From Variovorax boronicumulans (lineage in GTDB: Bacteria; Pseudomonadota; Gammaproteobacteria; Burkholderiales; Burkholderiaceae_C): a DNA stretch of 64,000 nt. Shown piece after piece: positions 1-64,000 of the stretch. How positions within the stretch are numbered: position 1 is the stretch's first letter; each line of letters opens with the position of its first letter. The DNA lies in NCBI RefSeq assembly GCF_030812215.1, contig NZ_JAUSSG010000010.1, positions 248,001 through 312,000 on the forward strand. Reading direction: 5' to 3'. Position numbers and translations under genes: made by a program. The notes under the pieces were generated by a model. The model saw nothing but the letters and a program-made list of their open reading frames with translations. It was not told the origin of the DNA and ran no database searches.

Positions 1-45
1 TGGGGAGACGGGGACAAACCCTGAGTTTACTTTCCGTGTCACCGG

Positions 46-69
46 GCGGTCGCACACGACCGCGTTTTT
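46..69 (+). terminator. Intrinsic terminator of a gene upstream of the window
   Basis: A perfect 7-bp stem (GCGGTCG / CGACCGC) with a CACA loop is followed by G and five T. This is the standard intrinsic terminator layout. It most likely ends a + strand gene lying left of the window and insulates hppA from it. Confidence 0.7.
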
Positions 70-229
70 GCCTGTAAATTGCAGCCGTTGGCCAATCGGC
101 TCCTCACCTTTTCGGTGCAGCGAGCTTCGAGGAAGCAACGCGGCGGAGAACATGGTCCCGTACGCGTTGCACGCAGGGCCCATGCTGTCCGTCTCCACAA
201 GTCACAACGAACGAATGGAGAAGCAAAGC

Positions 230-2755
230 ATGATCGGCAACACCCCCCTGATACTCGCCATCGTCTGCGGCCTCGTGGCCGTCGGCTACGGTTTCTGGGC
301 CCGAAGTTGGATTCTCGCCAAGGACCCGGGCAACGCCCGGATGCAGGAAATCGCCGCCGCCATCCAGGCCGGCGCCTCGGCCTACCTTGCCAAGCAATAC
401 ACGACCATCGCGGTGGTCGGCGTCGTCCTGGCGGTCCTCATCGCCCTCTTCCTCGACCTGACCACGGCCGTCGGCTTCGTGGTCGGTGCGGTGCTCTCGG
501 GCGCCTGCGGCTTCATCGGCATGAACGTGTCGGTGCGCGCCAACGTGCGCACGGCGCAGGCGGCCACCAAGGGCATCGGCCCGGCGCTGGACGTGGCGTT
601 CCGCGGCGGCGCCATCACCGGCATGCTGGTGGTGGGCCTGGGCCTCTTGGGCGTGACCGTCTTCTACTGGTTCCTGGCCGGCAGCGCGCCGAAGTCGGAC
701 CACACCCTCGCGGCCATCCTCAACCCGCTGATCGGCTTTGCCTTCGGCTCCTCGCTGATCTCGATCTTCGCGCGGCTGGGCGGCGGCATCTTCACCAAGG
801 GTGCCGACGTCGGCGCCGACCTGGTGGGCAAGGTCGAGGCCGGCATTCCGGAAGACGACCCGCGCAACCCGGCGGTGATCGCCGACAACGTGGGCGACAA
901 CGTCGGCGACTGCGCCGGCATGGCGGCCGACCTGTTCGAGACCTACGCGGTGACGCTGATCGCCACCATGGTGCTCGGCGCGCTGATGGTCACCACGGCG
1001 CCCGGCAACGCGGTGCTGTATCCGCTCGCATTGGGCGGCGTGTCGATCATCGCGTCGATCATCGGCTGCTTCTTCGTGAAGGCGTCGCCGGGCATGGTCA
1101 ACGTGATGCCGGCGCTCTACAAGGGCCTGGCGGTCGCGGGCGTCCTGTCGCTGATCGCGTTCTGGTTCGTCACGGCCTGGATCATTCCGGACAACGCCAT
1201 CGCCGCGAGCGGCAGCCAGTTGAAGCTGTTCGGCGCCTGCTTCGTGGGCCTCGCGCTCACCGCCGCGCTGGTGTGGGTCACCGAGTACTACACCGGCACG
1301 CAGTACAAGCCGGTGCAGCACATCGCGCAGGCCTCGACCACGGGCCACGGCACCAACATCATCGCGGGCCTGGGCGTCTCGATGCGCTCGACGGCCTGGC
1401 CGGTGATCTTCGTCTGCATCGCGATCCTGGCGTCGTACGCGCTGGCCGGCCTGTTCGGCATCGCGGTGGCCGCCACCTCCATGCTGAGCATGGCAGGCAT
1501 CGTGGTCGCGCTGGATGCCTACGGCCCCATCACCGACAACGCCGGCGGCATCGCCGAGATGAGCGAGCTGCCCGACAGCGTGCGCGCCGTGACCGACCCG
1601 CTCGATGCCGTCGGCAACACGACCAAGGCCGTGACCAAGGGCTACGCCATCGGCTCGGCCGGCCTCGCCTCGCTGGTGCTCTTTGCCGACTACACCCACA
1701 AGCTGGAGAGCTTCGGGCTGAATATCAGCTTCAACCTGAGCGACCCAATGGTGATCGTGGGCCTCTTCATCGGCGGGCTGATTCCCTACCTCTTCGGCGC
1801 GATGGCCATGGAAGCCGTCGGCCGCGCAGCCGGTGCGGTGGTTGAGGAAGTGCGCCGTCAGTTCCGCGAGATCCCCGGGATCATGGAAGGCACCGGCAAG
1901 CCCGAGTACGGCAAGGCCGTGGGCATGCTGACCGGCGCGGCCATCAAGGAAATGATGATCCCGTCGCTGCTGCCGGTGGTGGTGCCGATCGTCGTGGGCC
2001 TCGTGCTCGGACCGAAGGCACTGGGCGGCCTGCTGATGGGCACGATCGTCACGGGCCTCTTCGTCGCCATCTCGATGTGCACGGGCGGCGGCGCATGGGA
2101 CAACGCCAAGAAGTACATCGAAGACGGCCACCACGGTGGCAAGGGCTCCGAGGCGCACAAGGCAGCCGTCACCGGCGACACCGTGGGCGACCCCTACAAG
2201 GACACCGCCGGCCCGGCCGTGAACCCGCTGATCAAGATCATCAACATCGTGGCGCTGCTCATCGTGCCGCTGGTGGTGAAGTTCCATTCTGGCGATGCGG
2301 CGGCGATGGCACCCGCCAAGGTCGAGACGCCGCCGGCCGCCACCGCGCCTGCGCCGGCACCCGCGGCCATGGCCCCGGCCACGCCGGCTGCGGCGGTTGC
2401 CACCGGCGCCGTGACGGCGGCCGAAGCCGCTGCGGTGAAGGTCGAGAACGGCATCGTGAAGTTCTACTTCGCGAGCGCCAGTTCCGAGGTCGCGCCCAAC
2501 GCCAAGGAGGCGCTGGCCGATGTCATCAAGGCCGTGCAAAGCGGCAGCACCGTGCTCGTGAGCGGCTACCACGACGCGAGCGGCGACCCGGCGAAGAACG
2601 CCGAGCTGGCCAAGCAGCGCGCCATGGCCGTGAGCGATGCGCTCAAGGCCGCGGGCGCGCCCGAAGACAAGATCGAGCTGGCCAAGCCCGAGCAGTCGCA
2701 GGCCGATGGCCCGCCTTCCGAGGCGCGCCGCGTCGAAGTGAAAGTGAAGTCCTGA
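230..2755 (+). CDS. hppA: K+-independent H+-translocating inorganic pyrophosphatase fused to a C-terminal OmpA-like domain
   Basis: Membrane-integral pyrophosphatase that couples PPi hydrolysis to proton export across the inner membrane. The substrate-site segment with [19 protein letters not shown] is present, and GNTTK at about residues 462-466 has Lys at the position that marks the K+-independent class (K+-dependent enzymes have Ala). About 16 membrane segments span residues 1-690. An Ala/Pro-rich linker (about 690-742) then leads to an OmpA/MotB-like domain (about 743-841) with the typical RA...L...G...RRVEV pattern. Start 230 is chosen because GGAG lies at 217-220; ATG at 215 is in frame but has no ribosome site. 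The 841 aa exceed the usual 670-720 because of the fusion. The C-terminus of this family faces the periplasm, so the added domain could bind peptidoglycan (inference). The next gene starts 2 nt later. Confidence 0.93.
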
Positions 2756-2757
2756 AC

Positions 2758-3126
2758 ATGCCCACACCCGCACGGCTCGAAGCCTTCATTGCCGCCGTGG
2801 AGGGCGGCGCGCATGCCAAGGCCATCGAGGACTACTACACCGAAGATGCCACCATGCGCGAGAACCAGACCGAGCCGCGGCGGGGCCGCAGCACGCTGGT
2901 CGCGCAGGAGAGCGCCGTGCTCGACCGCACCGAATCGGTGGTGCCCACCTGCGTGCGGCCGGTGCTGGTGAACGGCGACCACGTGGGCATTCACTGGATC
3001 TTCGAATTCACCTTCAAGGGAGGCGCCCGCATGCGCATGGAAGAAATCGCCTGGCAGCGCTGGGACGGCGAACGCATCGCCGAAGAACAGTTCTTCTACG
3101 ACCCGGCGCAGCGAAAGCCGGGCTGA
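2758..3126 (+). CDS. SnoaL-like / NTF2-fold family protein
   Basis: A 122-residue protein with the NTF2/SnoaL-type pattern: an N-terminal helix, then YYTEDATMREN, a WIFEFTFKGG strand and a C-terminal EEQFFYDPAQ strand. Members are small cone-fold proteins, either enzymes of varied function or ligand binders, so no reaction can be assigned. It starts 2 nt after the pyrophosphatase stop, which implies translational coupling, and is followed 14 nt later by the TolC-like gene. No signal peptide is visible, so it is probably cytoplasmic. Confidence 0.8.
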   Translation: MPTPARLEAFIAAVEGGAHAKAIEDYYTEDATMRENQTEPRRGRSTLVAQESAVLDRTESVVPTCVRPVLVNGDHVGIHWIFEFTFKGGARMRMEEIAWQRWDGERIAEEQFFYDPAQRKPG

Positions 3127-3140
3127 CACGCAACGGCCAG

Positions 3141-4565
3141 GTGCTCATTCCGCATCGCCCCCTCCGGTTCGTGCTGCTCACGCTGCCCGCCCTGGCGCTG
3201 GGCGCGGCGGCCTTTGCCCAAAGCCGCCCCGACGCCCTGCCCCTGAGTTTCGATGCGGCGCGTGCCCGCATGGTCGAGCGCTCCGACAAGCTGGCCGCCG
3301 CACGCTCGGCCGTCGAATCGAAGGAGCTGCAGAGCGAGGGGTTGAAGCGCCTGGGCGGCCCGGTGGTGAACGTCTCGGGGCTGGCCTACGCGTACAACGC
3401 CAACCTGAACCTGGACCTCGATCCGCTCAACCAGAAGCTCGGGCAGATCGGCCAGTCGCTGCCGCCGTCGATCCAGAGCTTCATCTCGCGCGTGCCGATT
3501 CCGCAATTGCCCAACAGCTACACGCTCAACCGGCACGACACGGGCACCAACACATCGATCTCGGCGGTCTGGCCGATCTACCTCGGCGGTGCGACCGATG
3601 CGGTGCGCGGCTTCGTCTCGGCGCAGACGCGCGAGGCGCAGGCCGATGCCGAGCAGGCCGGCCACGAAGTCGACACGCTGCTGGTGCAGCGCTACTTCGG
3701 CGCCCAGCTCGCGCAGCGCGCGGCCACGCTGCGCGCACAGGCCGAGCGCACGATTGCCCAGCATGACGCGGCTGCGCAGAAGATGCTCGCGGCTGGCGTG
3801 ATCTCGCGCGTCGAGCGGCTGCAGGCGAGCGCCGCCTACGAAGAGGCCCGGCGCAACGCACGCAAGGCCGAGGATGACGCAGCGCTGGCGGCCGTCGCCC
3901 TCGCCCGCACGGTGCGCGCCGACGGTACGGTGGCGCCGCAGACGCCGCTCTTTCTCATCAGCACGCCCATCGAGCCGCTCAACTACTTCATCGACTCGGC
4001 GCTCATGCGGCACCCCGGCCTCGGCAAGGTCGCGGCCAAGAAGTCGCAGGCCGAGCAGTTGCACGAAGGCGAGGAGGCGCTGCGCCGGCCGCAGGTCATT
4101 GCCTTCGGTACACGCCAGCTCAAGAGCGGCAATGCCGACTGGGTGGCAGGCCTCGGCGTGCGCTGGACGCTGTACGACTCGGTGGACCGCGATGCGCTCT
4201 CGGCTTCTTCGCAAAAGCAGGTCGAACAGGCCGAGCACACGGATGCGCAGGCGCGCAGCGACATCTCGCTGCTGGTCGAGCGCAACTGGCGTGCGCTCGA
4301 GAACGCCCGCCGCCAGTACCTCGACATGAAGGTCTCGGTCGAGCTTTCGGAAGAAGTGGTGAAGCTGCGCGTGGCGGGCCTGCGCGAAGGCACGAGCACC
4401 ACGCTCGACCTCATCGACGCCGAGACCAACCGCGCCAAAGTGCTGACCGAGCGCGCGCAGGCCGCCAACGAGTACGTGCAGGCGCTCGCGCAGTTGCTCG
4501 AGAGCGCGGGCCTCTCCGAGAAGTTTTCCGAGTACATCGCGCGTGCCGACTTGAAGGTGAATTGA
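3141..4565 (+). CDS. TolC family outer-membrane efflux protein
   Basis: A 474-residue outer-membrane channel component of a tripartite exporter. It has a signal peptide (residues 1-26, cleavage after AFA). Long Ala/Gln/Glu-rich helices with TolC-style repeats follow, for example ARMVERSDKLAAARSAVE near the N-terminus and LREGTSTTLDLIDAETN near the C-terminus. The start is GTG, since no earlier in-frame ATG gives a signal peptide. Its stop overlaps the ATG of the HlyD gene by one base. It presumably provides the outer-membrane duct for the HlyD/ABC-2 proteins encoded next; the substrate is unknown. Confidence 0.9.
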   Translation: MLIPHRPLRFVLLTLPALALGAAAFAQSRPDALPLSFDAARARMVERSDKLAAARSAVESKELQSEGLKRLGGPVVNVSGLAYAYNANLNLDLDPLNQKLGQIGQSLPPSIQSFISRVPIPQLPNSYTLNRHDTGTNTSISAVWPIYLGGATDAVRGFVSAQTREAQADAEQAGHEVDTLLVQRYFGAQLAQRAATLRAQAERTIAQHDAAAQKMLAAGVISRVERLQASAAYEEARRNARKAEDDAALAAVALARTVRADGTVAPQTPLFLISTPIEPLNYFIDSALMRHPGLGKVAAKKSQAEQLHEGEEALRRPQVIAFGTRQLKSGNADWVAGLGVRWTLYDSVDRDALSASSQKQVEQAEHTDAQARSDISLLVERNWRALENARRQYLDMKVSVELSEEVVKLRVAGLREGTSTTLDLIDAETNRAKVLTERAQAANEYVQALAQLLESAGLSEKFSEYIARADLKVN

Positions 4566-5569
4566 TGATGAGTGCCAAGACCCGAAAACTGATTGCCATC
4601 GCCGCGGCGCTGCTGGTGCTGGCGCTGCTCGTCTGGGGCTTCTGGCGCGCCTCGCAGCCCGCGGCCGAAGTGTTCCAGGGCCAGATGGAGGCGCGCGAGA
4701 CCGACGTGGCCGGCAAGGTCACTGCGCGCATCGCCGAGGTGGCGGTGAAGGAAGGAGACCGCATCCAGGCCGGTGCGCTGCTGGTGCGCATGGACAGCCC
4801 CGAAGTGCGCGCCAAGCTCGCGCAGGCCACGGCCGCCGAGCAGGCCGCGCAGGCCGTCGCCGACAAGGCGCAGAACGGCGCCCGCCCGCAGGAAGTGGAG
4901 ATGGCACGCATGCAGTGGCAGCGCGCCGAGACCGCGGCGCAGCTTGCGCAGACCTCGTTCCGCCGCGTCGATGGCCTCGCGCGCGAAGGCCTGGTCGCCG
5001 ACCAGAAACGTGACGAGGCCGAGGCCAACTGGAAGGCATCGCGCGACGCTGCCATTGCGGCGAAGGCGCAGTACGACATGGCGCGCATCGGCGCCCGCCC
5101 CGAGGACCAGGCGGCAGCCAGCGCGCAGGCGCGCCAGGTCGCCGGCGTGGTCGCCGAGGCGGAAGCCGCCAAGGCCGAGACCGAGCTGCGCAGCCCGGTG
5201 GGCGGCGAAGTGGCCAAGGTGCTCGCGAAGGTCGGCGAGCTGTCGCCGCAGGGCGTGGCGGTGGTCACCGTGGTCGACCTGAACGACCAGTGGGTGGTGC
5301 TGAACGTGCGCGAAGACCGGCTCGCGCGCTTTGCGGTCGGCAGCGAGTTCGATGCCCGCCTGCCGGCGCTGGTGAACGATAAGGACAAGTCCGACGCGCA
5401 CCGCGTGGCCCGCTTCAAGGTCTACTACAGCGCCGCCCTGCCCGACTTCGCGACCTGGCGCGCGACGCGTGGCGGCAACGGCTTCGACGTGCGCACCTTC
5501 GAAGTCCGCGCACGGCCGTTGAAGCTCATCGACGGCGCGCGGCCCGGCATGAGCGTGCTGGTCGATTGA
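4565..5569 (+). CDS. HlyD family periplasmic adaptor (membrane fusion protein)
   Basis: A 334-residue adaptor with an N-terminal membrane anchor (about residues 8-29). A biotinyl/lipoyl-like half follows (QGQMEARETDVAGKVTARIAEV), then an Ala-rich alpha-hairpin (about 80-190), the second lipoyl half (ELRSPVGGEVAKVLAKVGELSPQG, split here by the hairpin) and a beta-barrel region. It bridges the inner-membrane permeases and the TolC channel. ATG at 4565 overlaps the preceding stop; ATG at 4568 is an equally possible start. It resembles the YbhG/YhiI branch that works with ABC-2 permeases. Confidence 0.9.
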   Translation: MMSAKTRKLIAIAAALLVLALLVWGFWRASQPAAEVFQGQMEARETDVAGKVTARIAEVAVKEGDRIQAGALLVRMDSPEVRAKLAQATAAEQAAQAVADKAQNGARPQEVEMARMQWQRAETAAQLAQTSFRRVDGLAREGLVADQKRDEAEANWKASRDAAIAAKAQYDMARIGARPEDQAAASAQARQVAGVVAEAEAAKAETELRSPVGGEVAKVLAKVGELSPQGVAVVTVVDLNDQWVVLNVREDRLARFAVGSEFDARLPALVNDKDKSDAHRVARFKVYYSAALPDFATWRATRGGNGFDVRTFEVRARPLKLIDGARPGMSVLVD

Positions 5570-5579
5570 CGGTCCGGCG

Positions 5580-6764
5580 ATGAGCCTGCGCGGCTTCTCC
5601 GCAGCGAGCGCACAGCGCGAATTCGCGCTGCTGCGCACCCGGCCCTGGGACCTGGCCATGGTCTCGTGGGTGCCGCTGCTCGCGGTGTTCCTGATCTGGT
5701 GGATCTTCTCGGCCGGCCTGCCCGAGCGCTTGCCGATCGGCGTGCTCGACCAGGACCGCACAGCCCTTTCGCGGCAGGTGGTGCGCTTTCTCGATGCCAC
5801 GCCCGGCCTGCGCGTGACCCAGTACTACGCGGACGAAGGCGCCATGGCGCGCGCATTGACCAGCGGCGCGGTCGATGCGGCGGTGCAACTGCCGCGCGAC
5901 CTCAACCGCGATGTGAAGCGCGGGCGCGTCGGCCAGGTCGTGCTGCTGCACAACGCGCAGCTGGGCACGCATTCGAGCCTGATCCAGCGCGACGTGCGCA
6001 CGGTGGTGGCCACTGTCTCGGGCGGCGTCGAGCTCGCGGTGCGCAACAAGCGCGGCGAGTCGATGATGGCCGCGCGCGTAAGCATGGAGCCGATCAAGGC
6101 GAGCATGGTGGCGCTGTTCAACACTTCGACGGACTACGAGCAGTTCCTGGGCGCGGCGCTCATTCCGGCATTGCTGCACATCCTGGCGATGACGGCGGGT
6201 GCCTGGGCCGTGGGGCGCGAACTGCGCGATCGCAGCATCGCCGAATGGCTGGGCGCAGCGCCACGCTGGCACGAGGCACTGGCCGCGCTGGCGGGCAAGC
6301 TCGTGCTGCCGTTCGCGAGCCTGTCGGTGGTAGGCATCGCGGCGATGCTGTGGATCACGGCCGGCCGCGGCTGGCACCCGGTCGGGTCGGTGGGCTGGAC
6401 GCTGTTCGCGCTGGTGGTGTTCCTCGCGCTCTCCATTGCGCTCGGCGCGTTCGTCTCGGCGCTCACGCGGTCGCTGCGCACCGCGCTCTCGGCCACGGGC
6501 TTCATCACCGCGCCTGCGTTCGCTTTCGGCGGCGTGGGCTTTCCGCTGGTGGCTATGCCGCTCCTTGCCCAGATGTGGGCGAGCCTCTTGCCCTACACGC
6601 ACTACATCCGCGTGCAGATGGAGCAGTTGCAGATGGGCGCGCCGCTCGCGTATTCGGTCGCCACGCCGCTGTGGATGGTGCTGGGCACTGCCCTGCTTCT
6701 GGCCGCATCGGCCGCTGCGCTGGTGCGCGCCGCGGCCGCGCCCGACACCTGGGGAGGCCGCTGA
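5580..6764 (+). CDS. ABC-2 type transporter permease (YhhJ/YbhR-like), first copy
   Basis: A 394-residue inner-membrane permease. One N-terminal membrane segment (about residues 25-45) precedes a large extracytoplasmic domain (about 46-190, with VLDQDRTALSRQVVRFLDA typical of the family). About five C-terminal membrane segments follow (195-390). It lies 10 nt after the HlyD gene, and its stop overlaps the start of a second permease, so the two probably form a heterodimer. No ATP-binding subunit is encoded in this operon. Confidence 0.88.
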   Translation: MSLRGFSAASAQREFALLRTRPWDLAMVSWVPLLAVFLIWWIFSAGLPERLPIGVLDQDRTALSRQVVRFLDATPGLRVTQYYADEGAMARALTSGAVDAAVQLPRDLNRDVKRGRVGQVVLLHNAQLGTHSSLIQRDVRTVVATVSGGVELAVRNKRGESMMAARVSMEPIKASMVALFNTSTDYEQFLGAALIPALLHILAMTAGAWAVGRELRDRSIAEWLGAAPRWHEALAALAGKLVLPFASLSVVGIAAMLWITAGRGWHPVGSVGWTLFALVVFLALSIALGAFVSALTRSLRTALSATGFITAPAFAFGGVGFPLVAMPLLAQMWASLLPYTHYIRVQMEQLQMGAPLAYSVATPLWMVLGTALLLAASAAALVRAAAAPDTWGGR

Positions 6765-7918
6765 TGCACCTCGACCCCAAGCGCACCCGCTTCGGCGCCG
6801 CCTGGCGCGACACCGCGCTCGCCGTGCTGCGCGACAAGGGCGTGCTGCTGATCATGCTGCTCGCGCCCATCATCTACGGCTTCTTCTACCCGTGGCCCTA
6901 TGGCGCGCAGGCCGTGACGCGCGTGCCGGTGGCGGTGGTCGACGAAGACCACAGCGGGCTGTCGCGGCAGATCGCGCGCTTCGCGATGGCCAATCCGCGG
7001 CTCGATGTGCGCCTGGTCACGTCCGACGTGCACGAGGCGCAGCAGGCGCTTTGGCGCGGCGAGATCGAGGGCTATGCGCTGCTGCCGTCGGACCTGAAGC
7101 GCAACGTGATCCGCGGGCTCTCGGCGGTGGTGACGATCGAGGGCAACGGCGCCTATGCGCTGCTGAACAAGGCGGTGCTGTACGGCTTCTCGGAGGCGGT
7201 GGGCACGGTCTCGGCGGGGGTCGAGATCCGCAAGCTGCAGACCGGCGGACAAAGCGCGGTGCAGGCGGCGCGAAGCCGCAGTCCGCTCAACACGCAACTG
7301 GTGGCGCTGTTCAACCCGACCGAGGGTTACGGGAGCTATGTGGTGCCTGCGGTGGCGCTGCTGATCCTGCAGCAGACGCTTCTGATGGGCGCGGCGATGC
7401 TGGCAGGCACCTGGGCCGAGGCTGGGCGATTGCGCGCGGGGATGAGGGCTTGGTTCGGGCGGCTGGGGGCGCTGTCGGCCTTCGGCTTCCTGAGCGGCCT
7501 TTTCTACTTCGGCTGGGTGTTCTTTCTGCAGGACTATCCGCGTGGCGGCAATCCGCTCGGCGCGCTGGTGCTGCTGCTTTTCTACGTGCCTGCGATCTGT
7601 ACGGCCGGGCTGCTGCTGGGGTGCTGGTTCCGCGACCGCGAGCGGGCTTTGCAGGTGCTGCTGTTCACCGCCTTGCCGATGGCGTTTCTTTCGGGGTTTT
7701 CGTGGCCCGTCGAGGCGTTGCCGGAGCCGCTGCAGGCCCTGCGTTGGGTGTTTCCGAGCACAGCGGGTATCCAGGCGTCGCTCAGGCTCAACCAGATGGG
7801 CGCGCCGCTGCACGACGTGCTGCCCTATCTCGGCGTGCTGCTGTCGCTCGCCGTTGCGGGGCTGCTGGTGCTCCGGGTCGCCGCCACGCCGCGGCGCGCA
7901 GACCGCGAAGCCGCCTAG
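6764..7918 (+). CDS. ABC-2 type transporter permease (YhhJ/YbhR-like), second copy
   Basis: A 384-residue paralogue of the preceding permease with the same architecture: an N-terminal membrane segment (LLIMLLAPIIYGFFYP), an extracytoplasmic domain with VVDEDHSGLSRQIARFA, and a C-terminal membrane bundle including FLSGFSWPVEALP. Start and stop codons overlap by one base (TGATG) with the first permease, so the two are translated together. Its 3' end meets the convergent tetR gene with a 4-nt overlap. The exported substrate cannot be read from sequence. Confidence 0.88.
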   Translation: MHLDPKRTRFGAAWRDTALAVLRDKGVLLIMLLAPIIYGFFYPWPYGAQAVTRVPVAVVDEDHSGLSRQIARFAMANPRLDVRLVTSDVHEAQQALWRGEIEGYALLPSDLKRNVIRGLSAVVTIEGNGAYALLNKAVLYGFSEAVGTVSAGVEIRKLQTGGQSAVQAARSRSPLNTQLVALFNPTEGYGSYVVPAVALLILQQTLLMGAAMLAGTWAEAGRLRAGMRAWFGRLGALSAFGFLSGLFYFGWVFFLQDYPRGGNPLGALVLLLFYVPAICTAGLLLGCWFRDRERALQVLLFTALPMAFLSGFSWPVEALPEPLQALRWVFPSTAGIQASLRLNQMGAPLHDVLPYLGVLLSLAVAGLLVLRVAATPRRADREAA

Positions 7919-8544
7919 CGCTGGCTCTCGGCTGCCACGGCGCGCACGAGGCGCGTGGCGGGCGCCACCAGCTCGCGCAGGTCGCCGGCACGCTCCTGCT
8001 CGATGGCCTGCAGCACCAGTTCGTTGATGCCGCCGACGACCGTCATCGCCATCTCGCTCGTCAGGTGAGCGGCCGGGCCCCCTTCGGTACCGCTGCTGTT
8101 GATCGCGACCTGGATGAAGTTGGCGATCTCGTCATTGACCCGGCGGCGCGCGGCCAGGCCCGGCATCCCGAGCCCCAGGATCTCGACAAAGAGCGTGCGC
8201 AGCAGGACCGGGTCTTGCGCCAGGTAATCGAAGTACGCGGTCATCGCCTGCTCGACCTGTGCATGCCAGGGCTGCGCGGGATCGAAGGCCTCGCTCACGG
8301 CCTGCAATGCGAGGCGGCTGGCGGTTTCGTAGAGCGCGATCAGGCATTCGGTCTTGGTGCCGAAGTGCTCGTAGAAGGTGCGGCGCGACACGGCGGCCTC
8401 GCGCACGATGTCGGCGATGGTCGTGTCGGCATAGCCCTTGGCCGCCACGGCCTGCGCCATGCCCTGCAAAAGGCGCGCATAGTGCTCGCTTTCCGTGCCC
8501 TCGGCAGACTTGGAGGCCACGGTTTTTTCGATGGTGTCGCTCAT
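7915..8544 (-). CDS. TetR/AcrR family transcriptional regulator
   Basis: A 209-residue regulator with an N-terminal helix-turn-helix (about residues 22-65: TTIADIVREAAVSRRTFYEHF), then a ligand-binding helical domain typical of TetR. ATG at 8544 is preferred; a GTG at 8553 is an alternative. It is convergent with the efflux operon and divergent from the ferritin-like gene at 8665. Two matching inverted repeats lie in the divergent region, so autorepression and control of 8665 are likely. The ligand is unknown; proximity to a fatty-acid-type operon and to an exporter leaves either possibility. Confidence 0.9.
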   Translation of the reverse strand: MSDTIEKTVASKSAEGTESEHYARLLQGMAQAVAAKGYADTTIADIVREAAVSRRTFYEHFGTKTECLIALYETASRLALQAVSEAFDPAQPWHAQVEQAMTAYFDYLAQDPVLLRTLFVEILGLGMPGLAARRRVNDEIANFIQVAINSSGTEGGPAAHLTSEMAMTVVGGINELVLQAIEQERAGDLRELVAPATRLVRAVAAESQR

Positions 8545-8568
8545 GAATGGCACATTTTCCTACGTCTT

Positions 8569-8584
8569 GGTACTTGACAGTACC
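8569..8584. promoter_or_regulatory. Inverted repeat, candidate TetR operator 1
   Basis: GGTACTTGACAGTACC is a 16-bp inverted repeat with 6-bp arms and a 4-bp centre. It sits between the tetR start and the divergent gene. It contains a perfect TTGACA hexamer (8574-8579), with a weak -10 (CACCAT, 8597-8602) 17 bp further on, so binding here would block initiation of the 8665 gene. Confidence 0.6.
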
Positions 8585-8612
8585 AGCATCGGTCCGCACC
8601 ATGGAGGCATGC

Positions 8613-8628
8613 GGTACGCATCTGTACC
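8613..8628. promoter_or_regulatory. Inverted repeat, candidate TetR operator 2
   Basis: GGTACGCATCTGTACC repeats the GGTAC-N6-GTACC pattern of the site at 8569-8584, centre-to-centre 44 bp (about four helical turns), and lies 36 bp before the divergent start codon. Two equal half-site patterns in one short intergenic region support a common regulator, most simply the adjacent TetR protein. Confidence 0.6.
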
Positions 8629-8664
8629 AATCTTTCTGCCCATGATGTCCCGAGGATTGTTTTC

Positions 8665-9519
8665 ATGACTGAACTCGTTGTTCGCCGCCTGCTGATCGAC
8701 CTGCAATCGCCCTTTGCCCGCAACTGGTGCGGCGGCGATGCATTCTCGACCGCCTTCTTCAATGCCCTGTCGATGAGCTTTCCCTTCGGCGAGCAGTTCT
8801 TCATCGATGCCGTTCGCGACGCCGTGGCCACGCTGCCGCCCGAGGTGCAGGAGAAGTACCGCGCCGACGTGCGCGGCTTCATCGGCCAGGAGGCCACGCA
8901 CCGGCGCATTCACTCGCTCTTCAACAACCACCTGGAGAACCAGGGGCTGGTCGATGGCTGGACGGCACGCGCGAACAAGCGCTTGGCGCTGATGGAAGAA
9001 GCCGATCCGCGCCACGCGCTGGCGGTCACCGCCGCCACCGAACACTTCACCGCGATGTTCGCCGAGTGGCTGCTGGCTCGTCCCGAGATCCTCGACGGCG
9101 CGGAGCCGCGGCTGCGCACCATGTGGCTGTGGCACAGCGCCGAAGAGCTGGAGCACAAGTCCGTCGCCTTCGACATCTACAAGGCCACGGGTGGTTCGGA
9201 CGAATGGCGCAGGCGCTGGTTCCGCCGCGTGACCGTGATGTTCCTCGGCGACCTGATGCACCAGACCATCGACAACCTGCGCCATGAAAAGCAGTTGTGG
9301 AAATGGGCCACCTGGAAGAGCGCGGCGCGCATCCTGCTGAGCAAGAACGGCCTGCTGCGCGGCAACCTGGGCGGCTGGCGCAGTTACCTGCGTGCCGACT
9401 TCCATCCGGCGCAGCAGGACAGCAGCCTGTCGACGCGTTGGCTGGCCGACAACCGGGCGCAGTACACGCCCGTGGGTGCCGCGCCAGAGGCGCCCCCTGC
9501 TGCCGCCGTAGCGGCTTAG
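8665..9519 (+). CDS. Ferritin-like diiron protein, putative metal-dependent hydrolase family (PF10118-like)
   Basis: A 284-residue protein. Its carboxylate/histidine pattern fits a ferritin-like di-iron site: E43, E76xxH79 (in QEATH), E126 (in ATEHF) and E161xxH164 (in EELEH). This is the E, ExxH, E, ExxH order of di-iron carboxylate proteins. The family is annotated as predicted metal-dependent hydrolase without a firmly known reaction. It is transcribed divergently from tetR behind two shared inverted repeats and converges with the hypothetical gene at 9516 (4-nt overlap of stops). It may be the regulated target of the TetR protein. Confidence 0.8.
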   Translation: MTELVVRRLLIDLQSPFARNWCGGDAFSTAFFNALSMSFPFGEQFFIDAVRDAVATLPPEVQEKYRADVRGFIGQEATHRRIHSLFNNHLENQGLVDGWTARANKRLALMEEADPRHALAVTAATEHFTAMFAEWLLARPEILDGAEPRLRTMWLWHSAEELEHKSVAFDIYKATGGSDEWRRRWFRRVTVMFLGDLMHQTIDNLRHEKQLWKWATWKSAARILLSKNGLLRGNLGGWRSYLRADFHPAQQDSSLSTRWLADNRAQYTPVGAAPEAPPAAAVAA

Positions 9520-10103
9520 AACATGCTGGCGCGGTGCGTGCCGCGGCCAATCCCCTGCTGCTGCTCGGCACGCGGCGACAGGTCGTGCAGGGTGTCGAAA
9601 TCCGAGGGCGCATCGGGCACCCGCATCACCACTTCGAGCTCATGCATCGACGCAACCCAGCGGCCGGCCGCCGAGTCGGCCGGCTCGTCGTTGGCGAAGG
9701 TGCCATCGCGGATGTAGAGCGTTTCGCCCTCGGGGCGCTCGGCGTGGAGCTCGACCAGCCGCGCGATCGAGAAGTTGTAGGTCACAAGCTTCTCGCGCGT
9801 CTTGCGATCCTTGCCGCCGCAGTTGAAGGAGCCTTCCGCCGCGATGACGATGCAGGAGCCTTCGACGCCGCCGTCCATGTCGATCTCGTTGCCGGAACGC
9901 CAGATGGCATTGGGCAGGCGCACGCGCACCTTGTCGATCACCAGATCGCGCTGCTTGTTGAGCGTGCCCAGGGGCGGCACCAGCGAACGCAACTGCCGCA
10001 GGCGCTCCGCGAAGTTGTCGTCCATGAGGAATTCGACATGGTGCGTCGCGCTGCCGGACGAGCGCTTGACCACCTGCATGACGACATGGCGGGGTTTGCT
10101 CAC
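9516..10103 (-). CDS. Conserved hypothetical protein
   Basis: An unrecognised 195-residue protein without signal peptide or membrane segments. It is rich in charged strands such as LVIDKVRVRLPNAIWRSGNE and contains EGSFNCGGKDRKTREKL. The GTG start at 10103 is chosen because a run of six G lies 8 nt upstream; an ATG at 10121 lacks a ribosome site. It stands alone behind an AT-rich 230-bp region, downstream of the lipid operon on the same strand. No function can be assigned. Confidence 0.6.
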   Translation of the reverse strand: MSKPRHVVMQVVKRSSGSATHHVEFLMDDNFAERLRQLRSLVPPLGTLNKQRDLVIDKVRVRLPNAIWRSGNEIDMDGGVEGSCIVIAAEGSFNCGGKDRKTREKLVTYNFSIARLVELHAERPEGETLYIRDGTFANDEPADSAAGRWVASMHELEVVMRVPDAPSDFDTLHDLSPRAEQQQGIGRGTHRASMF

Positions 10104-10335
10104 GGCTGCCCCCCTTTGCATGCGTCGACGTCAACGTCCACGCCCGATGCCGGGCAGCCAAGGCCTTGCTGGATTTGTTTTGTCATCGGCTACAGATTAG
10201 AACTTTTGAATGAATGCAATCACATGCATCAATTGTGTCTAACTGTATATCGATTAAGTCCGTTTTGGAAGGATATCTGCGACATGTTCACGCGGGCATG
10301 TCGCCAAAACGTCGCCGCTTCGTGCTAGCTGAAAG
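10104..10335. other. AT-rich intergenic region
   Basis: A 232-bp region. Its centre (about 10190-10290) is markedly AT-rich compared with the rest of the window and contains TATAT and TTGAT-like elements on both strands. It probably holds the promoter of the hypothetical gene at 9516-10103. I could not identify one convincing -35/-10 pair, and I see no open frame or clear terminator. Confidence 0.4.
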
Positions 10336-10587
10336 TTAGCCCGAAGAGGCTTCCGACTGTTCCAGCGCTTCATCGAGCGCCTTGCACGAAGGCGCGCACA
10401 CGGTTTGCGACTTGCCCAGCACCTGGCGTGTGCGCAGTTGCGAGCGCACACGGTGCTTGCCGCACATGAAGCAGGACATGGTCGCCCCGCTGAAAGACGC
10501 CGAAGCGCGGAACGGGGAACCCGGTGTCTTGGTCTTGTAGCGCAGGCCGTCCGCCACCACTGCCGTCTTCACTTCACCCTTCGCCAT
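10336..10587 (-). CDS. Small hypothetical protein with a CxxC motif
   Basis: An 83-residue basic protein, unrecognised. It carries a CFMC motif followed by GKHRVRSQLRTR and two further Cys (in TVCAPSC), giving four Cys that could bind a metal or nucleic acid as a zinc ribbon (inference). Its start overlaps the end of the preceding gene by 14 nt, so it is probably the last gene of the minus-strand operon that begins with the phospholipase D-like gene at 17136. Confidence 0.65.
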   Translation of the reverse strand: MAKGEVKTAVVADGLRYKTKTPGSPFRASASFSGATMSCFMCGKHRVRSQLRTRQVLGKSQTVCAPSCKALDEALEQSEASSG

Positions 10588-10942
10588 GCGTCTTGTCCTT
10601 GTTCGTTTTGGCACCGCCCATGGCGCGTGCAATGGCTTCCCGAGCGCTGACTTCAGCCGCAAGGGAAACATCCAATGCCGAGCGGCAAAGCCCGGCGTGC
10701 TGATAGTTGAGGTTCTCATAAACCTCGGATGCGGCCGGATAGGCATCGAGCAGGCGGCCCAGATCGGCGCCTGGCGCGACATCCTCGAACGCATGCACCA
10801 GGTGCTCGACCACCGAGCGGTACTGCTCGGCGCCAACGGGCACGGCGCTGTGCTCGAGCCGCTCCAGCAGTTGAGCCAGCACATGGGTCACTGCCAGATC
10901 GGTCTTGGGGGACGGATTATGGGTCGTGTTCATGGTTCGCAT
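10574..10942 (-). CDS. Hypothetical protein of the lipid operon
   Basis: An unrecognised 122-residue, mostly helical acidic protein (VLAQLLERLEHS, SVVEHLVHAFEDV). It has no signal peptide or membrane segment. Start codons at 10942 and 10933 are both possible and neither has a clear ribosome site. It begins 17 nt after the stop of the 303-residue gene and overlaps the small CxxC gene, so it is co-transcribed with the ketosynthase-containing operon. The size would suit a carrier or accessory protein, but no phosphopantetheine DSL/DSV attachment motif is visible. Confidence 0.6.
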   Translation of the reverse strand: MRTMNTTHNPSPKTDLAVTHVLAQLLERLEHSAVPVGAEQYRSVVEHLVHAFEDVAPGADLGRLLDAYPAASEVYENLNYQHAGLCRSALDVSLAAEVSAREAIARAMGGAKTNKDKTHGEG

Positions 10943-10959
10943 CTGGGGGCAGCATACGC

Positions 10960-11871
10960 CTATGCAAGTGGCTGGTCGTACAGGGCCGTCTCCGGCTCCC
11001 CTGCTTTCCGGGCTGCCTGCATGCGCTGGAGCAGGCTGTGGAGCATTTCCGTGGACAGCCCGTGGATCACCAGCCGGTGCCCCGCCCGCAGGGTCGACAG
11101 GGGTACCAACGGGTGCTTGTTGTTGACCAGAATCAGATGCTCGGGCGCGTTCAGGATGGTCGCCGTGTAGATGCCGATGGTTTCGTCCAGCTGCAGGGAG
11201 TTGGCCGCGCGCCAGAAATCGTTGTCGGTCAGCATCAGCTGGTAGAGCGGCGTGAAAAGTTCGATGGCGCTTTGCAGGTCGAGGAAATTGAGCCTGCCAT
11301 GGGGCATGTCCTCCAGCCGCAGCCCCGGCTCCTTGATCATCGAGAAATCGACCTCCTCCGCCTTGCACAGCGCAACGCCCTTCTCGCGCAGCGCGGTGTT
11401 CAGGCGGATCACGAAATTGAAGAGGTTCAGGTCGTGCTTGAGGAACATCTCGTCCTTCAGCGCGTCGATGTCCGCCGGCTCCAGCGGGTTTGTTGTGACG
11501 GGTGCCGGCGAGTTGCGCCCGATGAACGCCAGCACCTGCGACCCCAGGTGAAAATGCCGCAGGATCAGCCAGTTCGCCTCCGGCGACACGAAGCGCTTGA
11601 GCCCCCATGCCAGAAAGCGGTGCAGCAGCATCGAGTGCGACCAGTTGCGCGGCACGAACACCTTCACGACCTGGATCAGGATGATCGTCAGCCGCGCGAT
11701 CGGCCTGAGGAACGGCAGCAGGTACTGCCGCGAGCCCGAGCTCGAATCGGCGAGCCACGCCGACTTGACGTTGTCCGGCAGCGGCGTGCTCTGGTCGAGA
11801 TAGAGCGCGAGCCACGGGCTCGGATCGCGCTCGTCGTGCGCTTGCGTCAGGAATTCAGGCGTTCGGCTCAT
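10960..11871 (-). CDS. Conserved protein of unknown function, coupled to the ketosynthase fusion gene
   Basis: A 303-residue protein that I do not recognise as a named enzyme. A hydrophobic stretch (about residues 56-72, IARLTIILIQVVKVFVP) suggests membrane contact. The rest is helical, with many His, Asp and Glu (LRHFHLGSQ, MFLKHDLNLFNFVIRLN, LFTPLYQLMLTDNDFW). Its ATG overlaps the TGA of the ketosynthase-diiron gene (ATGA), so it is made in fixed ratio with it and is probably a partner in the same lipid pathway. The HDxNLFNF and ETIGIYTATI segments would make good family probes. Confidence 0.65.
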   Translation of the reverse strand: MSRTPEFLTQAHDERDPSPWLALYLDQSTPLPDNVKSAWLADSSSGSRQYLLPFLRPIARLTIILIQVVKVFVPRNWSHSMLLHRFLAWGLKRFVSPEANWLILRHFHLGSQVLAFIGRNSPAPVTTNPLEPADIDALKDEMFLKHDLNLFNFVIRLNTALREKGVALCKAEEVDFSMIKEPGLRLEDMPHGRLNFLDLQSAIELFTPLYQLMLTDNDFWRAANSLQLDETIGIYTATILNAPEHLILVNNKHPLVPLSTLRAGHRLVIHGLSTEMLHSLLQRMQAARKAGEPETALYDQPLA

Positions 11872-13829
11872 TGGAAACCTCCGCCTGCGGCTGCGGTATT
11901 CGTCTTGGGGCGGCCCGGCGGCTCATGCGGCATCCGCTCCGTGATGTGCTGGAACTGCATCAGGTACAGCGCGGCCGTATGCCGCGCCGTATCGATGATC
12001 TGGCGGGCCGCGCGGGCCTGTCCTTCGATGGCCATGACCATCTCGACCGCGGCGAGCCAGCGGTTCAGGTGGTTCTCGTCGTTGTGGCCGTGGTACTCCA
12101 GAAAGCGGAAGGCGTCGGGCGGCAGCTTCACGCTCGCCTTGATGAGCGGCAGCAGCGCCGGCACGATGCGCTGGCCCGTGCCTTCGATGATGTAGATCGC
12201 GCCCAAAAGGCCGATCGGGTCGCGTGTGGCGGCCAGGCCGTGCAGGTAGGCGTTGAGCGCCTCGCCGCCGGGGTTGCGGCGCAGGTCGTCGATCTGCGCA
12301 ACCGTGCCGCCGGCTTTCTTGTAGTCGCTGAAGAGGATGTTGAAGTCGTTCTGCTCCTCACCTGCGTGCACATCGATCAGCGAAGCCAGCATCTGGTACG
12401 GCTCGCTCAGCGAGGCGGCGCCTTCGCGCATCCACTTGCTGCCTTCGCGCACCTGCGGCACCCACTGCTCCATCCAGTTCAGGTAGTCGGGCAAGGCCAG
12501 GCGGCGCTCGCGGATCTGCCGGATCAGCGGCGTGCGCCAGACCCGGGAGCGGTAGTCGTGCCAGATGGCGGCCAGTTCGGTGAGCAAGGCGCCCAGGCCT
12601 TCGGGAGCGGCGGCGGGATCGTGCGGGGGCGCGATGACGAGATCGTCGTCCGGTACGGCGGCCGCGTGGGGTGCCGCCATCGTCACGGGCGCTGCATCGG
12701 CCGCTTCGACTTCGAGCAGCATGTACGCCGCCATGAAGCGTCCTGACTCGGGCACGTAGCAGAAGATCTGCTCGCCCGGCTTCAACGTCTTGGTGTGCAG
12801 GAATTCGGCCAGCATGACGAGGATCGACGCCGCGCCCGTGTTGCCGCGCCACGCGAGATTACTCCACCAGCGCTCGCGCGGAATCGACAGGTCGGCCTTG
12901 TTCATCAGGTCTTCGACCACCGGGATGAATTTTTCCGACGAGTAGTGGCACAGGAAGTGATCGACCCGCTTCGGATCGACCCAGCCGTCGCGCACCAGCC
13001 CCGCGTACTCGTGAATGCCGATGTCGAACAGGTGCGGCAGCAGGCGGATGTCCTGCCGCAGCGACAACGCGCCGGCGGCTTCGGCCTCCGCCCAGGAACC
13101 GAAGTCGAGGTGGCCGCGCGCGCGGTCTTCGGTCAGGCCGAGCTGCATGCACACGGGGTAGTCGCCCGAGAAGGCGCGCTGATGTACCCACCTCAACTTC
13201 AGGCGCAACCCGGGCGCGCCGGCCAGCGCAGGCGAACCATCGGACAGCAGCAACGCCCCCGCGCCATCGGACAGCATCCAGCGCAGGAAGTGCGAGTCGA
13301 AGTCGGTTTCATAGCCACGCGCCGCGAAGCGCGAGCGTTTGAAGAGCCGCGACGGCATCTCGCTCGCCACCGCGATCGCGCTGCGATGCGCCCCCAGTTC
13401 GATGCCCTGCGCAGCCGTCTGGATCGCCGAGACGCCGGCCGCGCAGATGCCATGCACCGAATGCGTCTCCATCGGCTGGGCGGCGAGCTCGCCCTGGATC
13501 ATGTTGGCGAAGCCCGGCATCAGCGTGTCGCCGCCCGAGGAGCCGCTGGCCAGCAGCGACACGCGCGACAGCTCCGCGCCGCCGCGCTTGAGGCAATCGC
13601 GGATCGCACCGGCGGCGAGTTGCGCATTGCTGTGCTGCGTCACGCCCTCCGCATCGATGGCGTAGTGCCGCGTGAGGATGCCGTTCTCAGTGAGGATGCG
13701 CCGCTTGATGCGCTCGGACATGCGGTTGAGCGGCGCGATGTACGCGTCCATGCGGTCGTTGGGAATGGGATCGCCCGGCATGAAATAACCGGCGCTCTCG
13801 AGGTACACGCGTTGGAATGAAACAGGCAT
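11868..13829 (-). CDS. KASIII-type beta-ketosynthase (StlD/DarB-like) fused to a heme-oxygenase-like diiron oxidase domain
   Basis: A 653-residue two-domain enzyme. Residues 1-375 are a FabH-fold ketosynthase: catalytic C129 (SVHGICAAG), H295 (FLCHYSSEK) and N330 (WRGNTGAAS) form the Cys-His-Asn triad, similar to the StlD/DarB group. An Ala/Pro linker (375-410) leads to a helical domain (410-635) with E549 and an HxxxDxxH motif (H580, D584, H587). The E-to-HxxxDxxH spacing of 31 matches heme-oxygenase-like diiron oxidases such as CADD. The expected first ligand pair (ExxxxxxH) is not obvious; H488, E491, E492 and D495 lie there instead. The gene sits 3 nt after a desaturase and overlaps the next gene by 4 nt. 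The likely role is chain condensation followed by oxidation or decarboxylation of the acyl product (inference). Confidence 0.82.
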   Translation of the reverse strand: MPVSFQRVYLESAGYFMPGDPIPNDRMDAYIAPLNRMSERIKRRILTENGILTRHYAIDAEGVTQHSNAQLAAGAIRDCLKRGGAELSRVSLLASGSSGGDTLMPGFANMIQGELAAQPMETHSVHGICAAGVSAIQTAAQGIELGAHRSAIAVASEMPSRLFKRSRFAARGYETDFDSHFLRWMLSDGAGALLLSDGSPALAGAPGLRLKLRWVHQRAFSGDYPVCMQLGLTEDRARGHLDFGSWAEAEAAGALSLRQDIRLLPHLFDIGIHEYAGLVRDGWVDPKRVDHFLCHYSSEKFIPVVEDLMNKADLSIPRERWWSNLAWRGNTGAASILVMLAEFLHTKTLKPGEQIFCYVPESGRFMAAYMLLEVEAADAAPVTMAAPHAAAVPDDDLVIAPPHDPAAAPEGLGALLTELAAIWHDYRSRVWRTPLIRQIRERRLALPDYLNWMEQWVPQVREGSKWMREGAASLSEPYQMLASLIDVHAGEEQNDFNILFSDYKKAGGTVAQIDDLRRNPGGEALNAYLHGLAATRDPIGLLGAIYIIEGTGQRIVPALLPLIKASVKLPPDAFRFLEYHGHNDENHLNRWLAAVEMVMAIEGQARAARQIIDTARHTAALYLMQFQHITERMPHEPPGRPKTNTAAAGGGFQ

Positions 13830-13832
13830 GGT

Positions 13833-14786
13833 TCAGTGAGTGGAGGAATCGGGAGGCATCAGCGAGCGGCTGCGAAAACGCGGCCACACGGTCCCCAGCA
13901 CGAAGACCCGCGCCATGTAGGGAACCAGCCCGCCCTCGTTGAGCACGGGATTGACCTGCGCGCGGTAGCGCGTACGGTGCAGGTGCGTGAGCTCGGACCA
14001 ATGGGCATGCGGGTTCTCGTGATGTGCGGTGTGCAGGCCGATGTTGAACAGCAACGGGTTCACCAGCCCTTCGAAATTGCGTGCGTAGTTCAATCGGCCA
14101 CCGGCGGTATCGCCCGGTGCTCCCTGGTCCGCAGCGTTGCGCGGCGCCTTCCGGCCATCGGCGTGCGCATGCTGCAGGTAGTTGGTCGCGAGCAGCCAGT
14201 GCAGGCCATGCAGCTGCGGCACGATCACAAAGAGCAAGGCCTTGCGCCAATCGACCGCCAGCAGCACGGCCCAGCTCGCAAGCCAAACGGCGTACTGCGC
14301 GATGCAGTAGTGCCACGCACCGCGCTTGTGTACCCGCAGCCGCGCCAGCCAGCCGACGAACACCGGCATCAGCACCCAGACCGCCTGGAACGGATGCAGC
14401 AGGTAGCCCCACAGGTGGTTGGTGTCGCCGCCGAATCGGTAGGTTCGTGCCACGTCTTTCGGTCCATGCCGGTGGCGGTGGTGGTTGGCAACGTGCGCGG
14501 GCCAGAACACGAAGGTCGGATGGCCCTGCAGCAGCGTGATCCAGAAATCGGTCAGCCGGTTCATGCGCCGCCCGCGCCACATGCGCAGGTGCACGTGGTT
14601 GTGGTGGATCACGCCGACGCCGAGCGTGAGGAAAAGCATCAGCGCATAGAGCAGCGCGTTGAAGCCGTGCACCCACTGCCACGCGACCAACGCCGGCAGC
14701 GCGACGAGGTACGCGAGGCTTTGCCAGTCGCGCCAATGGCGAAGGCGCGGCAGGCGGCGCAACGGCGTCTCAGGCAGGCGTGCCAT
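13833..14786 (-). CDS. Membrane fatty acid desaturase
   Basis: A 317-residue integral-membrane di-iron desaturase. The three histidine boxes are present: HHNHVH at 61-66, HVANHHRHRH at 98-107 and HTAHH at 252-256, plus an additional QHAH at 205-208 before the third box. Hydrophobic segments lie between them. It would introduce a double bond, or act as a related oxygenase, on an acyl chain. The start overlaps the hydroxylase gene by 17 nt and the stop is 3 nt before the ketosynthase fusion, so all are coupled. The actual acyl substrate is not visible. Confidence 0.9.
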   Translation of the reverse strand: MARLPETPLRRLPRLRHWRDWQSLAYLVALPALVAWQWVHGFNALLYALMLFLTLGVGVIHHNHVHLRMWRGRRMNRLTDFWITLLQGHPTFVFWPAHVANHHRHRHGPKDVARTYRFGGDTNHLWGYLLHPFQAVWVLMPVFVGWLARLRVHKRGAWHYCIAQYAVWLASWAVLLAVDWRKALLFVIVPQLHGLHWLLATNYLQHAHADGRKAPRNAADQGAPGDTAGGRLNYARNFEGLVNPLLFNIGLHTAHHENPHAHWSELTHLHRTRYRAQVNPVLNEGGLVPYMARVFVLGTVWPRFRSRSLMPPDSSTH

Positions 14787-15552
14787 GCCGCCGCGCCTCT
14801 TTGTCCCGGAAGGCCTGGAAGTGCGGCTCGGCCGCGTCCGCCGCGATGCGCGTCCTGAACAGCCGGTCCATGAAGGTGAACTGGAAGCCGTAGTTGCCGT
14901 TGTGGCAGGCGTGGTGCAGATGGTGCCGGCGGCTCGCCGCGAACCAGTGGCTGTACGACACCCCGGTGAAGAAGTCGTAGTTCGAATGCCCGACGCAGTT
15001 AAAGAACAAGCTGAACACCGGCACCGCTGCCAGCGACCAGAAGCTGAAGTCGTGCACCACCATCGGCAACAGGATCACGTTGCCGAGCATCAGCGCCTCG
15101 ATCGGGTGAAAGCTGTAGGTAGCCCATGGCGTGGTGACGAACGAGCGGTGATGCGGCCCGTGAAAGCGGCGCAGCAGCCGCGTGTGCAGCAGGCGGTGGT
15201 TGATCCAGAAATGCACGTCGTTCCAAACCGCGAGCACGAGGATCTCGACAGTGATCTGCCGCCATCCTGCATCCGGGTCGAGCCGCGCCCATCCCAGCTG
15301 CAGCAAGCCCCACGGAAACACCATGCCCAGCCCGAAGATCAGCACCGAGATGCCCGACTGCCCGAGCTCCCGCCGCAACTGCCCCGGCTGCAATGGCCGC
15401 GGATCGAGCACCCGCCCGATGCCCAGCGCCGGCAGCACCCGCTTCGTCAGCAGCCAGGTGATGGCGCCGAAGCCCAGGTAGATGCCGCCGAAGAAAAGCA
15501 AGCCCCACAGCATGACCTGCAGGGCGGGCAGTGAAGTGAAGGTCTGCGCCAT
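14770..15552 (-). CDS. Sterol desaturase / fatty acid hydroxylase superfamily protein
   Basis: A 260-residue membrane oxygenase with the superfamily His pattern: H114 and H119 (HFWINH), H123, HGPHH at 131-135, H149 (YSFHP), and HHLHHACH around 210-217. At least four hydrophobic segments flank these boxes. Family members hydroxylate or desaturate lipid tails using a non-heme di-iron centre. It starts 9 nt after the phospholipase D-like gene and overlaps the desaturase gene, placing two membrane oxygenases and a ketosynthase in one operon. Confidence 0.9.
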   Translation of the reverse strand: MAQTFTSLPALQVMLWGLLFFGGIYLGFGAITWLLTKRVLPALGIGRVLDPRPLQPGQLRRELGQSGISVLIFGLGMVFPWGLLQLGWARLDPDAGWRQITVEILVLAVWNDVHFWINHRLLHTRLLRRFHGPHHRSFVTTPWATYSFHPIEALMLGNVILLPMVVHDFSFWSLAAVPVFSLFFNCVGHSNYDFFTGVSYSHWFAASRRHHLHHACHNGNYGFQFTFMDRLFRTRIAADAAEPHFQAFRDKEARRHGTPA

Positions 15553-15561
15553 CCCCCGAGG

Positions 15562-17136
15562 CTACAACAGCATCTCGGGAACGATCGGGGCGATGAGCCG
15601 GTTGTAGAAGCGCTGGAAGAACCCTGACTCGGGCTCGGAGGTGAGGATCACCTCTTTCTCGCCGTCGTTGGTCAGCCACTGCAGCGTGCCGGTGTCCTTG
15701 GCCAGCCGCAGGCGGTAGGAGTTCTGCAGCTTGCTGATGTTGATGATGCGCAGCATCTCGCGCGCCAACTGCGGACTGTCGACCACCAGCCCCATCTCGG
15801 TGTTCTGGCTGGCCGAGCGAGGGTCGAGATTCATCGAGCCGATGAAGATGCGCGTCCTGTCGATGGCGGCGGTCTTGGCGTGCAGCCGCCCGAGCGACTT
15901 GCCGAACATGCCGAAGCGCTCGCCCTTGCTCGTGCGTTGCGGGCTCAGCTCGTACAGGTCGGCGCCGCTTTGCAGCAGCCGCTCGCGGTAGCGCGCATAG
16001 CCGGTGTGCACCAGCGGCTCGTCGTTGGCGGCGAGCGAATTGGTCAGCAGCGTGAGCTTGACCTTGCGCTTGGCCAGATCGTCGAATGCCGCCATGCCGC
16101 GTTCGCCCGGCACGAGGTACGGCGAGGTCAGGTCGACCTCGGTCTTGGCGTCCATCAGAAGCCCCCAGACCTTCATCGTCACGCTCGTGGAGATCGCTTC
16201 ATCGGCCGTCATCGTCTCGGGCTTGGTCGGCGGGTCGGCGATGGCGCGCGCCTCGCCCCACAGGAGGCCCATGCGGCCGCCATCGAGCTCTTCGGCGATC
16301 GGGCCATAGCCCAGGATGTCGGACGGCGGCAGCACGATCTTCGGCGGCGGCGCAGCCATGCCGATCCAGTCGTCGAACTCGGCGCTGCCGGGCGTGCGGC
16401 CGCCCTCGCCCTTCACGATGTCGGCAATGGGCCAGACCTGCACGCTGTTCCAGTAGGCATCGAAGATGGATTCGAGCTGCGGCACCACCTTGCCGACCAC
16501 CAGCGCATCCATGTCGATGAAGTTCTGCGCCTCGCTCAGCACGAAATACTCGTCGGCGATATTGCGGCCGCCCACCACCGCCATCGTGCCATCGGCGATG
16601 AAAAGCTTGTTGTGCATGCGGTGGTTGAGCCGCACGATCTCGAAGGGCGAGGCCACAAGACGCGAGAGAAAACCGTTGCGGCCGCAGCAGAACGGGTTGT
16701 AGAGCCGCACCTGCACATTGGGCGTTTCCGAGAGCGCCAGCAGCAATTGCTGGCTCCTGGCGGTGTAGAGGTCGTCCACCAGCACCCGCACCTTCACGCC
16801 CCGCGCCGCGGCCTCGCGCAGCGTGCGCAGCAGCAGGCGGCCGACGGCGTCGTTCTCGAGCTGGTAGTACTGCACCACCAGCGACTGCTGCGCGCGTTGC
16901 GCGAGCTGGATGCGCGCGTCGAGCGAATAGACGCCCAGCGGCATCAGCCGAAAGCCCGAATGCTCTCCCGGCGGCGTGGAAGCGGCCGCAATCCTGGCAA
17001 GCCTGGTCGATGGGTCGGCCAAGGCGGCGTGTTCGGCAGGGCGATCTTTCGCCGGCGGCAGCGAGCCGCAGGCGGCGAGCACGGCCAGAAGAAGGCCCGC
17101 GAACGCCATGCGCAGAAGTCGATCCCAGCCGTTCAT
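15562..17136 (-). CDS. Phospholipase D family lipoprotein (ClsC-like)
   Basis: A 524-residue protein with a lipoprotein signal peptide (lipobox LAAC, Cys at residue 23) and two HKD motifs, HNKLFIAD at about 175 and HAKTAAID at about 419, the two halves of the phospholipase D active site. The closest functional type is the ClsC/YmdC cardiolipin synthase branch, which transfers phosphatidyl groups. Alternative starts at 17151 and 17175 exist; 17136 gives the best signal peptide. It is the first gene of the lipid operon and is divergent from the peroxiredoxin. It may attach or exchange a headgroup on the lipid made by the downstream enzymes (inference). Confidence 0.85.
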   Translation of the reverse strand: MNGWDRLLRMAFAGLLLAVLAACGSLPPAKDRPAEHAALADPSTRLARIAAASTPPGEHSGFRLMPLGVYSLDARIQLAQRAQQSLVVQYYQLENDAVGRLLLRTLREAAARGVKVRVLVDDLYTARSQQLLLALSETPNVQVRLYNPFCCGRNGFLSRLVASPFEIVRLNHRMHNKLFIADGTMAVVGGRNIADEYFVLSEAQNFIDMDALVVGKVVPQLESIFDAYWNSVQVWPIADIVKGEGGRTPGSAEFDDWIGMAAPPPKIVLPPSDILGYGPIAEELDGGRMGLLWGEARAIADPPTKPETMTADEAISTSVTMKVWGLLMDAKTEVDLTSPYLVPGERGMAAFDDLAKRKVKLTLLTNSLAANDEPLVHTGYARYRERLLQSGADLYELSPQRTSKGERFGMFGKSLGRLHAKTAAIDRTRIFIGSMNLDPRSASQNTEMGLVVDSPQLAREMLRIINISKLQNSYRLRLAKDTGTLQWLTNDGEKEVILTSEPESGFFQRFYNRLIAPIVPEMLL

Positions 17137-17267
17137 GATGATGATTTCCATCTTTCGTTTTTCAGTCGCTGCCATGAATACGCTGGCCGGGGTGCGGCAG
17201 TTTCATTTCGCTTCTCCGAAAGGTGCGCCGTCCTAGAATTCGCGTCACACCTGCACGGAGTTACATC

Positions 17268-17831
17268 ATGGCCCGCTCGATCCTCTCACGCATCGCGCTG
17301 ACGACGGCCCTAGCCGCCCTTGGCGCTCTCGCACACCCCGCCTGGGCGGCCCTGGACATCGGCGACCCCGTACCCAAGTTCACCGCCAACGCCGCGCTGG
17401 GCGGCAAGACCTTCCGCTATTCGCTGGCCGACGCGCTGGCCAAGGGACCGGTGGTGTTGTACTTCTTTCCGGCGGCCGACTCCAACGATTGCTCGATCGA
17501 AGCCCACGCCTTCGCCGAGGCGGTGGATCAGTTCGCGGCTTTGGGTGCCAGCGTGATCGGCGTTTCGGCCGACGACATCGACACCTTGTCGAAGTTCTCG
17601 GTCAAGTCCTGTCAGAGCCGGTTTCCGGTGGCCTCGGACGAAGCCAAGACCGTGATCAACGGCTTCGACGCGCTGATGCAGACCCGCCCGGACTTCGCCA
17701 ACAGGCTGTCGTACGTGATCTCGCCGGACGGCAAGGTCGCCTATTACTACCAGAACCTGAATCCGGACAAGCATGTGGAGCGCATGCTGAATGCGGTGCG
17801 GGCGCTGCCGAAAGCCACGGCGGCGAAGTAA
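17268..17831 (+). CDS. Exported peroxiredoxin (AhpC/TSA, Bcp-like)
   Basis: A 187-residue thiol peroxidase with a Sec signal peptide (cleavage after about residue 27, AWA). The peroxidatic Cys is C75 in FFPAADSNDC, where Ser replaces the usual Thr of PxxxTxxC. A second Cys, C114 (VKSCQSRF), could resolve the disulfide. ATG at 17268 is preceded by ACGGAG with 7-nt spacing. An exported Bcp-type enzyme would detoxify peroxides, including lipid peroxides, in the periplasm. It is divergent from the lipid operon, with 131 bp between starts. Confidence 0.88.
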   Translation: MARSILSRIALTTALAALGALAHPAWAALDIGDPVPKFTANAALGGKTFRYSLADALAKGPVVLYFFPAADSNDCSIEAHAFAEAVDQFAALGASVIGVSADDIDTLSKFSVKSCQSRFPVASDEAKTVINGFDALMQTRPDFANRLSYVISPDGKVAYYYQNLNPDKHVERMLNAVRALPKATAAK

Positions 17832-17886
17832 GGCAAGCCAGCCGCTGGACCGCGGGTTTGGCGTGCATCGCGCAAAATCCCGCCCC

Positions 17887-19320
17887 ATGCAGCTCAACTA
17901 CATCGCCAACGCCGGCGTCCCGTCCTCCTCCGGCCGCACCCTCCCCGTCATCGATCCTTCCGACGGCCAGCCCTTCGACGAAATCCAGCGCAGCAATGCC
18001 GCCGACATCGACTCCGCCGTGCGCGCCGCGCGCGACTGCTTCGAAGGCGTGTGGCACAAGGTCAGCGCCGCCGACCGCAGCCGCCTGCTCTACAAGCTCT
18101 CACTGAAGATTGCCGAGCACGTCGACGAGCTCGCGCTGATCGAGCAGCGCGACTGCGGCAAGCCCGTCAAGCAGGCACGTGCCGATGCGGCGGCGCTGGT
18201 GCGCTACTTCGAGTTCTACGCCGGCGCCTGCGACAAGCTGCACGGCGAGACCATCCCCTACCAGGACGGCTATAGCGTCTTCACCTGGCGCGAGCCACAC
18301 GGCGTCACCGGCCACATCATTCCGTGGAACTACCCGATGCAGATCTTCGGACGCAGCGTGGGCGGTGCGCTGGCGGCGGGCAACGTATGCGTGGTGAAGC
18401 CGGCTGAAGACGCCTGCCTTTCGCTGATCCGCGTGGCGCAGCTCGCGGCCGAGGTCGGTTTTCCGGCCGGCGCGCTCAACATCGTGACGGGCTACGGCCA
18501 CGAGGTAGGCGATGCGCTCGCGCGGCACGAAGGCATCGACCACATCAGCTTCACCGGCAGCCCGAAGATCGGCACGCTGATCCAGCAGGTGGCGGCCGAA
18601 CGGCATTGCCCGGTCACGCTCGAACTGGGCGGCAAGAGCCCGCAGATCATCTTTGCCGATGCCGACCTCGATGCGGCCATTCCAGTCGTCATCAACGCCA
18701 TCGTGCAGAACGCCGGCCAGACCTGCTCGGCCGGTTCGCGCGTGCTGATCCAGCGCGCCATCTACGAGCCGCTGCTCGAGCGCCTCGGCCACGCCTTCGA
18801 AGCCCTGCGCGTCGGCCCCGCGGCCATGGACCTCGATGTCGGCCCGCTGATCCGCCAGACGCAGCAGCAGCGCGTGTGGGACTTTTTGAGCGACGCGCAA
18901 CATGCCGGCATCCCGATGGTGGCGCAGGGCGTCGTTGTCGAGGAAGCACCCGAGACCGGCTTCTACCAGGCGCCCACCCTGCTGCGCGACGTGCCGGTCG
19001 GCCACCGCCTGGCGCAGGAAGAAGTGTTCGGCCCGGTGCTCGCGGCGATGCAGTTTGCCGACGAAGACGAGGCGGTGGCGCTGGCCAACGCCACCCAGTT
19101 CGGCCTGGTTGCCGGCGTGTGGACCGCCGACGGTTCGCGCCAGTTCCGCATGGCCCGGCGCGTGCGCAGCGGGCAGGTGTTCATCAACAACTACGGCGCG
19201 GGCGGCGGGGTTGAATTGCCTTTCGGCGGCGTGAAGTCGTCAGGCTACGGCCGCGAAAAGGGCTTCGAGGCGCTGTACGGCTTCACGACGCTCAAGACCG
19301 TCGCCGTCAAGCACGGCTAG
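17887..19320 (+). CDS. NAD(P)-dependent aldehyde dehydrogenase
   Basis: A 477-residue ALDH superfamily enzyme oxidising an aldehyde to a carboxylate. It shows the IIPWNYP cofactor-site motif, KPAE, catalytic E246 (LELGGKSP) and nucleophile C280 (NAGQTCSAG). The C-terminal PFGGVKSSGYGREKG is typical of the betaine/gamma-aminoaldehyde/phenylacetaldehyde-type group. It lies 55 nt downstream of the peroxiredoxin on the same strand. The natural aldehyde cannot be specified; fatty aldehydes from the neighbouring lipid operon are one possibility. Confidence 0.92.
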   Translation: MQLNYIANAGVPSSSGRTLPVIDPSDGQPFDEIQRSNAADIDSAVRAARDCFEGVWHKVSAADRSRLLYKLSLKIAEHVDELALIEQRDCGKPVKQARADAAALVRYFEFYAGACDKLHGETIPYQDGYSVFTWREPHGVTGHIIPWNYPMQIFGRSVGGALAAGNVCVVKPAEDACLSLIRVAQLAAEVGFPAGALNIVTGYGHEVGDALARHEGIDHISFTGSPKIGTLIQQVAAERHCPVTLELGGKSPQIIFADADLDAAIPVVINAIVQNAGQTCSAGSRVLIQRAIYEPLLERLGHAFEALRVGPAAMDLDVGPLIRQTQQQRVWDFLSDAQHAGIPMVAQGVVVEEAPETGFYQAPTLLRDVPVGHRLAQEEVFGPVLAAMQFADEDEAVALANATQFGLVAGVWTADGSRQFRMARRVRSGQVFINNYGAGGGVELPFGGVKSSGYGREKGFEALYGFTTLKTVAVKHG

Positions 19321-19330
19321 CAATAGGCTC

Positions 19331-19420
19331 TCCCCCAGGCTACGCGCACTTCGTGTCGCTTCGCCAACCCCCTCGCCGGGGGCGACACCAGCGGCCCGGC
19401 AAAGCCGGTTCCGCGGTGTC
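19331..19420 (+). repeat. Extragenic repeat with a C-tract/G-tract hairpin (comamonad type), copy 1
   Basis: A 90-bp element after the aldehyde dehydrogenase stop. CCCCC(A)GGCT begins it, CGTGTCGCTTCGCCA leads into a CCCCCTCGCCGGGGG hairpin, and CGACACC, CGGCCCGGC and GCCGG follow. The same order of blocks appears, inverted, at 53624-53699. It fills most of the gap between two convergent genes and could act as a terminator or REP-like site. Confidence 0.6.
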
Positions 19421-19443
19421 CCACGAAGGAGACGGGGAAAGTC

Positions 19444-20373
19444 TTACCCCAACGCTGTGTCCAACAACATCATCAGCACGAAGCCGAGCATCAGCCCGCT
19501 CGTCGCGAAGGCTTCGTGCCCCTTGCGGTGCGACTCGGGAATGATCTCGTGGCTGATCACGAACAGCATCGCGCCCGCCGCGAAACCCAGCCCCCACGGC
19601 AGCAGCAGTGCCGAATGGCCAACGACGGCCGCGCCCAACACGGCGCCCAGCGGCTCGACCAGCCCCGACACCATGCCGATCACGACCGCGAACCAGCGCT
19701 TGTAGCCGGCCGCCAGCAGCGCGACCGCAACCACCAGCCCCTCCGGCACGTCCTGGATCGCGATGCCGGTGGCCAGTGCGTCGGCGCGCAGCCCGTTGTT
19801 GCCCGCATAGCCCACGCCGATGGCCAAGCCTTCCGGCACGTTGTGCAGCGCGATCGCGAACACGAAGAGCCAGGTGCGCCGCAGTTGCTTTGCCGACTGC
19901 CCTTCGCGCCCCTTGATGAAGTGTTCGTGCGGGAGCACCCGGTCCATCACCATGAGCACGATCCCGCCCAGCAGGATGGCCGCGCCGATCACGCCGCCCG
20001 CAGCCCAGCTGCCGCCGCCGAAGACGCCGATGTTCTTCGCCGCGTCGAGGCCGGGAATGATCAGCGAGAAGGCGCAGGCCGCCAGCATCACGCCGGCGCC
20101 GAAACCGAAAAGAGTGTCCTGCAGCCGCTCGGGCAGCTTCTGCGAGAACACCACGGGCAGCGTGCCCAGCGCGGTTGCCAGCGCGGCCATGGAGCCGCCG
20201 AGCAATGCGTTCCACACCACCGGATCGGACCGCACGAACTGCCAGAACTGCGAGGCCAGCGCCAGCGCGCCTGCGGTGACGATGGCCAGCCCGATCCATT
20301 CGCGCACCGAGGGCGTCGGCCTCGACCGGGCCGTGGCGACCGTGCCCTGCGGGTGTTGCGGCTCGTCGTTCAT
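19444..20373 (-). CDS. ZIP family divalent metal transporter
   Basis: A 309-residue membrane protein with about eight segments and the ZIP metal-site motifs HNVPEGLAIG and QDVPEG in the fourth/fifth helix region and HEIIPESH near the C-terminus. ZIP proteins import Zn, Fe or Mn into the cytoplasm. The start lies 11 nt after the stop of the superoxide dismutase gene, so the two form an operon. That context suggests manganese or iron supply for the enzyme (inference). Confidence 0.9.
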   Translation of the reverse strand: MNDEPQHPQGTVATARSRPTPSVREWIGLAIVTAGALALASQFWQFVRSDPVVWNALLGGSMAALATALGTLPVVFSQKLPERLQDTLFGFGAGVMLAACAFSLIIPGLDAAKNIGVFGGGSWAAGGVIGAAILLGGIVLMVMDRVLPHEHFIKGREGQSAKQLRRTWLFVFAIALHNVPEGLAIGVGYAGNNGLRADALATGIAIQDVPEGLVVAVALLAAGYKRWFAVVIGMVSGLVEPLGAVLGAAVVGHSALLLPWGLGFAAGAMLFVISHEIIPESHRKGHEAFATSGLMLGFVLMMLLDTALG

Positions 20374-20384
20374 GGGCGATGTCC

Positions 20385-21029
20385 TCAGCTGCCGGTGGCC
20401 GCAACGGCGGCGGCGTAACGCCGGGCCACCTCGGCCCAGTCCACCACGTTGTAGAACGCCGCGATGTATTCGGGACGGCGATTCTGGTACTTGAGGTAGT
20501 AGGCGTGCTCCCACACGTCCAGCCCGAGGATCGGCGTGTGGCCGGAGCCGATATCGCGCATCAGCGGGCTGTCCTGGTTGCCGCTGCTCTCCACCGCGAG
20601 CTTGCCGTCCCTGGCGACCGAGAGCCACGCCCAACCGCTGCCGAAGCGCGTAAGCGCAGCCTTGGTGAAGGCCTCCTTGAACGCGTCGAAGCCGCCCAGG
20701 TCGGTATCGATGGCCTTGCCGAGATCGCCCGTGGGCGTTCCGCCGCCGCCCTGGCCGGCGGGCGCCATCACGGTCCAAAACAGGCTGTGGTTGGCATGGC
20801 CGCCACCGTTGTTGCGCACCGGCGCACGCAGCGCCTCGGGCAACTGCTCGATGTCGACGATCAGTCGCTCGACCGGCGTGCCCTCGTGCGGCGTGTCCTT
20901 GACGGCCGCGTTGAGGTTGTTCACATAGGTCTGGTGGTGCTTGCCGTGGTGGATTTCCATCGTCTGCGCGTCGATGTGCGGTTCGAGCGCATCGAAGGCA
21001 TAGGGCAAGGCTGGGAGGGTGTACGGCAC
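20385..21029 (-). CDS. Superoxide dismutase, Mn-type
   Basis: A 214-residue Fe/Mn-family dismutase converting superoxide to H2O2 and O2 in the cytoplasm. Metal ligands are H27, H81, D171 and H175 (DVWEHAYY). Mn-type markers are [11 protein letters not shown] at 75-85 and Q152 in GNQDSP, whereas Fe enzymes use AQxWNH and a different Gln position. AAGGAG precedes the ATG. The promoter (21095-21123) carries a Fur-like box over the -10, and the ZIP transporter gene follows 11 nt downstream. Confidence 0.93.
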
Positions 21030-21094
21030 GGTCGGAAGCTCCTTGATTGAAAGAGCCCTTTGCGTTGTCGACGTGTGCGTACTCAGGCACGCAG

Positions 21095-21123
21095 ATGATA
21101 GTAATTCGCATTGGCGACGTCAA
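21095..21123 (-). promoter_or_regulatory. Sigma70 promoter of the sod-ZIP operon
   Basis: On the minus strand TTGACG (21123-21118) and TATCAT (21100-21095) are separated by exactly 17 bp, each 5/6 to consensus. The predicted start of transcription is near 21088, giving a leader of about 59 nt. Confidence 0.65.
21096..21110. promoter_or_regulatory. Fur-like box overlapping the sod -10
   Basis: TGATAGTAATTCGCA matches the 7-1-7 Fur consensus TGATAATNATTATCA at 11 of 14 specified positions. It covers the -10 element of the sod promoter, so iron-loaded Fur would block transcription. This fits the known logic of Mn-SOD induction under iron starvation. Confidence 0.55.
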
Positions 21124-21220
21124 GACATCACACCTCGACATGCTGCAAACAAGCCAAATCGGACGGCTTCCGCGACGAGCCCGATACACTGCCCCGCGTC
21201 CTTCGAAAGGCTTTGCACCG

Positions 21221-21925
21221 ATGAAACTGCACCGCGTCCTGCCCCTCGTGTCGACCTTCCTGCTGCTGCTCCTCGGTGCCGGCGTCGCCTGTGCGCAACT
21301 CGCCACACCGCCGGCCGGCGACTACATCTACGAAGGCGGCGGTGGGTCGCTGCAGGTCAAGCCCAACGGACGCTTCAACATCACCACGGTCGGCTCGAAT
21401 GCCCACATGTGCACGCTGGACGGCACCATCGCGCGCGGCAAGGCCAAGATCGACGACACCGGCTGCGTGGTGAGCTTCACGCTCAAGGGCGGCAACGTCG
21501 AGGTCGCCACGAACGGCTCCGACGACTGTCGCCAGAGCTGCGGCATGCGCGCCTCCTTCGAGGGCATCTTCATCAAGCCGACGCCGGCCTGCGCCGACAA
21601 GGCGGTGGCCGCCACGCGCAAGACATTCAAGCGCCAGTACGACGCCAAGGACTACAGCGCCGCCCTGACCACCCTCACCCCCGTGCTCGGCGAGTGCGGC
21701 AAGACGCTCGACTGGATCACCACGGGCCGCGTGCGCAACGACCTGGCCTTGACCCAATTCAAGCTCGGCGACCGCGCGGGCTGCCTCAAGACGCTGGAGC
21801 CGCTGGCCGAGGACGCCGCGCGGACCGACCAGGGCGTGAAGGACAACTACCCGCCCGCCGACGCCGAGGACATCCTGCCCGTGGTCCGCGCAACCCGCAC
21901 GAACCTGAAGCTCTGCCGCGGCTAG
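21221..21925 (+). CDS. Exported Cys-containing hypothetical protein
   Basis: A 234-residue unrecognised secreted protein. It has a signal peptide (cleavage after about residue 25, VACA-Q). An N-terminal beta domain (GDYIYEGGGGSLQVKPNGRFNI) has paired Cys. The C-terminal helical region looks TPR-like (KTFKRQYDAKDYSAALTTL, then ALTQFKLGDRAGCLKTLEPL). About eight Cys in the mature part suggest periplasmic disulfides. ATG at 21221 is preceded by GAAAGG. It is divergent from the sod operon and is followed by the serine hydrolase on the same strand. Confidence 0.75.
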   Translation: MKLHRVLPLVSTFLLLLLGAGVACAQLATPPAGDYIYEGGGGSLQVKPNGRFNITTVGSNAHMCTLDGTIARGKAKIDDTGCVVSFTLKGGNVEVATNGSDDCRQSCGMRASFEGIFIKPTPACADKAVAATRKTFKRQYDAKDYSAALTTLTPVLGECGKTLDWITTGRVRNDLALTQFKLGDRAGCLKTLEPLAEDAARTDQGVKDNYPPADAEDILPVVRATRTNLKLCRG

Positions 21926-22011
21926 CCAGCCTCGCGAACAAGACTTCCGGAGACGGCGCCAAGACCGTCATGCCAGCCTTCCATCAACGACAAAAGGACG
22001 GAGACAACACC

Positions 22012-23295
22012 ATGAACTTCTTCAAGCGCACCCTGCGCACGGCCGTGCTCGGCCTCGGCCTGGCGATGCCGCTGCTGGCGGCCGCGCAGTCGCGGCCGAC
22101 CGCCTCCCCGGAGCGCGTCGGCCTGTCGACCGAGCGCCTGCAGATGCTCACCGACGTGCTCAAGGCCGACGTGGCCGCCGGCAAGATCCCCGGCGCGGTG
22201 CTGCTGGTGGCCCGCCAGGGCAAGGTGGCCTGGTTCGAGCCGGTCGGCAAGCTCGATGCGACCGCAGGCACGCCGATGCCGCGCGACGGCATCTTCCGCA
22301 TCTACTCGATGAGCAAGCCCATCACCTCTGTGGCCGCGATGATGTTGGTGGAAGATGGCCGCCTGAAGCTGGACGACCCGATCTCGGCGTACCTGCCCGA
22401 GTACGCCAGCATGACCGTCGGCATCGAGAAGCTCGGCGCCGACGGCAAGCCGGTGCTCGAGACCGTGCCCGCGCGCCGCCCGATCACCGTGCAGGACCTG
22501 ATGCGCCACACCTCGGGCCTGACCTATGGCTTCTTCGGGCCGGGCCTGGTCAAGCAGGCCTACAACGCGGCCGGCCTGGGCGCCAACGACCCGACCAACG
22601 CCGAGTTCTCGCAGCGCCTGGCCAAGCTGCCGCTGGCCTACCAGCCGGGCACCACCTGGGACTACAGCCAGTCGACCGACATCCTCGGCCGCGTGATCGA
22701 GGTGGTGTCGGGCCAGTCGCTCTACCAGTTCGAGAAGGCGCGCCTCTTCGATCCGCTGGGCATGAAGGACACCACCTACTACGTGCCCGAGCCGGCCCGC
22801 CAGTCGCGCATTGCCGAGCCGTTGCCCACCGACCGCAGCTTCGGCGTGGGCGCCGACCTGAACGACCCGCGCATCGTGCGCAAGCTCGAATCGGGCGGCG
22901 GCGGGCTGGTGTCGACGGCCGGCGACTACGCGCGCTTCCTGCAGATGCTGCTGAACGGCGGCTCGCTCGACGGCAAGCGCTACCTGGGCCCGCGCACCAT
23001 CGCGCTGATGACCGCCGACCATTCCAACGCGGGCGCCGGCATCACCCCCGGCCCGCTCTACCTGCCGGGACCGGGTTACGGTTTCGGGCTGGGCTTCGCG
23101 GTGCGCCGCAACGACGGCGAGGCGCCCTACCCCTCGGCCGGCGGCGAATACAACTGGGGCGGCGCGGGCGGCACCTACATGTGGGTCGACCCGAAGAACG
23201 AGATGTTCGTCGTGCTGATGCTGCAGTCGCCGAAATACCGGACACATTACAGATCCTTGACCCGGGACATGATTTATGCGGCGGTGATCAAGTAG
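22012..23295 (+). CDS. Exported serine hydrolase, class C beta-lactamase/esterase family
   Basis: A 427-residue protein with a signal peptide (cleavage near residue 25, AAAQ). The SxxK catalytic motif is S99-M-S-K102. DYSQSTD could supply the Tyr of the YxN-like motif, and RHTSGLTYG and GGGGLVSTAGDYARF are family hallmarks. Such enzymes are mostly esterases (EstB-type) or D-aminopeptidases, not true beta-lactamases. A ribosome site (AAGGACGGAG) precedes ATG 22012. The substrate is unknown. Confidence 0.9.
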   Translation: MNFFKRTLRTAVLGLGLAMPLLAAAQSRPTASPERVGLSTERLQMLTDVLKADVAAGKIPGAVLLVARQGKVAWFEPVGKLDATAGTPMPRDGIFRIYSMSKPITSVAAMMLVEDGRLKLDDPISAYLPEYASMTVGIEKLGADGKPVLETVPARRPITVQDLMRHTSGLTYGFFGPGLVKQAYNAAGLGANDPTNAEFSQRLAKLPLAYQPGTTWDYSQSTDILGRVIEVVSGQSLYQFEKARLFDPLGMKDTTYYVPEPARQSRIAEPLPTDRSFGVGADLNDPRIVRKLESGGGGLVSTAGDYARFLQMLLNGGSLDGKRYLGPRTIALMTADHSNAGAGITPGPLYLPGPGYGFGLGFAVRRNDGEAPYPSAGGEYNWGGAGGTYMWVDPKNEMFVVLMLQSPKYRTHYRSLTRDMIYAAVIK

Positions 23296-23352
23296 CCTGC
23301 TGCTCACAGGCTCTTGAGGCCTGGCGCAAAATCGGGCCCTCCCCTCGAAGCC

Positions 23353-24516
23353 ATGAAGAACAGCAGCAGCAGCCACAGCACCGTCATCCCGATCTCGCAG
23401 ATCGGCCGCACGCCACCCGCCGTGGCCGTGCCGGACATCGCCGTGCCCGCCACGGGCCGGCTGCACGACCGCCTGGGCCGCCCGCTGACCGACCTGCGCA
23501 TCAGCGTGACCGACCGCTGCAACTTCCGCTGCAGCTACTGCATGCCCAAGGATGTGTTCGACAAGGACTACAAGTACCTGCCGCACAGCGCGCTCCTGAG
23601 CTTCGAGGAAATGACGCGCCTGGCCCGCCTGTTCGCAGCGCACGGCGTACGCAAGCTCCGGCTCACCGGCGGCGAGCCGCTGCTGCGCAAGAACATCGAG
23701 GCGCTGATCGAGCAGCTGGCCGAGATCCGCACGCCCGACGGCGCACCGCTCGAACTCACGCTCACCACCAACGGCTCCCTCCTCGCACGCAAGGCCGCCG
23801 CGCTCAGGGCCGCCGGCCTGCAGCGCGTGACGGTGAGCCTGGACAGCCTGGACGACGCGGTCTTCCGCCACATGAACGACGTCGACTTTCCGGTGGCCGA
23901 CGTGCTGGCCGGCATCGACGCGGCGCAGGCCGCCGGCCTCGGGCCCATCAAGGTCAACATGGTGGTCAAGCGCGGCACCAACGAGCAGGAAATCCTGCCG
24001 ATGGCGCGCTACTTCCGCGAGCACCACGGCGGTAGCGTGGTGCTTCGCTTCATCGAATACATGGACGTGGGCGCCACCAACGGCTGGCGCATGGACGAGG
24101 TGCTGCCCTCGGCCGACGTCGTCGCGCGCATCGCAGAAGAATTTCCGCTGGTGCCGCTCGAAGCCACCACCCCCGGCGAAACCGCCCAGCGCTGGGCCTA
24201 TGCGGATGGCCGTGGCGAGATCGGCGTGATCAGCAGCGTGACCCAGGCCTTCTGCCACGACTGCAGCCGCGCGCGTCTGTCGACCGAGGGCAAGCTGTAC
24301 CTCTGCCTCTTCGCCAGCGCCGGCCACGACCTGCGCCCGCTGCTGCGCGGCGCCGCCAGCGACGACGACATCTCCTCGGCCATCGGCCACATCTGGCAGG
24401 GCCGGGCCGACCGCTACTCCGAGCTGCGCGCCCTGCGCGGTCCCGACGACGCTGCGCACGGCGATGCCGGCGACAAGGCGCCGCGCCGCGTCGAGATGAG
24501 CTACATCGGCGGATGA
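23353..24516 (+). CDS. moaA: GTP 3',8-cyclase MoaA (molybdenum cofactor biosynthesis)
   Basis: A 387-residue radical SAM enzyme that converts GTP to 3',8-cyclo-GTP, the first step of molybdopterin synthesis. The N-terminal cluster is C56xxxC60xxC63 (CNFRCSYC). The C-terminal cluster includes CHDC and a later Cys in YLCLF. The C-terminal GG needed for activity is present. An N-terminal extension of about 45 residues precedes the core. ATG of mobA overlaps its stop (ATGA), giving a moaA-mobA-moeA operon. Confidence 0.96.
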
Positions 24517-25169
24517 CGGTGACTGCCGCCATGCCCACGCACCCCGCCATCGCGCCCGCCGACATCACCGGATTGCTGCTGGCCGGCGGACGCGGCTCCC
24601 GCATGGGCGGGGTCGACAAGGGCCTGCAGAACTTCAACGGCGTGCCGCTCGCCCTGCATGCGGTGCTGCGCCTGGGCGCGCAGGTCGGCCAGATGCTGAT
24701 CAATGCCAACCGGAACCTGGCGGCCTACGAAGCCTTCGGCGTTCCGGTGCTGACCGACAGCCTGGCGGACTACCCCGGGCCGCTCGCGGGATTTCTCACG
24801 GGGTTCGAGAACTGCGAGACGCCTTTCCTGCTCACCGTGCCTTGCGACACGCCGCGCTTTCCGACCGACCTGGCAGCGCGTCTGGCCGAAGCCCTGGAAG
24901 CCGGCAATGCCGAGATCGCGATGGTCACCGCACCCGATACCGAAGGCGGTACGGCGCCGGTGCTGCGCCCGCAGCCCGTGTTCTGCCTTCTGCGCACCCA
25001 TCTGCACGAAAGCCTGATGCGCTTCACCGAAGCCGGCGGTCGCAAGGTGCAGGCATGGACCGCGCAACACCGCACCGTGTTCGTTCCCTTCGACCGGCCC
25101 GGCGATGCGCCCGACGCCTTCTTCAACGCCAACACGCTCGCCGAATTGCAAGCACTCGAGAATCGATGA
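24513..25169 (+). CDS. mobA: Molybdenum cofactor guanylyltransferase MobA
   Basis: A 218-residue nucleotidyltransferase that links GMP to molybdopterin to form the MGD cofactor. The N-terminal [18 protein letters not shown] motif binds [14 protein letters not shown] and the C-terminal FFNANT are typical. The start overlaps moaA by 4 nt and the stop overlaps moeA by 4 nt. A later ATG (MPTHPA) 18 nt downstream is an alternative start. Confidence 0.95.
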
Positions 25170-26482
25170 GCAGCCTTGCCGACATCGCCGCCGCTCTGCC
25201 TGGCCATGACACCGACACGCTGAGCGTCGATGCGGTCCAGGTCTCGCTGGCCCAGTTGGTGGCGCCCCTTGCCGTCACACAGCAGGAGAGTGTTTCGCTG
25301 CGCGACGCCCTGGGCCGCGTGCTGGCCGAAGACATCGTCTCGCCCGTGAGCGTGCCGCCGCACGACAACTCGGCAATGGACGGCTATGCCTTCGATGGAG
25401 CGATCCTCCCGACCGACGCCCCCACCGACCATTCCATCAAGCTGCGCGTGGTGGGCACCGCGCTCGCCGGTGCGGCCTGGCGCGGCGCGCTGGCTGCGGG
25501 CGATGCGGTGCGCATCATGACCGGCGCGATGATGCCGGCTGGCCTGGACACCGTGATCCCGCAGGAGTTCTGCCGGGTCGAAGGCGACATCGTGAGCTTC
25601 CCCGACCGGGTGCTGCGCCGCGGCGACAACCGCCGCTTCGCCGGCGAGGACCTGATGAAGGGCCAGCCTGCGCTGAAGCGCGGCGAGCGGCTTTCGCCCG
25701 CCGCCCTCGGCATGGTCGCAAGCCTTGGCCTGGCGGGCGTGCCGGCGTTGCGGAAATTGCGCGTCGCGTACTTCTCGACGGGCGACGAGATCCTCTGCAT
25801 CGGCGAGCCGCCCCGCGAAGGCGCGGTGTACGACAGCAACCGCTACACCGTGTTCGGCCTGCTCGCGCGCCTGGGCTGCGAGGTGATCGACCTCGGCCTC
25901 GTGCACGACGATCCCGCCACGTTGGCGGCAACGTTGAAGCGGGCTGCAAGCGAAGCCGATGCGATCGTCACCAGCGGCGGCGTCAGCGTGGGCGCGGCAG
26001 ACCACACGCGCCAGGTGATGCAGCAGATCGGCGAGATGGCCTTCTGGCACGTCGCGATGCGTCCGGGCCGGCCGCTGGCCGTCGGCCTGATTCCGCGTGA
26101 CGGGGGCGAGGCCAGGAGCCCTGCCGTGCTGTTCGGCCTGCCCGGTAATCCGGTGGCGGTGATGGTCACGTTCCTCGCCTTCGTGCGGCCCGCGCTGCTG
26201 CGCATGATGGGCTGCCACGATGCGGCCTCGGCACCGCCGCCGCTGCTGCGCGCACGCAGCAGCGGCCCCATCCGCAAGAAGCCGGGTCGCACCGAGTACC
26301 AGCGTGGTTTCGTGAAGGCTGTGGCGGGTTCACTGCCCGAGGTCTGCGTCGCGGGCAATCAGGGTTCGGGCGTGCTGAGTTCGATGGTCGAGGCCAACGG
26401 CCTCGTGGTGCTGCATCACGACCAGGGCCACGTCGCCGCCGGCGAAGAAGTCGACGTGATGCTCTTCGAGGGCGTGATCTAG
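25166..26482 (+). CDS. moeA: Molybdopterin molybdenumtransferase MoeA
   Basis: A 438-residue enzyme that inserts molybdate into adenylylated molybdopterin. Visible hallmarks are [11 protein letters not shown] near the N-terminus, [24 protein letters not shown] and FGLPGNPVA, in the usual four-domain order. Translation is coupled to mobA through an ATGA overlap. It is convergent with the formamidase-type gene, with 4 nt between them. Confidence 0.96.
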
Positions 26483-26486
26483 CGGT

Positions 26487-27476
26487 TCAGGGCGCCAGGT
26501 ACTGTTTCGAGATGCCTGCGCCCACCGTGTATTTCGGGTCCACGAAGTTACCGAGCCGCACCTTGCCGCACTGGCTCAGCATCATGTAGGCGTCCCAGCG
26601 GTCGTAGCCGTACGACGCCTCCATCCAGAGAATGAGTTCCTTGTAGGCGATGCGGGTCGCGTCCTCCAGCGGACGGGCGCTGCCGATCGCCATGATCATG
26701 TCCTCGGTCTCCAGCCGCGGCCATTCGAGCCTCCAGCCCTTGATGAGATCAACGCGGATCGTCGTGAGGCTCGGGTACTCCACCGCCGTGCCGCACACCT
26801 CGCCATCGCCCTGGCAGGCGTGCGCATCGCCGATGAAGAGGCGCCCGCCGGCCGTGCGCACCGGCAGGTAGGTGATGCTGCCGGGCCCCATGTCGGGCAG
26901 GTCCATGTTGCCGCCGTGCTGGTCGGGCGTGAGGCTGTTGATCGAGTCGATCTCGGGCGAGCAGCTGAGCGTGCCGATGTGCGGCCTGTAGGGCAAGGTG
27001 ACGCGCTTGCTCCAGTAGACGCCCTCTTCATCGACGTCGATCTTGCGCACTGTCTCGGGCAGCGGCTGGTTCAGCAGCGCGGTGAAGGCCGTGCCGCTGA
27101 GCGCGCCGAAGTCCGGGATCATGCAGCAGGTGCCGCGCGGATTGGGCCCGCGCGGCGCCATCGATTCGATGTGCACCGCGACCGTGTCGCCGGGCTCGGC
27201 GCCCTCGATCATGATCGGCCCGTTCTGCGGATTCACGAAGGGCATGGTCAGCACCTTCGAAGGCAGGTCCTGCTCGGTCTTCACCTTTCCGTCGAAGGCG
27301 TCACGCGTCTCCACCACGATGCGGTCGCCGGGCTTCACCGTCAGTACAGGCTCGGTGTAGGGGCCGATGGTGAAGTGAAATTTTCCCTGCTTCGCCTCGG
27401 TGAGTTCGTGCGTGTCCACGCTGCGCCCGCGGCCGAGGCCTCGGGTGTGCATGATCGATTGGTCGAGCCAGTTCAT
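26487..27476 (-). CDS. fmdA: Acetamidase/formamidase family protein (FmdA-like)
   Basis: A 329-residue cytoplasmic amidohydrolase that releases ammonia from formamide or acetamide. Family features are the N-terminal TIGPYTEPVLTVKPGDRIVVET, GAEPGDTVAVHI, the long HIGT...GGNMD segment and GDAHACQGDGEVCG, whose His/Cys/Asp residues surround the zinc site. A ribosome site (AAGGAG) precedes the start. It is the last gene of the amide operon, 26 nt after the LivF/UrtE-like ATPase, an arrangement like the fmd cluster of methylotrophs. Confidence 0.9.
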   Translation of the reverse strand: MNWLDQSIMHTRGLGRGRSVDTHELTEAKQGKFHFTIGPYTEPVLTVKPGDRIVVETRDAFDGKVKTEQDLPSKVLTMPFVNPQNGPIMIEGAEPGDTVAVHIESMAPRGPNPRGTCCMIPDFGALSGTAFTALLNQPLPETVRKIDVDEEGVYWSKRVTLPYRPHIGTLSCSPEIDSINSLTPDQHGGNMDLPDMGPGSITYLPVRTAGGRLFIGDAHACQGDGEVCGTAVEYPSLTTIRVDLIKGWRLEWPRLETEDMIMAIGSARPLEDATRIAYKELILWMEASYGYDRWDAYMMLSQCGKVRLGNFVDPKYTVGAGISKQYLAP

Positions 27477-27502
27477 CGGGTCTTCTCCTTGGTGGGTTTT
27501 GT

Positions 27503-28213
27503 TCAGAGCATCAGGTGGGCGCGCACTGCCTGCGCGTTCATCTGGCCGGGCTCGATGCGCCCGACGATGCGGCCCTTCTCCATGACGTAGGCGCGCTCGC
27601 CCACGTCCAGGATCGTGTCGAGGTTCTGCTCCACGAAAAGAATGGTGGTCCCGAGGTCGCGCCGGATCGCGCGCAGCACGTCGCAGATGAGCTGCACGAT
27701 CGAGGGCTGGATGCCCTCGGAGGGCTCGTCCAGCAGCATCAGCGCCGGGTTGCCCACCAGCGCGCGGCCGATGGCCAGTTGCTGCTGCTCGCCGCCGGAC
27801 ATGGTGCCGGCCTGCTGGTTGCGGCGCTCCGCCAGCCGCGGGAAATACTGGTAGACCAGGTCGGGCTGCTTCTTGCCCCGCGGGCCGCCGACCAGTTCGC
27901 CCACCATCAGGTTCTCGGCCACCGTCATGCGCGCGAACACCTCGCGGCCCTGCGGCACATAGCCGATGCCCAGGCGCGCGCGCGCATCGCTGGAGAGCGC
28001 CGCGATGTCCTGCCCCTGCAGCCGCACGCTGCCCCCGCGCGTGCGCAGGAGGCCCATCAGGCAGCGCATGGTGGTCGTCTTGCCGACGCCGTTGCGGCCG
28101 ATGAGGCTCACGATCTCGCCCTTGCGCACCTTCATGTCCACGCCCTGCAGGATCGGCGTGGCGCCGTAGCTCGCCTGCACGCCCTGCAGCTCAAGGATCG
28201 TCTCAATGGTCAT
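27503..28213 (-). CDS. ABC transporter ATP-binding protein, UrtE/LivF-like
   Basis: A 236-residue ATPase with Walker A (GRNGVGKTT), signature MSGGEQQQLAIGRAL and Walker B LMLLDEPSEG. LDEPSEGIQPSIV is a mark of the urea/branched-chain amino-acid HAAT subfamily (UrtE, LivF). It powers uptake with the UrtD-like partner, whose gene overlaps its start by 11 nt. Its company of amidases and formamidase favours amide or urea substrates over amino acids. Confidence 0.92.
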   Translation of the reverse strand: MTIETILELQGVQASYGATPILQGVDMKVRKGEIVSLIGRNGVGKTTTMRCLMGLLRTRGGSVRLQGQDIAALSSDARARLGIGYVPQGREVFARMTVAENLMVGELVGGPRGKKQPDLVYQYFPRLAERRNQQAGTMSGGEQQQLAIGRALVGNPALMLLDEPSEGIQPSIVQLICDVLRAIRRDLGTTILFVEQNLDTILDVGERAYVMEKGRIVGRIEPGQMNAQAVRAHLML

Positions 28214-28925
28214 GCGTCTTTCCCAAATAGATCTCGGCCACGCGCGGATCCGCGATGATTTCGCCGATCGAGCCTTCGGCGAACACCTTGCCGAAGTGCA
28301 GCACCGTCACGCGTTGCGCGATCTGGCGGATGAAGGCCATGTCGTGCTCGACGACCAGCACCGTCATGCCTTCGGCGTTGAGCTTCTGGATCAGTTCGCC
28401 GGTCTTGAAGGTTTCCTCGGGCGAGAGGCCCGCGGTGGGCTCGTCCATGAGCAGCAGCACCGGTTTGAGCGCGAGCGCCATGCCGATCTCCAACCACTGC
28501 TGCTGGCCATGGGCCAACTCGCCCGCGAGCTTGGTGGCGTCCCCTGCGAGGTCGAGCAGTTCGAGCAGCCGGTCCTCCTCGCGCTGGAGGTCCGCCAGGC
28601 GCGTGTGGTGCTGCAGCGCGATGTGGATGTTCTGCCGCACCGGCAACTCCCTGAACACGCTGGGCGCCTGCATCTTGATGCTCATGCCCTGTTGCACGCG
28701 CCGGAACGGACGCTCGCGTGTCACGTCGCGCCCCTGGAACGCGATGCTTCCCTCCGAGGCCTCGTGCGTGCCCACGATGAGTTTGAACAGCGTGCTCTTG
28801 CCCGCGCCGTTGGGCCCGATGAGGCAATGGATCTCGCCCTGGCGCACCGACAGGTCGACTTCCGACACCGCCGCATGGCCGCCGAAGCGCTTGGACAGCG
28901 CCCGTGTCTCGAGCAAGGCGTTCAT
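28203..28925 (-). CDS. ABC transporter ATP-binding protein, UrtD/LivG-like
   Basis: A 240-residue ATPase. Walker A is GPNGAGKST, the signature is the UrtD-type LAHGQQQWLEIGMAL in place of LSGGQ, and Walker B is LLLMDEPTAG. The HGQQQWLEIG form is seen in urea/amide transporters and separates it from LivG. The start overlaps the LivM-like permease by 4 nt and the end overlaps the UrtE-like gene. It forms the heterodimeric motor of the importer. Confidence 0.92.
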   Translation of the reverse strand: MNALLETRALSKRFGGHAAVSEVDLSVRQGEIHCLIGPNGAGKSTLFKLIVGTHEASEGSIAFQGRDVTRERPFRRVQQGMSIKMQAPSVFRELPVRQNIHIALQHHTRLADLQREEDRLLELLDLAGDATKLAGELAHGQQQWLEIGMALALKPVLLLMDEPTAGLSPEETFKTGELIQKLNAEGMTVLVVEHDMAFIRQIAQRVTVLHFGKVFAEGSIGEIIADPRVAEIYLGKTHDH

Positions 28926-30004
28926 GCGCGCGCCTCCTCTTGCACCGTGGGCGCCGCGGGTTCCTTGGACGAACGGCGGCGCCCGAAGAGCCGCCGCACC
29001 GCCTGCACCACGCCAATGACGAAGCCCTGCGGCGCCACCATCACCGTGCACAGCAGCATCGCGCCCATCAGCAGCAGCGCCGCCTGCTGGCTGTAGACCG
29101 TGATCGCCTGGAAGGCCCAGAGCACAAGGAACGAGCCCACCAGCGTGGCGGTGATGTCGCCCCGGCCCGAGAACGCGACCCACACGATCGGCATCGCCGC
29201 CGCAGGCAGCCCCACGCTGGCCGGCGTGATGAACTGGCCCCACGAGGTGTAGAGCACGCCGCTCAGCCCCGCGAGCGTGGAGCCGATCACGAAGGTGGCG
29301 AGCTGGTATTTGCGCACGTCGTAGCCGAGCAGTTCGGCGCGCTGCGGGTCTTCGCGCACCGCGACGATCACGTTGCCGAAACGGGAGTTCAGCATCATGC
29401 GAAGGCCCAGGTACACCACCAGGATCAGGCCCACCACCAGGTAGTACAGCGCGATGCCGTCGAACACCAGCGGGTCGTCGCCGAACCACGGAATGTTCAG
29501 CGGCGCCATGTCCTTCATGCCGTTGAAGCCGTTCAGCCGCGCACTGCCGATGTGCCATTCGGGCCCGGCCGTCTGCCCGAGAAAGAAGGCCAGCACCAGC
29601 GTGGCCGACAGCGTGACGATGCCGAAGAACACGCCGCCCACCCGCCCCCAGATCATGAAGTAGCCCAGCACCGCCGCGGCCACCGCCGCCAGGCACAGCG
29701 CGATCGCCAGCGCGAGGAAGGTGGTGCCCGCGTCGCCGCCGAGGTTGACCGCGGCCACGCCGTAGCCGTAGCCCGCGATGCCGAAGAAGAAGGTCTGCCC
29801 GAACGACAGCATGCCGCCGTAGCCCCAGACCAGGCACAGGCCCATGGCCATGAACACCCAGGTCAGGAGGTAGGCCATGTTGCCCACGTCGTAGCCGTCG
29901 GCGAAGGCCGGGTACAACAGCACGGCCGCGAGCACCGCGATGAAGGGAAGCCAGAAGACGCGCGTGGCACCCAGCGTCTGCGGGCCGTTGATGAGTTGGA
30001 ACAT
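28922..30004 (-). CDS. Branched-chain/urea-type ABC permease, LivM/UrtC-like
   Basis: A 360-residue membrane permease with about ten segments. The YGGMLSFGQTFFFGIAGYG motif is characteristic of LivM/UrtC, and REDPQRAELLGYDV is the coupling segment that contacts the ATPases. A basic, hydrophilic C-terminal tail (RRLFGRRRSSKEP) is cytoplasmic. The start at 30004 is 20 nt after the LivH-like gene. Confidence 0.92.
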   Translation of the reverse strand: MFQLINGPQTLGATRVFWLPFIAVLAAVLLYPAFADGYDVGNMAYLLTWVFMAMGLCLVWGYGGMLSFGQTFFFGIAGYGYGVAAVNLGGDAGTTFLALAIALCLAAVAAAVLGYFMIWGRVGGVFFGIVTLSATLVLAFFLGQTAGPEWHIGSARLNGFNGMKDMAPLNIPWFGDDPLVFDGIALYYLVVGLILVVYLGLRMMLNSRFGNVIVAVREDPQRAELLGYDVRKYQLATFVIGSTLAGLSGVLYTSWGQFITPASVGLPAAAMPIVWVAFSGRGDITATLVGSFLVLWAFQAITVYSQQAALLLMGAMLLCTVMVAPQGFVIGVVQAVRRLFGRRRSSKEPAAPTVQEEARA

Positions 30005-30024
30005 TCGTGTGACTCCGTGGGGGT

Positions 30025-30891
30025 TCAGCGCGTCTTGCGGGCCAGCCATCCGGACACGCCTTCGGGCAGGATGCGGATCACCACGATCACGGCGAGCAGC
30101 ATGCCGATCTGCCCCACGATCTGCCCTCCCCAGCCGTTCAGGCCGGTGCGGATGACCGCGAGCAGCATGCCCGCCGGCGCGGTGCCCAGCAGCACGTTGG
30201 CGCCGCCCACCACCACCGTGACGAAGGCCTCGACCAGGAAGGCCGCGCCCATCGTGGGAATCAGCGTCATCGTGGGCGCATAGAGCGCGCCGCACAGCCC
30301 CGCCAGCGCCGCGCCGATGCCGAAGCTCAGCGCATACACACGCCCCACGCGCACGCCCGTGGCCTGCGCGATCGATGCGTTCTGCATCGTGGCGCGCGCA
30401 TGCACGCCGAAGCGCGTGCGCATGAAGATGAAGTAGATGCCGCCCAGCACTGCCACCGCCGCTGCAAACAGCACCATGCGGTAGACCGAGAAGGTGTAGT
30501 CGCCCACCACGAAACTGCCCTCGGGCGTGCCCACGCCGGTGAGCGTGGAGCCGAAGACCAGCAACATGCCCTGCGTCACGATGAGGCTCAGGCCCCAGGT
30601 GGCGAGCAGCGAATCGAGCGGCCTCTTGTAGAGCTTGCGCACCAGGCTCCACTCCACGGCCGCGCCGATCAGCCCGGCGGCCAGCGTGCCGCACAGCTGC
30701 GCGAGCGGCAGCGGAAAGCCCGCATGCACGAGGCCCACGGTGACGTAGGCGCCGCACATGATGAATTCGCCATGCGCCATGTTGATCACGCCCATCATCC
30801 CGAACACGATGGCCAGGCCGGCCGCCGAGAGGATGAGGAACGCGAACACGTCGGCGAACTGGTAGAAGAACGAGAAGATTTCGGCGAACAC
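30025..30891 (-). CDS. Branched-chain/urea-type ABC permease, LivH/UrtB-like
   Basis: A 288-residue permease with about eight membrane segments. GMMGVINMAHGEFIMCGAY is the LivH/UrtB hallmark, and MQNASIAQATGV is the ATPase-coupling loop. GTG at 30891 is chosen because GGGAG lies 7 nt upstream and the extra N-terminal frame is Arg-rich and unlike protein. It follows the substrate-binding protein gene by 49 nt and pairs with the LivM/UrtC-like subunit. Confidence 0.9.
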   Translation of the reverse strand: MFAEIFSFFYQFADVFAFLILSAAGLAIVFGMMGVINMAHGEFIMCGAYVTVGLVHAGFPLPLAQLCGTLAAGLIGAAVEWSLVRKLYKRPLDSLLATWGLSLIVTQGMLLVFGSTLTGVGTPEGSFVVGDYTFSVYRMVLFAAAVAVLGGIYFIFMRTRFGVHARATMQNASIAQATGVRVGRVYALSFGIGAALAGLCGALYAPTMTLIPTMGAAFLVEAFVTVVVGGANVLLGTAPAGMLLAVIRTGLNGWGGQIVGQIGMLLAVIVVIRILPEGVSGWLARKTR

Positions 30892-30940
30892 CGCTGCTCC
30901 CTGCTGGACCGGTCGATCGGATGGGTCGAGGCGCGATGCG

Positions 30941-32173
30941 TCAGAGCTTCTTGGGCAGGTCCGACGGCGTGTACTGCTTGCGGTCGTTCTTCTTGGTGAG
31001 GTCGCAGCCGATCTTGCCAAGCCAGTACGGCTGGATCGTTCCGTAGTCCTTGAGCACCTTCACGTTGTGCTTCTCGTCCACCGCGATCAGGCGCATCTCG
31101 TGCGAGGCGTGCTGGCTCTTGGGGTCGATGCAGACCTTGCCCTCGGCCGCCTCGATGCAGGCCTCGCCGGCCGCGATCACCTTGCGAATGTCCGCCAGCT
31201 TGGTCGACTTGGCCTTCTCGACCATCGTCTTGTACATGTAGAGCGCGTTGTAGGCGTTGTAGCCCATGTCGTTGATGTAGGGCTCGTTCGGGAACTTGGC
31301 ATGCCAGCGCTTCTTGAAGTCGTTGGCCGCGGGCGTGTCGACTTCCTCGAACCAGTTGGCCGTGGCGTGCATGCGGTTGAGCGCGGGCGGCGCGAAGCGC
31401 TTGTGCTCGAAGCCCAGCATGACCTTCACCGACGAGCCCATCGGCAGGTTCAGCTTGGCGGCGGCGGCCTGCTCGAAGAACGAGTCCTGCGCGGCGCCCA
31501 CGTTGAGCATCAAGAGCCAGTCGGGCTTGGCCTTCTGGATGTTCTGGATGGTCTGCGCGAACTGCGAGACGCCCAGCGGAATGAACTCTTCGCCGACCAC
31601 CGTGCCGCCCACGTCTTTCAGGATCGTGCGGTTCCATTCGGCGGAGATCTGCCCGAAGTTGTAGTCGGCCGCGACCACGTACACCTTCTTGCCGAACTTC
31701 TCGACCATGTACGGAATGAGCGTGGAGAACTGCTGCTCGGGCACCGCGCCCATGCTGATCATGTTCGCATCGCACACGCCGCCTTCGTACTGGTTGGTAT
31801 AGAAGTACGGCGTCTGCGTGCGGTCGACGATCGGCCGCACCGCCTCGCGCGAGGCCGAGGTGATGCCGCCGATCAGCACGTCGACCTTGTCCTTGCTCAG
31901 GAGGCGCCGCGTGAACTCCTGGTAGCGCGCGTTGTCGCCCTGCGGATCCAGGTGGATGAGTTCGATCTGCCGGCCCAGGATGCCGCCGGCCTTGTTGATT
32001 TCTTCCACCGCCAGTTGCGAGCCGTTCAGCTTGGGCTTGCCCAGCACGGCGAGGTCGCCCGAGACGTCTTCCATCAGGCCGACCTTCAACGGCTCGGCAG
32101 CCAGGGCCGCGGTTGCGGCGGTGGCCAGCACCATCGTGCAGCCCAGGGAGAAAAGCGCGTGACGTAGTTTCAT
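30941..32173 (-). CDS. Periplasmic substrate-binding protein for urea/short-chain amides (UrtA/FmdD/AmiC-like)
   Basis: A 410-residue type I periplasmic binding protein with a signal peptide (about residues 1-25, ALAA). Its sequence runs KVGLMEDVSGDLAVLGKP, then QLAVEEINKAGGILGRQIELI, in the pattern of the UrtA/AmiC group, with LIGGITSASREAV in the binding cleft. Paired Cys near the C-terminus (EACIEAAEGKVC) probably form a disulfide. It is the specificity component of the importer encoded downstream. Confidence 0.92.
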   Translation of the reverse strand: MKLRHALFSLGCTMVLATAATAALAAEPLKVGLMEDVSGDLAVLGKPKLNGSQLAVEEINKAGGILGRQIELIHLDPQGDNARYQEFTRRLLSKDKVDVLIGGITSASREAVRPIVDRTQTPYFYTNQYEGGVCDANMISMGAVPEQQFSTLIPYMVEKFGKKVYVVAADYNFGQISAEWNRTILKDVGGTVVGEEFIPLGVSQFAQTIQNIQKAKPDWLLMLNVGAAQDSFFEQAAAAKLNLPMGSSVKVMLGFEHKRFAPPALNRMHATANWFEEVDTPAANDFKKRWHAKFPNEPYINDMGYNAYNALYMYKTMVEKAKSTKLADIRKVIAAGEACIEAAEGKVCIDPKSQHASHEMRLIAVDEKHNVKVLKDYGTIQPYWLGKIGCDLTKKNDRKQYTPSDLPKKL

Positions 32174-32223
32174 GGTGATGTGCTTTCAGACAGGGAAAAA
32201 AGGAAAAGGAAAGTGGCCGCGGC

Positions 32224-33624
32224 TCAGAGCGCCGGGTGCCGGCGGTGCCAGTCGGTGACCTCTTGGAAGGCCGCGCCCGCGCGCACCAGCAGCGCCTCGT
32301 CGAAATGCCGCGCGACGAACTGGAACGCCACCGGCATGCCGCCCGCGGTGAAGCCGCCGGGCAGCGTGATGGTCGGGCTGCCGGTCATGTCGAACGGGCA
32401 GGTGTAGCGCAGCATCGCGGCCATGAGGTCGGCATCGACGCCCATCTGCGCCATGCGCTCCATGGTCGGCGAGGCGATGCCCGTGGCGGGGATCAGCAGC
32501 AGGTCGATGTCCTCGAACATCGCGCGCACCTTGCCGCTGAAGTCGTGGCGGCGCAGAACGATCTTCTGGTAGTCCACGCCGCGCTGCGCGAGGCCCAGCT
32601 CGATGAGGCCCGCGACTGCCGGACCGTACATGTCCTTGCGCGACGGATAGGTCTTCTCGTGCACCACGGCGGCCTCGATGCCGCACAGCGGGAACCAGTC
32701 CTCGATGGCCTGCGCGGGATCGGGAAAGCGCACCTCGCGCAGATCGCCGCCGAGGGTGCGCACCGCGGCAATGGCGGCCTCCAGCACCTCGCGCGTGGGT
32801 GCGTCGACGCCCTCGGTCGCCCAGCGCATGTCGATGCCGATGCGCAGGCCGGCGATGCCCTTGTCCAGATCGGCGAGGTAGTCGGGCACCGGCGCGAGGC
32901 TGGCCGTCGGGTCGTTCACGTCGGCGCCGGCAATGGCACCGAGCATTGCGCCCGCATCGGCCGCGCTGCGCGTCATGGGGCCGATGTGGTCCAGCGTCGC
33001 GGCCAGTTCGAAGGCGCCGTAGCGGCTCACGCGGCCCCAGGTGGGCTTGAGGCCCGTGAGGCCGTTGGCAGCCGAGGGAAAGCGGATCGAACCGCCGGTG
33101 TCGGTGCCCAGCGAGCCGTAGCACAGGCCCGCCGCGGTCGCGACGCCCGAGCCGCTGGACGACACGCCCGGCCAGTGCGCCGCGTTCCACGGATTGACCG
33201 GCGGCGAGACCGAGGGATGGTGGTCCGCATACGCGCTTTCGGTGAGCTGCAGTTTGCCGAGGATGACGGCGCCCGCCTCGCGCAGCTTGCGCACCACGGT
33301 GCCGTCGACGGTCGGCACGAAGTCCTTGTAGAGCGTCATGCCGGCGGCGGTCGGCACGCCCTCGGTCCAGCACAGGTCCTTGATGGCGATCGGCACGCCG
33401 TGCAGCGGGCCGCGGATCTCGCCCCTGGCGATTTCCGCTTCGGCGCGCGCCGCCTCGGCGAGCGCGGAATCCCCGAGCACCCGCACATAGCTCTTGAGCT
33501 TTCCGTCGAGCGCACCGATGCGTTCGAGTTGCGCCTTCGTCACCTCCACGGGCGACAGTTCCCTGGCCTGGATGCGGCGGCCGACTTCCAGAAGTTCGAG
33601 GTAGTGCAGATCGTTGTCGGGCAT
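32224..33624 (-). CDS. Amidase-signature family enzyme, first copy
   Basis: A 466-residue amide hydrolase with the Ser-cisSer-Lys triad K82 (AIKDL), S155 (GVSSSGSG) and S179 (GTDTGGSIR). The substrate amide is unknown. It lies between the binding-protein gene (50 nt downstream) and the second amidase, from which a 154-bp gap separates it. That gap carries one of two copies of an AraC-box-like element, so this gene probably begins its own transcript that includes the transporter. Confidence 0.9.
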   Translation of the reverse strand: MPDNDLHYLELLEVGRRIQARELSPVEVTKAQLERIGALDGKLKSYVRVLGDSALAEAARAEAEIARGEIRGPLHGVPIAIKDLCWTEGVPTAAGMTLYKDFVPTVDGTVVRKLREAGAVILGKLQLTESAYADHHPSVSPPVNPWNAAHWPGVSSSGSGVATAAGLCYGSLGTDTGGSIRFPSAANGLTGLKPTWGRVSRYGAFELAATLDHIGPMTRSAADAGAMLGAIAGADVNDPTASLAPVPDYLADLDKGIAGLRIGIDMRWATEGVDAPTREVLEAAIAAVRTLGGDLREVRFPDPAQAIEDWFPLCGIEAAVVHEKTYPSRKDMYGPAVAGLIELGLAQRGVDYQKIVLRRHDFSGKVRAMFEDIDLLLIPATGIASPTMERMAQMGVDADLMAAMLRYTCPFDMTGSPTITLPGGFTAGGMPVAFQFVARHFDEALLVRAGAAFQEVTDWHRRHPAL

Positions 33625-33723
33625 GGCTGGGAGACTCCGTTTCGTTGTGGATCGGGGCGAGGAACAGGCTTGTCTGAAGCTGCCCACCGAAGGTATTGAA
33701 GGTATCGAAGGGCCGCCGCGAAC

Positions 33724-33763
33724 GCTTGGCTCGCAGCGCCATTGCGATGTGCTGGACCGGCCA
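33724..33763 (-). promoter_or_regulatory. AraC-type box upstream of the first amidase, copy A
   Basis: A 40-bp element, 30/40 identical to the element at 35474-35513. On the minus strand it reads TGGC-N18-TGGC followed by GCCAAGC. Direct TGGC half-sites two helical turns apart are typical of AraC-family binding sites. It ends 100 bp before the amidase start codon. Confidence 0.55.
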
Positions 33764-33778
33764 GCGACGCTTTTTCTT

Positions 33779-35191
33779 TCAGCGCAGCGCGGGCGCGCGC
33801 TTGTGGAAGCCAGTGGCCTGCTGGAAGGCATGGCCCGCGCGCAGCAGCGTGGCCTCGGCGAAGGGCCGTCCGATGATCTGCATGCCGATGGGCAGGCCGT
33901 GCGGATCGAACCCGCAGGGCACGTTCATCGAAGGCAGCCCCGTGAGGCTCGCGACGCCGGTGAACTGCATGATCGCGGAGAGCATGTCTTCCTGCCGCCC
34001 CGGCTCGATCTCCACGCGCGTCTCGCCGATGCGGGTGGCGACGAAAGGCAGCGAGGGACAGACGAACACGTCCACCCGCCTGAAGGCATCGAGGAATTCG
34101 GCCCGCAGCAGCGCGCGGTAGCGCTGGGCCTGCAGGTACTGGGTGGCCAACAGCATTTCGCCGGCTTCCAGCAGGGTGCGCACGTCGTCGCCGTAGTCCT
34201 CGGGGCGCTCGCGCAGGTTGCGCTGGTGATAGGTGCTGGGCTCGGCCGATTCGATGGTGAGCTGCGCGGAGATGTTGCCGTGGATGTTGCGGATGTCGAC
34301 ATCGACCAGCTCGGCGCCCAGGTCGACGAAGGTGGCCAGGGCCTCCTTCACCGCGTCATGAACCGGCGCCTGCAGGTGCTCGAAGAAGTAGCCCGGCACG
34401 ATGCCGATTCGCAGGCCGCGGCAGCCGCCGCCCAGCGCCTGCAGGTAGTCGTCGCAGGCGCGTGGCGCGCTGCCCGCGTCCTTCGGATCGAATCCCGCGA
34501 TGGCGCCGAACATCAGCGCACAGTCCTCGACGGTGCGCGTCATCGGGCCCACCGTGTCCATGCTCCATGCGAGCGGCACCACGCCGTGGTTGCTGACGCG
34601 CCCATAGGTCGGACGAAGGCCCACGATGCCATTGACGGCCGAAGGCAGGCGGATCGAGCCGCCGGTGTCGGTGCCGATCGCGCCGAAGCAGAAGCGCGCG
34701 GCCACCGCGACCGCCGAGCCCCCGCTGGAGCCGGCCGGAAAGTGCGCCGGGTCCCAGGGGTTGCGCACCGCGCCGTAGTGGGGATTGGCCGAGGTGCCGC
34801 CCCAGGCGAACTCGTGCATGTTGGTCTTGCCGATGAAGACCGCGCCGGCCTGGCGCAGCCGCGTGGTCACGGTGGCGTCGGCCTCGGGGAGCCAGTCGGC
34901 CAGGATCTTGCTGCCTGCCGTGGTGCGGCTGCCGCGCACCGCGACGTTGTCTTTCAGCGCAAGCGGAATGCCCTGCAGCGGGCCGAGCTCGTGGCCCGCG
35001 CCCGAGAGCAGCTCGGCGGCGCGCGCCACCTGCATCGCCTGCTCCTCGAACACCGTGATGAACGACTTGAGCACGCCGTCGTGCGCGCGGATGCGTGCGA
35101 GCGATGCCTCCACCAGTTCCACGGGCGAGACCTTGCGCTCGCGCACCAGGCGTGCGGCTTCGGCGAGGCCGAGATCGAGCAGCTCGCTCAT
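33779..35191 (-). CDS. Amidase-signature enzyme, AtzE/GatA-like, second copy
   Basis: A 470-residue amidase with triad K80 (ALKDN), S155 (AGSSGGS) and S179 (GTDTGGSIR). GIPLALKDNVAVRGSRTTAGSK and NPWDPAHFPAGSSGGSA resemble the AtzE/GatA group. Its start overlaps by 4 nt a 74-residue AtzG/GatC-like gene, the arrangement of AtzG-AtzE (1-carboxybiuret hydrolase), so a small-subunit/amidase complex is likely. Whether the substrate is a biuret-type or another amide cannot be told from sequence. Confidence 0.88.
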   Translation of the reverse strand: MSELLDLGLAEAARLVRERKVSPVELVEASLARIRAHDGVLKSFITVFEEQAMQVARAAELLSGAGHELGPLQGIPLALKDNVAVRGSRTTAGSKILADWLPEADATVTTRLRQAGAVFIGKTNMHEFAWGGTSANPHYGAVRNPWDPAHFPAGSSGGSAVAVAARFCFGAIGTDTGGSIRLPSAVNGIVGLRPTYGRVSNHGVVPLAWSMDTVGPMTRTVEDCALMFGAIAGFDPKDAGSAPRACDDYLQALGGGCRGLRIGIVPGYFFEHLQAPVHDAVKEALATFVDLGAELVDVDIRNIHGNISAQLTIESAEPSTYHQRNLRERPEDYGDDVRTLLEAGEMLLATQYLQAQRYRALLRAEFLDAFRRVDVFVCPSLPFVATRIGETRVEIEPGRQEDMLSAIMQFTGVASLTGLPSMNVPCGFDPHGLPIGMQIIGRPFAEATLLRAGHAFQQATGFHKRAPALR

Positions 35192-35412
35192 GCGGCGTCC
35201 TCGGGCAGTTCGTGGGCATGCAAGAAGGCAGTGACCGGCATCAGCTCGCGGTGGGCCGCATCGCTCATCTTGCGGCTCAGTTCGTTGGCCGCGGGAATCC
35301 AGGCGGACAGCAAGGCCTCGACCGCCGCGCGGCGTTCGGGGCTGAGGTCCAGGGCCGCGCAGCGGGCGAGCGCGCCGACATCGACCGCATCTGCGGGCGG
35401 GGAAGCATTCAT
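35188..35412 (-). CDS. AtzG/GatC-like small amidase partner
   Basis: A 74-residue helical acidic protein (ALDLSPERRAAVEALLSAWIPAANELSRKM). Its size, N-terminal helix and position directly before an AtzE/GatA-like amidase (ATGA overlap) match the AtzG-like (DUF4089-type) subunits that wrap the amidase as GatC does. Sequence similarity is short, so the assignment rests mainly on context. It is the first gene after the second AraC-box-like element. Confidence 0.65.
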   Translation of the reverse strand: MNASPPADAVDVGALARCAALDLSPERRAAVEALLSAWIPAANELSRKMSDAAHRELMPVTAFLHAHELPEDAA

Positions 35413-35473
35413 CGTTGTCTCCGTTCGTGAAGGAAGCTTGTGGACTTCACGATAGAGAGCAACGCCGCGCGCG

Positions 35474-35513
35474 GCTTGGCTGCAAAGGCCAGCGCGATGG
35501 GCTGGAACCGCCA
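35474..35513 (-). promoter_or_regulatory. AraC-type box upstream of the atzG-like gene, copy B
   Basis: A 40-bp element matching 33724-33763 at 30 of 40 positions and sharing GCTTGGCT, GCGATG, GCTGGA and GCCA blocks at identical spacing. On the minus strand TGGC-N18-TGGC is preserved. It ends 62 bp before the first gene of the amide operon and lies between that gene and the araC-type gene. Confidence 0.6.
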
Positions 35514-35561
35514 ATCTTTCGCCAGCCTTGCGCAAGGAGCGAACGCCGGCGCGGGCGAACG

Positions 35562-36497
35562 CTAGTGGCGGCGCAACAGCGTCTGGGGCGTCACGCCATA
35601 GGCCTTCTTGAACACCCGGCAGAAGTGCGAGAGATCGCTGAAGCCGTGCTGGAACGCCGCCTGCGTGACCTGCCGCACGCGGCCCTCGCGCAGCGCACGG
35701 TGGCTCGCCTCGAGCCGCTGCTTCCAGAGCCACTGGATCGGCGTGGTGCCATGCTCGGCGAACACCCGTGCGAGCGTACGGGCAGACACGTGCTGCGCGG
35801 CGGCAATCTGTTCGACATCGAGTTCGCAATCGTCCAGGTGCGCGGCGATGTAGTCGCGTGTCTTCTGGAAGAGCGCATCGTGAGAGAACTGCACGGCATC
35901 GGTGCCCCCGACCTGGAACTGGAGCACCGCCGAGAGCATGTCCAGCAGCGAGCTTGCAAGGCTGGCCTGCATGCCCTCCCGGCCCGACAGCTCCAGCACC
36001 GCGGCCTCTCGGATCATGCTGCCCAGCAACCTGGCGATGGGGTGGCCGTCGGCCAGGTGCATGGCCGTCAGGTTCTGGGCCTCGGGAAACCTGCAGAGCA
36101 GCTGCAACCGCGGAATGCGCACGAGCAGGTTCGATTCGGGCAGGAGATCGAAGGTAAAGGGGCGCGCGGCGTCGTAGAGAACGATGTCGCCATTGCGCTG
36201 CACCACCTCACGGCCCGACTGCGACAGCACGCCGTGCCCGGACACCATGAGGCTCAGCATGAAATCTTCGTTCGGCCCGCTGCGCAGATGCTGCGCGTCG
36301 CGCTCCCAGTAGTGGCGCGGCGAGGACATCTCGGCCAGCGTGAGGTTGCCGAGCGACCGGACGGAAAAGTGGGCGTTGAAGTGCTCTCGATCGGGCACGC
36401 GGCTCGCGGCCGGAATGAAGTGCTTGCGCACCACATCGCTCCAGTAGTCGAAGCGCTGGCTGCGTTCGACCGTGTCCGTTGAGTAGTCGAGGTTCAT
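35562..36497 (-). CDS. AraC family transcriptional regulator
   Basis: A 311-residue activator. An N-terminal ligand-sensing domain of the AraC-binding-like type (about 1-190, RFDYWSDVVRKHF) is followed by a C-terminal double helix-turn-helix (about 205-311: LDVEQIAAAQHVSARTLARVF and VTQAAFQHGFSDLSHFCRVF, then KKAYGVTP). The start is the ATG at 36497. It is directly upstream of the amide operon on the same strand. Two 40-bp repeated elements in that operon's leader regions are its likely binding sites, with the amide or a product as inducer (inference). Confidence 0.9.
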   Translation of the reverse strand: MNLDYSTDTVERSQRFDYWSDVVRKHFIPAASRVPDREHFNAHFSVRSLGNLTLAEMSSPRHYWERDAQHLRSGPNEDFMLSLMVSGHGVLSQSGREVVQRNGDIVLYDAARPFTFDLLPESNLLVRIPRLQLLCRFPEAQNLTAMHLADGHPIARLLGSMIREAAVLELSGREGMQASLASSLLDMLSAVLQFQVGGTDAVQFSHDALFQKTRDYIAAHLDDCELDVEQIAAAQHVSARTLARVFAEHGTTPIQWLWKQRLEASHRALREGRVRQVTQAAFQHGFSDLSHFCRVFKKAYGVTPQTLLRRH

Positions 36498-36637
36498 GCT
36501 GCGAACGAATGGACGGTGCCACCGGCGGGTGGAATACCAAAACCCAAGCAACAATCGTGCCCTGTGTCGGCCGGCTTCGCTGCGTTGCGGGCACTCTAGC
36601 AAGCGCACGCGCCGGCAGCGTCGGGGCTGACCCTACG

Positions 36638-37087
36638 TCAGATCCGCCCCAGCGCCTTGTCCACGCCCTTGTTGGCAAGCATGTCGGCGCGTTCGTTGCC
36701 GGGATCGCCCGAGTGGCCCTTGACCCAGCGCCATTCGATCGTGTGGCCACCCTCGGCCACCAGCTTGTCCAGGCGCTGCCAGAGCTCGACGTTCTTCACC
36801 GGCTGCTTGCTGGCGGTCATCCAGCCCTTGGCCTTCCAGCCGCGGATCCATTCGGTGATACCCATGCGCACGTACTGGCTGTCCAGGTAGAGCAGCACCT
36901 TGCAGGGGCGCTTGAGCGCGGCGAGGCCCTCGATGACCGCAGTCAGTTCCATGCGGTTGTTGGTGGTGTTGAGTTCGCCGCCGAACAATTCCTTTTCGGT
37001 GGCGCCCGACTTGAGCCACGCGCCCCAGCCCCCGGGTCCGGGGTTGCCCTTGCATGCACCATCGGTGTAGATCACGACTTCGTTCAA
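36638..37087 (-). CDS. rnhA: Ribonuclease HI
   Basis: A 149-residue endonuclease that degrades the RNA strand of RNA-DNA hybrids. The catalytic D-E-D-D set is visible: D in [14 protein letters not shown] in [11 protein letters not shown] in YLDSQYV, and D in GDPGNERAD. The only plausible start is TTG at 37087, preceded by AGAGAG; it gives a length like the 155-residue E. coli enzyme. It lies 32 nt after the methyltransferase gene, the usual Burkholderiales order. Confidence 0.95.
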
Positions 37088-37119
37088 GCTCTCTTTTCCT
37101 TGTTTTCTCTGTATTCGAT

Positions 37120-37893
37120 TCAATCCGTCCGGTCCGGCTGGTGCCGATGCACCTTGCCCGCAATCGACACCGGCGCCGTGGCGCGTGCCGCGGCGCGGCG
37201 CCAGTCCGCGCTCAAAAGGCGCATGCCGCGCACCCGCTTCACAGCCACCAGGAAATACGCCGCACCGAAGATCGGCCACCAGCGTTCCCCGGCCTTGTCC
37301 ATCCAGCGGCAGCGCTCGAGCCAGGCATCGCTGCGCACCGCGGGCCGGTAGACGCCGAAGCGCCCCGATTCCACCTCGAAGCTCAAGAGCCGCAGCCAGT
37401 CGCGCATGCGCCAGTAGCCGATGAACTCTCCGCCTTCGGGCAGGTAAAGATCGCCGATGCCGAGCTTGCGGTACAGGTGCGCGCGCCGCTGGCGCATGCC
37501 CCAGAGGCTGGCCGGGTTGAGCCCGCAGATCACCACGCGGCCCTCGGGCACCAGCACCCGCTCGACCTCGCGCAGCGTGGCGTGCGGATCGGGGCTCAGT
37601 TCCAGCGCATGCGGCATGACCACCAGGTCGAGGCTGTTGGCCGCAAACGGCAACGCCGTGAAGTCGGTCAGCAGCGTCGCCTTGGCGGGCCGCATCGGGT
37701 CGCTCAGCGCCAGCCAGCGGTGCGGCATGCGGTTCGTGCGCAGGCCCTCGACTTCGGCCGCGCCCAGCTGCAGCGCGTGATAGCCGAACACATCGGCCAC
37801 CGCCTGATCGAACTGGGCCTGCTCCCACGCGAGGAGGTAGCGTCCCGGAGGGGTCGCAAACCAATCCTGCAAACCTATAATTTGACCGCTCAT
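37120..37893 (-). CDS. Class I SAM-dependent methyltransferase
   Basis: A 257-residue methyltransferase-11 type protein. [23 protein letters not shown] (split by the fold) and [16 protein letters not shown] match motifs II-III. The first glycine motif is degenerate ([16 protein letters not shown]), so activity is not certain. The C-terminal [14 protein letters not shown] is conserved in this gene's family, which is regularly found between rnhA and gloB. Its ATG (37893-37891) shares two bases with the ATG of the divergent gloB. Confidence 0.85.
37876..37881 (+). promoter_or_regulatory. Perfect -10 element of a near-leaderless gloB promoter
   Basis: TATAAT ends 10 nt before the gloB ATG, so transcription would start near 37888 with a leader of only a few bases. 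The -35 region at the right spacing is weak (GTCGCA, 3/6). The element lies inside the methyltransferase coding sequence because the two start codons overlap. Confidence 0.55.
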
Positions 37894-38671
37894 GACCCTC
37901 GTTCCGCTGCCCGCCTTCGCTGACAACTACATCTGGATGCTGCACGACGGGTCCAGCGCCATCGTCGTGGATCCGGGCGACGCCCAACCGGTGTTCGATG
38001 CGCTGGCGCACCACAAGCTGCGGCTGGCCGCGATTCTAGTCACGCACCACCACGCCGATCACACCGGTGGCGTGGCCGCGCTGCATGCCGCCACGGGCGC
38101 GCCGGTACACGGCCCCGCGCACGAGCGCATTCCCGAGCCCTTCGCGCCTCATATGCAAGGCGACATCGCCGAAGCGCTCGGCCTTCGCTTCGAAGTGATC
38201 GACGTGCCGGGCCACACGGCCGGCCACATCGCCTACTTTCTTCCAGCCGCAGAAGGCCGCGCACCGCTGCTCTTTTGCGGCGACACGCTGTTCTCGGGCG
38301 GCTGCGGGCGCCTCTTCGAAGGCACGCCGGCGCAGATGCTGGCCTCGCTCGACGCGCTCGCCGCGCTGCCCGGCGACACGCGCGTGTGCTGTGCCCACGA
38401 ATACACACTTGCTAACCTGCGTTTCGCTCGCGCGGTGGAACCGGGCAACGCCGATCTGACTCACTACAACGCGCGCTGCGAAAGCCTGCGCGCGCAAGGG
38501 CAGCCCACGCTGCCCGCGCAGCTGGCGACCGAACGCCTGATCAACCCCTTTCTTCGCAGCCGCGAAGCCACTGTCCTTCGAGCGGTGCGCGCGCATGCCG
38601 AGCTTTCCGCCGACGCGGCCGAAGCCGATGTGTTCGCCGCACTGCGCCAATGGAAAAACGACTTCCGATGA
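37892..38671 (+). CDS. gloB: Hydroxyacylglutathione hydrolase (glyoxalase II)
   Basis: A 259-residue metallo-beta-lactamase-fold enzyme that hydrolyses S-lactoylglutathione to lactate and glutathione. The metal motif is [10 protein letters not shown] (H52, H54, D56, H57). [28 protein letters not shown] and [14 protein letters not shown] supply further ligands and glutathione contacts. The N-terminus [17 protein letters not shown] fixes the start. The stop overlaps mltD (ATGA), so the two are co-translated. Confidence 0.96.
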
Positions 38672-40287
38672 AATTTATTGCTGCCACCTGCCTTGCAGGT
38701 TCACTGGTGCTCGCAGGCTGCGCAGCACCCACCGACACCCCTTCATCCTCCTCCAGCACTTCCCCCAAGACCGGCGCCACCGCCGGTGGCACCGGCTCCA
38801 AGGTCGCCGGCAGCGCGGCTCCCATCTATCCGCGCGACGCCCTCTCCCCCCTCTCCAGCGGCGAGGCCCACTCGCAAAGCGTGGTCACGCTGGCTCCGCC
38901 AACCGACATGTGGGACCGCATCCGCCGCGGTTTCAAGATGCCCAACCTGGAAAGCGACCTGGTGCGCGACCGCGAGCAGTGGTATGCGAGCCGGCCCGAC
39001 TACATCCAGCGCATGACCGAGCGCTCGAACAAGTACATGTTCCACATCGTCGAGGAACTGGAGCGGCGCAACATGCCGACCGAGCTCGCGCTGCTGCCGT
39101 ACATCGAGAGCGCATTCAACCCGCAGGCCGTCTCCAGCGCGCGTGCGGCGGGCATGTGGCAGTTCATGCCGGCCACCGGCAACGACTTCGACCTGAAGCA
39201 GAACATCTTCCGCGACGACCGCCGCGACGTGGTGGCCTCCACCCGCGCCGCCCTCGACTACCTGCAGAAGCTCTACGGCATGTTCGGCGACTGGCAGCTC
39301 GCGCTCGCCGCCTACAACTGGGGCGAAGGCAGCGTGAGCCGCGCCATCGCCAAGAACCAGCGCGCCGGCCTGCCCACCACCTACAGCGACCTCAGCATGC
39401 CGGCCGAAACGCGGCTGTACGTGCCCAAGCTGCAGGCGGTGAAGAACATCGTGGCGAATCCGCAAGCCTTCAACGCCGAGCTGCCGCTCATCGCCAACCA
39501 CCCCTACTTCCAGACCGTCACGCTCACCCGTGACCTCGACGTGGAGCTGGCGGCCAAGCTGGCCGACGTGCGCATCGAGGACTTCCGCGCGCTCAACCCT
39601 GCTGCGCACAAGCCGGTGCTGATCGCCGCGGGCACGCCGCAGATCCTGCTGCCCTGGGACAACGCCGCCGTGTTCCAGCGCAACTTCGACGCCTACTCGC
39701 AAGGCCAGTACGCCAGCTGGACCGCCTGGGTCGTACCCAACACCATGACGGTGGCCGACGCCGCCCAGCGCTCCGGCATGAGCGAGAGCGACCTGCGCGC
39801 AATGAACAACGTGCCGCCGCGCATGCTCATCAGGGCCGGCTCCACGCTCATCGTGCCGCGCGGCGCCCGCGTGAAGGAAGACGTGGCGGCCGTGGTGGCC
39901 GATGGCGGCCACCTGAGCTTCCAGCCCGAAATCGTCAACCGCCGCACCACCGTGAAGGCCGGCCGCAACGACAGCGTGGCGAGCATCGCCCGCCGCTACA
40001 AGCTCGCACCGTCCAACGTGGCGGAGTGGAACGACGTGAAGCCCAACCATGCATTCAAGCGCGGCTACAGCGTCGTGGTGTACCTGCCGGTTCGCGCGGC
40101 ACCGGCGGCGCGTGTCGGTGCCGGCGTAGCGGTTGCACGCGGCCATGCTGCAGCGGCCTCCTCGAAGCGAGGCGGCGCCGCTGCCCAGTCCAGCCAGGCG
40201 CGCGGCAAGAACGTCGTCAAGGTACCCGCCGGCAAGCAGGTCGTGCGCGAGAAGCGCGGCGGCACGCCGTCGAAGAAGAAGCGCTGA
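38668..40287 (+). CDS. mltD: Membrane-bound lytic murein transglycosylase D
   Basis: A 539-residue lipoprotein (lipobox LAGC, C18) that cleaves peptidoglycan glycan strands. The SLT domain covers about residues 115-260, with catalytic E147 in LLPYIESAF followed by AAGMWQFMP. Two LysM-like domains follow (about 355-400 and 425-470: [20 protein letters not shown] and [20 protein letters not shown]). The tail is basic and Ala-rich ([15 protein letters not shown]). Start and gloB stop overlap. Confidence 0.93.
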
Positions 40288-40358
40288 GCAAGCGCTGAAG
40301 AAGCGTCGCCCCCCGCCGGCGGGCAGCGCCGGAACACAACAAAAGGGAGGGCCATGCC

Positions 40359-42122
40359 ATGGCTGTTGAAGGAAGTGCGGGCGATCTCGTCAAGGTCGTC
40401 ACGCTGTTGGGAGCCGCGGTCGTCGCCGTGCCCCTGTTCAAGCGGCTGGGCCTCGGCTCGGTCCTGGGCTACCTGGCCGCGGGGCTGGCCATCGGCCCGT
40501 TCGGCTTCGGGCTTTTCACCGATCCGCAAACGATCCTTCATACCGCCGAACTCGGCGTCGTGATGTTCCTGTTCGTGATCGGGCTGGAGATGCGGCCCTC
40601 GCACCTCTGGAGCATGCGCCGCGACATCTTCGGCCTCGGCAGCCTGCAGGTGGTGGTGTGCGGCCTTCTGCTCACGGGCGTGGGCATGGCCTTCGGCTTT
40701 CCGCTGGCCGTGTCGTTCGTGTGCGCGATGGGCTTCGTGCTCACCTCCACCGCCATCGTGATGCAGCTGCTCGGCGAACGCGGGGACATCGCCGCGCCGC
40801 GCGGGCAGAAGATCGTCGCGGTCCTTCTCTTCGAAGACCTGCTGATCGTGCCGCTCCTGGCCATCGTGGCGTTCATCGCACCGGTGGATGCGGCGCAGCA
40901 GGCCGTTGCGCCCTCGCGCTGGATCGGCGCCGGCATTGCCGTGGGCGCGCTCGCGGCGCTCGTGGCCGCGGGTATCTGGCTGCTCAACCCGCTCTTTCGC
41001 ATCCTGGCCAACTCCAAGGCACGCGAGGTCATGACGGCGGCAGCGCTGCTGGTGGTGCTGGGCGCTGCACTGCTGATGCAGCTGGGCGGCCTGTCGATGG
41101 CGATGGGGGCGTTCCTTGCGGGCGTGCTGCTGTCGGAATCGACCTTCCGCCATCAGCTCGAGGCCGACATCGAACCCTTCCGCGGCCTGTTGCTGGGCCT
41201 GTTCTTCATCGGCGTGGGCATGTCGCTCGACCTCGCGGTGGTGGCGCAGAACTGGCAGCTCATCGTGGCCGGCGTGGTGTCGATGATGGTGGTGAAGGCG
41301 CTGTGCATCTACGGCGTGGCGCGGCTCGCCAAGAGCTCGCCCGCCGACGCGCTCGACCGCGCGGTGCTGATGGCGCAGGGCGGCGAGTTCGCGTTCGTGC
41401 TGTTTTCCGCCGCGCTCGGTGCCAAGGTGATCAGCCCGACCGTCAACGCCAACATGACGGCGGTGGTGGTGCTGTCGATGGCGCTCACGCCGCTCGCGGT
41501 GCTCGCGCACCGCCGCTTCGCACCGGCATCGACCGCCTCGATGGAGGGCGTCGAGAAGGCCGAGGGACTGGCCGGCAACGTGCTGGTCATCGGCTTCGGC
41601 CGTTTCGGCCAGATCGCGATCCAGGGCGCGCTCGCGCGCGGCGCCTCGATCTCGATCATCGACACCGACACCGAGGCCATCCGCGGTGCCGCCGAATTCG
41701 GCTTCAAGGTCTACTACGGCGACGGCTCGCGTGCCGACGTGCTGCACGCCGCCGGTGCGCACAGCGCACGCGTCGTCATGGTGTGCGTGAACGACAAGGC
41801 CGCGACCACGCGCATCGTCGAGCTGCTGAAGGCCGAGTTCCCGCACGCCCAGCTGCTGGTCCGTTCCTACGATCGCGAGCACATGCTGGAGATCGGCAAG
41901 CTCGACGTCGAATTCCAGATCCGCGAAACCTTCGAATCGGCGATGGTCTTCGGCCGCCAGGGTGTGCTGGCGCTCGGCGCCTCCGACACGGAAGCCGACG
42001 AGGTCATCGGCGAGCTGCGGCGGCGCGACGCGGAGCGCGTCGTGCTGGAGATGGCGGGCGGCATCTTCGCGGGCCGCGCGCTGGTGCAGGTGAACACGGA
42101 AGCGCACGGCAAGGGCACCTGA
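40359..42122 (+). CDS. Monovalent cation:proton antiporter of the KefB/KefC (CPA2) family
   Basis: A 587-residue membrane protein with an N-terminal exchanger domain of about 12 segments (residues 10-385; VVMFLFVIGLEMRP, and GFVLTSTAIVMQLL, are Kef hallmarks). A C-terminal TrkA-N/RCK domain (about 404-520) has the NAD-binding GFGRFGQ motif. It exports K+ (or Na+) in exchange for protons under nucleotide or thiol control. AGGGAGG precedes the start; ATG at 40354 is out of frame. It stands alone downstream of mltD. Confidence 0.92.
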   Translation: MAVEGSAGDLVKVVTLLGAAVVAVPLFKRLGLGSVLGYLAAGLAIGPFGFGLFTDPQTILHTAELGVVMFLFVIGLEMRPSHLWSMRRDIFGLGSLQVVVCGLLLTGVGMAFGFPLAVSFVCAMGFVLTSTAIVMQLLGERGDIAAPRGQKIVAVLLFEDLLIVPLLAIVAFIAPVDAAQQAVAPSRWIGAGIAVGALAALVAAGIWLLNPLFRILANSKAREVMTAAALLVVLGAALLMQLGGLSMAMGAFLAGVLLSESTFRHQLEADIEPFRGLLLGLFFIGVGMSLDLAVVAQNWQLIVAGVVSMMVVKALCIYGVARLAKSSPADALDRAVLMAQGGEFAFVLFSAALGAKVISPTVNANMTAVVVLSMALTPLAVLAHRRFAPASTASMEGVEKAEGLAGNVLVIGFGRFGQIAIQGALARGASISIIDTDTEAIRGAAEFGFKVYYGDGSRADVLHAAGAHSARVVMVCVNDKAATTRIVELLKAEFPHAQLLVRSYDREHMLEIGKLDVEFQIRETFESAMVFGRQGVLALGASDTEADEVIGELRRRDAERVVLEMAGGIFAGRALVQVNTEAHGKGT

Positions 42123-42143
42123 ACCCCTGCGCGGCTGCGCGCT

Positions 42144-42977
42144 TCAGAGTTTCTCGGTCTCCCCGCTGCGCGGCTGCCACTTCATGAGGCGCTTCTCGAT
42201 CAGCCCCACCAGCCCATCGAGCGCCAGCGCAAAGGCCGTGAGCACCACGATGCCGGCAAAGACGGTGTTGACGTCGAAGGTGCCCTCGGCCTGCAGGATC
42301 AGGTAGCCCACGCCGCGCGCCGAGCCCAGGTACTCCCCAACCACCGCGCCGACGAAGGCCAGTCCCACCGAGGTGTGCAGGCTCGAGAACACCCAGCTCG
42401 TGGCGCTCGGCAGATAAACGGTGCGCAGCAATTGCCGCTGGTTGGCGCCCAGCATCTTCGCGTTGGCCAGCACCACCGGACTCACCTCGCGCACGCCCTG
42501 GTAGACATTGAAGAACACGATGAAGAACACCAGCGTGACCGCCAGCGCCACCTTGCTCCAGATGCCGAGGCCGAACCACAGCGCAAAGATCGGCGCGAGG
42601 ATCACGCGCGGCATCGAGTTGGCGGCCTTGATGTACGGGTCGAGGATCAGGCTCGCGGTGGGCGCGAGCGCCAGCCAGAGCCCGCATGCGAGTCCCAGCA
42701 CGGTGCCGATGCCGAAGGCCAGCACCGTCTCCAGCAACGTGGTGCCCAGGTGCCGGTAGATGTCGGCATTGCCTTTCAGCCCCTCGGGAAACAACAGGTT
42801 CGGCGGCACCTCAAACGGCAGGAACCAGCTCCAGATACGGCCCGCCACCTGGATCGGCTCGCCGACGAAGAAGGCGAACTGCTGGTTGCGCGACGCCAGG
42901 TGCCACCCCACCAGGATGAGCACCAGCAGCACCAGTTGCCAGAAGCGCGCGTTGCGCTCGTTCAGGCGCGGGATCAT
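42144..42977 (-). CDS. ABC transporter permease, SsuC/TauC-like
   Basis: A 277-residue inner-membrane permease with six segments. The EEA-type coupling loop appears as YQGVREVSPVVLANAKMLGANQRQLL between segments. It forms the channel of an importer for small anions such as sulfonates, nitrate-like compounds or pyrimidine precursors. The ATPase gene overlaps its start by 4 nt. Confidence 0.9.
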   Translation of the reverse strand: MIPRLNERNARFWQLVLLVLILVGWHLASRNQQFAFFVGEPIQVAGRIWSWFLPFEVPPNLLFPEGLKGNADIYRHLGTTLLETVLAFGIGTVLGLACGLWLALAPTASLILDPYIKAANSMPRVILAPIFALWFGLGIWSKVALAVTLVFFIVFFNVYQGVREVSPVVLANAKMLGANQRQLLRTVYLPSATSWVFSSLHTSVGLAFVGAVVGEYLGSARGVGYLILQAEGTFDVNTVFAGIVVLTAFALALDGLVGLIEKRLMKWQPRSGETEKL

Positions 42978-43789
42978 GCGGCTTTCCTCAGTTGCTGCGC
43001 GTAGCCCTTGAGCACCTCGTCACGCAGCACTTCCCAGATCTGCGTGTGCAGCTCGACGAAGCGCGGCTGCGTGCGCACCTCGGCCACGTCGCGCGGACGG
43101 GCCAGGTCGATGTCGAACTCGCCGATGGGATGCGTCGCCGGCCCGGCCGACAGCACCACCACGCGGTCGCTCATCGCAATGGCTTCATCGAGGTCGTGCG
43201 TGATGAAGAGCACCGCCTTCTTCTTCGCGCTCCAGATCTCGAGCACCTCGTTTTCCATGAGCTGCCGCGTCTGGATGTCGAGCGCGCTGAAGGGCTCGTC
43301 CATGAGGATGATGTCGGGGTCGAGCACCAGCGTTTGCGCCAGCGCCACGCGCTTGCGCATGCCGCCGGAAAGCTGGTGCGGATAGCGGTCGCCGAAGCCC
43401 GAGAGCCCCACGCGCGAGAGCCAGGCCTCGGCCTGCTCGCGCGCATCGGCATCGGACACGCCGCGGTACTGCAGTCCCACCATCACGTTGGCGACCGCGC
43501 TGCGCCACGGCATCAGCGCCTCGGTCTGGAACATGTAGCCCGCACGCGCATTGACGCCCGCGAGCGTCTGCCCGAACACCTTGACCGCGCCCGACGACGG
43601 CTCGAGCAGCCCCGCGCCCACGTTCAACAGCGTCGACTTGCCGCAGCCCGTAGGCCCGACCACCGAGACGAACTCGCCGGCCTTGATGCGCAGCGTGGTG
43701 TCGGCGACCGCGGTGTAGCGCTGGCCCGGGTCGTCCTTCGAGTGGAAGGTGCAGCTGATGGAGAGGAGTTCGAGTGCGTGGTCGGACAT
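42974..43789 (-). CDS. ABC transporter ATP-binding protein, SsuB/TauB-like
   Basis: A 271-residue ATPase. Walker A is GPTGCGKST, the signature is LSGGMRKRVALAQ, and Walker B is IILMDEPFSALD, followed by FITHDLDEAIAMSDR. MSDHALE at 43789 is chosen as start. It sits between the substrate-binding protein, from which an intrinsic terminator separates it, and the permease, which it overlaps. Confidence 0.92.
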   Translation of the reverse strand: MSDHALELLSISCTFHSKDDPGQRYTAVADTTLRIKAGEFVSVVGPTGCGKSTLLNVGAGLLEPSSGAVKVFGQTLAGVNARAGYMFQTEALMPWRSAVANVMVGLQYRGVSDADAREQAEAWLSRVGLSGFGDRYPHQLSGGMRKRVALAQTLVLDPDIILMDEPFSALDIQTRQLMENEVLEIWSAKKKAVLFITHDLDEAIAMSDRVVVLSAGPATHPIGEFDIDLARPRDVAEVRTQPRFVELHTQIWEVLRDEVLKGYAQQLRKAA

Positions 43790-43800
43790 GTCTGCAGGAT

Positions 43801-43824
43801 TAAAAAACCCGGCCAAGGCCGGGT
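43801..43824 (-). terminator. Intrinsic terminator between the binding-protein and ATPase genes
   Basis: A perfect palindrome ACCCGGCCAAGGCCGGGT, followed on the minus strand by a run of six T. It lies inside the operon, after the binding-protein stop and before the ATPase start, so partial read-through would give an excess of binding protein over the membrane complex. Confidence 0.75.
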
Positions 43825-43841
43825 CGCGGGGACGTTCGGAG

Positions 43842-44876
43842 TCAGGCTTTGAACCTGTCCTTCGCGCGCCTAGCAAAATCGTTGGTGTAGGTCTTGAGGA
43901 GATCGATCTTCTCGGCCTTCACCGCAGTGTCGAAGCTCGCGATGGCTGTGAGGGCCGTCTTCGGTCCGTCGGCCGGCACGAGGCCGTCGGTGGCGATCGA
44001 TTCGCGCACCTTGTCGAAAGACGCGAGGTACAACGCCCGGTCGCCGAGCAGATAGGTCTCCGGCACCGTCTTGATGATGTCGCCCGGCCCCGCCGTCTGC
44101 AGCCACTTCAGGCCGTGCACGATGGCATTGGCCAGCGCCTGGCAGGTGTTGGGATTCTTCTGGATGAAATCGATCGGCGCGTAGAGGCAGGCCGCGGGCA
44201 TCGGTCCGCCGAACACCTGCTGCGTGCCCTTGAGCGTGCGCGTGTCGCTGATGATCTTCACATCGCCCTTTTGCTCGAGCATCGTCATCACCGGATCGGT
44301 GTTGCTGATGGCGTCGATCTGGCCCGAGCGCAGCGCGGTGAGCGCGCCGGCCGCGACGCCCACGCCGATGTAGCTCACGTCGCTCGCCTTGAGCCCGCCG
44401 CGCGAGAGCACGAGGTTGGCCACCATGTTGGTCGACGAACCCGGAGCGGAAACGCCGATCTTCTTCCCCTTCAAGTCCTGGATGCCGGTATAGCCCGCCA
44501 TGTTCTTGGTCGACACGCCCACGGCGATCTGCGGTGCGCGGCCCTGCAGCACGAAGGCCTGGAAGAACTGGTTCTTGGCCTGCAGGTTGATGGTGTGTTC
44601 GTAGGCGCCCGAGCAGACATCGGCCGAGCCGCCCACCACCGCCTGCAGCGCACGCGCGCCACCGGCGAAATCGGAGATCTCCACCTCGAGCCCTTCGGCC
44701 TTGAAGTAGCCGAGCTGCTCGGAGATGGTCAGCGGCAGGTAGTAGAACGCGGCCTTGCCGCCGACCGCGATGGAGACCTTGGTCTTTTCCAGCTTGGCTT
44801 GCGCAAAAACCCGCGGCAGCGCAATCGCTGCGGCAGCGACTGCGGAGGCGGAAATAAGGGTTCTGCGATGAAGCAT
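43842..44876 (-). CDS. ABC transporter substrate-binding protein, NMT1/TauA/SsuA-like
   Basis: A 344-residue periplasmic protein with a signal peptide (about 1-26, RVFAQA). VSIAVGGKAAFYYLPLTISEQLGYFKAEGLEVEI (in two parts) is the NMT1/SsuA entry pattern, and GKKIGVSAPGSSTNMVANLVL binds an oxyanion in homologues. The ligand is unknown; sulfonates, taurine or aromatic acids are typical. It is the first gene of the SsuABC-like operon. Confidence 0.9.
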   Translation of the reverse strand: MLHRRTLISASAVAAAAIALPRVFAQAKLEKTKVSIAVGGKAAFYYLPLTISEQLGYFKAEGLEVEISDFAGGARALQAVVGGSADVCSGAYEHTINLQAKNQFFQAFVLQGRAPQIAVGVSTKNMAGYTGIQDLKGKKIGVSAPGSSTNMVANLVLSRGGLKASDVSYIGVGVAAGALTALRSGQIDAISNTDPVMTMLEQKGDVKIISDTRTLKGTQQVFGGPMPAACLYAPIDFIQKNPNTCQALANAIVHGLKWLQTAGPGDIIKTVPETYLLGDRALYLASFDKVRESIATDGLVPADGPKTALTAIASFDTAVKAEKIDLLKTYTNDFARRAKDRFKA

Positions 44877-45023
44877 GAAGCGGTCCTGCGGGCTCTTTGA
44901 TTCTTGTGAAGTGAATCGAGCTTAGGGGTGCGCGACCGTTGCCTGCATCGGGGTCATCCCGTGCGGGTTTCCACGTAAGCATGAAGGCCTCCACGGGCCC
45001 TCTGCCAGATGGCCTGCAGCGGC

Positions 45024-45416
45024 CTATTTCGCGAGGAAAAGAATCGCGATGTTGACGAGGAACGCGAGCGCCCAGACCGCACTGCGCACGCCGCCGAGAC
45101 CCTTGATGTAGATCGCAAGGTAGATCGCGCGCAGCACGACATAGGCCACCGCCAGCATGTCGAGCCGCGCCTGGTTGGCGCCCAGCTGGTGCGCGATGAT
45201 CACCGCGCCGATGAAGAACGGCAGCCCTTCGAAGGTGTTGGCCTGTGCGCTGTTGGCGCGTGCGCGCCAGCCGCTTTGCCTGGCGGCCCAGTCGCGCGGA
45301 TGCACGTTGTCGCGCGGGCCGAAGGCGCCGACCTTGGCGATCCATGCCGCGAGGTACGGCAGGCCGCAGGCGAAGAACACGCACCAGTAGGCGATGGTGA
45401 GCAGGGAAAGGGTCAT
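45024..45416 (-). CDS. MAPEG family membrane protein
   Basis: A 130-residue protein with four membrane segments and the MAPEG pattern (RANSAQANTFEGLPFFIGAV, then RAIYLAIYIKGLGGVRSAVW). Eukaryotic MAPEGs act on eicosanoids and glutathione; the bacterial members are mostly uncharacterised. The start at 45416 is preceded by GGAGACAACCCGAC. It stands 57 nt after recR on the same strand and may be the end of that operon. Confidence 0.88.
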   Translation of the reverse strand: MTLSLLTIAYWCVFFACGLPYLAAWIAKVGAFGPRDNVHPRDWAARQSGWRARANSAQANTFEGLPFFIGAVIIAHQLGANQARLDMLAVAYVVLRAIYLAIYIKGLGGVRSAVWALAFLVNIAILFLAK

Positions 45417-45473
45417 GTCGGGTTGTCTCCGTTCGGCAGCGCACGCGGCAACCGCCATGGCCGCTGCACCACG

Positions 45474-46064
45474 CTAGCGGCGGTCGACCAGTGCGTGCGC
45501 GATGGTGCCCAGGTCCACGTATTCGAGTTCACTGCCGGCCGGAACGCCGCGCGCGAGGCGCGTCACGGTGAGGCCGCGCTGCTTGAGCGCTTCGCCGATC
45601 ACATGCGCGGTGGCCTCGCCTTCGGCGGTGAAGTTGGTGGCGAGGATGACTTCGCTCACCGTGCCATCGAGCGCGCGGTCGAACAGCTTCTGCAGGCCGA
45701 TGTCCTTCGGCCCGATGCCGTCGAGCGGACTGAGTTTTCCCATCAGCACGAAGTAATAGCCCCGGAAGGCGCCGGTGCGCTCCAGCGCGGCCTGGTCGGC
45801 GGGCGTCTCGACCACGCAGAGCTTGGTCCCATCGCGGCGCGAGTCCATGCACACGCTGCAGATCGGTGCTTCCGTGAAGGTGTTGCAGAGTTCGCAGTGC
45901 CGCACATTGCCCGCTGCCTGCTGCAGTGCGCGCGACAGCAGTTGGGCACCGTCGCGGTCGTGCTGCAGCAAGTGAAACGCCATGCGCGAAGCCGACTTCA
46001 CGCCGACGCCGGGCAGGCGGCGCAGCGCATCGACCAATGCGTCGAGCGAACTGGCGTCGGCCAT
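45474..46064 (-). CDS. recR: Recombination mediator RecR
   Basis: A 196-residue protein of the RecFOR pathway that loads RecA on gapped DNA. It has an N-terminal HhH region ([21 protein letters not shown], split), a C4 zinc finger ([16 protein letters not shown]) and a Toprim domain ([20 protein letters not shown], then LDGIGP). It follows ybaB by 7 nt in the classical dnaX-ybaB-recR operon. Confidence 0.96.
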
Positions 46065-46071
46065 CAATCGC

Positions 46072-46404
46072 TCAGAACGGCAGCTTCATGCCGGGCGGGA
46101 GGCCCGGCATGCCGGCCGTGAGCTTGCCCATCTTCTGCTCGCTGGTTTCCTCGGCCTTGCGCACCGCTGCGTTGAAGGCGGCGGCCACCAGGTCTTCGAG
46201 CATGTCCTTGTCGTCGGCCAGGAGGCTCGGGTCGATCGTGATGCGCTTGACGTCGTGCTTGCAGGTCATGACGACCTTCACGAGACCGGCGCCCGATTCG
46301 CCTTCGACCTCGATATGGGCCAGTTCTTCCTGGGCCTTCTTGAGGTTGTCCTGCATTGCCTGCGCCTGCTTCATGAGGCCGGCCAGTTGTCCTTTGTTGA
46401 ACAT
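46072..46404 (-). CDS. ybaB: Nucleoid-associated protein, YbaB/EbfC family
   Basis: A 110-residue DNA-binding protein with the family layout: an N-terminal helix ([21 protein letters not shown], cut here), three strands ([16 protein letters not shown]), [20 protein letters not shown], and a Gly/Pro/Met-rich tail ([12 protein letters not shown]). It lies between dnaX (66 nt) and recR (7 nt). Confidence 0.95.
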
Positions 46405-46469
46405 CGTTGGTCCTGTATGTGTGGTGAAGAAAAGGGGTGAAGGATAAGAGACGCGGCTGCGGTGCCGGC

Positions 46470-48359
46470 TCAGGCGGGCCGCAGCGTTCCGGGGACGATC
46501 TTCGCATCGAAGTCGCGCATCAGCATCTGCACCTCGGGGTCGCTGTGGATGGCCTCCTCGGCCACGCGCTGGCGCTCCTCGGCCGCATGCCGGTTGCGGC
46601 GCGCGGGGCTGTCGACCACGCCGCCGATCTCGATGGCGAGCTTGATGTCGTGGCCGAGCGCGTTGAGCGCCGCGGTCAGCTTCTCGCGGCTGGATGGCTG
46701 ATTGAGCGTTTCGCGCTCGATGCGCAGGATCCACTGGTCGGTGTCGCGCCCCACGAGCTGCGATTGCAGCGCGAGTTCGCGCGCGAGGGCCGTGATGCTT
46801 TCGGCCGCGACCAGTTGGGTGACCGTGGCGTACCAGAAGTCGCCGTCCTCGCTGGGCGGAATCGGTGCGGCCGGGCCGCGTTGCTCGTCGGTGCGCGGCG
46901 CATCGCGCTGGCCAGGAGGCGGCTGCACGCGGATCGGCATGCCGACGACCTTGGCGGGGGTATCTGCGGGAGAAGGCCTGGGGTCCGACTGTCGCAGGGG
47001 TTCGTCGACGACGGCCAGGCGGTGTCCCGCGGGAACCGACGCCGAGACGTTCGATGCTGCGGCGGGTGCCGGAACAGGCGGCATGGGCGCAGCCGGAGGC
47101 GGAGATTCGGCCAGGGGCCTGACCACGGGCGCCGGCGCCGGAGTCGGGGCCGGCACAGGGGGAGCGACGGGAGTCGGCACCCTTGGCGCCGCACCCTGCG
47201 CTTCATTCAGAGTTTTTTTTTCCGGGGAAGCCGTCGAAGCAGCCGCGTTGGAAGGTTTGAAGGCCAGCAGCCGCAGCAACACCATCGTCAGCGCGGCATA
47301 TTCGTCGGGCGCCAGGCCCAGCTCGCCACGGCCGTGCAGGCAGAGGCTGTAGAGGAGCTGCGTTTCGTCGGCCGGCATCAGCGATGCAAGGCGCGCGGTA
47401 TCGGCGGCGTCGGGGTCGGTGGCTGAATCGGCCGACTCCGCACGTGAAGGCACCGCCTGCAACACGGCCATGGCCTGCAGCACCGCGGTCATTTCCTCGA
47501 GCGTGGAAGCGGCGGACATGCCATCGCGGCGCAGCGCCTCGGAGGTGTCGACCACCGTCTTGCCATCGCCCTGTGCGAGCGCCTCGATCAGGCGGAACAC
47601 GTGGCCGCGATCCACGCTGCCGAGCATCTGGCGCACGCCGGTCTCCAGCAGTTCGCCGTTGCCGAATGCGATGGCCTGGTCGGTGAGCGAGAGCGCATCG
47701 CGCATCGAACCGCGCGCCGCGCGCGCCAGGAGGCGCAGCGCCTGCGGCTCGGCCGGCACCTGCTCGGTCTGCAGCACGCTCGTGAGGTGTTCGAGCACCG
47801 TCTCGGGCGCCATGGGCCGCAGGTTGAACTGCAGGCAGCGCGACAGCACCGTGACCGGCACCTTCTGCGGATCGGTGGTCGCAAGCACGAACTTGAGGTA
47901 TTCGGGCGGCTCCTCCAGCGTCTTCAACATCGCGTTGAACGCGGTGTTGGTGAGCATGTGCACTTCGTCGATCATGAAGACCTTGAAGCGCCCCTGCACC
48001 GGCTTGTAGACGGCTTGCTCGAGCAGCGACTGCACTTCGTCCACACCGCGGTTGGAGGCCGCGTCGAGCTCGGTGTAGTCGACGAAGCGGCCCGAATCGA
48101 TGTCGCGGCAGGCCTGGCAGACGCCGCACGGCGTGGCGGTGATGCCGCCCTGCCCGTCCGGCCCCTGGCAGTTGAGCGACTTGGCCAGGATGCGCGAGAC
48201 CGTGGTCTTGCCCACGCCCCGCGTGCCGGTGAAAAGATAGGCGTGATGCAGGCGCTGCGTGGTCAGTGCGTTCTCGAGCGCCTGCACCACATGCCCCTGG
48301 CCGACCATCTCACCGAAGGTTTTCGGACGGAACTTGCGAGCGAGCACGAGATAAGACAT
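46470..48359 (-). CDS. dnaX: DNA polymerase III subunits gamma/tau
   Basis: A 629-residue clamp-loader ATPase (tau). Its N-terminal AAA+ part has [13 protein letters not shown] (about residue 43), a Zn module (C in LNCQG and CGVCQAC), MIDEVHML and the sensor-1 region. A Pro/Ala-rich linker (about 385-480) and the polymerase/DnaB-binding domains follow. Nine A in the coding strand at 47221-47213 allow a -1 slip that ends translation after KKNSE, giving a 385-residue gamma. ATG at 48359 starts [15 protein letters not shown] at 48368 is also possible. Confidence 0.96.
47213..47221 (-). other. A9 slippery site of dnaX for gamma subunit production
   Basis: The coding strand reads GAA AAA AAA ACT, a run of nine A. 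A -1 ribosomal slip, or insertion of one A by the polymerase, puts translation on AAC TCT GAA TGA, stopping at 47203-47205. The stop is 8 bases beyond the run, exactly the arrangement used to make the short gamma form in E. coli (A6G) and Thermus (A9). Confidence 0.75.
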
Positions 48360-48459
48360 TGCGGGCATTCTAAAAGGCGCGGAGAGGCCACTTCACGCTT
48401 GTTTCCCCGCCGCGCCGAAATCATTCACGCTCCCGCGAAGGGGGCAAATTCACCCGGTT

Positions 48460-48465
48460 AGAATG
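48460..48465 (+). promoter_or_regulatory. -10 element of the 4.5S RNA promoter
   Basis: TAGAAT (5/6 to consensus) ends 7 nt before the predicted first base of the 4.5S RNA. No good -35 is visible at 16-18 bp; GC-rich sequence occupies that position. Confidence 0.5.
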
Positions 48466-48471
48466 CACGCT

Positions 48472-48566
48472 GACGGGCCTCCCTGCATGGTGAAGTGGCC
48501 AACCGGGTCAGGTGGGGAACCAAGCAGCCCTAACTGCGTAGTCAGTGCCAGGGGTAAGGCTCGTCA
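48472..48566 (+). ncRNA. ffs: Signal recognition particle 4.5S RNA
   Basis: A 95-nt RNA that with Ffh targets nascent membrane proteins. The conserved Ffh-binding core GGTCAGGTGGGGAA, then AGCAGCC, lies at the tip of a long hairpin. The ends pair (TGACGGGCCT with AGGCTCGTCA, one G-U). It lies beside dnaX, as in many betaproteobacteria, and is transcribed away from it. Confidence 0.92.
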
Positions 48567-48671
48567 ACCTAACATTTAGAAGCCGTGAGCTCCCGGAGAG
48601 CTCACGCGCTGTGTCCAAGAGTTGCCGCCCCCCCGGACACCTCAACCTCCCAGAACTTCGCGCTGCCATCC

Positions 48672-49100
48672 ATGAACTTGGACATCCGGCCCGCCGACAT
48701 CAGCGATCTCGAATTACTGGTGCGTCTCGACACCGTGGCCGCGCACGACTCGCGCCGCGCCGCGCAGATCCAACGGTGGATCAAGGACCGCTTCTGCCAC
48801 GTGATCGAGGTCGATGGCGACATCGCCGCCTACGGCGTCCTGCACCACCACTTCTTCGACTGCGGCTTCATCGAGATGCTGATGGTCGACGAGAAGTTTC
48901 GCCGCAGGCGACTCGGCCTGAGGCTCGTCGATCACTTCCAGTCGACCTGCGAACGCCCAAAGCTTTTCACCTCCACGAACCGCTCCAACGGGGCGATGCA
49001 ATCGCTGCTGAAAGAAGCCGGCTTCAGGGAGAGCGGCCACATCGACAACCTCGATGCGGCCGACCCCGAGCAGGTGTTCTTCTGGCCGTGCGAGCGCTGA
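48672..49100 (+). CDS. GNAT family N-acetyltransferase
   Basis: A 142-residue acetyltransferase-fold protein. MNLDIRPADISDLELL starts the first strand/helix, MLMVDEKFRRRRLGLRLVDHF is motif A with a degenerate R/Q-x-x-G-x-G acetyl-CoA loop (RRRRLG), and STNRSNGAMQSLLKEAGFRESG is motif B. The acceptor is unknown. It is flanked by the 4.5S RNA gene and the convergent flavoprotein gene. Confidence 0.85.
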   Translation: MNLDIRPADISDLELLVRLDTVAAHDSRRAAQIQRWIKDRFCHVIEVDGDIAAYGVLHHHFFDCGFIEMLMVDEKFRRRRLGLRLVDHFQSTCERPKLFTSTNRSNGAMQSLLKEAGFRESGHIDNLDAADPEQVFFWPCER

Positions 49101-49112
49101 GCGGGCCTGCTG

Positions 49113-50351
49113 CTACAGGCCCAACCGCCGGATCGCGCCGCGCGCCGCAGCCGCCCCGCTGGCCATCGACGCCGTGAGCAGATAGCCACCGGTCGGCGCT
49201 TCCCAATCGAGCATTTCTCCTGCCGCGAACACGCCGGGCAGCGCCGTCGCCATCAGCGCCGGGTCGAGCGCGTCGAAGCGCACGCCACCGGCGGTACTGA
49301 TCGCCTCGTCGAGTGGCCGCGTCGCGACCAGCTTCAGCGGCACCGCCTTGATGGTGGCAGCGAGTTGCACCGGGTCCTGCATCGCCTCCTTGCTCAGCGC
49401 TTCATGCAGCACGCCCGCCTTGATGCCTTCGATGCCGAGCCGGCTCTTGAGGTGACTGCTCAACGAGCGCGCGCCGCGTGGGTGCTTCACCGCGGCCAAC
49501 ACCTGTTCCGCACTGCGATCAGGCAACAGGTCCAGCAACAGCGTGGCACTGCCCTGCGAAGCGATCTCGTCGCGCAGCAAGGCCGACGCTGCATAGATCA
49601 GGCTGCCTTCGATGCCCGTGGCCGTCGCAACGAACTCACCTTTGCGCGCGAAGCTGCGCCCCTGGCTGTCGGTAAACGAAATCGCCACCGACTTGAACGG
49701 CTGCCCCGCAAAGCGGCTGGAAAAATGCGCGCTCCACCCTGCCCCGTCGAAACCGCAGTTGGCAGGCAGCAGCGGTGCGACATCGATGCCGCGCCCTTGC
49801 AGCCACGGCGCCCACGCACCATCGGACCCCAGCCGCGCCCAGCTCGCACCGCCGAGCGCCAGCACCACCGCATCCGCCTTCACCGAGGTCTCACCCGTCG
49901 GCGTGGCGAACCGCAGCGCGGCCGAATCGAGCGACGCATCGCCCAGCCAGCGATGGCGCATATGAAACTGCACACCCGCCGAACGCAGCCGATGCAGCCA
50001 CGCGCGCAGCAGCGGCGCAGCCTTCATGTCCGTCGGGAACACGCGCCCTGACGTGCCGACGAAAGTCTCGATGCCGAGACCGGTCGCCCATTCGCGCACT
50101 TGCTGCGGGCCGAACTTCGCGAGCATCGGCTCGAGTTGTGCACGGCGTTCGCCGAACCGGCTCATGAACACGTCGAAAGGTTCCGAATGCGTGAGGTTCA
50201 GCCCGCCGCGGCCGGCCAGCAGGAACTTGCGGCCCACCGAGGGCATGGCGTCGTAGACGTGCACTTGCGCGCCGGACGCGCCGAGGACTTCGGCCGCCAT
50301 CAGGCCGGCAGGTCCGCCGCCGATCACGGCGACGGTTGGGGAAAGGGTCAT
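49113..50351 (-). CDS. FAD-dependent oxidoreductase, HI0933/BaiN-like family
   Basis: A 412-residue flavoprotein. The N-terminal dinucleotide motif VAVIGGGPAGLMAAE and GRKFLLAGRGGLNLTHSE are the family hallmarks. VLALGGASWARLGSDG (split) lies in the second half, and GVFAAGEMLDWEAPTGGYLLTAS (split) closes the FAD site. The reaction is not established. The start overlaps the addA stop (ATGA), so it is the last gene of the addB-addA operon. Confidence 0.9.
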   Translation of the reverse strand: MTLSPTVAVIGGGPAGLMAAEVLGASGAQVHVYDAMPSVGRKFLLAGRGGLNLTHSEPFDVFMSRFGERRAQLEPMLAKFGPQQVREWATGLGIETFVGTSGRVFPTDMKAAPLLRAWLHRLRSAGVQFHMRHRWLGDASLDSAALRFATPTGETSVKADAVVLALGGASWARLGSDGAWAPWLQGRGIDVAPLLPANCGFDGAGWSAHFSSRFAGQPFKSVAISFTDSQGRSFARKGEFVATATGIEGSLIYAASALLRDEIASQGSATLLLDLLPDRSAEQVLAAVKHPRGARSLSSHLKSRLGIEGIKAGVLHEALSKEAMQDPVQLAATIKAVPLKLVATRPLDEAISTAGGVRFDALDPALMATALPGVFAAGEMLDWEAPTGGYLLTASMASGAAAARGAIRRLGL

Positions 50352-53300
50352 TCGAGGTTTACCAGTTCGCCCTGCCCGGTGAGGAACGCGACGCGTACCG
50401 TGGCACCGGGGTAGGCATGTTGCACGGCCGCGCGGTAGCGCTGCATCTGTGCGATCAACGTCGCGTCCCGCTCGGGACGCGCTGCGGATTTGTAGTCGAG
50501 GATCCACCAGGCACCGGTCTCGCGCTCGCGCACCAGCCGGTCGATGCGCAATGTCTCGCCTTCATGGACCAGCGTGACTTCGTTGCCATGCCAATCGACC
50601 CTGCGATCGTCCCACACCCAGGCTCCCGCGCCCGCGCGGATGCGTTCGGCCAGCGTCGCGGCGCCGCGTGCCTGTTGCGGATCGAGCATGAATTCGCGGG
50701 CCGCCGCGCGCACGTGGGCCGAGGGCAGCGTCTCGCCTGGCACCGCCCATTCGAGCAGCCGGTGCATGGCCTCGCCGAAGGCGGCGGCGCGGGCGTCAAC
50801 GGTGGCATCGGCCGCCTTCCTGGCGGAAGGCTGATCGCCGGCGGCAGTCACGGAAGGCATCTGCTTCATCGAGAAACTGGCTACGCCGGTCTCGGTGGGC
50901 AATGCAACCAGCGGCTCGTCGGCCTCGGTTGGCTCGCAGGCCGATTCCAGCCGGGCCCACCAGCTGCCGTCGTTGGCGCGCGCCGGCCGCACCGACGACA
51001 GCACCAGTCGCTCGCGCGCTCGCGTGGTCGCGACGTAGAGGCCGTTGAGTTCCTCCCGGTGGCGTGCACGCTGCTCTTCTTCGAGCAGCGAAGCGGCGCA
51101 GGCCGGCGGCGTCTTCTCGCTCGCGAGGAACACGAAGCGGGTCGGCGCGCTGTCGCTGCCTTTCCACTCGACCAGCACGCCCATGGTTTGCGCGCGCGGC
51201 GGCGCGGCATCGCAATCGAGCATGAGCACCGTGTCGGCTTCCAGGCCCTTGGCGCCGTGCACGGTCAGCAATTGCACGGCATCGGGCGCGGCCACCGACG
51301 GCGCGCGCACGCCGCCGGCGCGCAGCGCGCGAACCAGTGCATAGGGCGTGGCGAAGCGCGCGCCTTCGATTTCGAGCGATGCGGACATGAGTCCGCGCAG
51401 GTTGGCGAGCGCGCTCTGGCGCATCGCGGCGGGCACAGCGGCGCCGAATTTCGCAAGCACATCGCCATCGTGAAAAATCGCGTCGATGGCGTCGTGCGGC
51501 GGCAGAGTCACGAGCCAGCGCTGCCACTTCTTCAGGCTGGCACCCGCCTCGGCCAACACCGGCGGGAGGCCCTCGCCCTTCTGTATCAACGCGAACCAGC
51601 TCGACGATGGCTGCTCGCGCTGCCGGAGCGCCAGCTGCACCAGCGCCTCGTCGTCGATGCTGAAAAGCGGCGACTTCAGCGCGCGTGCCAGCGAGAGATC
51701 GTGCGCGGGCGACACCAGCGCATCGATCAGCGCGACCATGTCTTGCACCTCGGGCGCATCGTGCAGCTCGTTCTTCTCGGGCTGCTGCACGGGGATGTGG
51801 CGCTGGCGCAGCGCGTCCTGCATCGCGGACAAGCGATTGCGCCGGCGCGCCAGCACCATGATCTGCCGCGGCGGTATGCCGTCGGCAATACGCTGTGCCA
51901 CCCAGCGCGCGGCCTGCTCGCATTCCTTCTGCAGCAGTTGTTCTTCGGGCAGCACGCGCGGCGTGACAAGGCTGTCGCGCCAGTGCAGCATGCCGTCGTC
52001 GGCCGGCACTGCCTCGGCCGCGTCGCCGAGCGCATCGCGGTCGATGGCCGGCAGCTTGAGCAGTTCGCCTTCGTCGCCGCGCTCGGTGGTGTGGGCGCGG
52101 TAGCCGTCGAACTCACCCGCGTCCTGCGCGGCCAGCATCGCCTGGTTGACCAGCCCGACCACCGCACGCGCGTTGCGGTGCGTGTGGTCGCAATTGAGCA
52201 GTTCGCCGTCGAGCCCTTCGCGCACGAACTTCTTGGCGGCAATGAACACCTGCGGCTCGGCGCGGCGGAAGCGGTAGATGCTCTGCTTCGGGTCGCCCAC
52301 GATGAACACGCGCGGCGCGCTTCCGCCCGCGCCGGTGTAGGCGCTGAGCCAGCCGTAGAGCGCCTGCCACTGCAGCGGGTTGGTGTCCTGGAACTCGTCG
52401 ATCAGAAGGTGCGCGATGCGGGCATCGAGCCGCTCCTGCACCCAGCCCGACAACGCCGACTGGCCAAGCAGCAGCTGCGCGGCCTGCTCGACGTCGTTCA
52501 TGTCGACCCAACCGTGCGCGCGCTTGACGTCCGCAAATGCGGCGATCAGCAGGCGCGTGAGCCGCGTCATGCGCTGCTGGTAGAGCCACGCCGCATGCTG
52601 GGCCTGCGCGGCGCACAGCACCTGGAGCTCGGCTTCGGCCTCCTGCGCGGCGGGGAATTTCTGCAGGTTCTTGGTGAGACGGTCTTCGCTCGCGACGAAG
52701 AAATTCTTTCTCAGGTGCGCGAGCGCCGCGGCGAGCGATTCGGCCGGCGGCTCGCCGACGCCGAAGACATCGATGATGGCCTCGGCGGCTTTCTGCGGCG
52801 TCTTGTTGCTCTCCTTGCCGAGTGCGGCAGCGCGGTCGAGCCAGCGGCGGCGGACCGGCTCGCCGCGCAGGGCATCGGTCGGTTCGTCCAGTCCATCGAG
52901 AGTCGGGTGGAGGGCACTGAAATGCTGGACGGCGTTTTCGGCATCGGCCAGCGAGAACTCGACGCGTTTGGTCAGCGCTTCGCCCAGCGCCTTGGCCGTC
53001 TGCGAGCGGCCATGCGTGGCGACGACGGCGTAGTAGTCGGCCAGCGCATGCTTGTCGGCCGTGACCGCCTCGAAGAAAGGCCGCCAGGTGTGGCCGCGGG
53101 CCTCGGCATCGTCTTCGAGCAGTTCGTAGTTGGACGGCAGGCCCAGCTCGCGCAGCACGGCGAGCGGCGCATTGCGCAGCAGGCCTGCGAACCAGGCGTG
53201 GAAAGTGCGGAACTGCACCGGGCGGCCGCCTTCGAGCAGGCGCCTGTAGAGGCCCTTCAGTCGCGGCACGGCGGCGAGCGCGGCAGCAGGCTCGACGCCG

Positions 53301-53608
53301 CGCATCACAAGCTGCTTCACCAGTTCTTCGGGGCTCTCTTCCGCGAATTGCTCGAGCCATTGGTCGAGGCGCTCGCGCATCTCGCCGGCCGCCTTCTTGG
53401 TGAAAGTGATCGCGAGGATTTCATGCGGCTCGCAGGCGGAGTCCCCCTCTTCGAGCAGCGCACGCAAGATGCGCGACACCAGCATCCACGTCTTGCCCGC
53501 GCCCGCGCAGGCTTCGACGGCCACCGAGCGGCGCGGATCGCAGGCGACGGTGTAGAAGGCCTCGCGCGTGACGTGCCGGCCGTTGTGTTCGTAGGCTGCG
53601 CCGTTCAT
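50348..53608 (-). CDS. addA: AddA-type UvrD/RecB helicase-nuclease
   Basis: A 1086-residue superfamily 1 helicase with a C-terminal nuclease, the motor of the AddAB double-strand-break resection complex. Motif I is EACAGAGKTWML (about residue 35), motif II LIDEFQDTNPLQW, and motif VI ATTRARERLVL. The PD-(D/E)xK nuclease has ILDYKSA near the C-terminus. Together with AddB it degrades ends up to Chi-like sites and loads RecA. The start overlaps addB by 4 nt. Confidence 0.9.
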   Translation of the reverse strand: MNGAAYEHNGRHVTREAFYTVACDPRRSVAVEACAGAGKTWMLVSRILRALLEEGDSACEPHEILAITFTKKAAGEMRERLDQWLEQFAEESPEELVKQLVMRGVEPAAALAAVPRLKGLYRRLLEGGRPVQFRTFHAWFAGLLRNAPLAVLRELGLPSNYELLEDDAEARGHTWRPFFEAVTADKHALADYYAVVATHGRSQTAKALGEALTKRVEFSLADAENAVQHFSALHPTLDGLDEPTDALRGEPVRRRWLDRAAALGKESNKTPQKAAEAIIDVFGVGEPPAESLAAALAHLRKNFFVASEDRLTKNLQKFPAAQEAEAELQVLCAAQAQHAAWLYQQRMTRLTRLLIAAFADVKRAHGWVDMNDVEQAAQLLLGQSALSGWVQERLDARIAHLLIDEFQDTNPLQWQALYGWLSAYTGAGGSAPRVFIVGDPKQSIYRFRRAEPQVFIAAKKFVREGLDGELLNCDHTHRNARAVVGLVNQAMLAAQDAGEFDGYRAHTTERGDEGELLKLPAIDRDALGDAAEAVPADDGMLHWRDSLVTPRVLPEEQLLQKECEQAARWVAQRIADGIPPRQIMVLARRRNRLSAMQDALRQRHIPVQQPEKNELHDAPEVQDMVALIDALVSPAHDLSLARALKSPLFSIDDEALVQLALRQREQPSSSWFALIQKGEGLPPVLAEAGASLKKWQRWLVTLPPHDAIDAIFHDGDVLAKFGAAVPAAMRQSALANLRGLMSASLEIEGARFATPYALVRALRAGGVRAPSVAAPDAVQLLTVHGAKGLEADTVLMLDCDAAPPRAQTMGVLVEWKGSDSAPTRFVFLASEKTPPACAASLLEEEQRARHREELNGLYVATTRARERLVLSSVRPARANDGSWWARLESACEPTEADEPLVALPTETGVASFSMKQMPSVTAAGDQPSARKAADATVDARAAAFGEAMHRLLEWAVPGETLPSAHVRAAAREFMLDPQQARGAATLAERIRAGAGAWVWDDRRVDWHGNEVTLVHEGETLRIDRLVRERETGAWWILDYKSAARPERDATLIAQMQRYRAAVQHAYPGATVRVAFLTGQGELVNLE

Positions 53609-56250
53609 TTCGTATCGCCTCCGACCGCTGGGCCGTCCCAAGGCGGAGGCGTCTCCCCCTCGGGGGGTGGCGAAGCACACGCAGTGGCAAGCCGGGGGGC
53701 GTCATCGCCCCAGAAATCTTTCCGGCACAGGCCACGGGCGGCGCAGTAGTCGCAGACAGCGCCCTCGCCCAGCGGCGGCAGCGCCGCGCCCCCGGCGATG
53801 CGGGTGAAGTCGCTCATGATGCCGGCCACCAGCGCATCCCTCGCCTCGACCACCGTGGGCTGCTCGACGGTCTGCGTGCCCGAGGACTTCTCGCCTACGT
53901 TGACGTAGGCCGCACGCAGGGTGTCATCGGCCACCAGCGCTGCATAGAAGGCGAGCTGCGTGTCCTCGGTCGGGTCTTTCACGCGCTCCTTGGTGACGCT
54001 CGCGGACTCGGTCTTGTAGTCGATCACGAAGGCCTGACCGTCGGACGTGCGGTCGACCCGGTCGAGGCGGCCGACGAGGCGCAGATCGCCCAGCGGCTGC
54101 TCCTTCCAGGGTTCGGACTCGACGAACACCGCGCCACTGGCCTCGTGCCCCCCGAGCCATTCGAGATAACCGTCGCGCACCGCGGGCCATGCCGCGGCAA
54201 AAGGCAGGAACTCGGCGTCGGAGAGACCGTATTCCCGCGTGGCGCGCTGCGCGGCTTCTTCGACAAGCGCCACGCGCTCCTGCGGATCCTGAGTCGGGGT
54301 TTCGATCAGCGCCTCGTGGAAATGGCCGAGCAGCGCGTGCAGCCAGTTGCCAAAGTCGCGCTTGTCGACCTCCACGTCGAGCTCGTCGGCGCTGCGCAGC
54401 CCCAACTGCCGCAGCGCGAAGAAGCGATAGGGGCAACGGCGGAGGTCTTCGTACACGCTGGTCGAAATGCTCTCCAGCGGGAGCAACGCGCCTGAGGGCG
54501 TGGGGTATACGGTCGCCTGTACAGGCACCTCGCGCGCAGGACGCGGATCGACGGAGGGTTGCAGTGCGTGGTCAAGTTGCAATGCCTGCACGAGCGGGCT
54601 CGGGCGGACCGGCTCGCCACTCGCATCGGACGCGCGCCAGACCAGTTCGCACCAGGGGTTGTGAAGGGCCGCGGTCCAGGCAGAGCGTTGCGCGGCTTCG
54701 AGGGTCTCGCGCGAAGGCAGGCCCAGTTCGAGGCGCTGGACGGCACTCCAGTTGCCGGGCGGTTCGGGCGATGCGGGCAGCCGCCGGTCGTCGCAGCCGG
54801 GAATGACCACCGCACCGAATGCGCGGCCGAGCAGTTGATACAGCGGCAGCACGATCACGCGGGGCGCCTGGTCGCCGGTGGGCGGCACGAAGCTCGCGTC
54901 TTCGAGCACGTCGCGGACCCAGGCAGTGAACTCGGCCAGCGTGTGGCGGCCGCCGGGAAACTCGTCGGCATCGCCATGCGAATCGGCATCGAGCCACAAC
55001 GCGGCGATGACCTTGCCGCCCGCCATGTCGTCGGCCAGCGGCGTCCACTGGCCGCTGCCTTCGAGCAGTTCGCGCAATGCGCGCAGCCATTCGGCCACGG
55101 GCCTGGACTTCATCATCGATGCGCGGCGCGCTTCGATGGCTTCGGTGTAGGGCAGCAGCGCCAGGTCGTTCGGCTTCTCGCTACGGGCCACGAGGCTGCA
55201 CCAGGCGGACCAGTCGCGCAGGCCTTCGCGTCGCAGGCGTGCTTCGAGCGCCTGCACAGCCAGCGCATCGCCATCGGCGCCGCTCTTGAGCCATTCGAGC
55301 ACCTGGTCGCTGGCGGCGTCATGGGCGCAGGCGCGCAGCGCGCTCATCAACGTAGCGGCGGCGCGCGTGGTCGAGAGCTTCCAACCGGTTTCGTCATGCG
55401 TGACGACGCCCTGCGCCTTGAGCTGGGCGCTGACGCGGCGCGTGAGTGCGCGGTCGGTGGCGATCAGCGCGACCGGGGCGCGGCCTTCGGCGAGATGACG
55501 CAGCACGCAGGCAGCGGCGAGTTCGGCTTCGTCCTCGGGGTCTGCTGCCACATGGGAAGCCGCGGGGTCCACGGGCGTGTTCGCGGGTACCAGCGAGAGA
55601 TGCAGCGCGTGATCGCCCCACAGGGTGCAGAGCGTCTGGGTGAGCGGATCGGCCTGGAAGCCTTCGAGCACGATCAGTGCATCGACCTGGTTGCGCGTGC
55701 TTTCTCGGAGCAGCACGTCTGTTGCGTAGCCCGAGGTCGCGGCCCAGGCGACGGCGATGCGGATCAGCGCGCTTTCGATGCGGAACCACTCCGACTCGCT
55801 GCCCGCCTCGGCCACCTGCGCGGCACGCAGGGCCCATTCGCCGACGCGCGCGTCCGGCAACGATGCCGATGCGAGCGGCGCGAGCTGGTAGGCCAGTTCG
55901 ACGACGCGGCCCGCCAGCGCGAACCGCTCATTGTTGAACCCGGACTGCAACAGCAGCGCCTGGGCCGTGATGAGGTCGCGCGCCATGTCGAATGCGATGT
56001 CGTAGCCCGTCGGCAGGAAGCCGCCCGCGCTGCGTGCCCAGTTGTGCGTGGTCTCGAAGCGCGGCACAAAGCCGGCGCTGCCGCAACGCGTCCACATGCC
56101 GCGCGCCACGCCCATCAGTTGCGCATACGGCACCAGCACCACGGTGCGCGCCGCATGCAGCTCGCGTTCGGCGAGCGCGCGGACGATCCGCGCGACAACA
56201 CCGTCGACGGGGTCGCACCACAGAGCGTGGACGGGGTGGCCTTCGTTCAT
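53605..56250 (-). CDS. addB: AddB-type nuclease subunit with an iron-sulfur cluster
   Basis: An 881-residue partner of AddA. It has helicase-like N-terminal domains without a visible Walker A, unlike the Bacillus AddB. A PD-(D/E)xK nuclease domain (VYEDLRRCPYRFFALRQLG and FVIDYKTES) is followed by C-x2-C-x5-C (CDYCAARGLC), which with the Cys in RRCPYRF builds the 4Fe-4S clasp. The last ~31 residues are encoded by an extragenic-type repeat. It is the first gene of addB-addA-flavoprotein. Confidence 0.88.
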   Translation of the reverse strand: MNEGHPVHALWCDPVDGVVARIVRALAERELHAARTVVLVPYAQLMGVARGMWTRCGSAGFVPRFETTHNWARSAGGFLPTGYDIAFDMARDLITAQALLLQSGFNNERFALAGRVVELAYQLAPLASASLPDARVGEWALRAAQVAEAGSESEWFRIESALIRIAVAWAATSGYATDVLLRESTRNQVDALIVLEGFQADPLTQTLCTLWGDHALHLSLVPANTPVDPAASHVAADPEDEAELAAACVLRHLAEGRAPVALIATDRALTRRVSAQLKAQGVVTHDETGWKLSTTRAAATLMSALRACAHDAASDQVLEWLKSGADGDALAVQALEARLRREGLRDWSAWCSLVARSEKPNDLALLPYTEAIEARRASMMKSRPVAEWLRALRELLEGSGQWTPLADDMAGGKVIAALWLDADSHGDADEFPGGRHTLAEFTAWVRDVLEDASFVPPTGDQAPRVIVLPLYQLLGRAFGAVVIPGCDDRRLPASPEPPGNWSAVQRLELGLPSRETLEAAQRSAWTAALHNPWCELVWRASDASGEPVRPSPLVQALQLDHALQPSVDPRPAREVPVQATVYPTPSGALLPLESISTSVYEDLRRCPYRFFALRQLGLRSADELDVEVDKRDFGNWLHALLGHFHEALIETPTQDPQERVALVEEAAQRATREYGLSDAEFLPFAAAWPAVRDGYLEWLGGHEASGAVFVESEPWKEQPLGDLRLVGRLDRVDRTSDGQAFVIDYKTESASVTKERVKDPTEDTQLAFYAALVADDTLRAAYVNVGEKSSGTQTVEQPTVVEARDALVAGIMSDFTRIAGGAALPPLGEGAVCDYCAARGLCRKDFWGDDAPRLATACASPPPEGETPPPWDGPAVGGDTK
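53624..53699 (-). repeat. Extragenic-type repeat, copy 2, inside the 3' end of addB
   Basis: On the minus strand the order CCCCCCGGCT, CGTGTGCTTCGCCA, CCCCCCGAGGGGGG and CGGCCCAGCGG parallels the element at 19331-19420. Here it is translated as the Pro-rich AddB tail (ASPPPEGETPPPWDGPA). Confidence 0.6.
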
Positions 56251-56407
56251 GTTCTATCGAGGGGTTTGAGAGTGCGAGGACGTGATCCGCAAGGCCTTTG
56301 GCTATCGCCGTCATAGCGGCTGCGCATGGCACCCCGCCCCTTGGTTTCTGTCACAATGACCTGCACTTTAGCTGCACCGAAACTCTCTGCGCACAAGGAC
56401 ACATCAC

Positions 56408-56740
56408 ATGGCCAGCGAACTCATCAAACACATCTCCGATTCCTCTTTCGAAGCCGACGTGCTCAAGTCCAGCCAGCCGGTGCTGGTCGACTACTGGGCC
56501 GAATGGTGCGGCCCCTGCAAGATGATCGCCCCGATCCTGGACGAAGTGTCGGCCACCTACGAAGGCAAACTGCAGATCGCCAAGCTGAACGTGGACGAGA
56601 ACCGCGACATCCCTGCCAAGTTCGGCATTCGCGGCATCCCCACGCTGATGCTGTTCAAGGACGGCCAGCTGGCCGCCACCAAGGTCGGCGCCATGAGCAA
56701 GGCGCAACTCACGGCCTTCATCGACCAGCAACTCGCATAA
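56408..56740 (+). CDS. trxA: Thioredoxin 1
   Basis: A 110-residue cytoplasmic disulfide reductase. Active site WCGPC at residues 33-37 ([15 protein letters not shown]), and the cis-Pro loop [16 protein letters not shown] lies 9 nt before the ATG. A terminator follows at 56753-56789, and rho comes next, the common trxA-rho order. Confidence 0.97.
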
Positions 56741-56752
56741 GCGACATTCGAT

Positions 56753-56789
56753 CCGGCCAGCGCGCAATGCGCTTGGCCGGCGCGTTTTT
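56753..56789 (+). terminator. Intrinsic terminator after trxA
   Basis: CCGGCCA-GCGC pairs with GCGC-TTGGCCGG with one bulged base, followed by CGCG and TTTTT (56785-56789). It ends the trxA transcript before rho. Confidence 0.75.
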
Positions 56790-56800
56790 CCTGTCATAAT
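56773..56800 (+). promoter_or_regulatory. Candidate rho promoter
   Basis: TTGGCC (56773-56778) and CATAAT (56795-56800) are 16 bp apart, overlapping the trxA terminator. The resulting rho leader would be about 115 nt and is C-rich before the ribosome site, as expected for an autoregulated rho message. Confidence 0.45.
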
Positions 56801-56923
56801 CTCCCACAGATCACCGGCCCTTTCAGGCAACCGGTTCGAGTTCCCCGGTTAGTGCAGCAGTTCTCGCTACACATTCAACCTCCCCCCGTTTTCCGTTTCG
56901 ATTACCCCGCGAGGGGTCATTCC

Positions 56924-58189
56924 ATGCACTTAAACGAACTCAAGGCACTCCACGTGTCTGAAGTCCTCAAGCAGGCTGAAGCGCTTGAGATCGAAAACGT
57001 CGGCCGCATGCGCAAGCAGGAGCTGATGTTCGCGATCATCAAGAAGCGCGCAAAGGCCGGCGAACAGGTTTTCGCCGACGGCGTGCTCGAAATCCTGCCC
57101 GACGGCTTCGGCTTCCTGCGCAGCCCCGACACCAGCTTCACCGCCAGCACCGACGACATCTACATCTCGCCGAGCCAGGTGCGCCGCTTCAACCTGCACA
57201 CCGGCGACATGATCGAAGGCGAAGTGCGCACGCCCAAGGACGGCGAGCGCTACTTCGCGCTGACCAAGCTGGACAAGGTCAACGACGGCCCGCCCGAGCA
57301 GAACAAGCACAAGGTGATGTTCGAAAACCTGACGCCGCTGTTCCCCAAGGAGCAGATGAAGCTCGAGCGCGACGGCATCAAGGGCGAAGAGAACATCACG
57401 GGCCGCATCATCGACATCATCGCCCCCATCGGCAAAGGCCAGCGCGCCCTGCTCGTGGCGCCGCCCAAGAGCGGCAAGACGGTGATGATGCAGCACATCG
57501 CCCACGCGATCAGCGCCAACTATCCCGACGTGCACATGATGGTGCTGCTCGTGGACGAGCGCCCTGAAGAAGTGACCGAAATGCAGCGCACGGTGAAGGG
57601 CGAAGTCATCGCTTCGACCTTCGACGAGCCCGCAGCCCGCCACGTGCACGTCGCCGAAATGGTGATCGAGCGCGCCAAGCGCCTGGTCGAACTCAAGAAA
57701 GACGTGGTGATCCTGCTGGACTCGATCACGCGTCTGGCCCGCGCCTACAACAACGTCGTGCCCTCTTCGGGCAAGGTGCTGACCGGCGGCGTCGATTCCA
57801 ACGCGCTGCAGCGCCCCAAGCGCTTCCTGGGCGCCGCGCGCAACGTGGAAGAAGGCGGCTCGCTGACCATCATCGGCACCGCGCTGATCGACACCGGCAG
57901 CCGCATGGACGAAGTGATCTTCGAAGAGTTCAAGGGCACCGGCAACTCCGAAATCCACCTGGACCGCCGCCTGTACGAAAAGCGCGTGTTCCCCTCGATC
58001 CAGCTCAACCGCAGCGGCACGCGCCGCGAAGAATTGCTGCTGGCCCCCGAGATCCTGCAGAAGACCCGCATCCTGCGTCAGCTCATGTACAACATGGACG
58101 AGATCGAGTCGATGGAGCTGATGCTCAAGAACATGAAGGCGACCAAGACCAACGTCGAGTTCTTCGACATGATGCGTCGCGGCGGCTGA
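56924..58189 (+). CDS. rho: Transcription termination factor Rho
   Basis: A 421-residue hexameric RNA helicase. The N-terminal domain starts [14 protein letters not shown]. The cold-shock RNA-binding part has DGFGFLRSP and the [14 protein letters not shown] segment. The P-loop is APPKSGKT, Walker [11 protein letters not shown], and the Q/R loops [14 protein letters not shown] (secondary RNA site) are intact. GAGGGG precedes the ATG. The length matches E. coli Rho (419). Confidence 0.98.
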
Positions 58190-58208
58190 GCGCCTCGCTC
58201 TCCCGCAA

Positions 58209-58244
58209 AAGCGCGTCGGCCCTCACAGGCCGACGCGCTTTTTT
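58209..58244. terminator. Bidirectional intrinsic terminator between rho and the oxidoreductase
   Basis: A 13-bp perfect stem, AAGCGCGTCGGCC / GGCCGACGCGCTT, with a 6-nt loop, has a T-run on the right and A-run on the left. It therefore serves both rho and the convergent minus-strand gene, whose stop codon begins at 58246. Confidence 0.9.
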
Positions 58245-59311
58245 CATGGGCGCTCGATGCGGATGGCGCGGCCTTCGGCTGCGCTCTGGCGCCCAATGTC
58301 GAGCAGTTCCATCAGCGCGACGGCCTGCTCGGGCGGGACAGGGTTCGGACCATTGCCCAGGATCGCGTCGCGGACCGCGGCGTAGTAGTCGACATAGTTG
58401 CCGGCCCGCGTCGGCAATGCGCGGAAATGCGGCGCGCCGTCGCTGCCGATCAACGTGAGTTCGCCGTCCAGCGGATCGGCACCCCACCCCTCGGCGGGCG
58501 GACGTTGGCCGGCGCGCAACGCATCTTCCTGTGGATCGACGCCGTGCTTGACGTAGCTCCCGCGCGTGCCGTGCACGATGTAGCGCGGCGCCGCGTGGGC
58601 GGCGAGCGTCGTGGCGTGGAGCACTACGCGCAGGGGAGCGTGCGGGCCACTCTCGTAGCGCAGTACGGCATGGAAATAGTCCTCGACCAGTGCGCCGTCG
58701 CGCAAGGCGGCCGTGTCGAGTTGGAGCGTGTCGGGACGACCGAAGAGCTGCACGGCCTGGTCGACCAGATGAGCGCCCAGGTCCACCCACAGCCCCGATC
58801 CCGGCACCGGCTGCTCTCGCCAGCGCTCGCGAACCTCGGGCCGGAAGCGGTCGAAATGCGATTCCAGGTACACCGGCCGCCCCAGTTCGCCGCTAGCGAG
58901 AAGCTCCTTCAACGTCAGGTAGTCGGCGTCGAATCGCCTGTTCTGATAGACCGCCAGGACGCGATTGTTGCGCCGGGACAACAGCTCTAGCTCCCTGGCT
59001 TCGGCCACATCGAGCGTGAAAGGCTTGTCCACCACGACGTGTTTGCCGGCTTCCAGCGCAGCCTTGGCAACCGGGTGGTGCTGGGCATTGGGCGTGGCGA
59101 CCACAATGAGGTCGATGTCCGCCCGGGCCACGAGCGCCGCCACGTCCGGCACCACGGCCACGCCAGGCCAGTCCGCGTGGACCTTGTGCGGCTGCGAACT
59201 TGCCACGGCCGCCAGTTCGAGCCCCGGAACCGCCGAAAGCACGGGCGCATGGAAGGTCTGGCCGGCGAAACCGTAGCCGACGAGGCCGGCGCGCAACGCT
59301 GTGGAAGTCAT
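58244..59311 (-). CDS. Gfo/Idh/MocA family NAD(P)-dependent oxidoreductase
   Basis: A 355-residue dehydrogenase. The N-terminal Rossmann domain has [17 protein letters not shown], then [29 protein letters not shown] (cut), with the EKP-type lysine in VDKPF. The C-terminal domain has [19 protein letters not shown], the GxxxDxxxH catalytic motif. The substrate, usually a sugar or inositol derivative, is unknown. It is close to the E. coli YdgJ/YhhX type. It is divergent from rpmE2. Confidence 0.9.
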
Positions 59312-59319
59312 CTGTGGGC

Positions 59320-59373
59320 CACTTTTCGCTCAAAACGGCCAGTATGCGATAATCGCCGGCTCCGCGAAAAGTG
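59320..59373. promoter_or_regulatory. 10-bp inverted repeat around a candidate rpmE2 promoter
   Basis: CACTTTTCGC (59320-59329) and GCGAAAAGTG (59364-59373) are exact inverted repeats separated by 34 bp. Between them lies GATAAT (59348-59353), a good -10 for rightward transcription to rpmE2. The -35 at 17 bp (TTCGCT) is weak, which suits a regulated promoter. Confidence 0.45.
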
Positions 59374-59504
59374 CAGCCGGGCGTCCTGCCCAGCGATCCC
59401 CTCACCCCCGGGACAGCCGCCGACCCAGTCCATTTCGACCGTTGACGCGCTTGTGGCTCTCGCATCGACCGCGCATTGATTCCAACAGCGCAAAAGGAAA
59501 AACC

Positions 59505-59774
59505 ATGGCAAAAGAAGGCATCCACCCGAATTACCGCGAAGTTCTGTTCGTCGACATGTCGAACGGCTTCAAGTTCGTGACCCGTTCGTGCGCGAACACC
59601 AAGGAAATGGGCAAGACCGACGACGGTCGCGAGCTCCCCCTGTTCAAGCTGGACACCACGAGCGAATCGCACCCGTTCTACACCGGCACGCAGAAGTCGG
59701 TCGACAACATGGGCGGCCGCGTCGAGAAGTTCCGCAACCGCTTCGGCAAGACCACCGGCGCTGCTTCGAAGTAA
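59505..59774 (+). CDS. rpmE2: 50S ribosomal protein L31, type B
   Basis: An 89-residue ribosomal protein with [17 protein letters not shown] and the type B insertion ([23 protein letters not shown], split). The Cys that bind zinc in type A L31 are absent (only one Cys, in RSCAN), so this is the zinc-independent form. AAAGGAAA precedes the start, and a terminator follows at 59795-59825. Confidence 0.95.
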
Positions 59775-59794
59775 AGCACGCGCTTTGGCGTCGA

Positions 59795-59825
59795 GGGCAG
59801 CCCGGTTTACCGCGCTGCCCTTTTT
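59795..59825 (+). terminator. Intrinsic terminator after rpmE2
   Basis: GGGCAGC pairs with GCTGCCC around an inner CGG/CCG stem with a TTTA loop, followed by TTTTT. Confidence 0.85.
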
Positions 59826-59849
59826 CATTCCGAATCTCCTTTCGCCCTT

Positions 59850-61577
59850 TTGAACCAGCCCACTCCCGCGATCGTCGCCCAGAATGCCGTGCGCCGGCTG
59901 CCGCGCATCGCGCTGCTGCTGTTGTGTGCGGCCTACCTGCTGCCGGGCCTGGTCGGGCGCGGACCGTGGAAGAGCGCCGACATCACCGCCTTCGGCTACA
60001 TGGCCGAACTGGCCCGAAGCACCGAAGGCATCGCGCGCTGGTTCGATCCCCTCTTGCTGGGCATGCAGCCCGAGACGCCCGCGCTGGTCCCCTACTGGAT
60101 CGGCGCGATTGCGATCAAGCTCGCCCCCGCGTGGCTGAACCCCGATCTGGCCGTGCGATTCGTCTTCGCGCTGCTGCTCTGGGGCACCTTCACGGCCACG
60201 TGGTACGCCGTCTATTACCTCGCTCGCACGGCACGCGCCCAGCCGGTGGCGTTTGCCTTCGGCGGCGAGGCACGTCCGACCGACTACGCGCGTGCCATCG
60301 CCGATGGCGGCCTGCTCGCGCTGATCGCCTGCCTGGGCCTCGCCCAGCTCGGGCATGAAACCACGCCCGCCCTCGCCCAGCTGTACTTCGCCTCACACCT
60401 GTTCTACGGCGTGGCCGCACTGCCGTACCGCCGCGCCGGCCCAGCGATCGCACTGGTGATCGGCACGCTCGGCATGACATTGAGCGGTGCCCCCACCGTC
60501 GGGCTGGCGCTCGCTGTCGGCAGCGCGCTCTACATCGCCTATGAGCGGCACCTCGTCGCCCAGGCGGGGGCAGATGCAGGTTCCGACGATGGTCCCGGCT
60601 ACACCCGCGGCGCCCTCTTCACGATGATCGGCGTCACGCTGCTGGCAGCGGCACTGGTGTTCGGCCTCGGCCTGTCGCAATGGAAGATCACGCTGGACGG
60701 CAACTCGATCGGCGGCGAAATCCGCAGCCAGGCCAAGCTGCTGCTCTGGTTCACCTGGCCGGTCTGGCCGCTCGCGATCTGGACGCTCTGGCGCTGGCGC
60801 CGCCAGCTCACGGCGCGCCATGTCGCGCTGCCGTTCTGGTTCGCACTCGTGCCGCTGGCCGCCACCTGGACCACCGACTACTCCGACCGCTCGCTGCTGC
60901 TCGCCCTGCCCGCCTTCGCCACGCTCGCGGCCTTCGCGCTGCCCACCTTCCGGCGCAGCGCCTCGGCGCTCATCGACTGGTTCAACGTGCTTTTCTTCAG
61001 CGGCCTGGCCGTGCTGGGCTGGCTCTACTGGATCGCCATGCTGACCGGCGTGCCGCGCAAGCCCGCAGCCAGCGTCGCGCGGCTGGTGCCGGGCTTCGTG
61101 GGCGAGTTCTCGCCGATCGCATTCGTGCTCGCGCTGGCCGCGACCATCGCGTGGTGCTGGCTTGTGCGCTGGCGCACCGGGCGCCACCGCGCCGCGCTCT
61201 GGAAGACGCTGGTGCTGCCGGCCGGCGGCACCGCGCTTTGCTGGATGCTGCTGATGACGCTCTGGCTGCCGCCCATCGACTACGCGCGCAGCTACCTGCC
61301 GCAGGTGCGCGCCGTCGCCGAGCGCGTGGGCCAGCCCAGCTGCATCGCCGAACTGGCACTCAGCCGGCCGCACATCGCGGCGCTGCGCCACCACGGCAAC
61401 TTCAACCTGCAGCCCCTGCTGCTGGGCACCGACTGCCCCTGGCTGGTGGTGAGCCCCGACACGATCGAGCGGCTGCACACCATCATTCCGCTCGAGAAGT
61501 GGCGCTTCAGCGGCACCCTGCGCCGCCCCAGCAGCGCCGCGGACGACCTGCTGCTCTACCAGAAGATCGCGCCCTAA
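59850..61577 (+). CDS. Membrane glycosyltransferase, GT39/ArnT-like
   Basis: A 575-residue integral-membrane protein with about 11 segments. GPWKSADITAFGYMAEL, with the acidic residue in the first periplasmic loop, resembles the catalytic region of ArnT/PMT-type transferases, which use a polyprenyl-phosphate sugar. A soluble C-terminal tail (PSCIAELALSRPHIAALRHHG, cut) follows. The likely start is TTG at 59850, with a poor ribosome site. The acceptor (lipid A, protein or other) is unknown. Confidence 0.78.
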   Translation: MNQPTPAIVAQNAVRRLPRIALLLLCAAYLLPGLVGRGPWKSADITAFGYMAELARSTEGIARWFDPLLLGMQPETPALVPYWIGAIAIKLAPAWLNPDLAVRFVFALLLWGTFTATWYAVYYLARTARAQPVAFAFGGEARPTDYARAIADGGLLALIACLGLAQLGHETTPALAQLYFASHLFYGVAALPYRRAGPAIALVIGTLGMTLSGAPTVGLALAVGSALYIAYERHLVAQAGADAGSDDGPGYTRGALFTMIGVTLLAAALVFGLGLSQWKITLDGNSIGGEIRSQAKLLLWFTWPVWPLAIWTLWRWRRQLTARHVALPFWFALVPLAATWTTDYSDRSLLLALPAFATLAAFALPTFRRSASALIDWFNVLFFSGLAVLGWLYWIAMLTGVPRKPAASVARLVPGFVGEFSPIAFVLALAATIAWCWLVRWRTGRHRAALWKTLVLPAGGTALCWMLLMTLWLPPIDYARSYLPQVRAVAERVGQPSCIAELALSRPHIAALRHHGNFNLQPLLLGTDCPWLVVSPDTIERLHTIIPLEKWRFSGTLRRPSSAADDLLLYQKIAP

Positions 61578-61630
61578 GAAGTCGTGAACGAATCCGTCAT
61601 GCCCGCTCATCCCCCCAGGCGCACCCGCTC

Positions 61631-61679
61631 GGCGTTGCAAATGCTCGCCATAGCCCAAGCTATGGCTGCGCTTTGCGCC
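61631..61679. repeat. Palindromic extragenic element
   Basis: A long imperfect hairpin centred on CCATAGC-CCAA-GCTATGG (61648-61665), with outer arms GGCG..GCAAA and TTTGC..GCC. It lies in the 164-bp gap between the glycosyltransferase and MATE genes. This looks like a dispersed palindromic repeat, but only one copy is in the window. Confidence 0.5.
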
Positions 61680-61741
61680 TTGATCGGGCGTGCCTGGGCA
61701 GGCTGCTCGGGCACGCCGAATTCATTCGCGCCTTCTGACCC

Positions 61742-63085
61742 GTGGCGGGCGAACGGGGACTGATCGCACGCCACGCCGGCACGGTGCTGGTCGGCCAGCT
61801 GGCCGTGATGGCCTTCGGCGTGACCGACACCATCATCGCGGGTCGCTATTCGGAGCACGCGCTGGCCGCGCTCTCGGTCGGCGCGGCCATCTTCGTGAGC
61901 GTGTATGTCTCGCTGATGGGCGTGCTGCAGGCGCTGCTGCCGGTGTGGGCCGAACTGCACGGCGCGGGCCGCAGCGGCGAGGTGGGCCGCTCGGTGCGGC
62001 AATCGCTCTACCTGGCCGGCATCGCCATCGCGGTGGGCATGGTGGCGCTGCTGCTGCCCGGCGGCGCCTTGCGCTGGACTCAGGTGCCGGCGGAGATGCG
62101 CAGCGAGGTCGAGGCGTATCTCGCGGTGCTCGCCTTCGCGCTGGCGCCGTCCCTGCTCTTCCGACTCTTCAGCACGCTGAACCAGAGCCTGGGCAAGCCG
62201 CAGCTAGTGACCTGGCTGCAACTGGCCTCGCTGGCGGTGAAGCTGCCGCTGTCTATCTGGTTCACCTTCGGCGGCGCGGGCCTGCCGGCAATGGGTCTCG
62301 TCGGCTGCGCGTGGGCCACGCTGTGCGTGAACTGGGCGATGCTCGGCTGCGCGGTCTGGTTGCTGCGCAGCAGCGCCTTCTATCGCGGCTATGCGCTTTG
62401 GGAACGCATCGAGCCTCCCGACTGGCATCAGATCCGCCAGTTCGCACGGCTGGGTGTTCCTGGCGGCCTGGCGGTGCTGGTGGAAGTGACCTCGTTCACG
62501 TTGATGGCGCTGTTCATCGCACGCCTGGGCACCGCGGCGGCGGCGGCGCACCAGATCGCCTCGAACCTGCTGGCGGTGGCGTACATGATGCCGCTCTCGC
62601 TCGCCATCGCGACCAGCGCGCGCGTGAGCTTCTGGCTCGGCGCCGGCGATCCCGCGAAAGCCCGGCACGCCTGTCGCCTCGGCTTCGAGCTGGCCATGCT
62701 GTGCGCCTTCGTCTATGCGGGCGCCATGGTCATGCTCCGCCACGAGCTCGCCAATGTGTATTCGGACAATCCGGCCGTGATCGCGCTGGCCGCCTTGCTG
62801 CTGCCCGTCGTCGCGCTCTATCACGTCGCCGATGCCCTGCAGACGCTGTGCGTGTTCGTGCTGCGCTGCTACCGCGTGACGCTGGCGCCACTGGTCATCT
62901 ACTGCGCGATGCTCTGGGGTCTCGGCCTCGGCGGGAGCTACCTGCTGGCCTACCGCGGCCTCGGGCCATGGCCGGCGATGCAATCGCCGATGGCGTTCTG
63001 GATCATGAGCGCCGGCGCACTGGTGTTCACGGGCCTGCTGTTCAGCGCACTGCTGCGCTGGACGATGCACAAGCGGGCCGGCTGA
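61742..63085 (+). CDS. MATE family multidrug/sodium efflux transporter
   Basis: A 447-residue exporter with 12 membrane segments in two halves. GQLAVMAFGVTDTIIAGRYSEHALAALSVG (cut) is the NorM-type first repeat, and [34 protein letters not shown] (cut) the second. It exports cationic compounds in exchange for Na+ or H+. GTG at 61742 is the assumed start. It is convergent with phoR. Confidence 0.92.
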   Translation: MAGERGLIARHAGTVLVGQLAVMAFGVTDTIIAGRYSEHALAALSVGAAIFVSVYVSLMGVLQALLPVWAELHGAGRSGEVGRSVRQSLYLAGIAIAVGMVALLLPGGALRWTQVPAEMRSEVEAYLAVLAFALAPSLLFRLFSTLNQSLGKPQLVTWLQLASLAVKLPLSIWFTFGGAGLPAMGLVGCAWATLCVNWAMLGCAVWLLRSSAFYRGYALWERIEPPDWHQIRQFARLGVPGGLAVLVEVTSFTLMALFIARLGTAAAAAHQIASNLLAVAYMMPLSLAIATSARVSFWLGAGDPAKARHACRLGFELAMLCAFVYAGAMVMLRHELANVYSDNPAVIALAALLLPVVALYHVADALQTLCVFVLRCYRVTLAPLVIYCAMLWGLGLGGSYLLAYRGLGPWPAMQSPMAFWIMSAGALVFTGLLFSALLRWTMHKRAG

Positions 63086-63109
63086 AGAACACTGGCCCTC
63101 TGCGCAAGC

Positions 63110-64000
63110 TCACTTCGCCAGCACGCGCGCCTCGCGCACCCGCGTGGCCGGGAACACCAGCGCGAACCGGCTCCCCTTGCCCACCGTGCTCTCGATGCGC
63201 AATTCGGCGCCATGCCGCTGTGCGATGTGCTTGACGATCGCGAGGCCGAGCCCGGTGCCGCCGGTCTCGCGCGAACGGCTGCGGTCGATGCGGTAGAAGC
63301 GCTCGGTGAGGCGCGGAATGTGCTCGGCGGCAATGCCGGGGCCGGTGTCCTTCACCGCGTATTCGCCGCGTCCGTCGGGCAGCACCCGCCAGCTCACCGC
63401 CACCTCGCCACCGCCGGGCGTGTAGCGGATCGCGTTGCTCAGCAGGTTCGACATCGCGCTCTGCAATTCGGTCGGCGCGCCCGATATCTCGGACTCGGCA
63501 TCGATGGTGAACGAGAGCCGATGGCCCAGCGGCGCAAGCCGGCCCGACAAGCCGCGTCCCTCGTCCTCGCACTGCGCCAGCAGGGCGCGGATGCGGATCC
63601 ACTGGTTGCCCGAAGGCGATGCGCTGCCCTCCAGGCGCGACAGCGTCAGCAGGTCGTTCACCAGCGTTTCCATGCGGTGCGACTGCTGGCTCATCAGCGA
63701 GAGATAGCGCGTGCGCTCGTCCGCATCGAGCGGCAGGTTCTGCAGCGTTTCGACAAAACCCGCCAGCACCGTGAGCGGCGTGCGGATCTCGTGCGACACA
63801 TTCGCCACGAAATCGCGCCGCATCGCCTCGGCCTGCTCCAGCGCCGTGATGTCGCGCGTGAGCAGCATGCGGCGGTTGCCCGCGTAGGGATGCACCTGCA
63901 CCGACAGCCGCACCGGGTGGCTGCGCTGGTGCGTGTGGCCTGGGCCTGAGGCGTCGATGACGACGTCGCGGCTGTAGTTCCAGGACGCCAGATAGGCCAC
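63110..64000 (-). CDS. phoR: Phosphate regulon sensor histidine kinase PhoR (C-terminal part)
   Basis: At least 296 residues; the 5' end is beyond the right edge. The visible part begins in the PAS domain (YLASWNYSRDVV). The HisKA dimerisation domain follows with phospho-acceptor His in NVSHEIRTPLTVL. The HATPase domain has N box NLLSNAIRYTPGG, G1 DTGPGIA, F FYRIDRSRSR and G2 GTGLGLAIV. It phosphorylates PhoB under phosphate starvation. Confidence 0.9.
   Translation of the reverse strand: MAYLASWNYSRDVVIDASGPGHTHQRSHPVRLSVQVHPYAGNRRMLLTRDITALEQAEAMRRDFVANVSHEIRTPLTVLAGFVETLQNLPLDADERTRYLSLMSQQSHRMETLVNDLLTLSRLEGSASPSGNQWIRIRALLAQCEDEGRGLSGRLAPLGHRLSFTIDAESEISGAPTELQSAMSNLLSNAIRYTPGGGEVAVSWRVLPDGRGEYAVKDTGPGIAAEHIPRLTERFYRIDRSRSRETGGTGLGLAIVKHIAQRHGAELRIESTVGKGSRFALVFPATRVREARVLAK

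Follow-up and report, generated by a model that had tools for sequence, protein, structure and literature searches.

Seven reading frames, all on the minus strand, make up the operon region at positions 10336-17175 of the window, the 64,000-nucleotide stretch of Variovorax boronicumulans DNA under study. The first encodes a PLD-like lipoprotein with two HKD motifs (15562..17175; PLDc_2, 1.9e-37) and is followed after 9 nt by FAH, of the membrane fatty-acid hydroxylase family PF04116 (14770..15552; FA_hydroxylase, 8.6e-22), which overlaps by 17 nt DES, of the membrane fatty-acid desaturase family PF00487 (13833..14786; FA_desaturase, 5e-19). Three nucleotides further lies a 653 aa fusion of a ketosynthase (KS) with a heme-oxygenase-like domain (HDO), KS::HDO (11868..13829), in which Pfam recognises ACP_syn_III_C (7.1e-8) and Haem_oxygenas_2 (7.8e-9). 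It overlaps by 4 nt the gene for a DUF6999 protein (PF22523) of 303 aa, all-helical by prediction (10960..11871; Pfam 8.9e-132). The last two genes encode a 119 aa protein without family (10574..10933), 26 nt downstream or 17 nt if an earlier ATG at 10942 is taken, and an 83 aa Cys-containing protein (10336..10587) that overlaps it by 14 nt. The initial annotation had described seven same-strand genes in 10336-17136, and the frames do lie there, but 17136 is an ATG internal to the PLD-like lipoprotein gene, which reaches 17175. It had also closed the operon with three unknown proteins, the first of which (the fifth gene) falls in the Pfam family DUF6999 with 438.6 bits against a gathering threshold of 27.

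The conserved unit is a four-gene core, FAH-DES-KS::HDO-DUF6999, and not the seven genes. In Achromobacter, Bordetella, Pigmentiphaga and Pararobbsia this core occurs unaccompanied by the PLD-like gene or the two terminal genes. Among 80 named loci, which vary in flank length and include some short contigs, the PLD-like gene meets the identity threshold in 39 and the 119 aa gene in 37, all of them Variovorax, and both genes sometimes stand apart from the core; the 83 aa gene follows the same pattern by locus listing, without a count. A seven-gene pathway was therefore rejected, the PLD-like and last two genes being neighbours in Variovorax. The genome survey suggested in the initial annotation thus showed conservation of the fusion and the core of four but not of these three genes, and the proposal of an operon ending in a headgroup-transfer enzyme is not supported, since the PLD-like gene opens the series and meets the threshold only in those 39 loci. 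Two genomes divide the operon, with PLD-FAH-DUF6999 and DES-KS::HDO apart and all four core genes present. Loss of KS-HDO at loci L057 and L058 was discarded, because other contigs proved to carry the pair together with DES. Locus L067 lacks FAH, and a search of its genome, run without a positive control, gave no match. Neither FAH nor DES adjoins the split forms, in which KS and HDO are separate genes.

The fusion itself is real and conserved. It comprises the ketosynthase (residues ~1-376), a variable linker (~377-410) and the heme-oxygenase-like domain (~411-630), which share a single frame in 78 of the 80 named loci, and both remaining genomes hold a KS::HDO fusion at another place. The residues named from the sequence at the outset, C129, H295 and N330 in the first domain and E549, H580, D584 and H587 in the second, were correctly assigned: each is invariant in 84/84 fused sequences (window included), which excludes chance or a sequencing artefact as the source of the fusion. 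In the structure model of the fusion, pLDDT falls below 50 at KS residues 159-187 and 325-331, the latter containing N330, and is 62 for the block 581-590, which holds D584 and H587.

The ketosynthase domain (12702..13829, minus strand) is a thiolase-fold enzyme nearest to StlD with the Cys-His-Asn set intact, which upholds its initial reading as KASIII-like. StlD is both the nearest fold to its predicted model (Z 27.3, rmsd 3.7, 336 aligned) and its best sequence match (hmmsearch 2e-75, the next entry at 3e-10). OleA structures rank next among ketosynthases (best Z 23.4); OleA, a head-to-head condensing ketosynthase that joins two acyl chains, has the same KASIII-like fold, with a similarity to KS clearly below that of StlD. 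A further residue, E157, is invariant in the 84 fused sequences and, counted along the sequence alignment, corresponds to Glu154, a residue with a functional role in StlD. Against the NCBIfam StlD/DarB model NF005293, with a curated cut-off of 450 bits, the window protein scores only 315.7 and two split relatives 322 and 372, compared with 588 for the host's own DarB-like KS, so that the chemistry of this KS may differ.

The second domain (11940..12599, minus strand) adopts the heme-oxygenase-like helical fold, as had been proposed, so that the refuting outcome named in the initial annotation, a structure prediction with another fold, did not occur. Its predicted structure matches 3dde, a Shewanella protein of unknown function and the best-scoring solved structure (residues 410-638; Z 24.6, rmsd 2.3, 223 aligned), and CADD 1rcw (residues 414-631; Z 22.9, rmsd 2.1, 209 aligned), and the domain scores 36 bits against PF14518, above the cut-off of 28.9. 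Its putative metal set consists of H488, E492, D495, E549, H580, D584 and H587. E549, H580, D584 and H587 are invariant in 22/22 diverse KS-linked rows and common to 35/35 other aligned PF14518 proteins. Helix alpha1 differs: it reads His-x3-Glu-x2-Asp in 22/22 KS-linked HDOs, with Asp at the usual alpha1 His position, which is His in 35/35 of the others, and with an invariant His 7 residues ahead of that Asp. The comparison set comprised 48 loci (the 30 best of a longer list plus 18 picked for spread), of which 35 could be aligned to the KS-linked HDO profile, five of them weakly (16-27 bits), and 13 had no match and were not counted. Absence of the usual alpha1 His had escaped the initial annotation. 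The 3H/3C set is the majority ligand set among HDOs (PMC13108848), and the KS-linked domain, lacking its alpha1 His, belongs to the class by fold and not by this set, so that metal binding is not assured. H488, E492 and D495 are nevertheless spaced 4 and 3 residues apart and could therefore share one helix face.

The PF14518 enzymes UndA, CADD, SznF and BesC have the same fold as the KS-linked HDO and, on two core helices, the same Glu and H-x3-D-x2-H, but carry E-x2-H in alpha1 where it has H-x3-E-x2-D, and unlike them it is fused to, or in an operon with, a ketosynthase. The stand-alone chain 3dde also retains E-x2-H in the aligned stretch. In the HDO tree, KS-linked domains separate from other PF14518 proteins with support 100/98 (17 vs 9 rows, the 35 others having been thinned to 9 for the tree).

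In dialkylresorcinol clusters, darB and darA are designated 'DAR-cyclase' and 'DAR-aromatase' (PMC3949708). DarA adjoins 13/13 DarB-like KS but lies near 0/93 KS-HDO loci, window included (95 were searched, and L057 and L058 hold DUF6999 without KS-HDO), while HDO and DUF6999 were found near 0/13 DarB-like loci (1.5 kb flanks; two also with ~19 kb). A 100/100 branch of the KS tree parts the 22 KS-HDO ketosynthases from the 13 DarB-like ones, and the fused sequences form a single clade, also at 100/100. StlD/DarB is thus the nearest subfamily in sequence and fold, with the same catalytic residues, but it stands on the opposite side of the tree and is partnered by DarA/StlC in dialkylresorcinol and stilbene pathways, whereas the KS studied here is fused to or adjoins HDO and DUF6999. 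The two groups are sharply set apart, one with DarA and the other with HDO and DUF6999 in all examined cases. A standard dar cluster, already doubted in the initial annotation for want of a DarA-type aromatase, is ruled out for these loci; the host genome has a separate DarA-DarB-DarH cluster.

DUF6999 is inherited together with the two domains. It is present in 9/398 genomes of the phylum, all of them among the 20 whose KS hit reaches E<=1e-40, and KS and HDO adjoin it in 15/15 distinct DUF6999 genomes; where KS and HDO are split, three consecutive genes encode KS, HDO and DUF6999, with this order kept in 9/9 loci. Distances among the three correlate over 22 rows (r 0.954, 0.789 and 0.806; 0/2000 permutations as high), which is weak evidence because host relatedness alone yields such correlations. 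A PDB sequence search with DUF6999 gave no match up to E 1, and fold searches with its helical model (pLDDT 72.7) gave at best E 0.99 in Foldseek and Z 4.2 in VIA-align, values that leave room for a known fold. DUF6999 is probably a helical enzyme or a product-handling protein.

Our best explanation, held tentatively, is that KS joins two acyl chains and that the tethered dimetal HDO oxidises the product in the place of DarA. KS would load an acyl chain through Cys129-His295-Asn330 and condense it with a beta-ketoacyl chain, as StlD/DarB do, giving a dialkyl cyclohexanedione or related beta-dicarbonyl. The dimetal site of HDO, with its altered ligands, would then use O2 to dehydrogenate this product to a resorcinol or to hydroxylate it, taking the aromatase role that DarA has beside DarB; the domain is probably an O2-using iron enzyme. 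DUF6999 would act as a constant third partner, and in the fused form the membrane desaturase and hydroxylase may act on the acyl chains or on the product; that they feed KS, as the initial annotation proposed, is an inference. The co-inherited core can, with similar reserve, be regarded as a self-contained small lipid-biosynthesis operon. Lack of DarA could instead reflect different substrates and not replacement by HDO.

HDO might also treat the acyl chain before condensation, either desaturating it or, as UndA does, decarboxylating it to an alkene, after which KS would extend or join the modified chain. Fatty or amino acids are the main substrates of characterised HDOs (PMC13108848), and FAH and DES provide two more acyl-modifying enzymes. 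We consider this rather unlikely: UndA-type decarboxylases, which convert a free fatty acid to a 1-alkene, have a different ligand set, and a separate HDO group with different ligands, bound to one KS type without nearby DarA, indicates the KS product as the substrate. It also seems unlikely that KS yields a linear product (a beta-ketoacid, ketone or OleA-like condensate) without ring formation, for HDO to cleave or hydroxylate. The second rank of OleA and the score below the StlD/DarB cut-off fit such a product, but StlD leads in fold (Z 27.3 vs 23.4) and sequence (2e-75 vs 3e-10), and E157, aligned with StlD Glu154, is invariant. That HDO has no dimetal site, acting metal-free as PqqC or as a mere scaffold, accords with the Asp at the alpha1 His position in 22/22 rows and with metal-independent members of the fold (PMC13108848), but is improbable given the invariance of E549, H580, D584 and H587 in fused and diverse rows, their presence in the 35 other proteins and the helix-face spacing of H488, E492 and D495.

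No description of the KS-HDO-DUF6999 lipid gene set was found in open-licence literature, in agreement with the initial view that no such pathway had been described, and the KS::HDO core hints at an oxidised bacterial lipid of a kind not yet known. If HDO, using O2 and an altered metal site, does the work of DarA, its chemistry would reach ketosynthase products. This would reveal a new ligand arrangement and a first role for DUF6999, and it would predict that common bacteria of soil and opportunistic infection, such as Variovorax and relatives of Achromobacter and Bordetella, make a lipid class so far overlooked. More doubtful is the full combination of a condense-and-oxidise polypeptide with a new His-x3-Glu-x2-Asp alpha1 set, DUF6999 as a new enzyme family and a new class of oxidised dialkyl lipids across alpha-, beta- and gammaproteobacterial lineages.

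Around the split forms, no wider common neighbourhood was seen among the selected neighbour genes, which range from an MFS-acyltransferase-AMP-ligase fusion, an RND pump, a chaperonin, an FAD amine oxidase, TelA and BrkB to PhzF, a methyltransferase, TetR and others that fit no clear family. Only the gammaproteobacterial loci L025 and L111 have a neighbour in common.

The initial annotation had described seven genes on a single strand, and we recovered them on the minus strand at 10336-17175. The central gene (11868-13829, minus strand) is one uninterrupted frame of 653 residues, KS::HDO, in which Pfam detected a KASIII C-terminal domain and Haem_oxygenas_2 (PF14518, iron-containing redox enzyme), both above cut-offs. 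Its ketosynthase (KS) is nearest to StlD/DarB in NCBIfam, yet scores 315.7 bits against a curated cut-off of 450, and both halves of the protein fall in known superfamilies. The stretch between the KS and the heme-oxygenase-like dimetal domain (HDO) ranges from 33 to 76 residues in 84 fused sequences, a variability that suggests a flexible tether. The fifth gene encodes a DUF6999 protein (Pfam, 438.6 bits). Outside the operon, 8665-9519 encodes a PF10118 predicted metal-dependent hydrolase (254.8 bits), a gene that 30 loci, the window included, have in this same neighbourhood.

AlphaFold2, supplied with 33 sequences (the window and 32 relatives), modelled KS::HDO with a mean pLDDT of 68. In the HDO domain, ten-residue means were 83-94 at 441-550 and 83-92 at 591-630 but only 62-79 at 551-590, which holds H580, D584 and H587, and parts of the KS including N330 fell below 50. 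VIA-align matched residues 6-375 of the model to StlD 5gk0 (Z 27.3, 336 aligned, rmsd 3.7), residues 410-638 to 3dde (Z 24.6, 223 aligned, rmsd 2.3) and residues 414-631 to CADD 1rcw (Z 22.9, 209 aligned, rmsd 2.1). All three values exceed the Z of about 13 below which the program warns of chance matches between helical bundles, and the prediction thus bears out the heme-oxygenase-like C-terminal domain that had been proposed, where a different fold would have refuted it.

Within this domain, positions 488, 492, 495, 549, 580, 584 and 587 read H-E-D-E-H-D-H in 22/22 diverse KS-linked HDOs. Among other PF14518 proteins, with 13 further loci left out of the counts as unalignable, position 495 is His in 35/35, position 492 is Glu in 34/35 with a gap in the remaining one, and position 488 is His in just 2/35. 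KS-linked HDOs also formed one group in a tree of 17 versus 9 rows (100/98). A 2026 HDO review describes a 3H/3C set in most members and 3H/4C in some (PMC13108848), and the word "ketosynthase" is absent from the review. Since the intervals of 4 and 3 between H488, E492 and D495 fit one helix face, the putative site of KS-linked HDOs may be 3H/4C in a new arrangement, or contain two His if H488 is non-binding.

The closest DUF6999 genes are from Variovorax (99 %). The best 80 of 89 named loci belong to Variovorax, Pseudorhodoferax, Achromobacter, Bordetella, Pigmentiphaga, Pararobbsia and others; among these 80, KS and HDO form a single frame in 78, the membrane fatty-acid hydroxylase (FAH) is present at at least 50 % identity in 78 and the membrane desaturase (DES) in 77. 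The phospholipase-D-like lipoprotein gene (PLD; at least 60 % identity, 39 loci) and the 119-aa gene U6 (at least 50 %, 37 loci) occur, among the same 80, exclusively in loci titled Variovorax, and Achromobacter and Bordetella carry the four core genes (FAH, DES, KS::HDO and DUF6999) without these two and flanked by different neighbours. L057 and L058, the two named loci that lack the fusion, come from genomes in which the operon is divided between contigs, with PLD-FAH-DUF6999-U6-U7 (U7, the 83-aa gene) on one and DES-KS::HDO on the other (L169, L170). This division is a natural rearrangement pairing FAH with DUF6999 and DES with KS::HDO, and all four core genes are retained despite it. Contig L066, of just 3.3 kb, is too short to hold FAH and DES. 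FAH is absent at L067, where a genome-wide search run without a positive control also gave no match, and none was detected in the 19.9-kb locus of G316 (L110), whose desaturase is divergent (40 %). At L109, 6478-7635, in another family of the same order, a different PLD-family gene lies directly upstream of FAH, so recruitment of a PLD gene next to the operon may have happened repeatedly.

Additionally, KS, HDO and DUF6999 are encoded as three adjacent genes, in that order and on the same strand, in 9/9 split loci. One is in Pseudoalteromonas THAF3 (L025) and two are in other gammaproteobacteria (L111, L133); the remaining six (L112, L128-L132) come from genomes of a different class, presumed to be alphaproteobacteria. 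DUF6999 occurs in 9/398 genomes sampled from the phylum, all of them within the set of 20/398 that match the KS at E<=1e-40, in 6/289 of the class of G223 and in 2/197 of the order of G368. The class and order samples each share one DUF6999 genome with the phylum sample, giving 15 distinct genomes, and KS and HDO adjoin DUF6999 in 15/15. The named control genome, Caulobacter vibrioides, has genome-level matches to both PF14518 and DUF6999. Directly upstream of the split KS, L025 (11436-11993) and L111 (10441-11007) encode His-rich membrane proteins of 185 and 188 aa, 64 % identical to each other and without a Pfam match; they may be membrane di-iron oxygenases in the place held by FAH and DES in the fused form. 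At L112, 3697-7098, an MFS-acyltransferase-AMP-ligase fusion follows DUF6999 by 21 nt, a possible enzyme of acyl supply or lipid remodelling.

DarA, the aromatase partner of DarB ketosynthases, adjoins the KS in 13/13 DarB-like loci, drawn from the 11 KS-match genomes of the phylum sample other than the DUF6999 ones plus second KS copies in the host and G379. HDO and DUF6999 profiles had no match in these 13 (1.5-kb flanks; about 19 kb in two), and DarA was found near 0/93 KS-HDO loci, window included, nor near L057 and L058; DarA and HDO are mutually exclusive. In an unrooted KS tree, a 100/100 branch parts the 13 DarB-like from 22 KS-HDO ketosynthases. There the fusion is a single clade (100/100), joined at 98/95 by two gammaproteobacterial split forms, L025 and L111; the third such form, L133, has a long branch and clusters with the six presumed alphaproteobacterial ones. 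The exclusion and this split indicate that the oxidative partner is not the same for the two KS groups. In Azoarcus, darB is listed as the cyclase gene and darA as the aromatase gene (PMC3949708). Separate from its KS-HDO operon, the host carries a full dar-type cluster (L113, 4324-11424, G000:C1) with DarA, a DarB-like KS (588 bits against a cut-off of 450), DarH (488 against 300), an ABC transporter, and ACP-like and second KS genes.

The four-gene operon encodes a single polypeptide in which intact KS residues are combined with conserved putative metal residues. This polypeptide is inherited together with DUF6999, without DarA nearby. We propose, mainly because the oxidative partner differs between KS groups, that HDO stands in DarA's place: the KS would join two acyl units, probably giving a dialkyl cyclohexanedione that HDO would then oxidise using O2, with the chains modified by DES and FAH. 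Searches of an open-licence literature library yielded no KS-HDO fusion and no paper naming DUF6999, the nearest text match being on N-hydroxypyrrole-forming enzymes (PMC10849742). Structure comparison of the DUF6999 model gave no useful fold match. Its invariant residues in 22 diverse rows include R48, R105, H106, H146, D147, D198, D229, N251, R266, H270, G271 and E275, a pattern that looks enzymatic and perhaps metal-binding.
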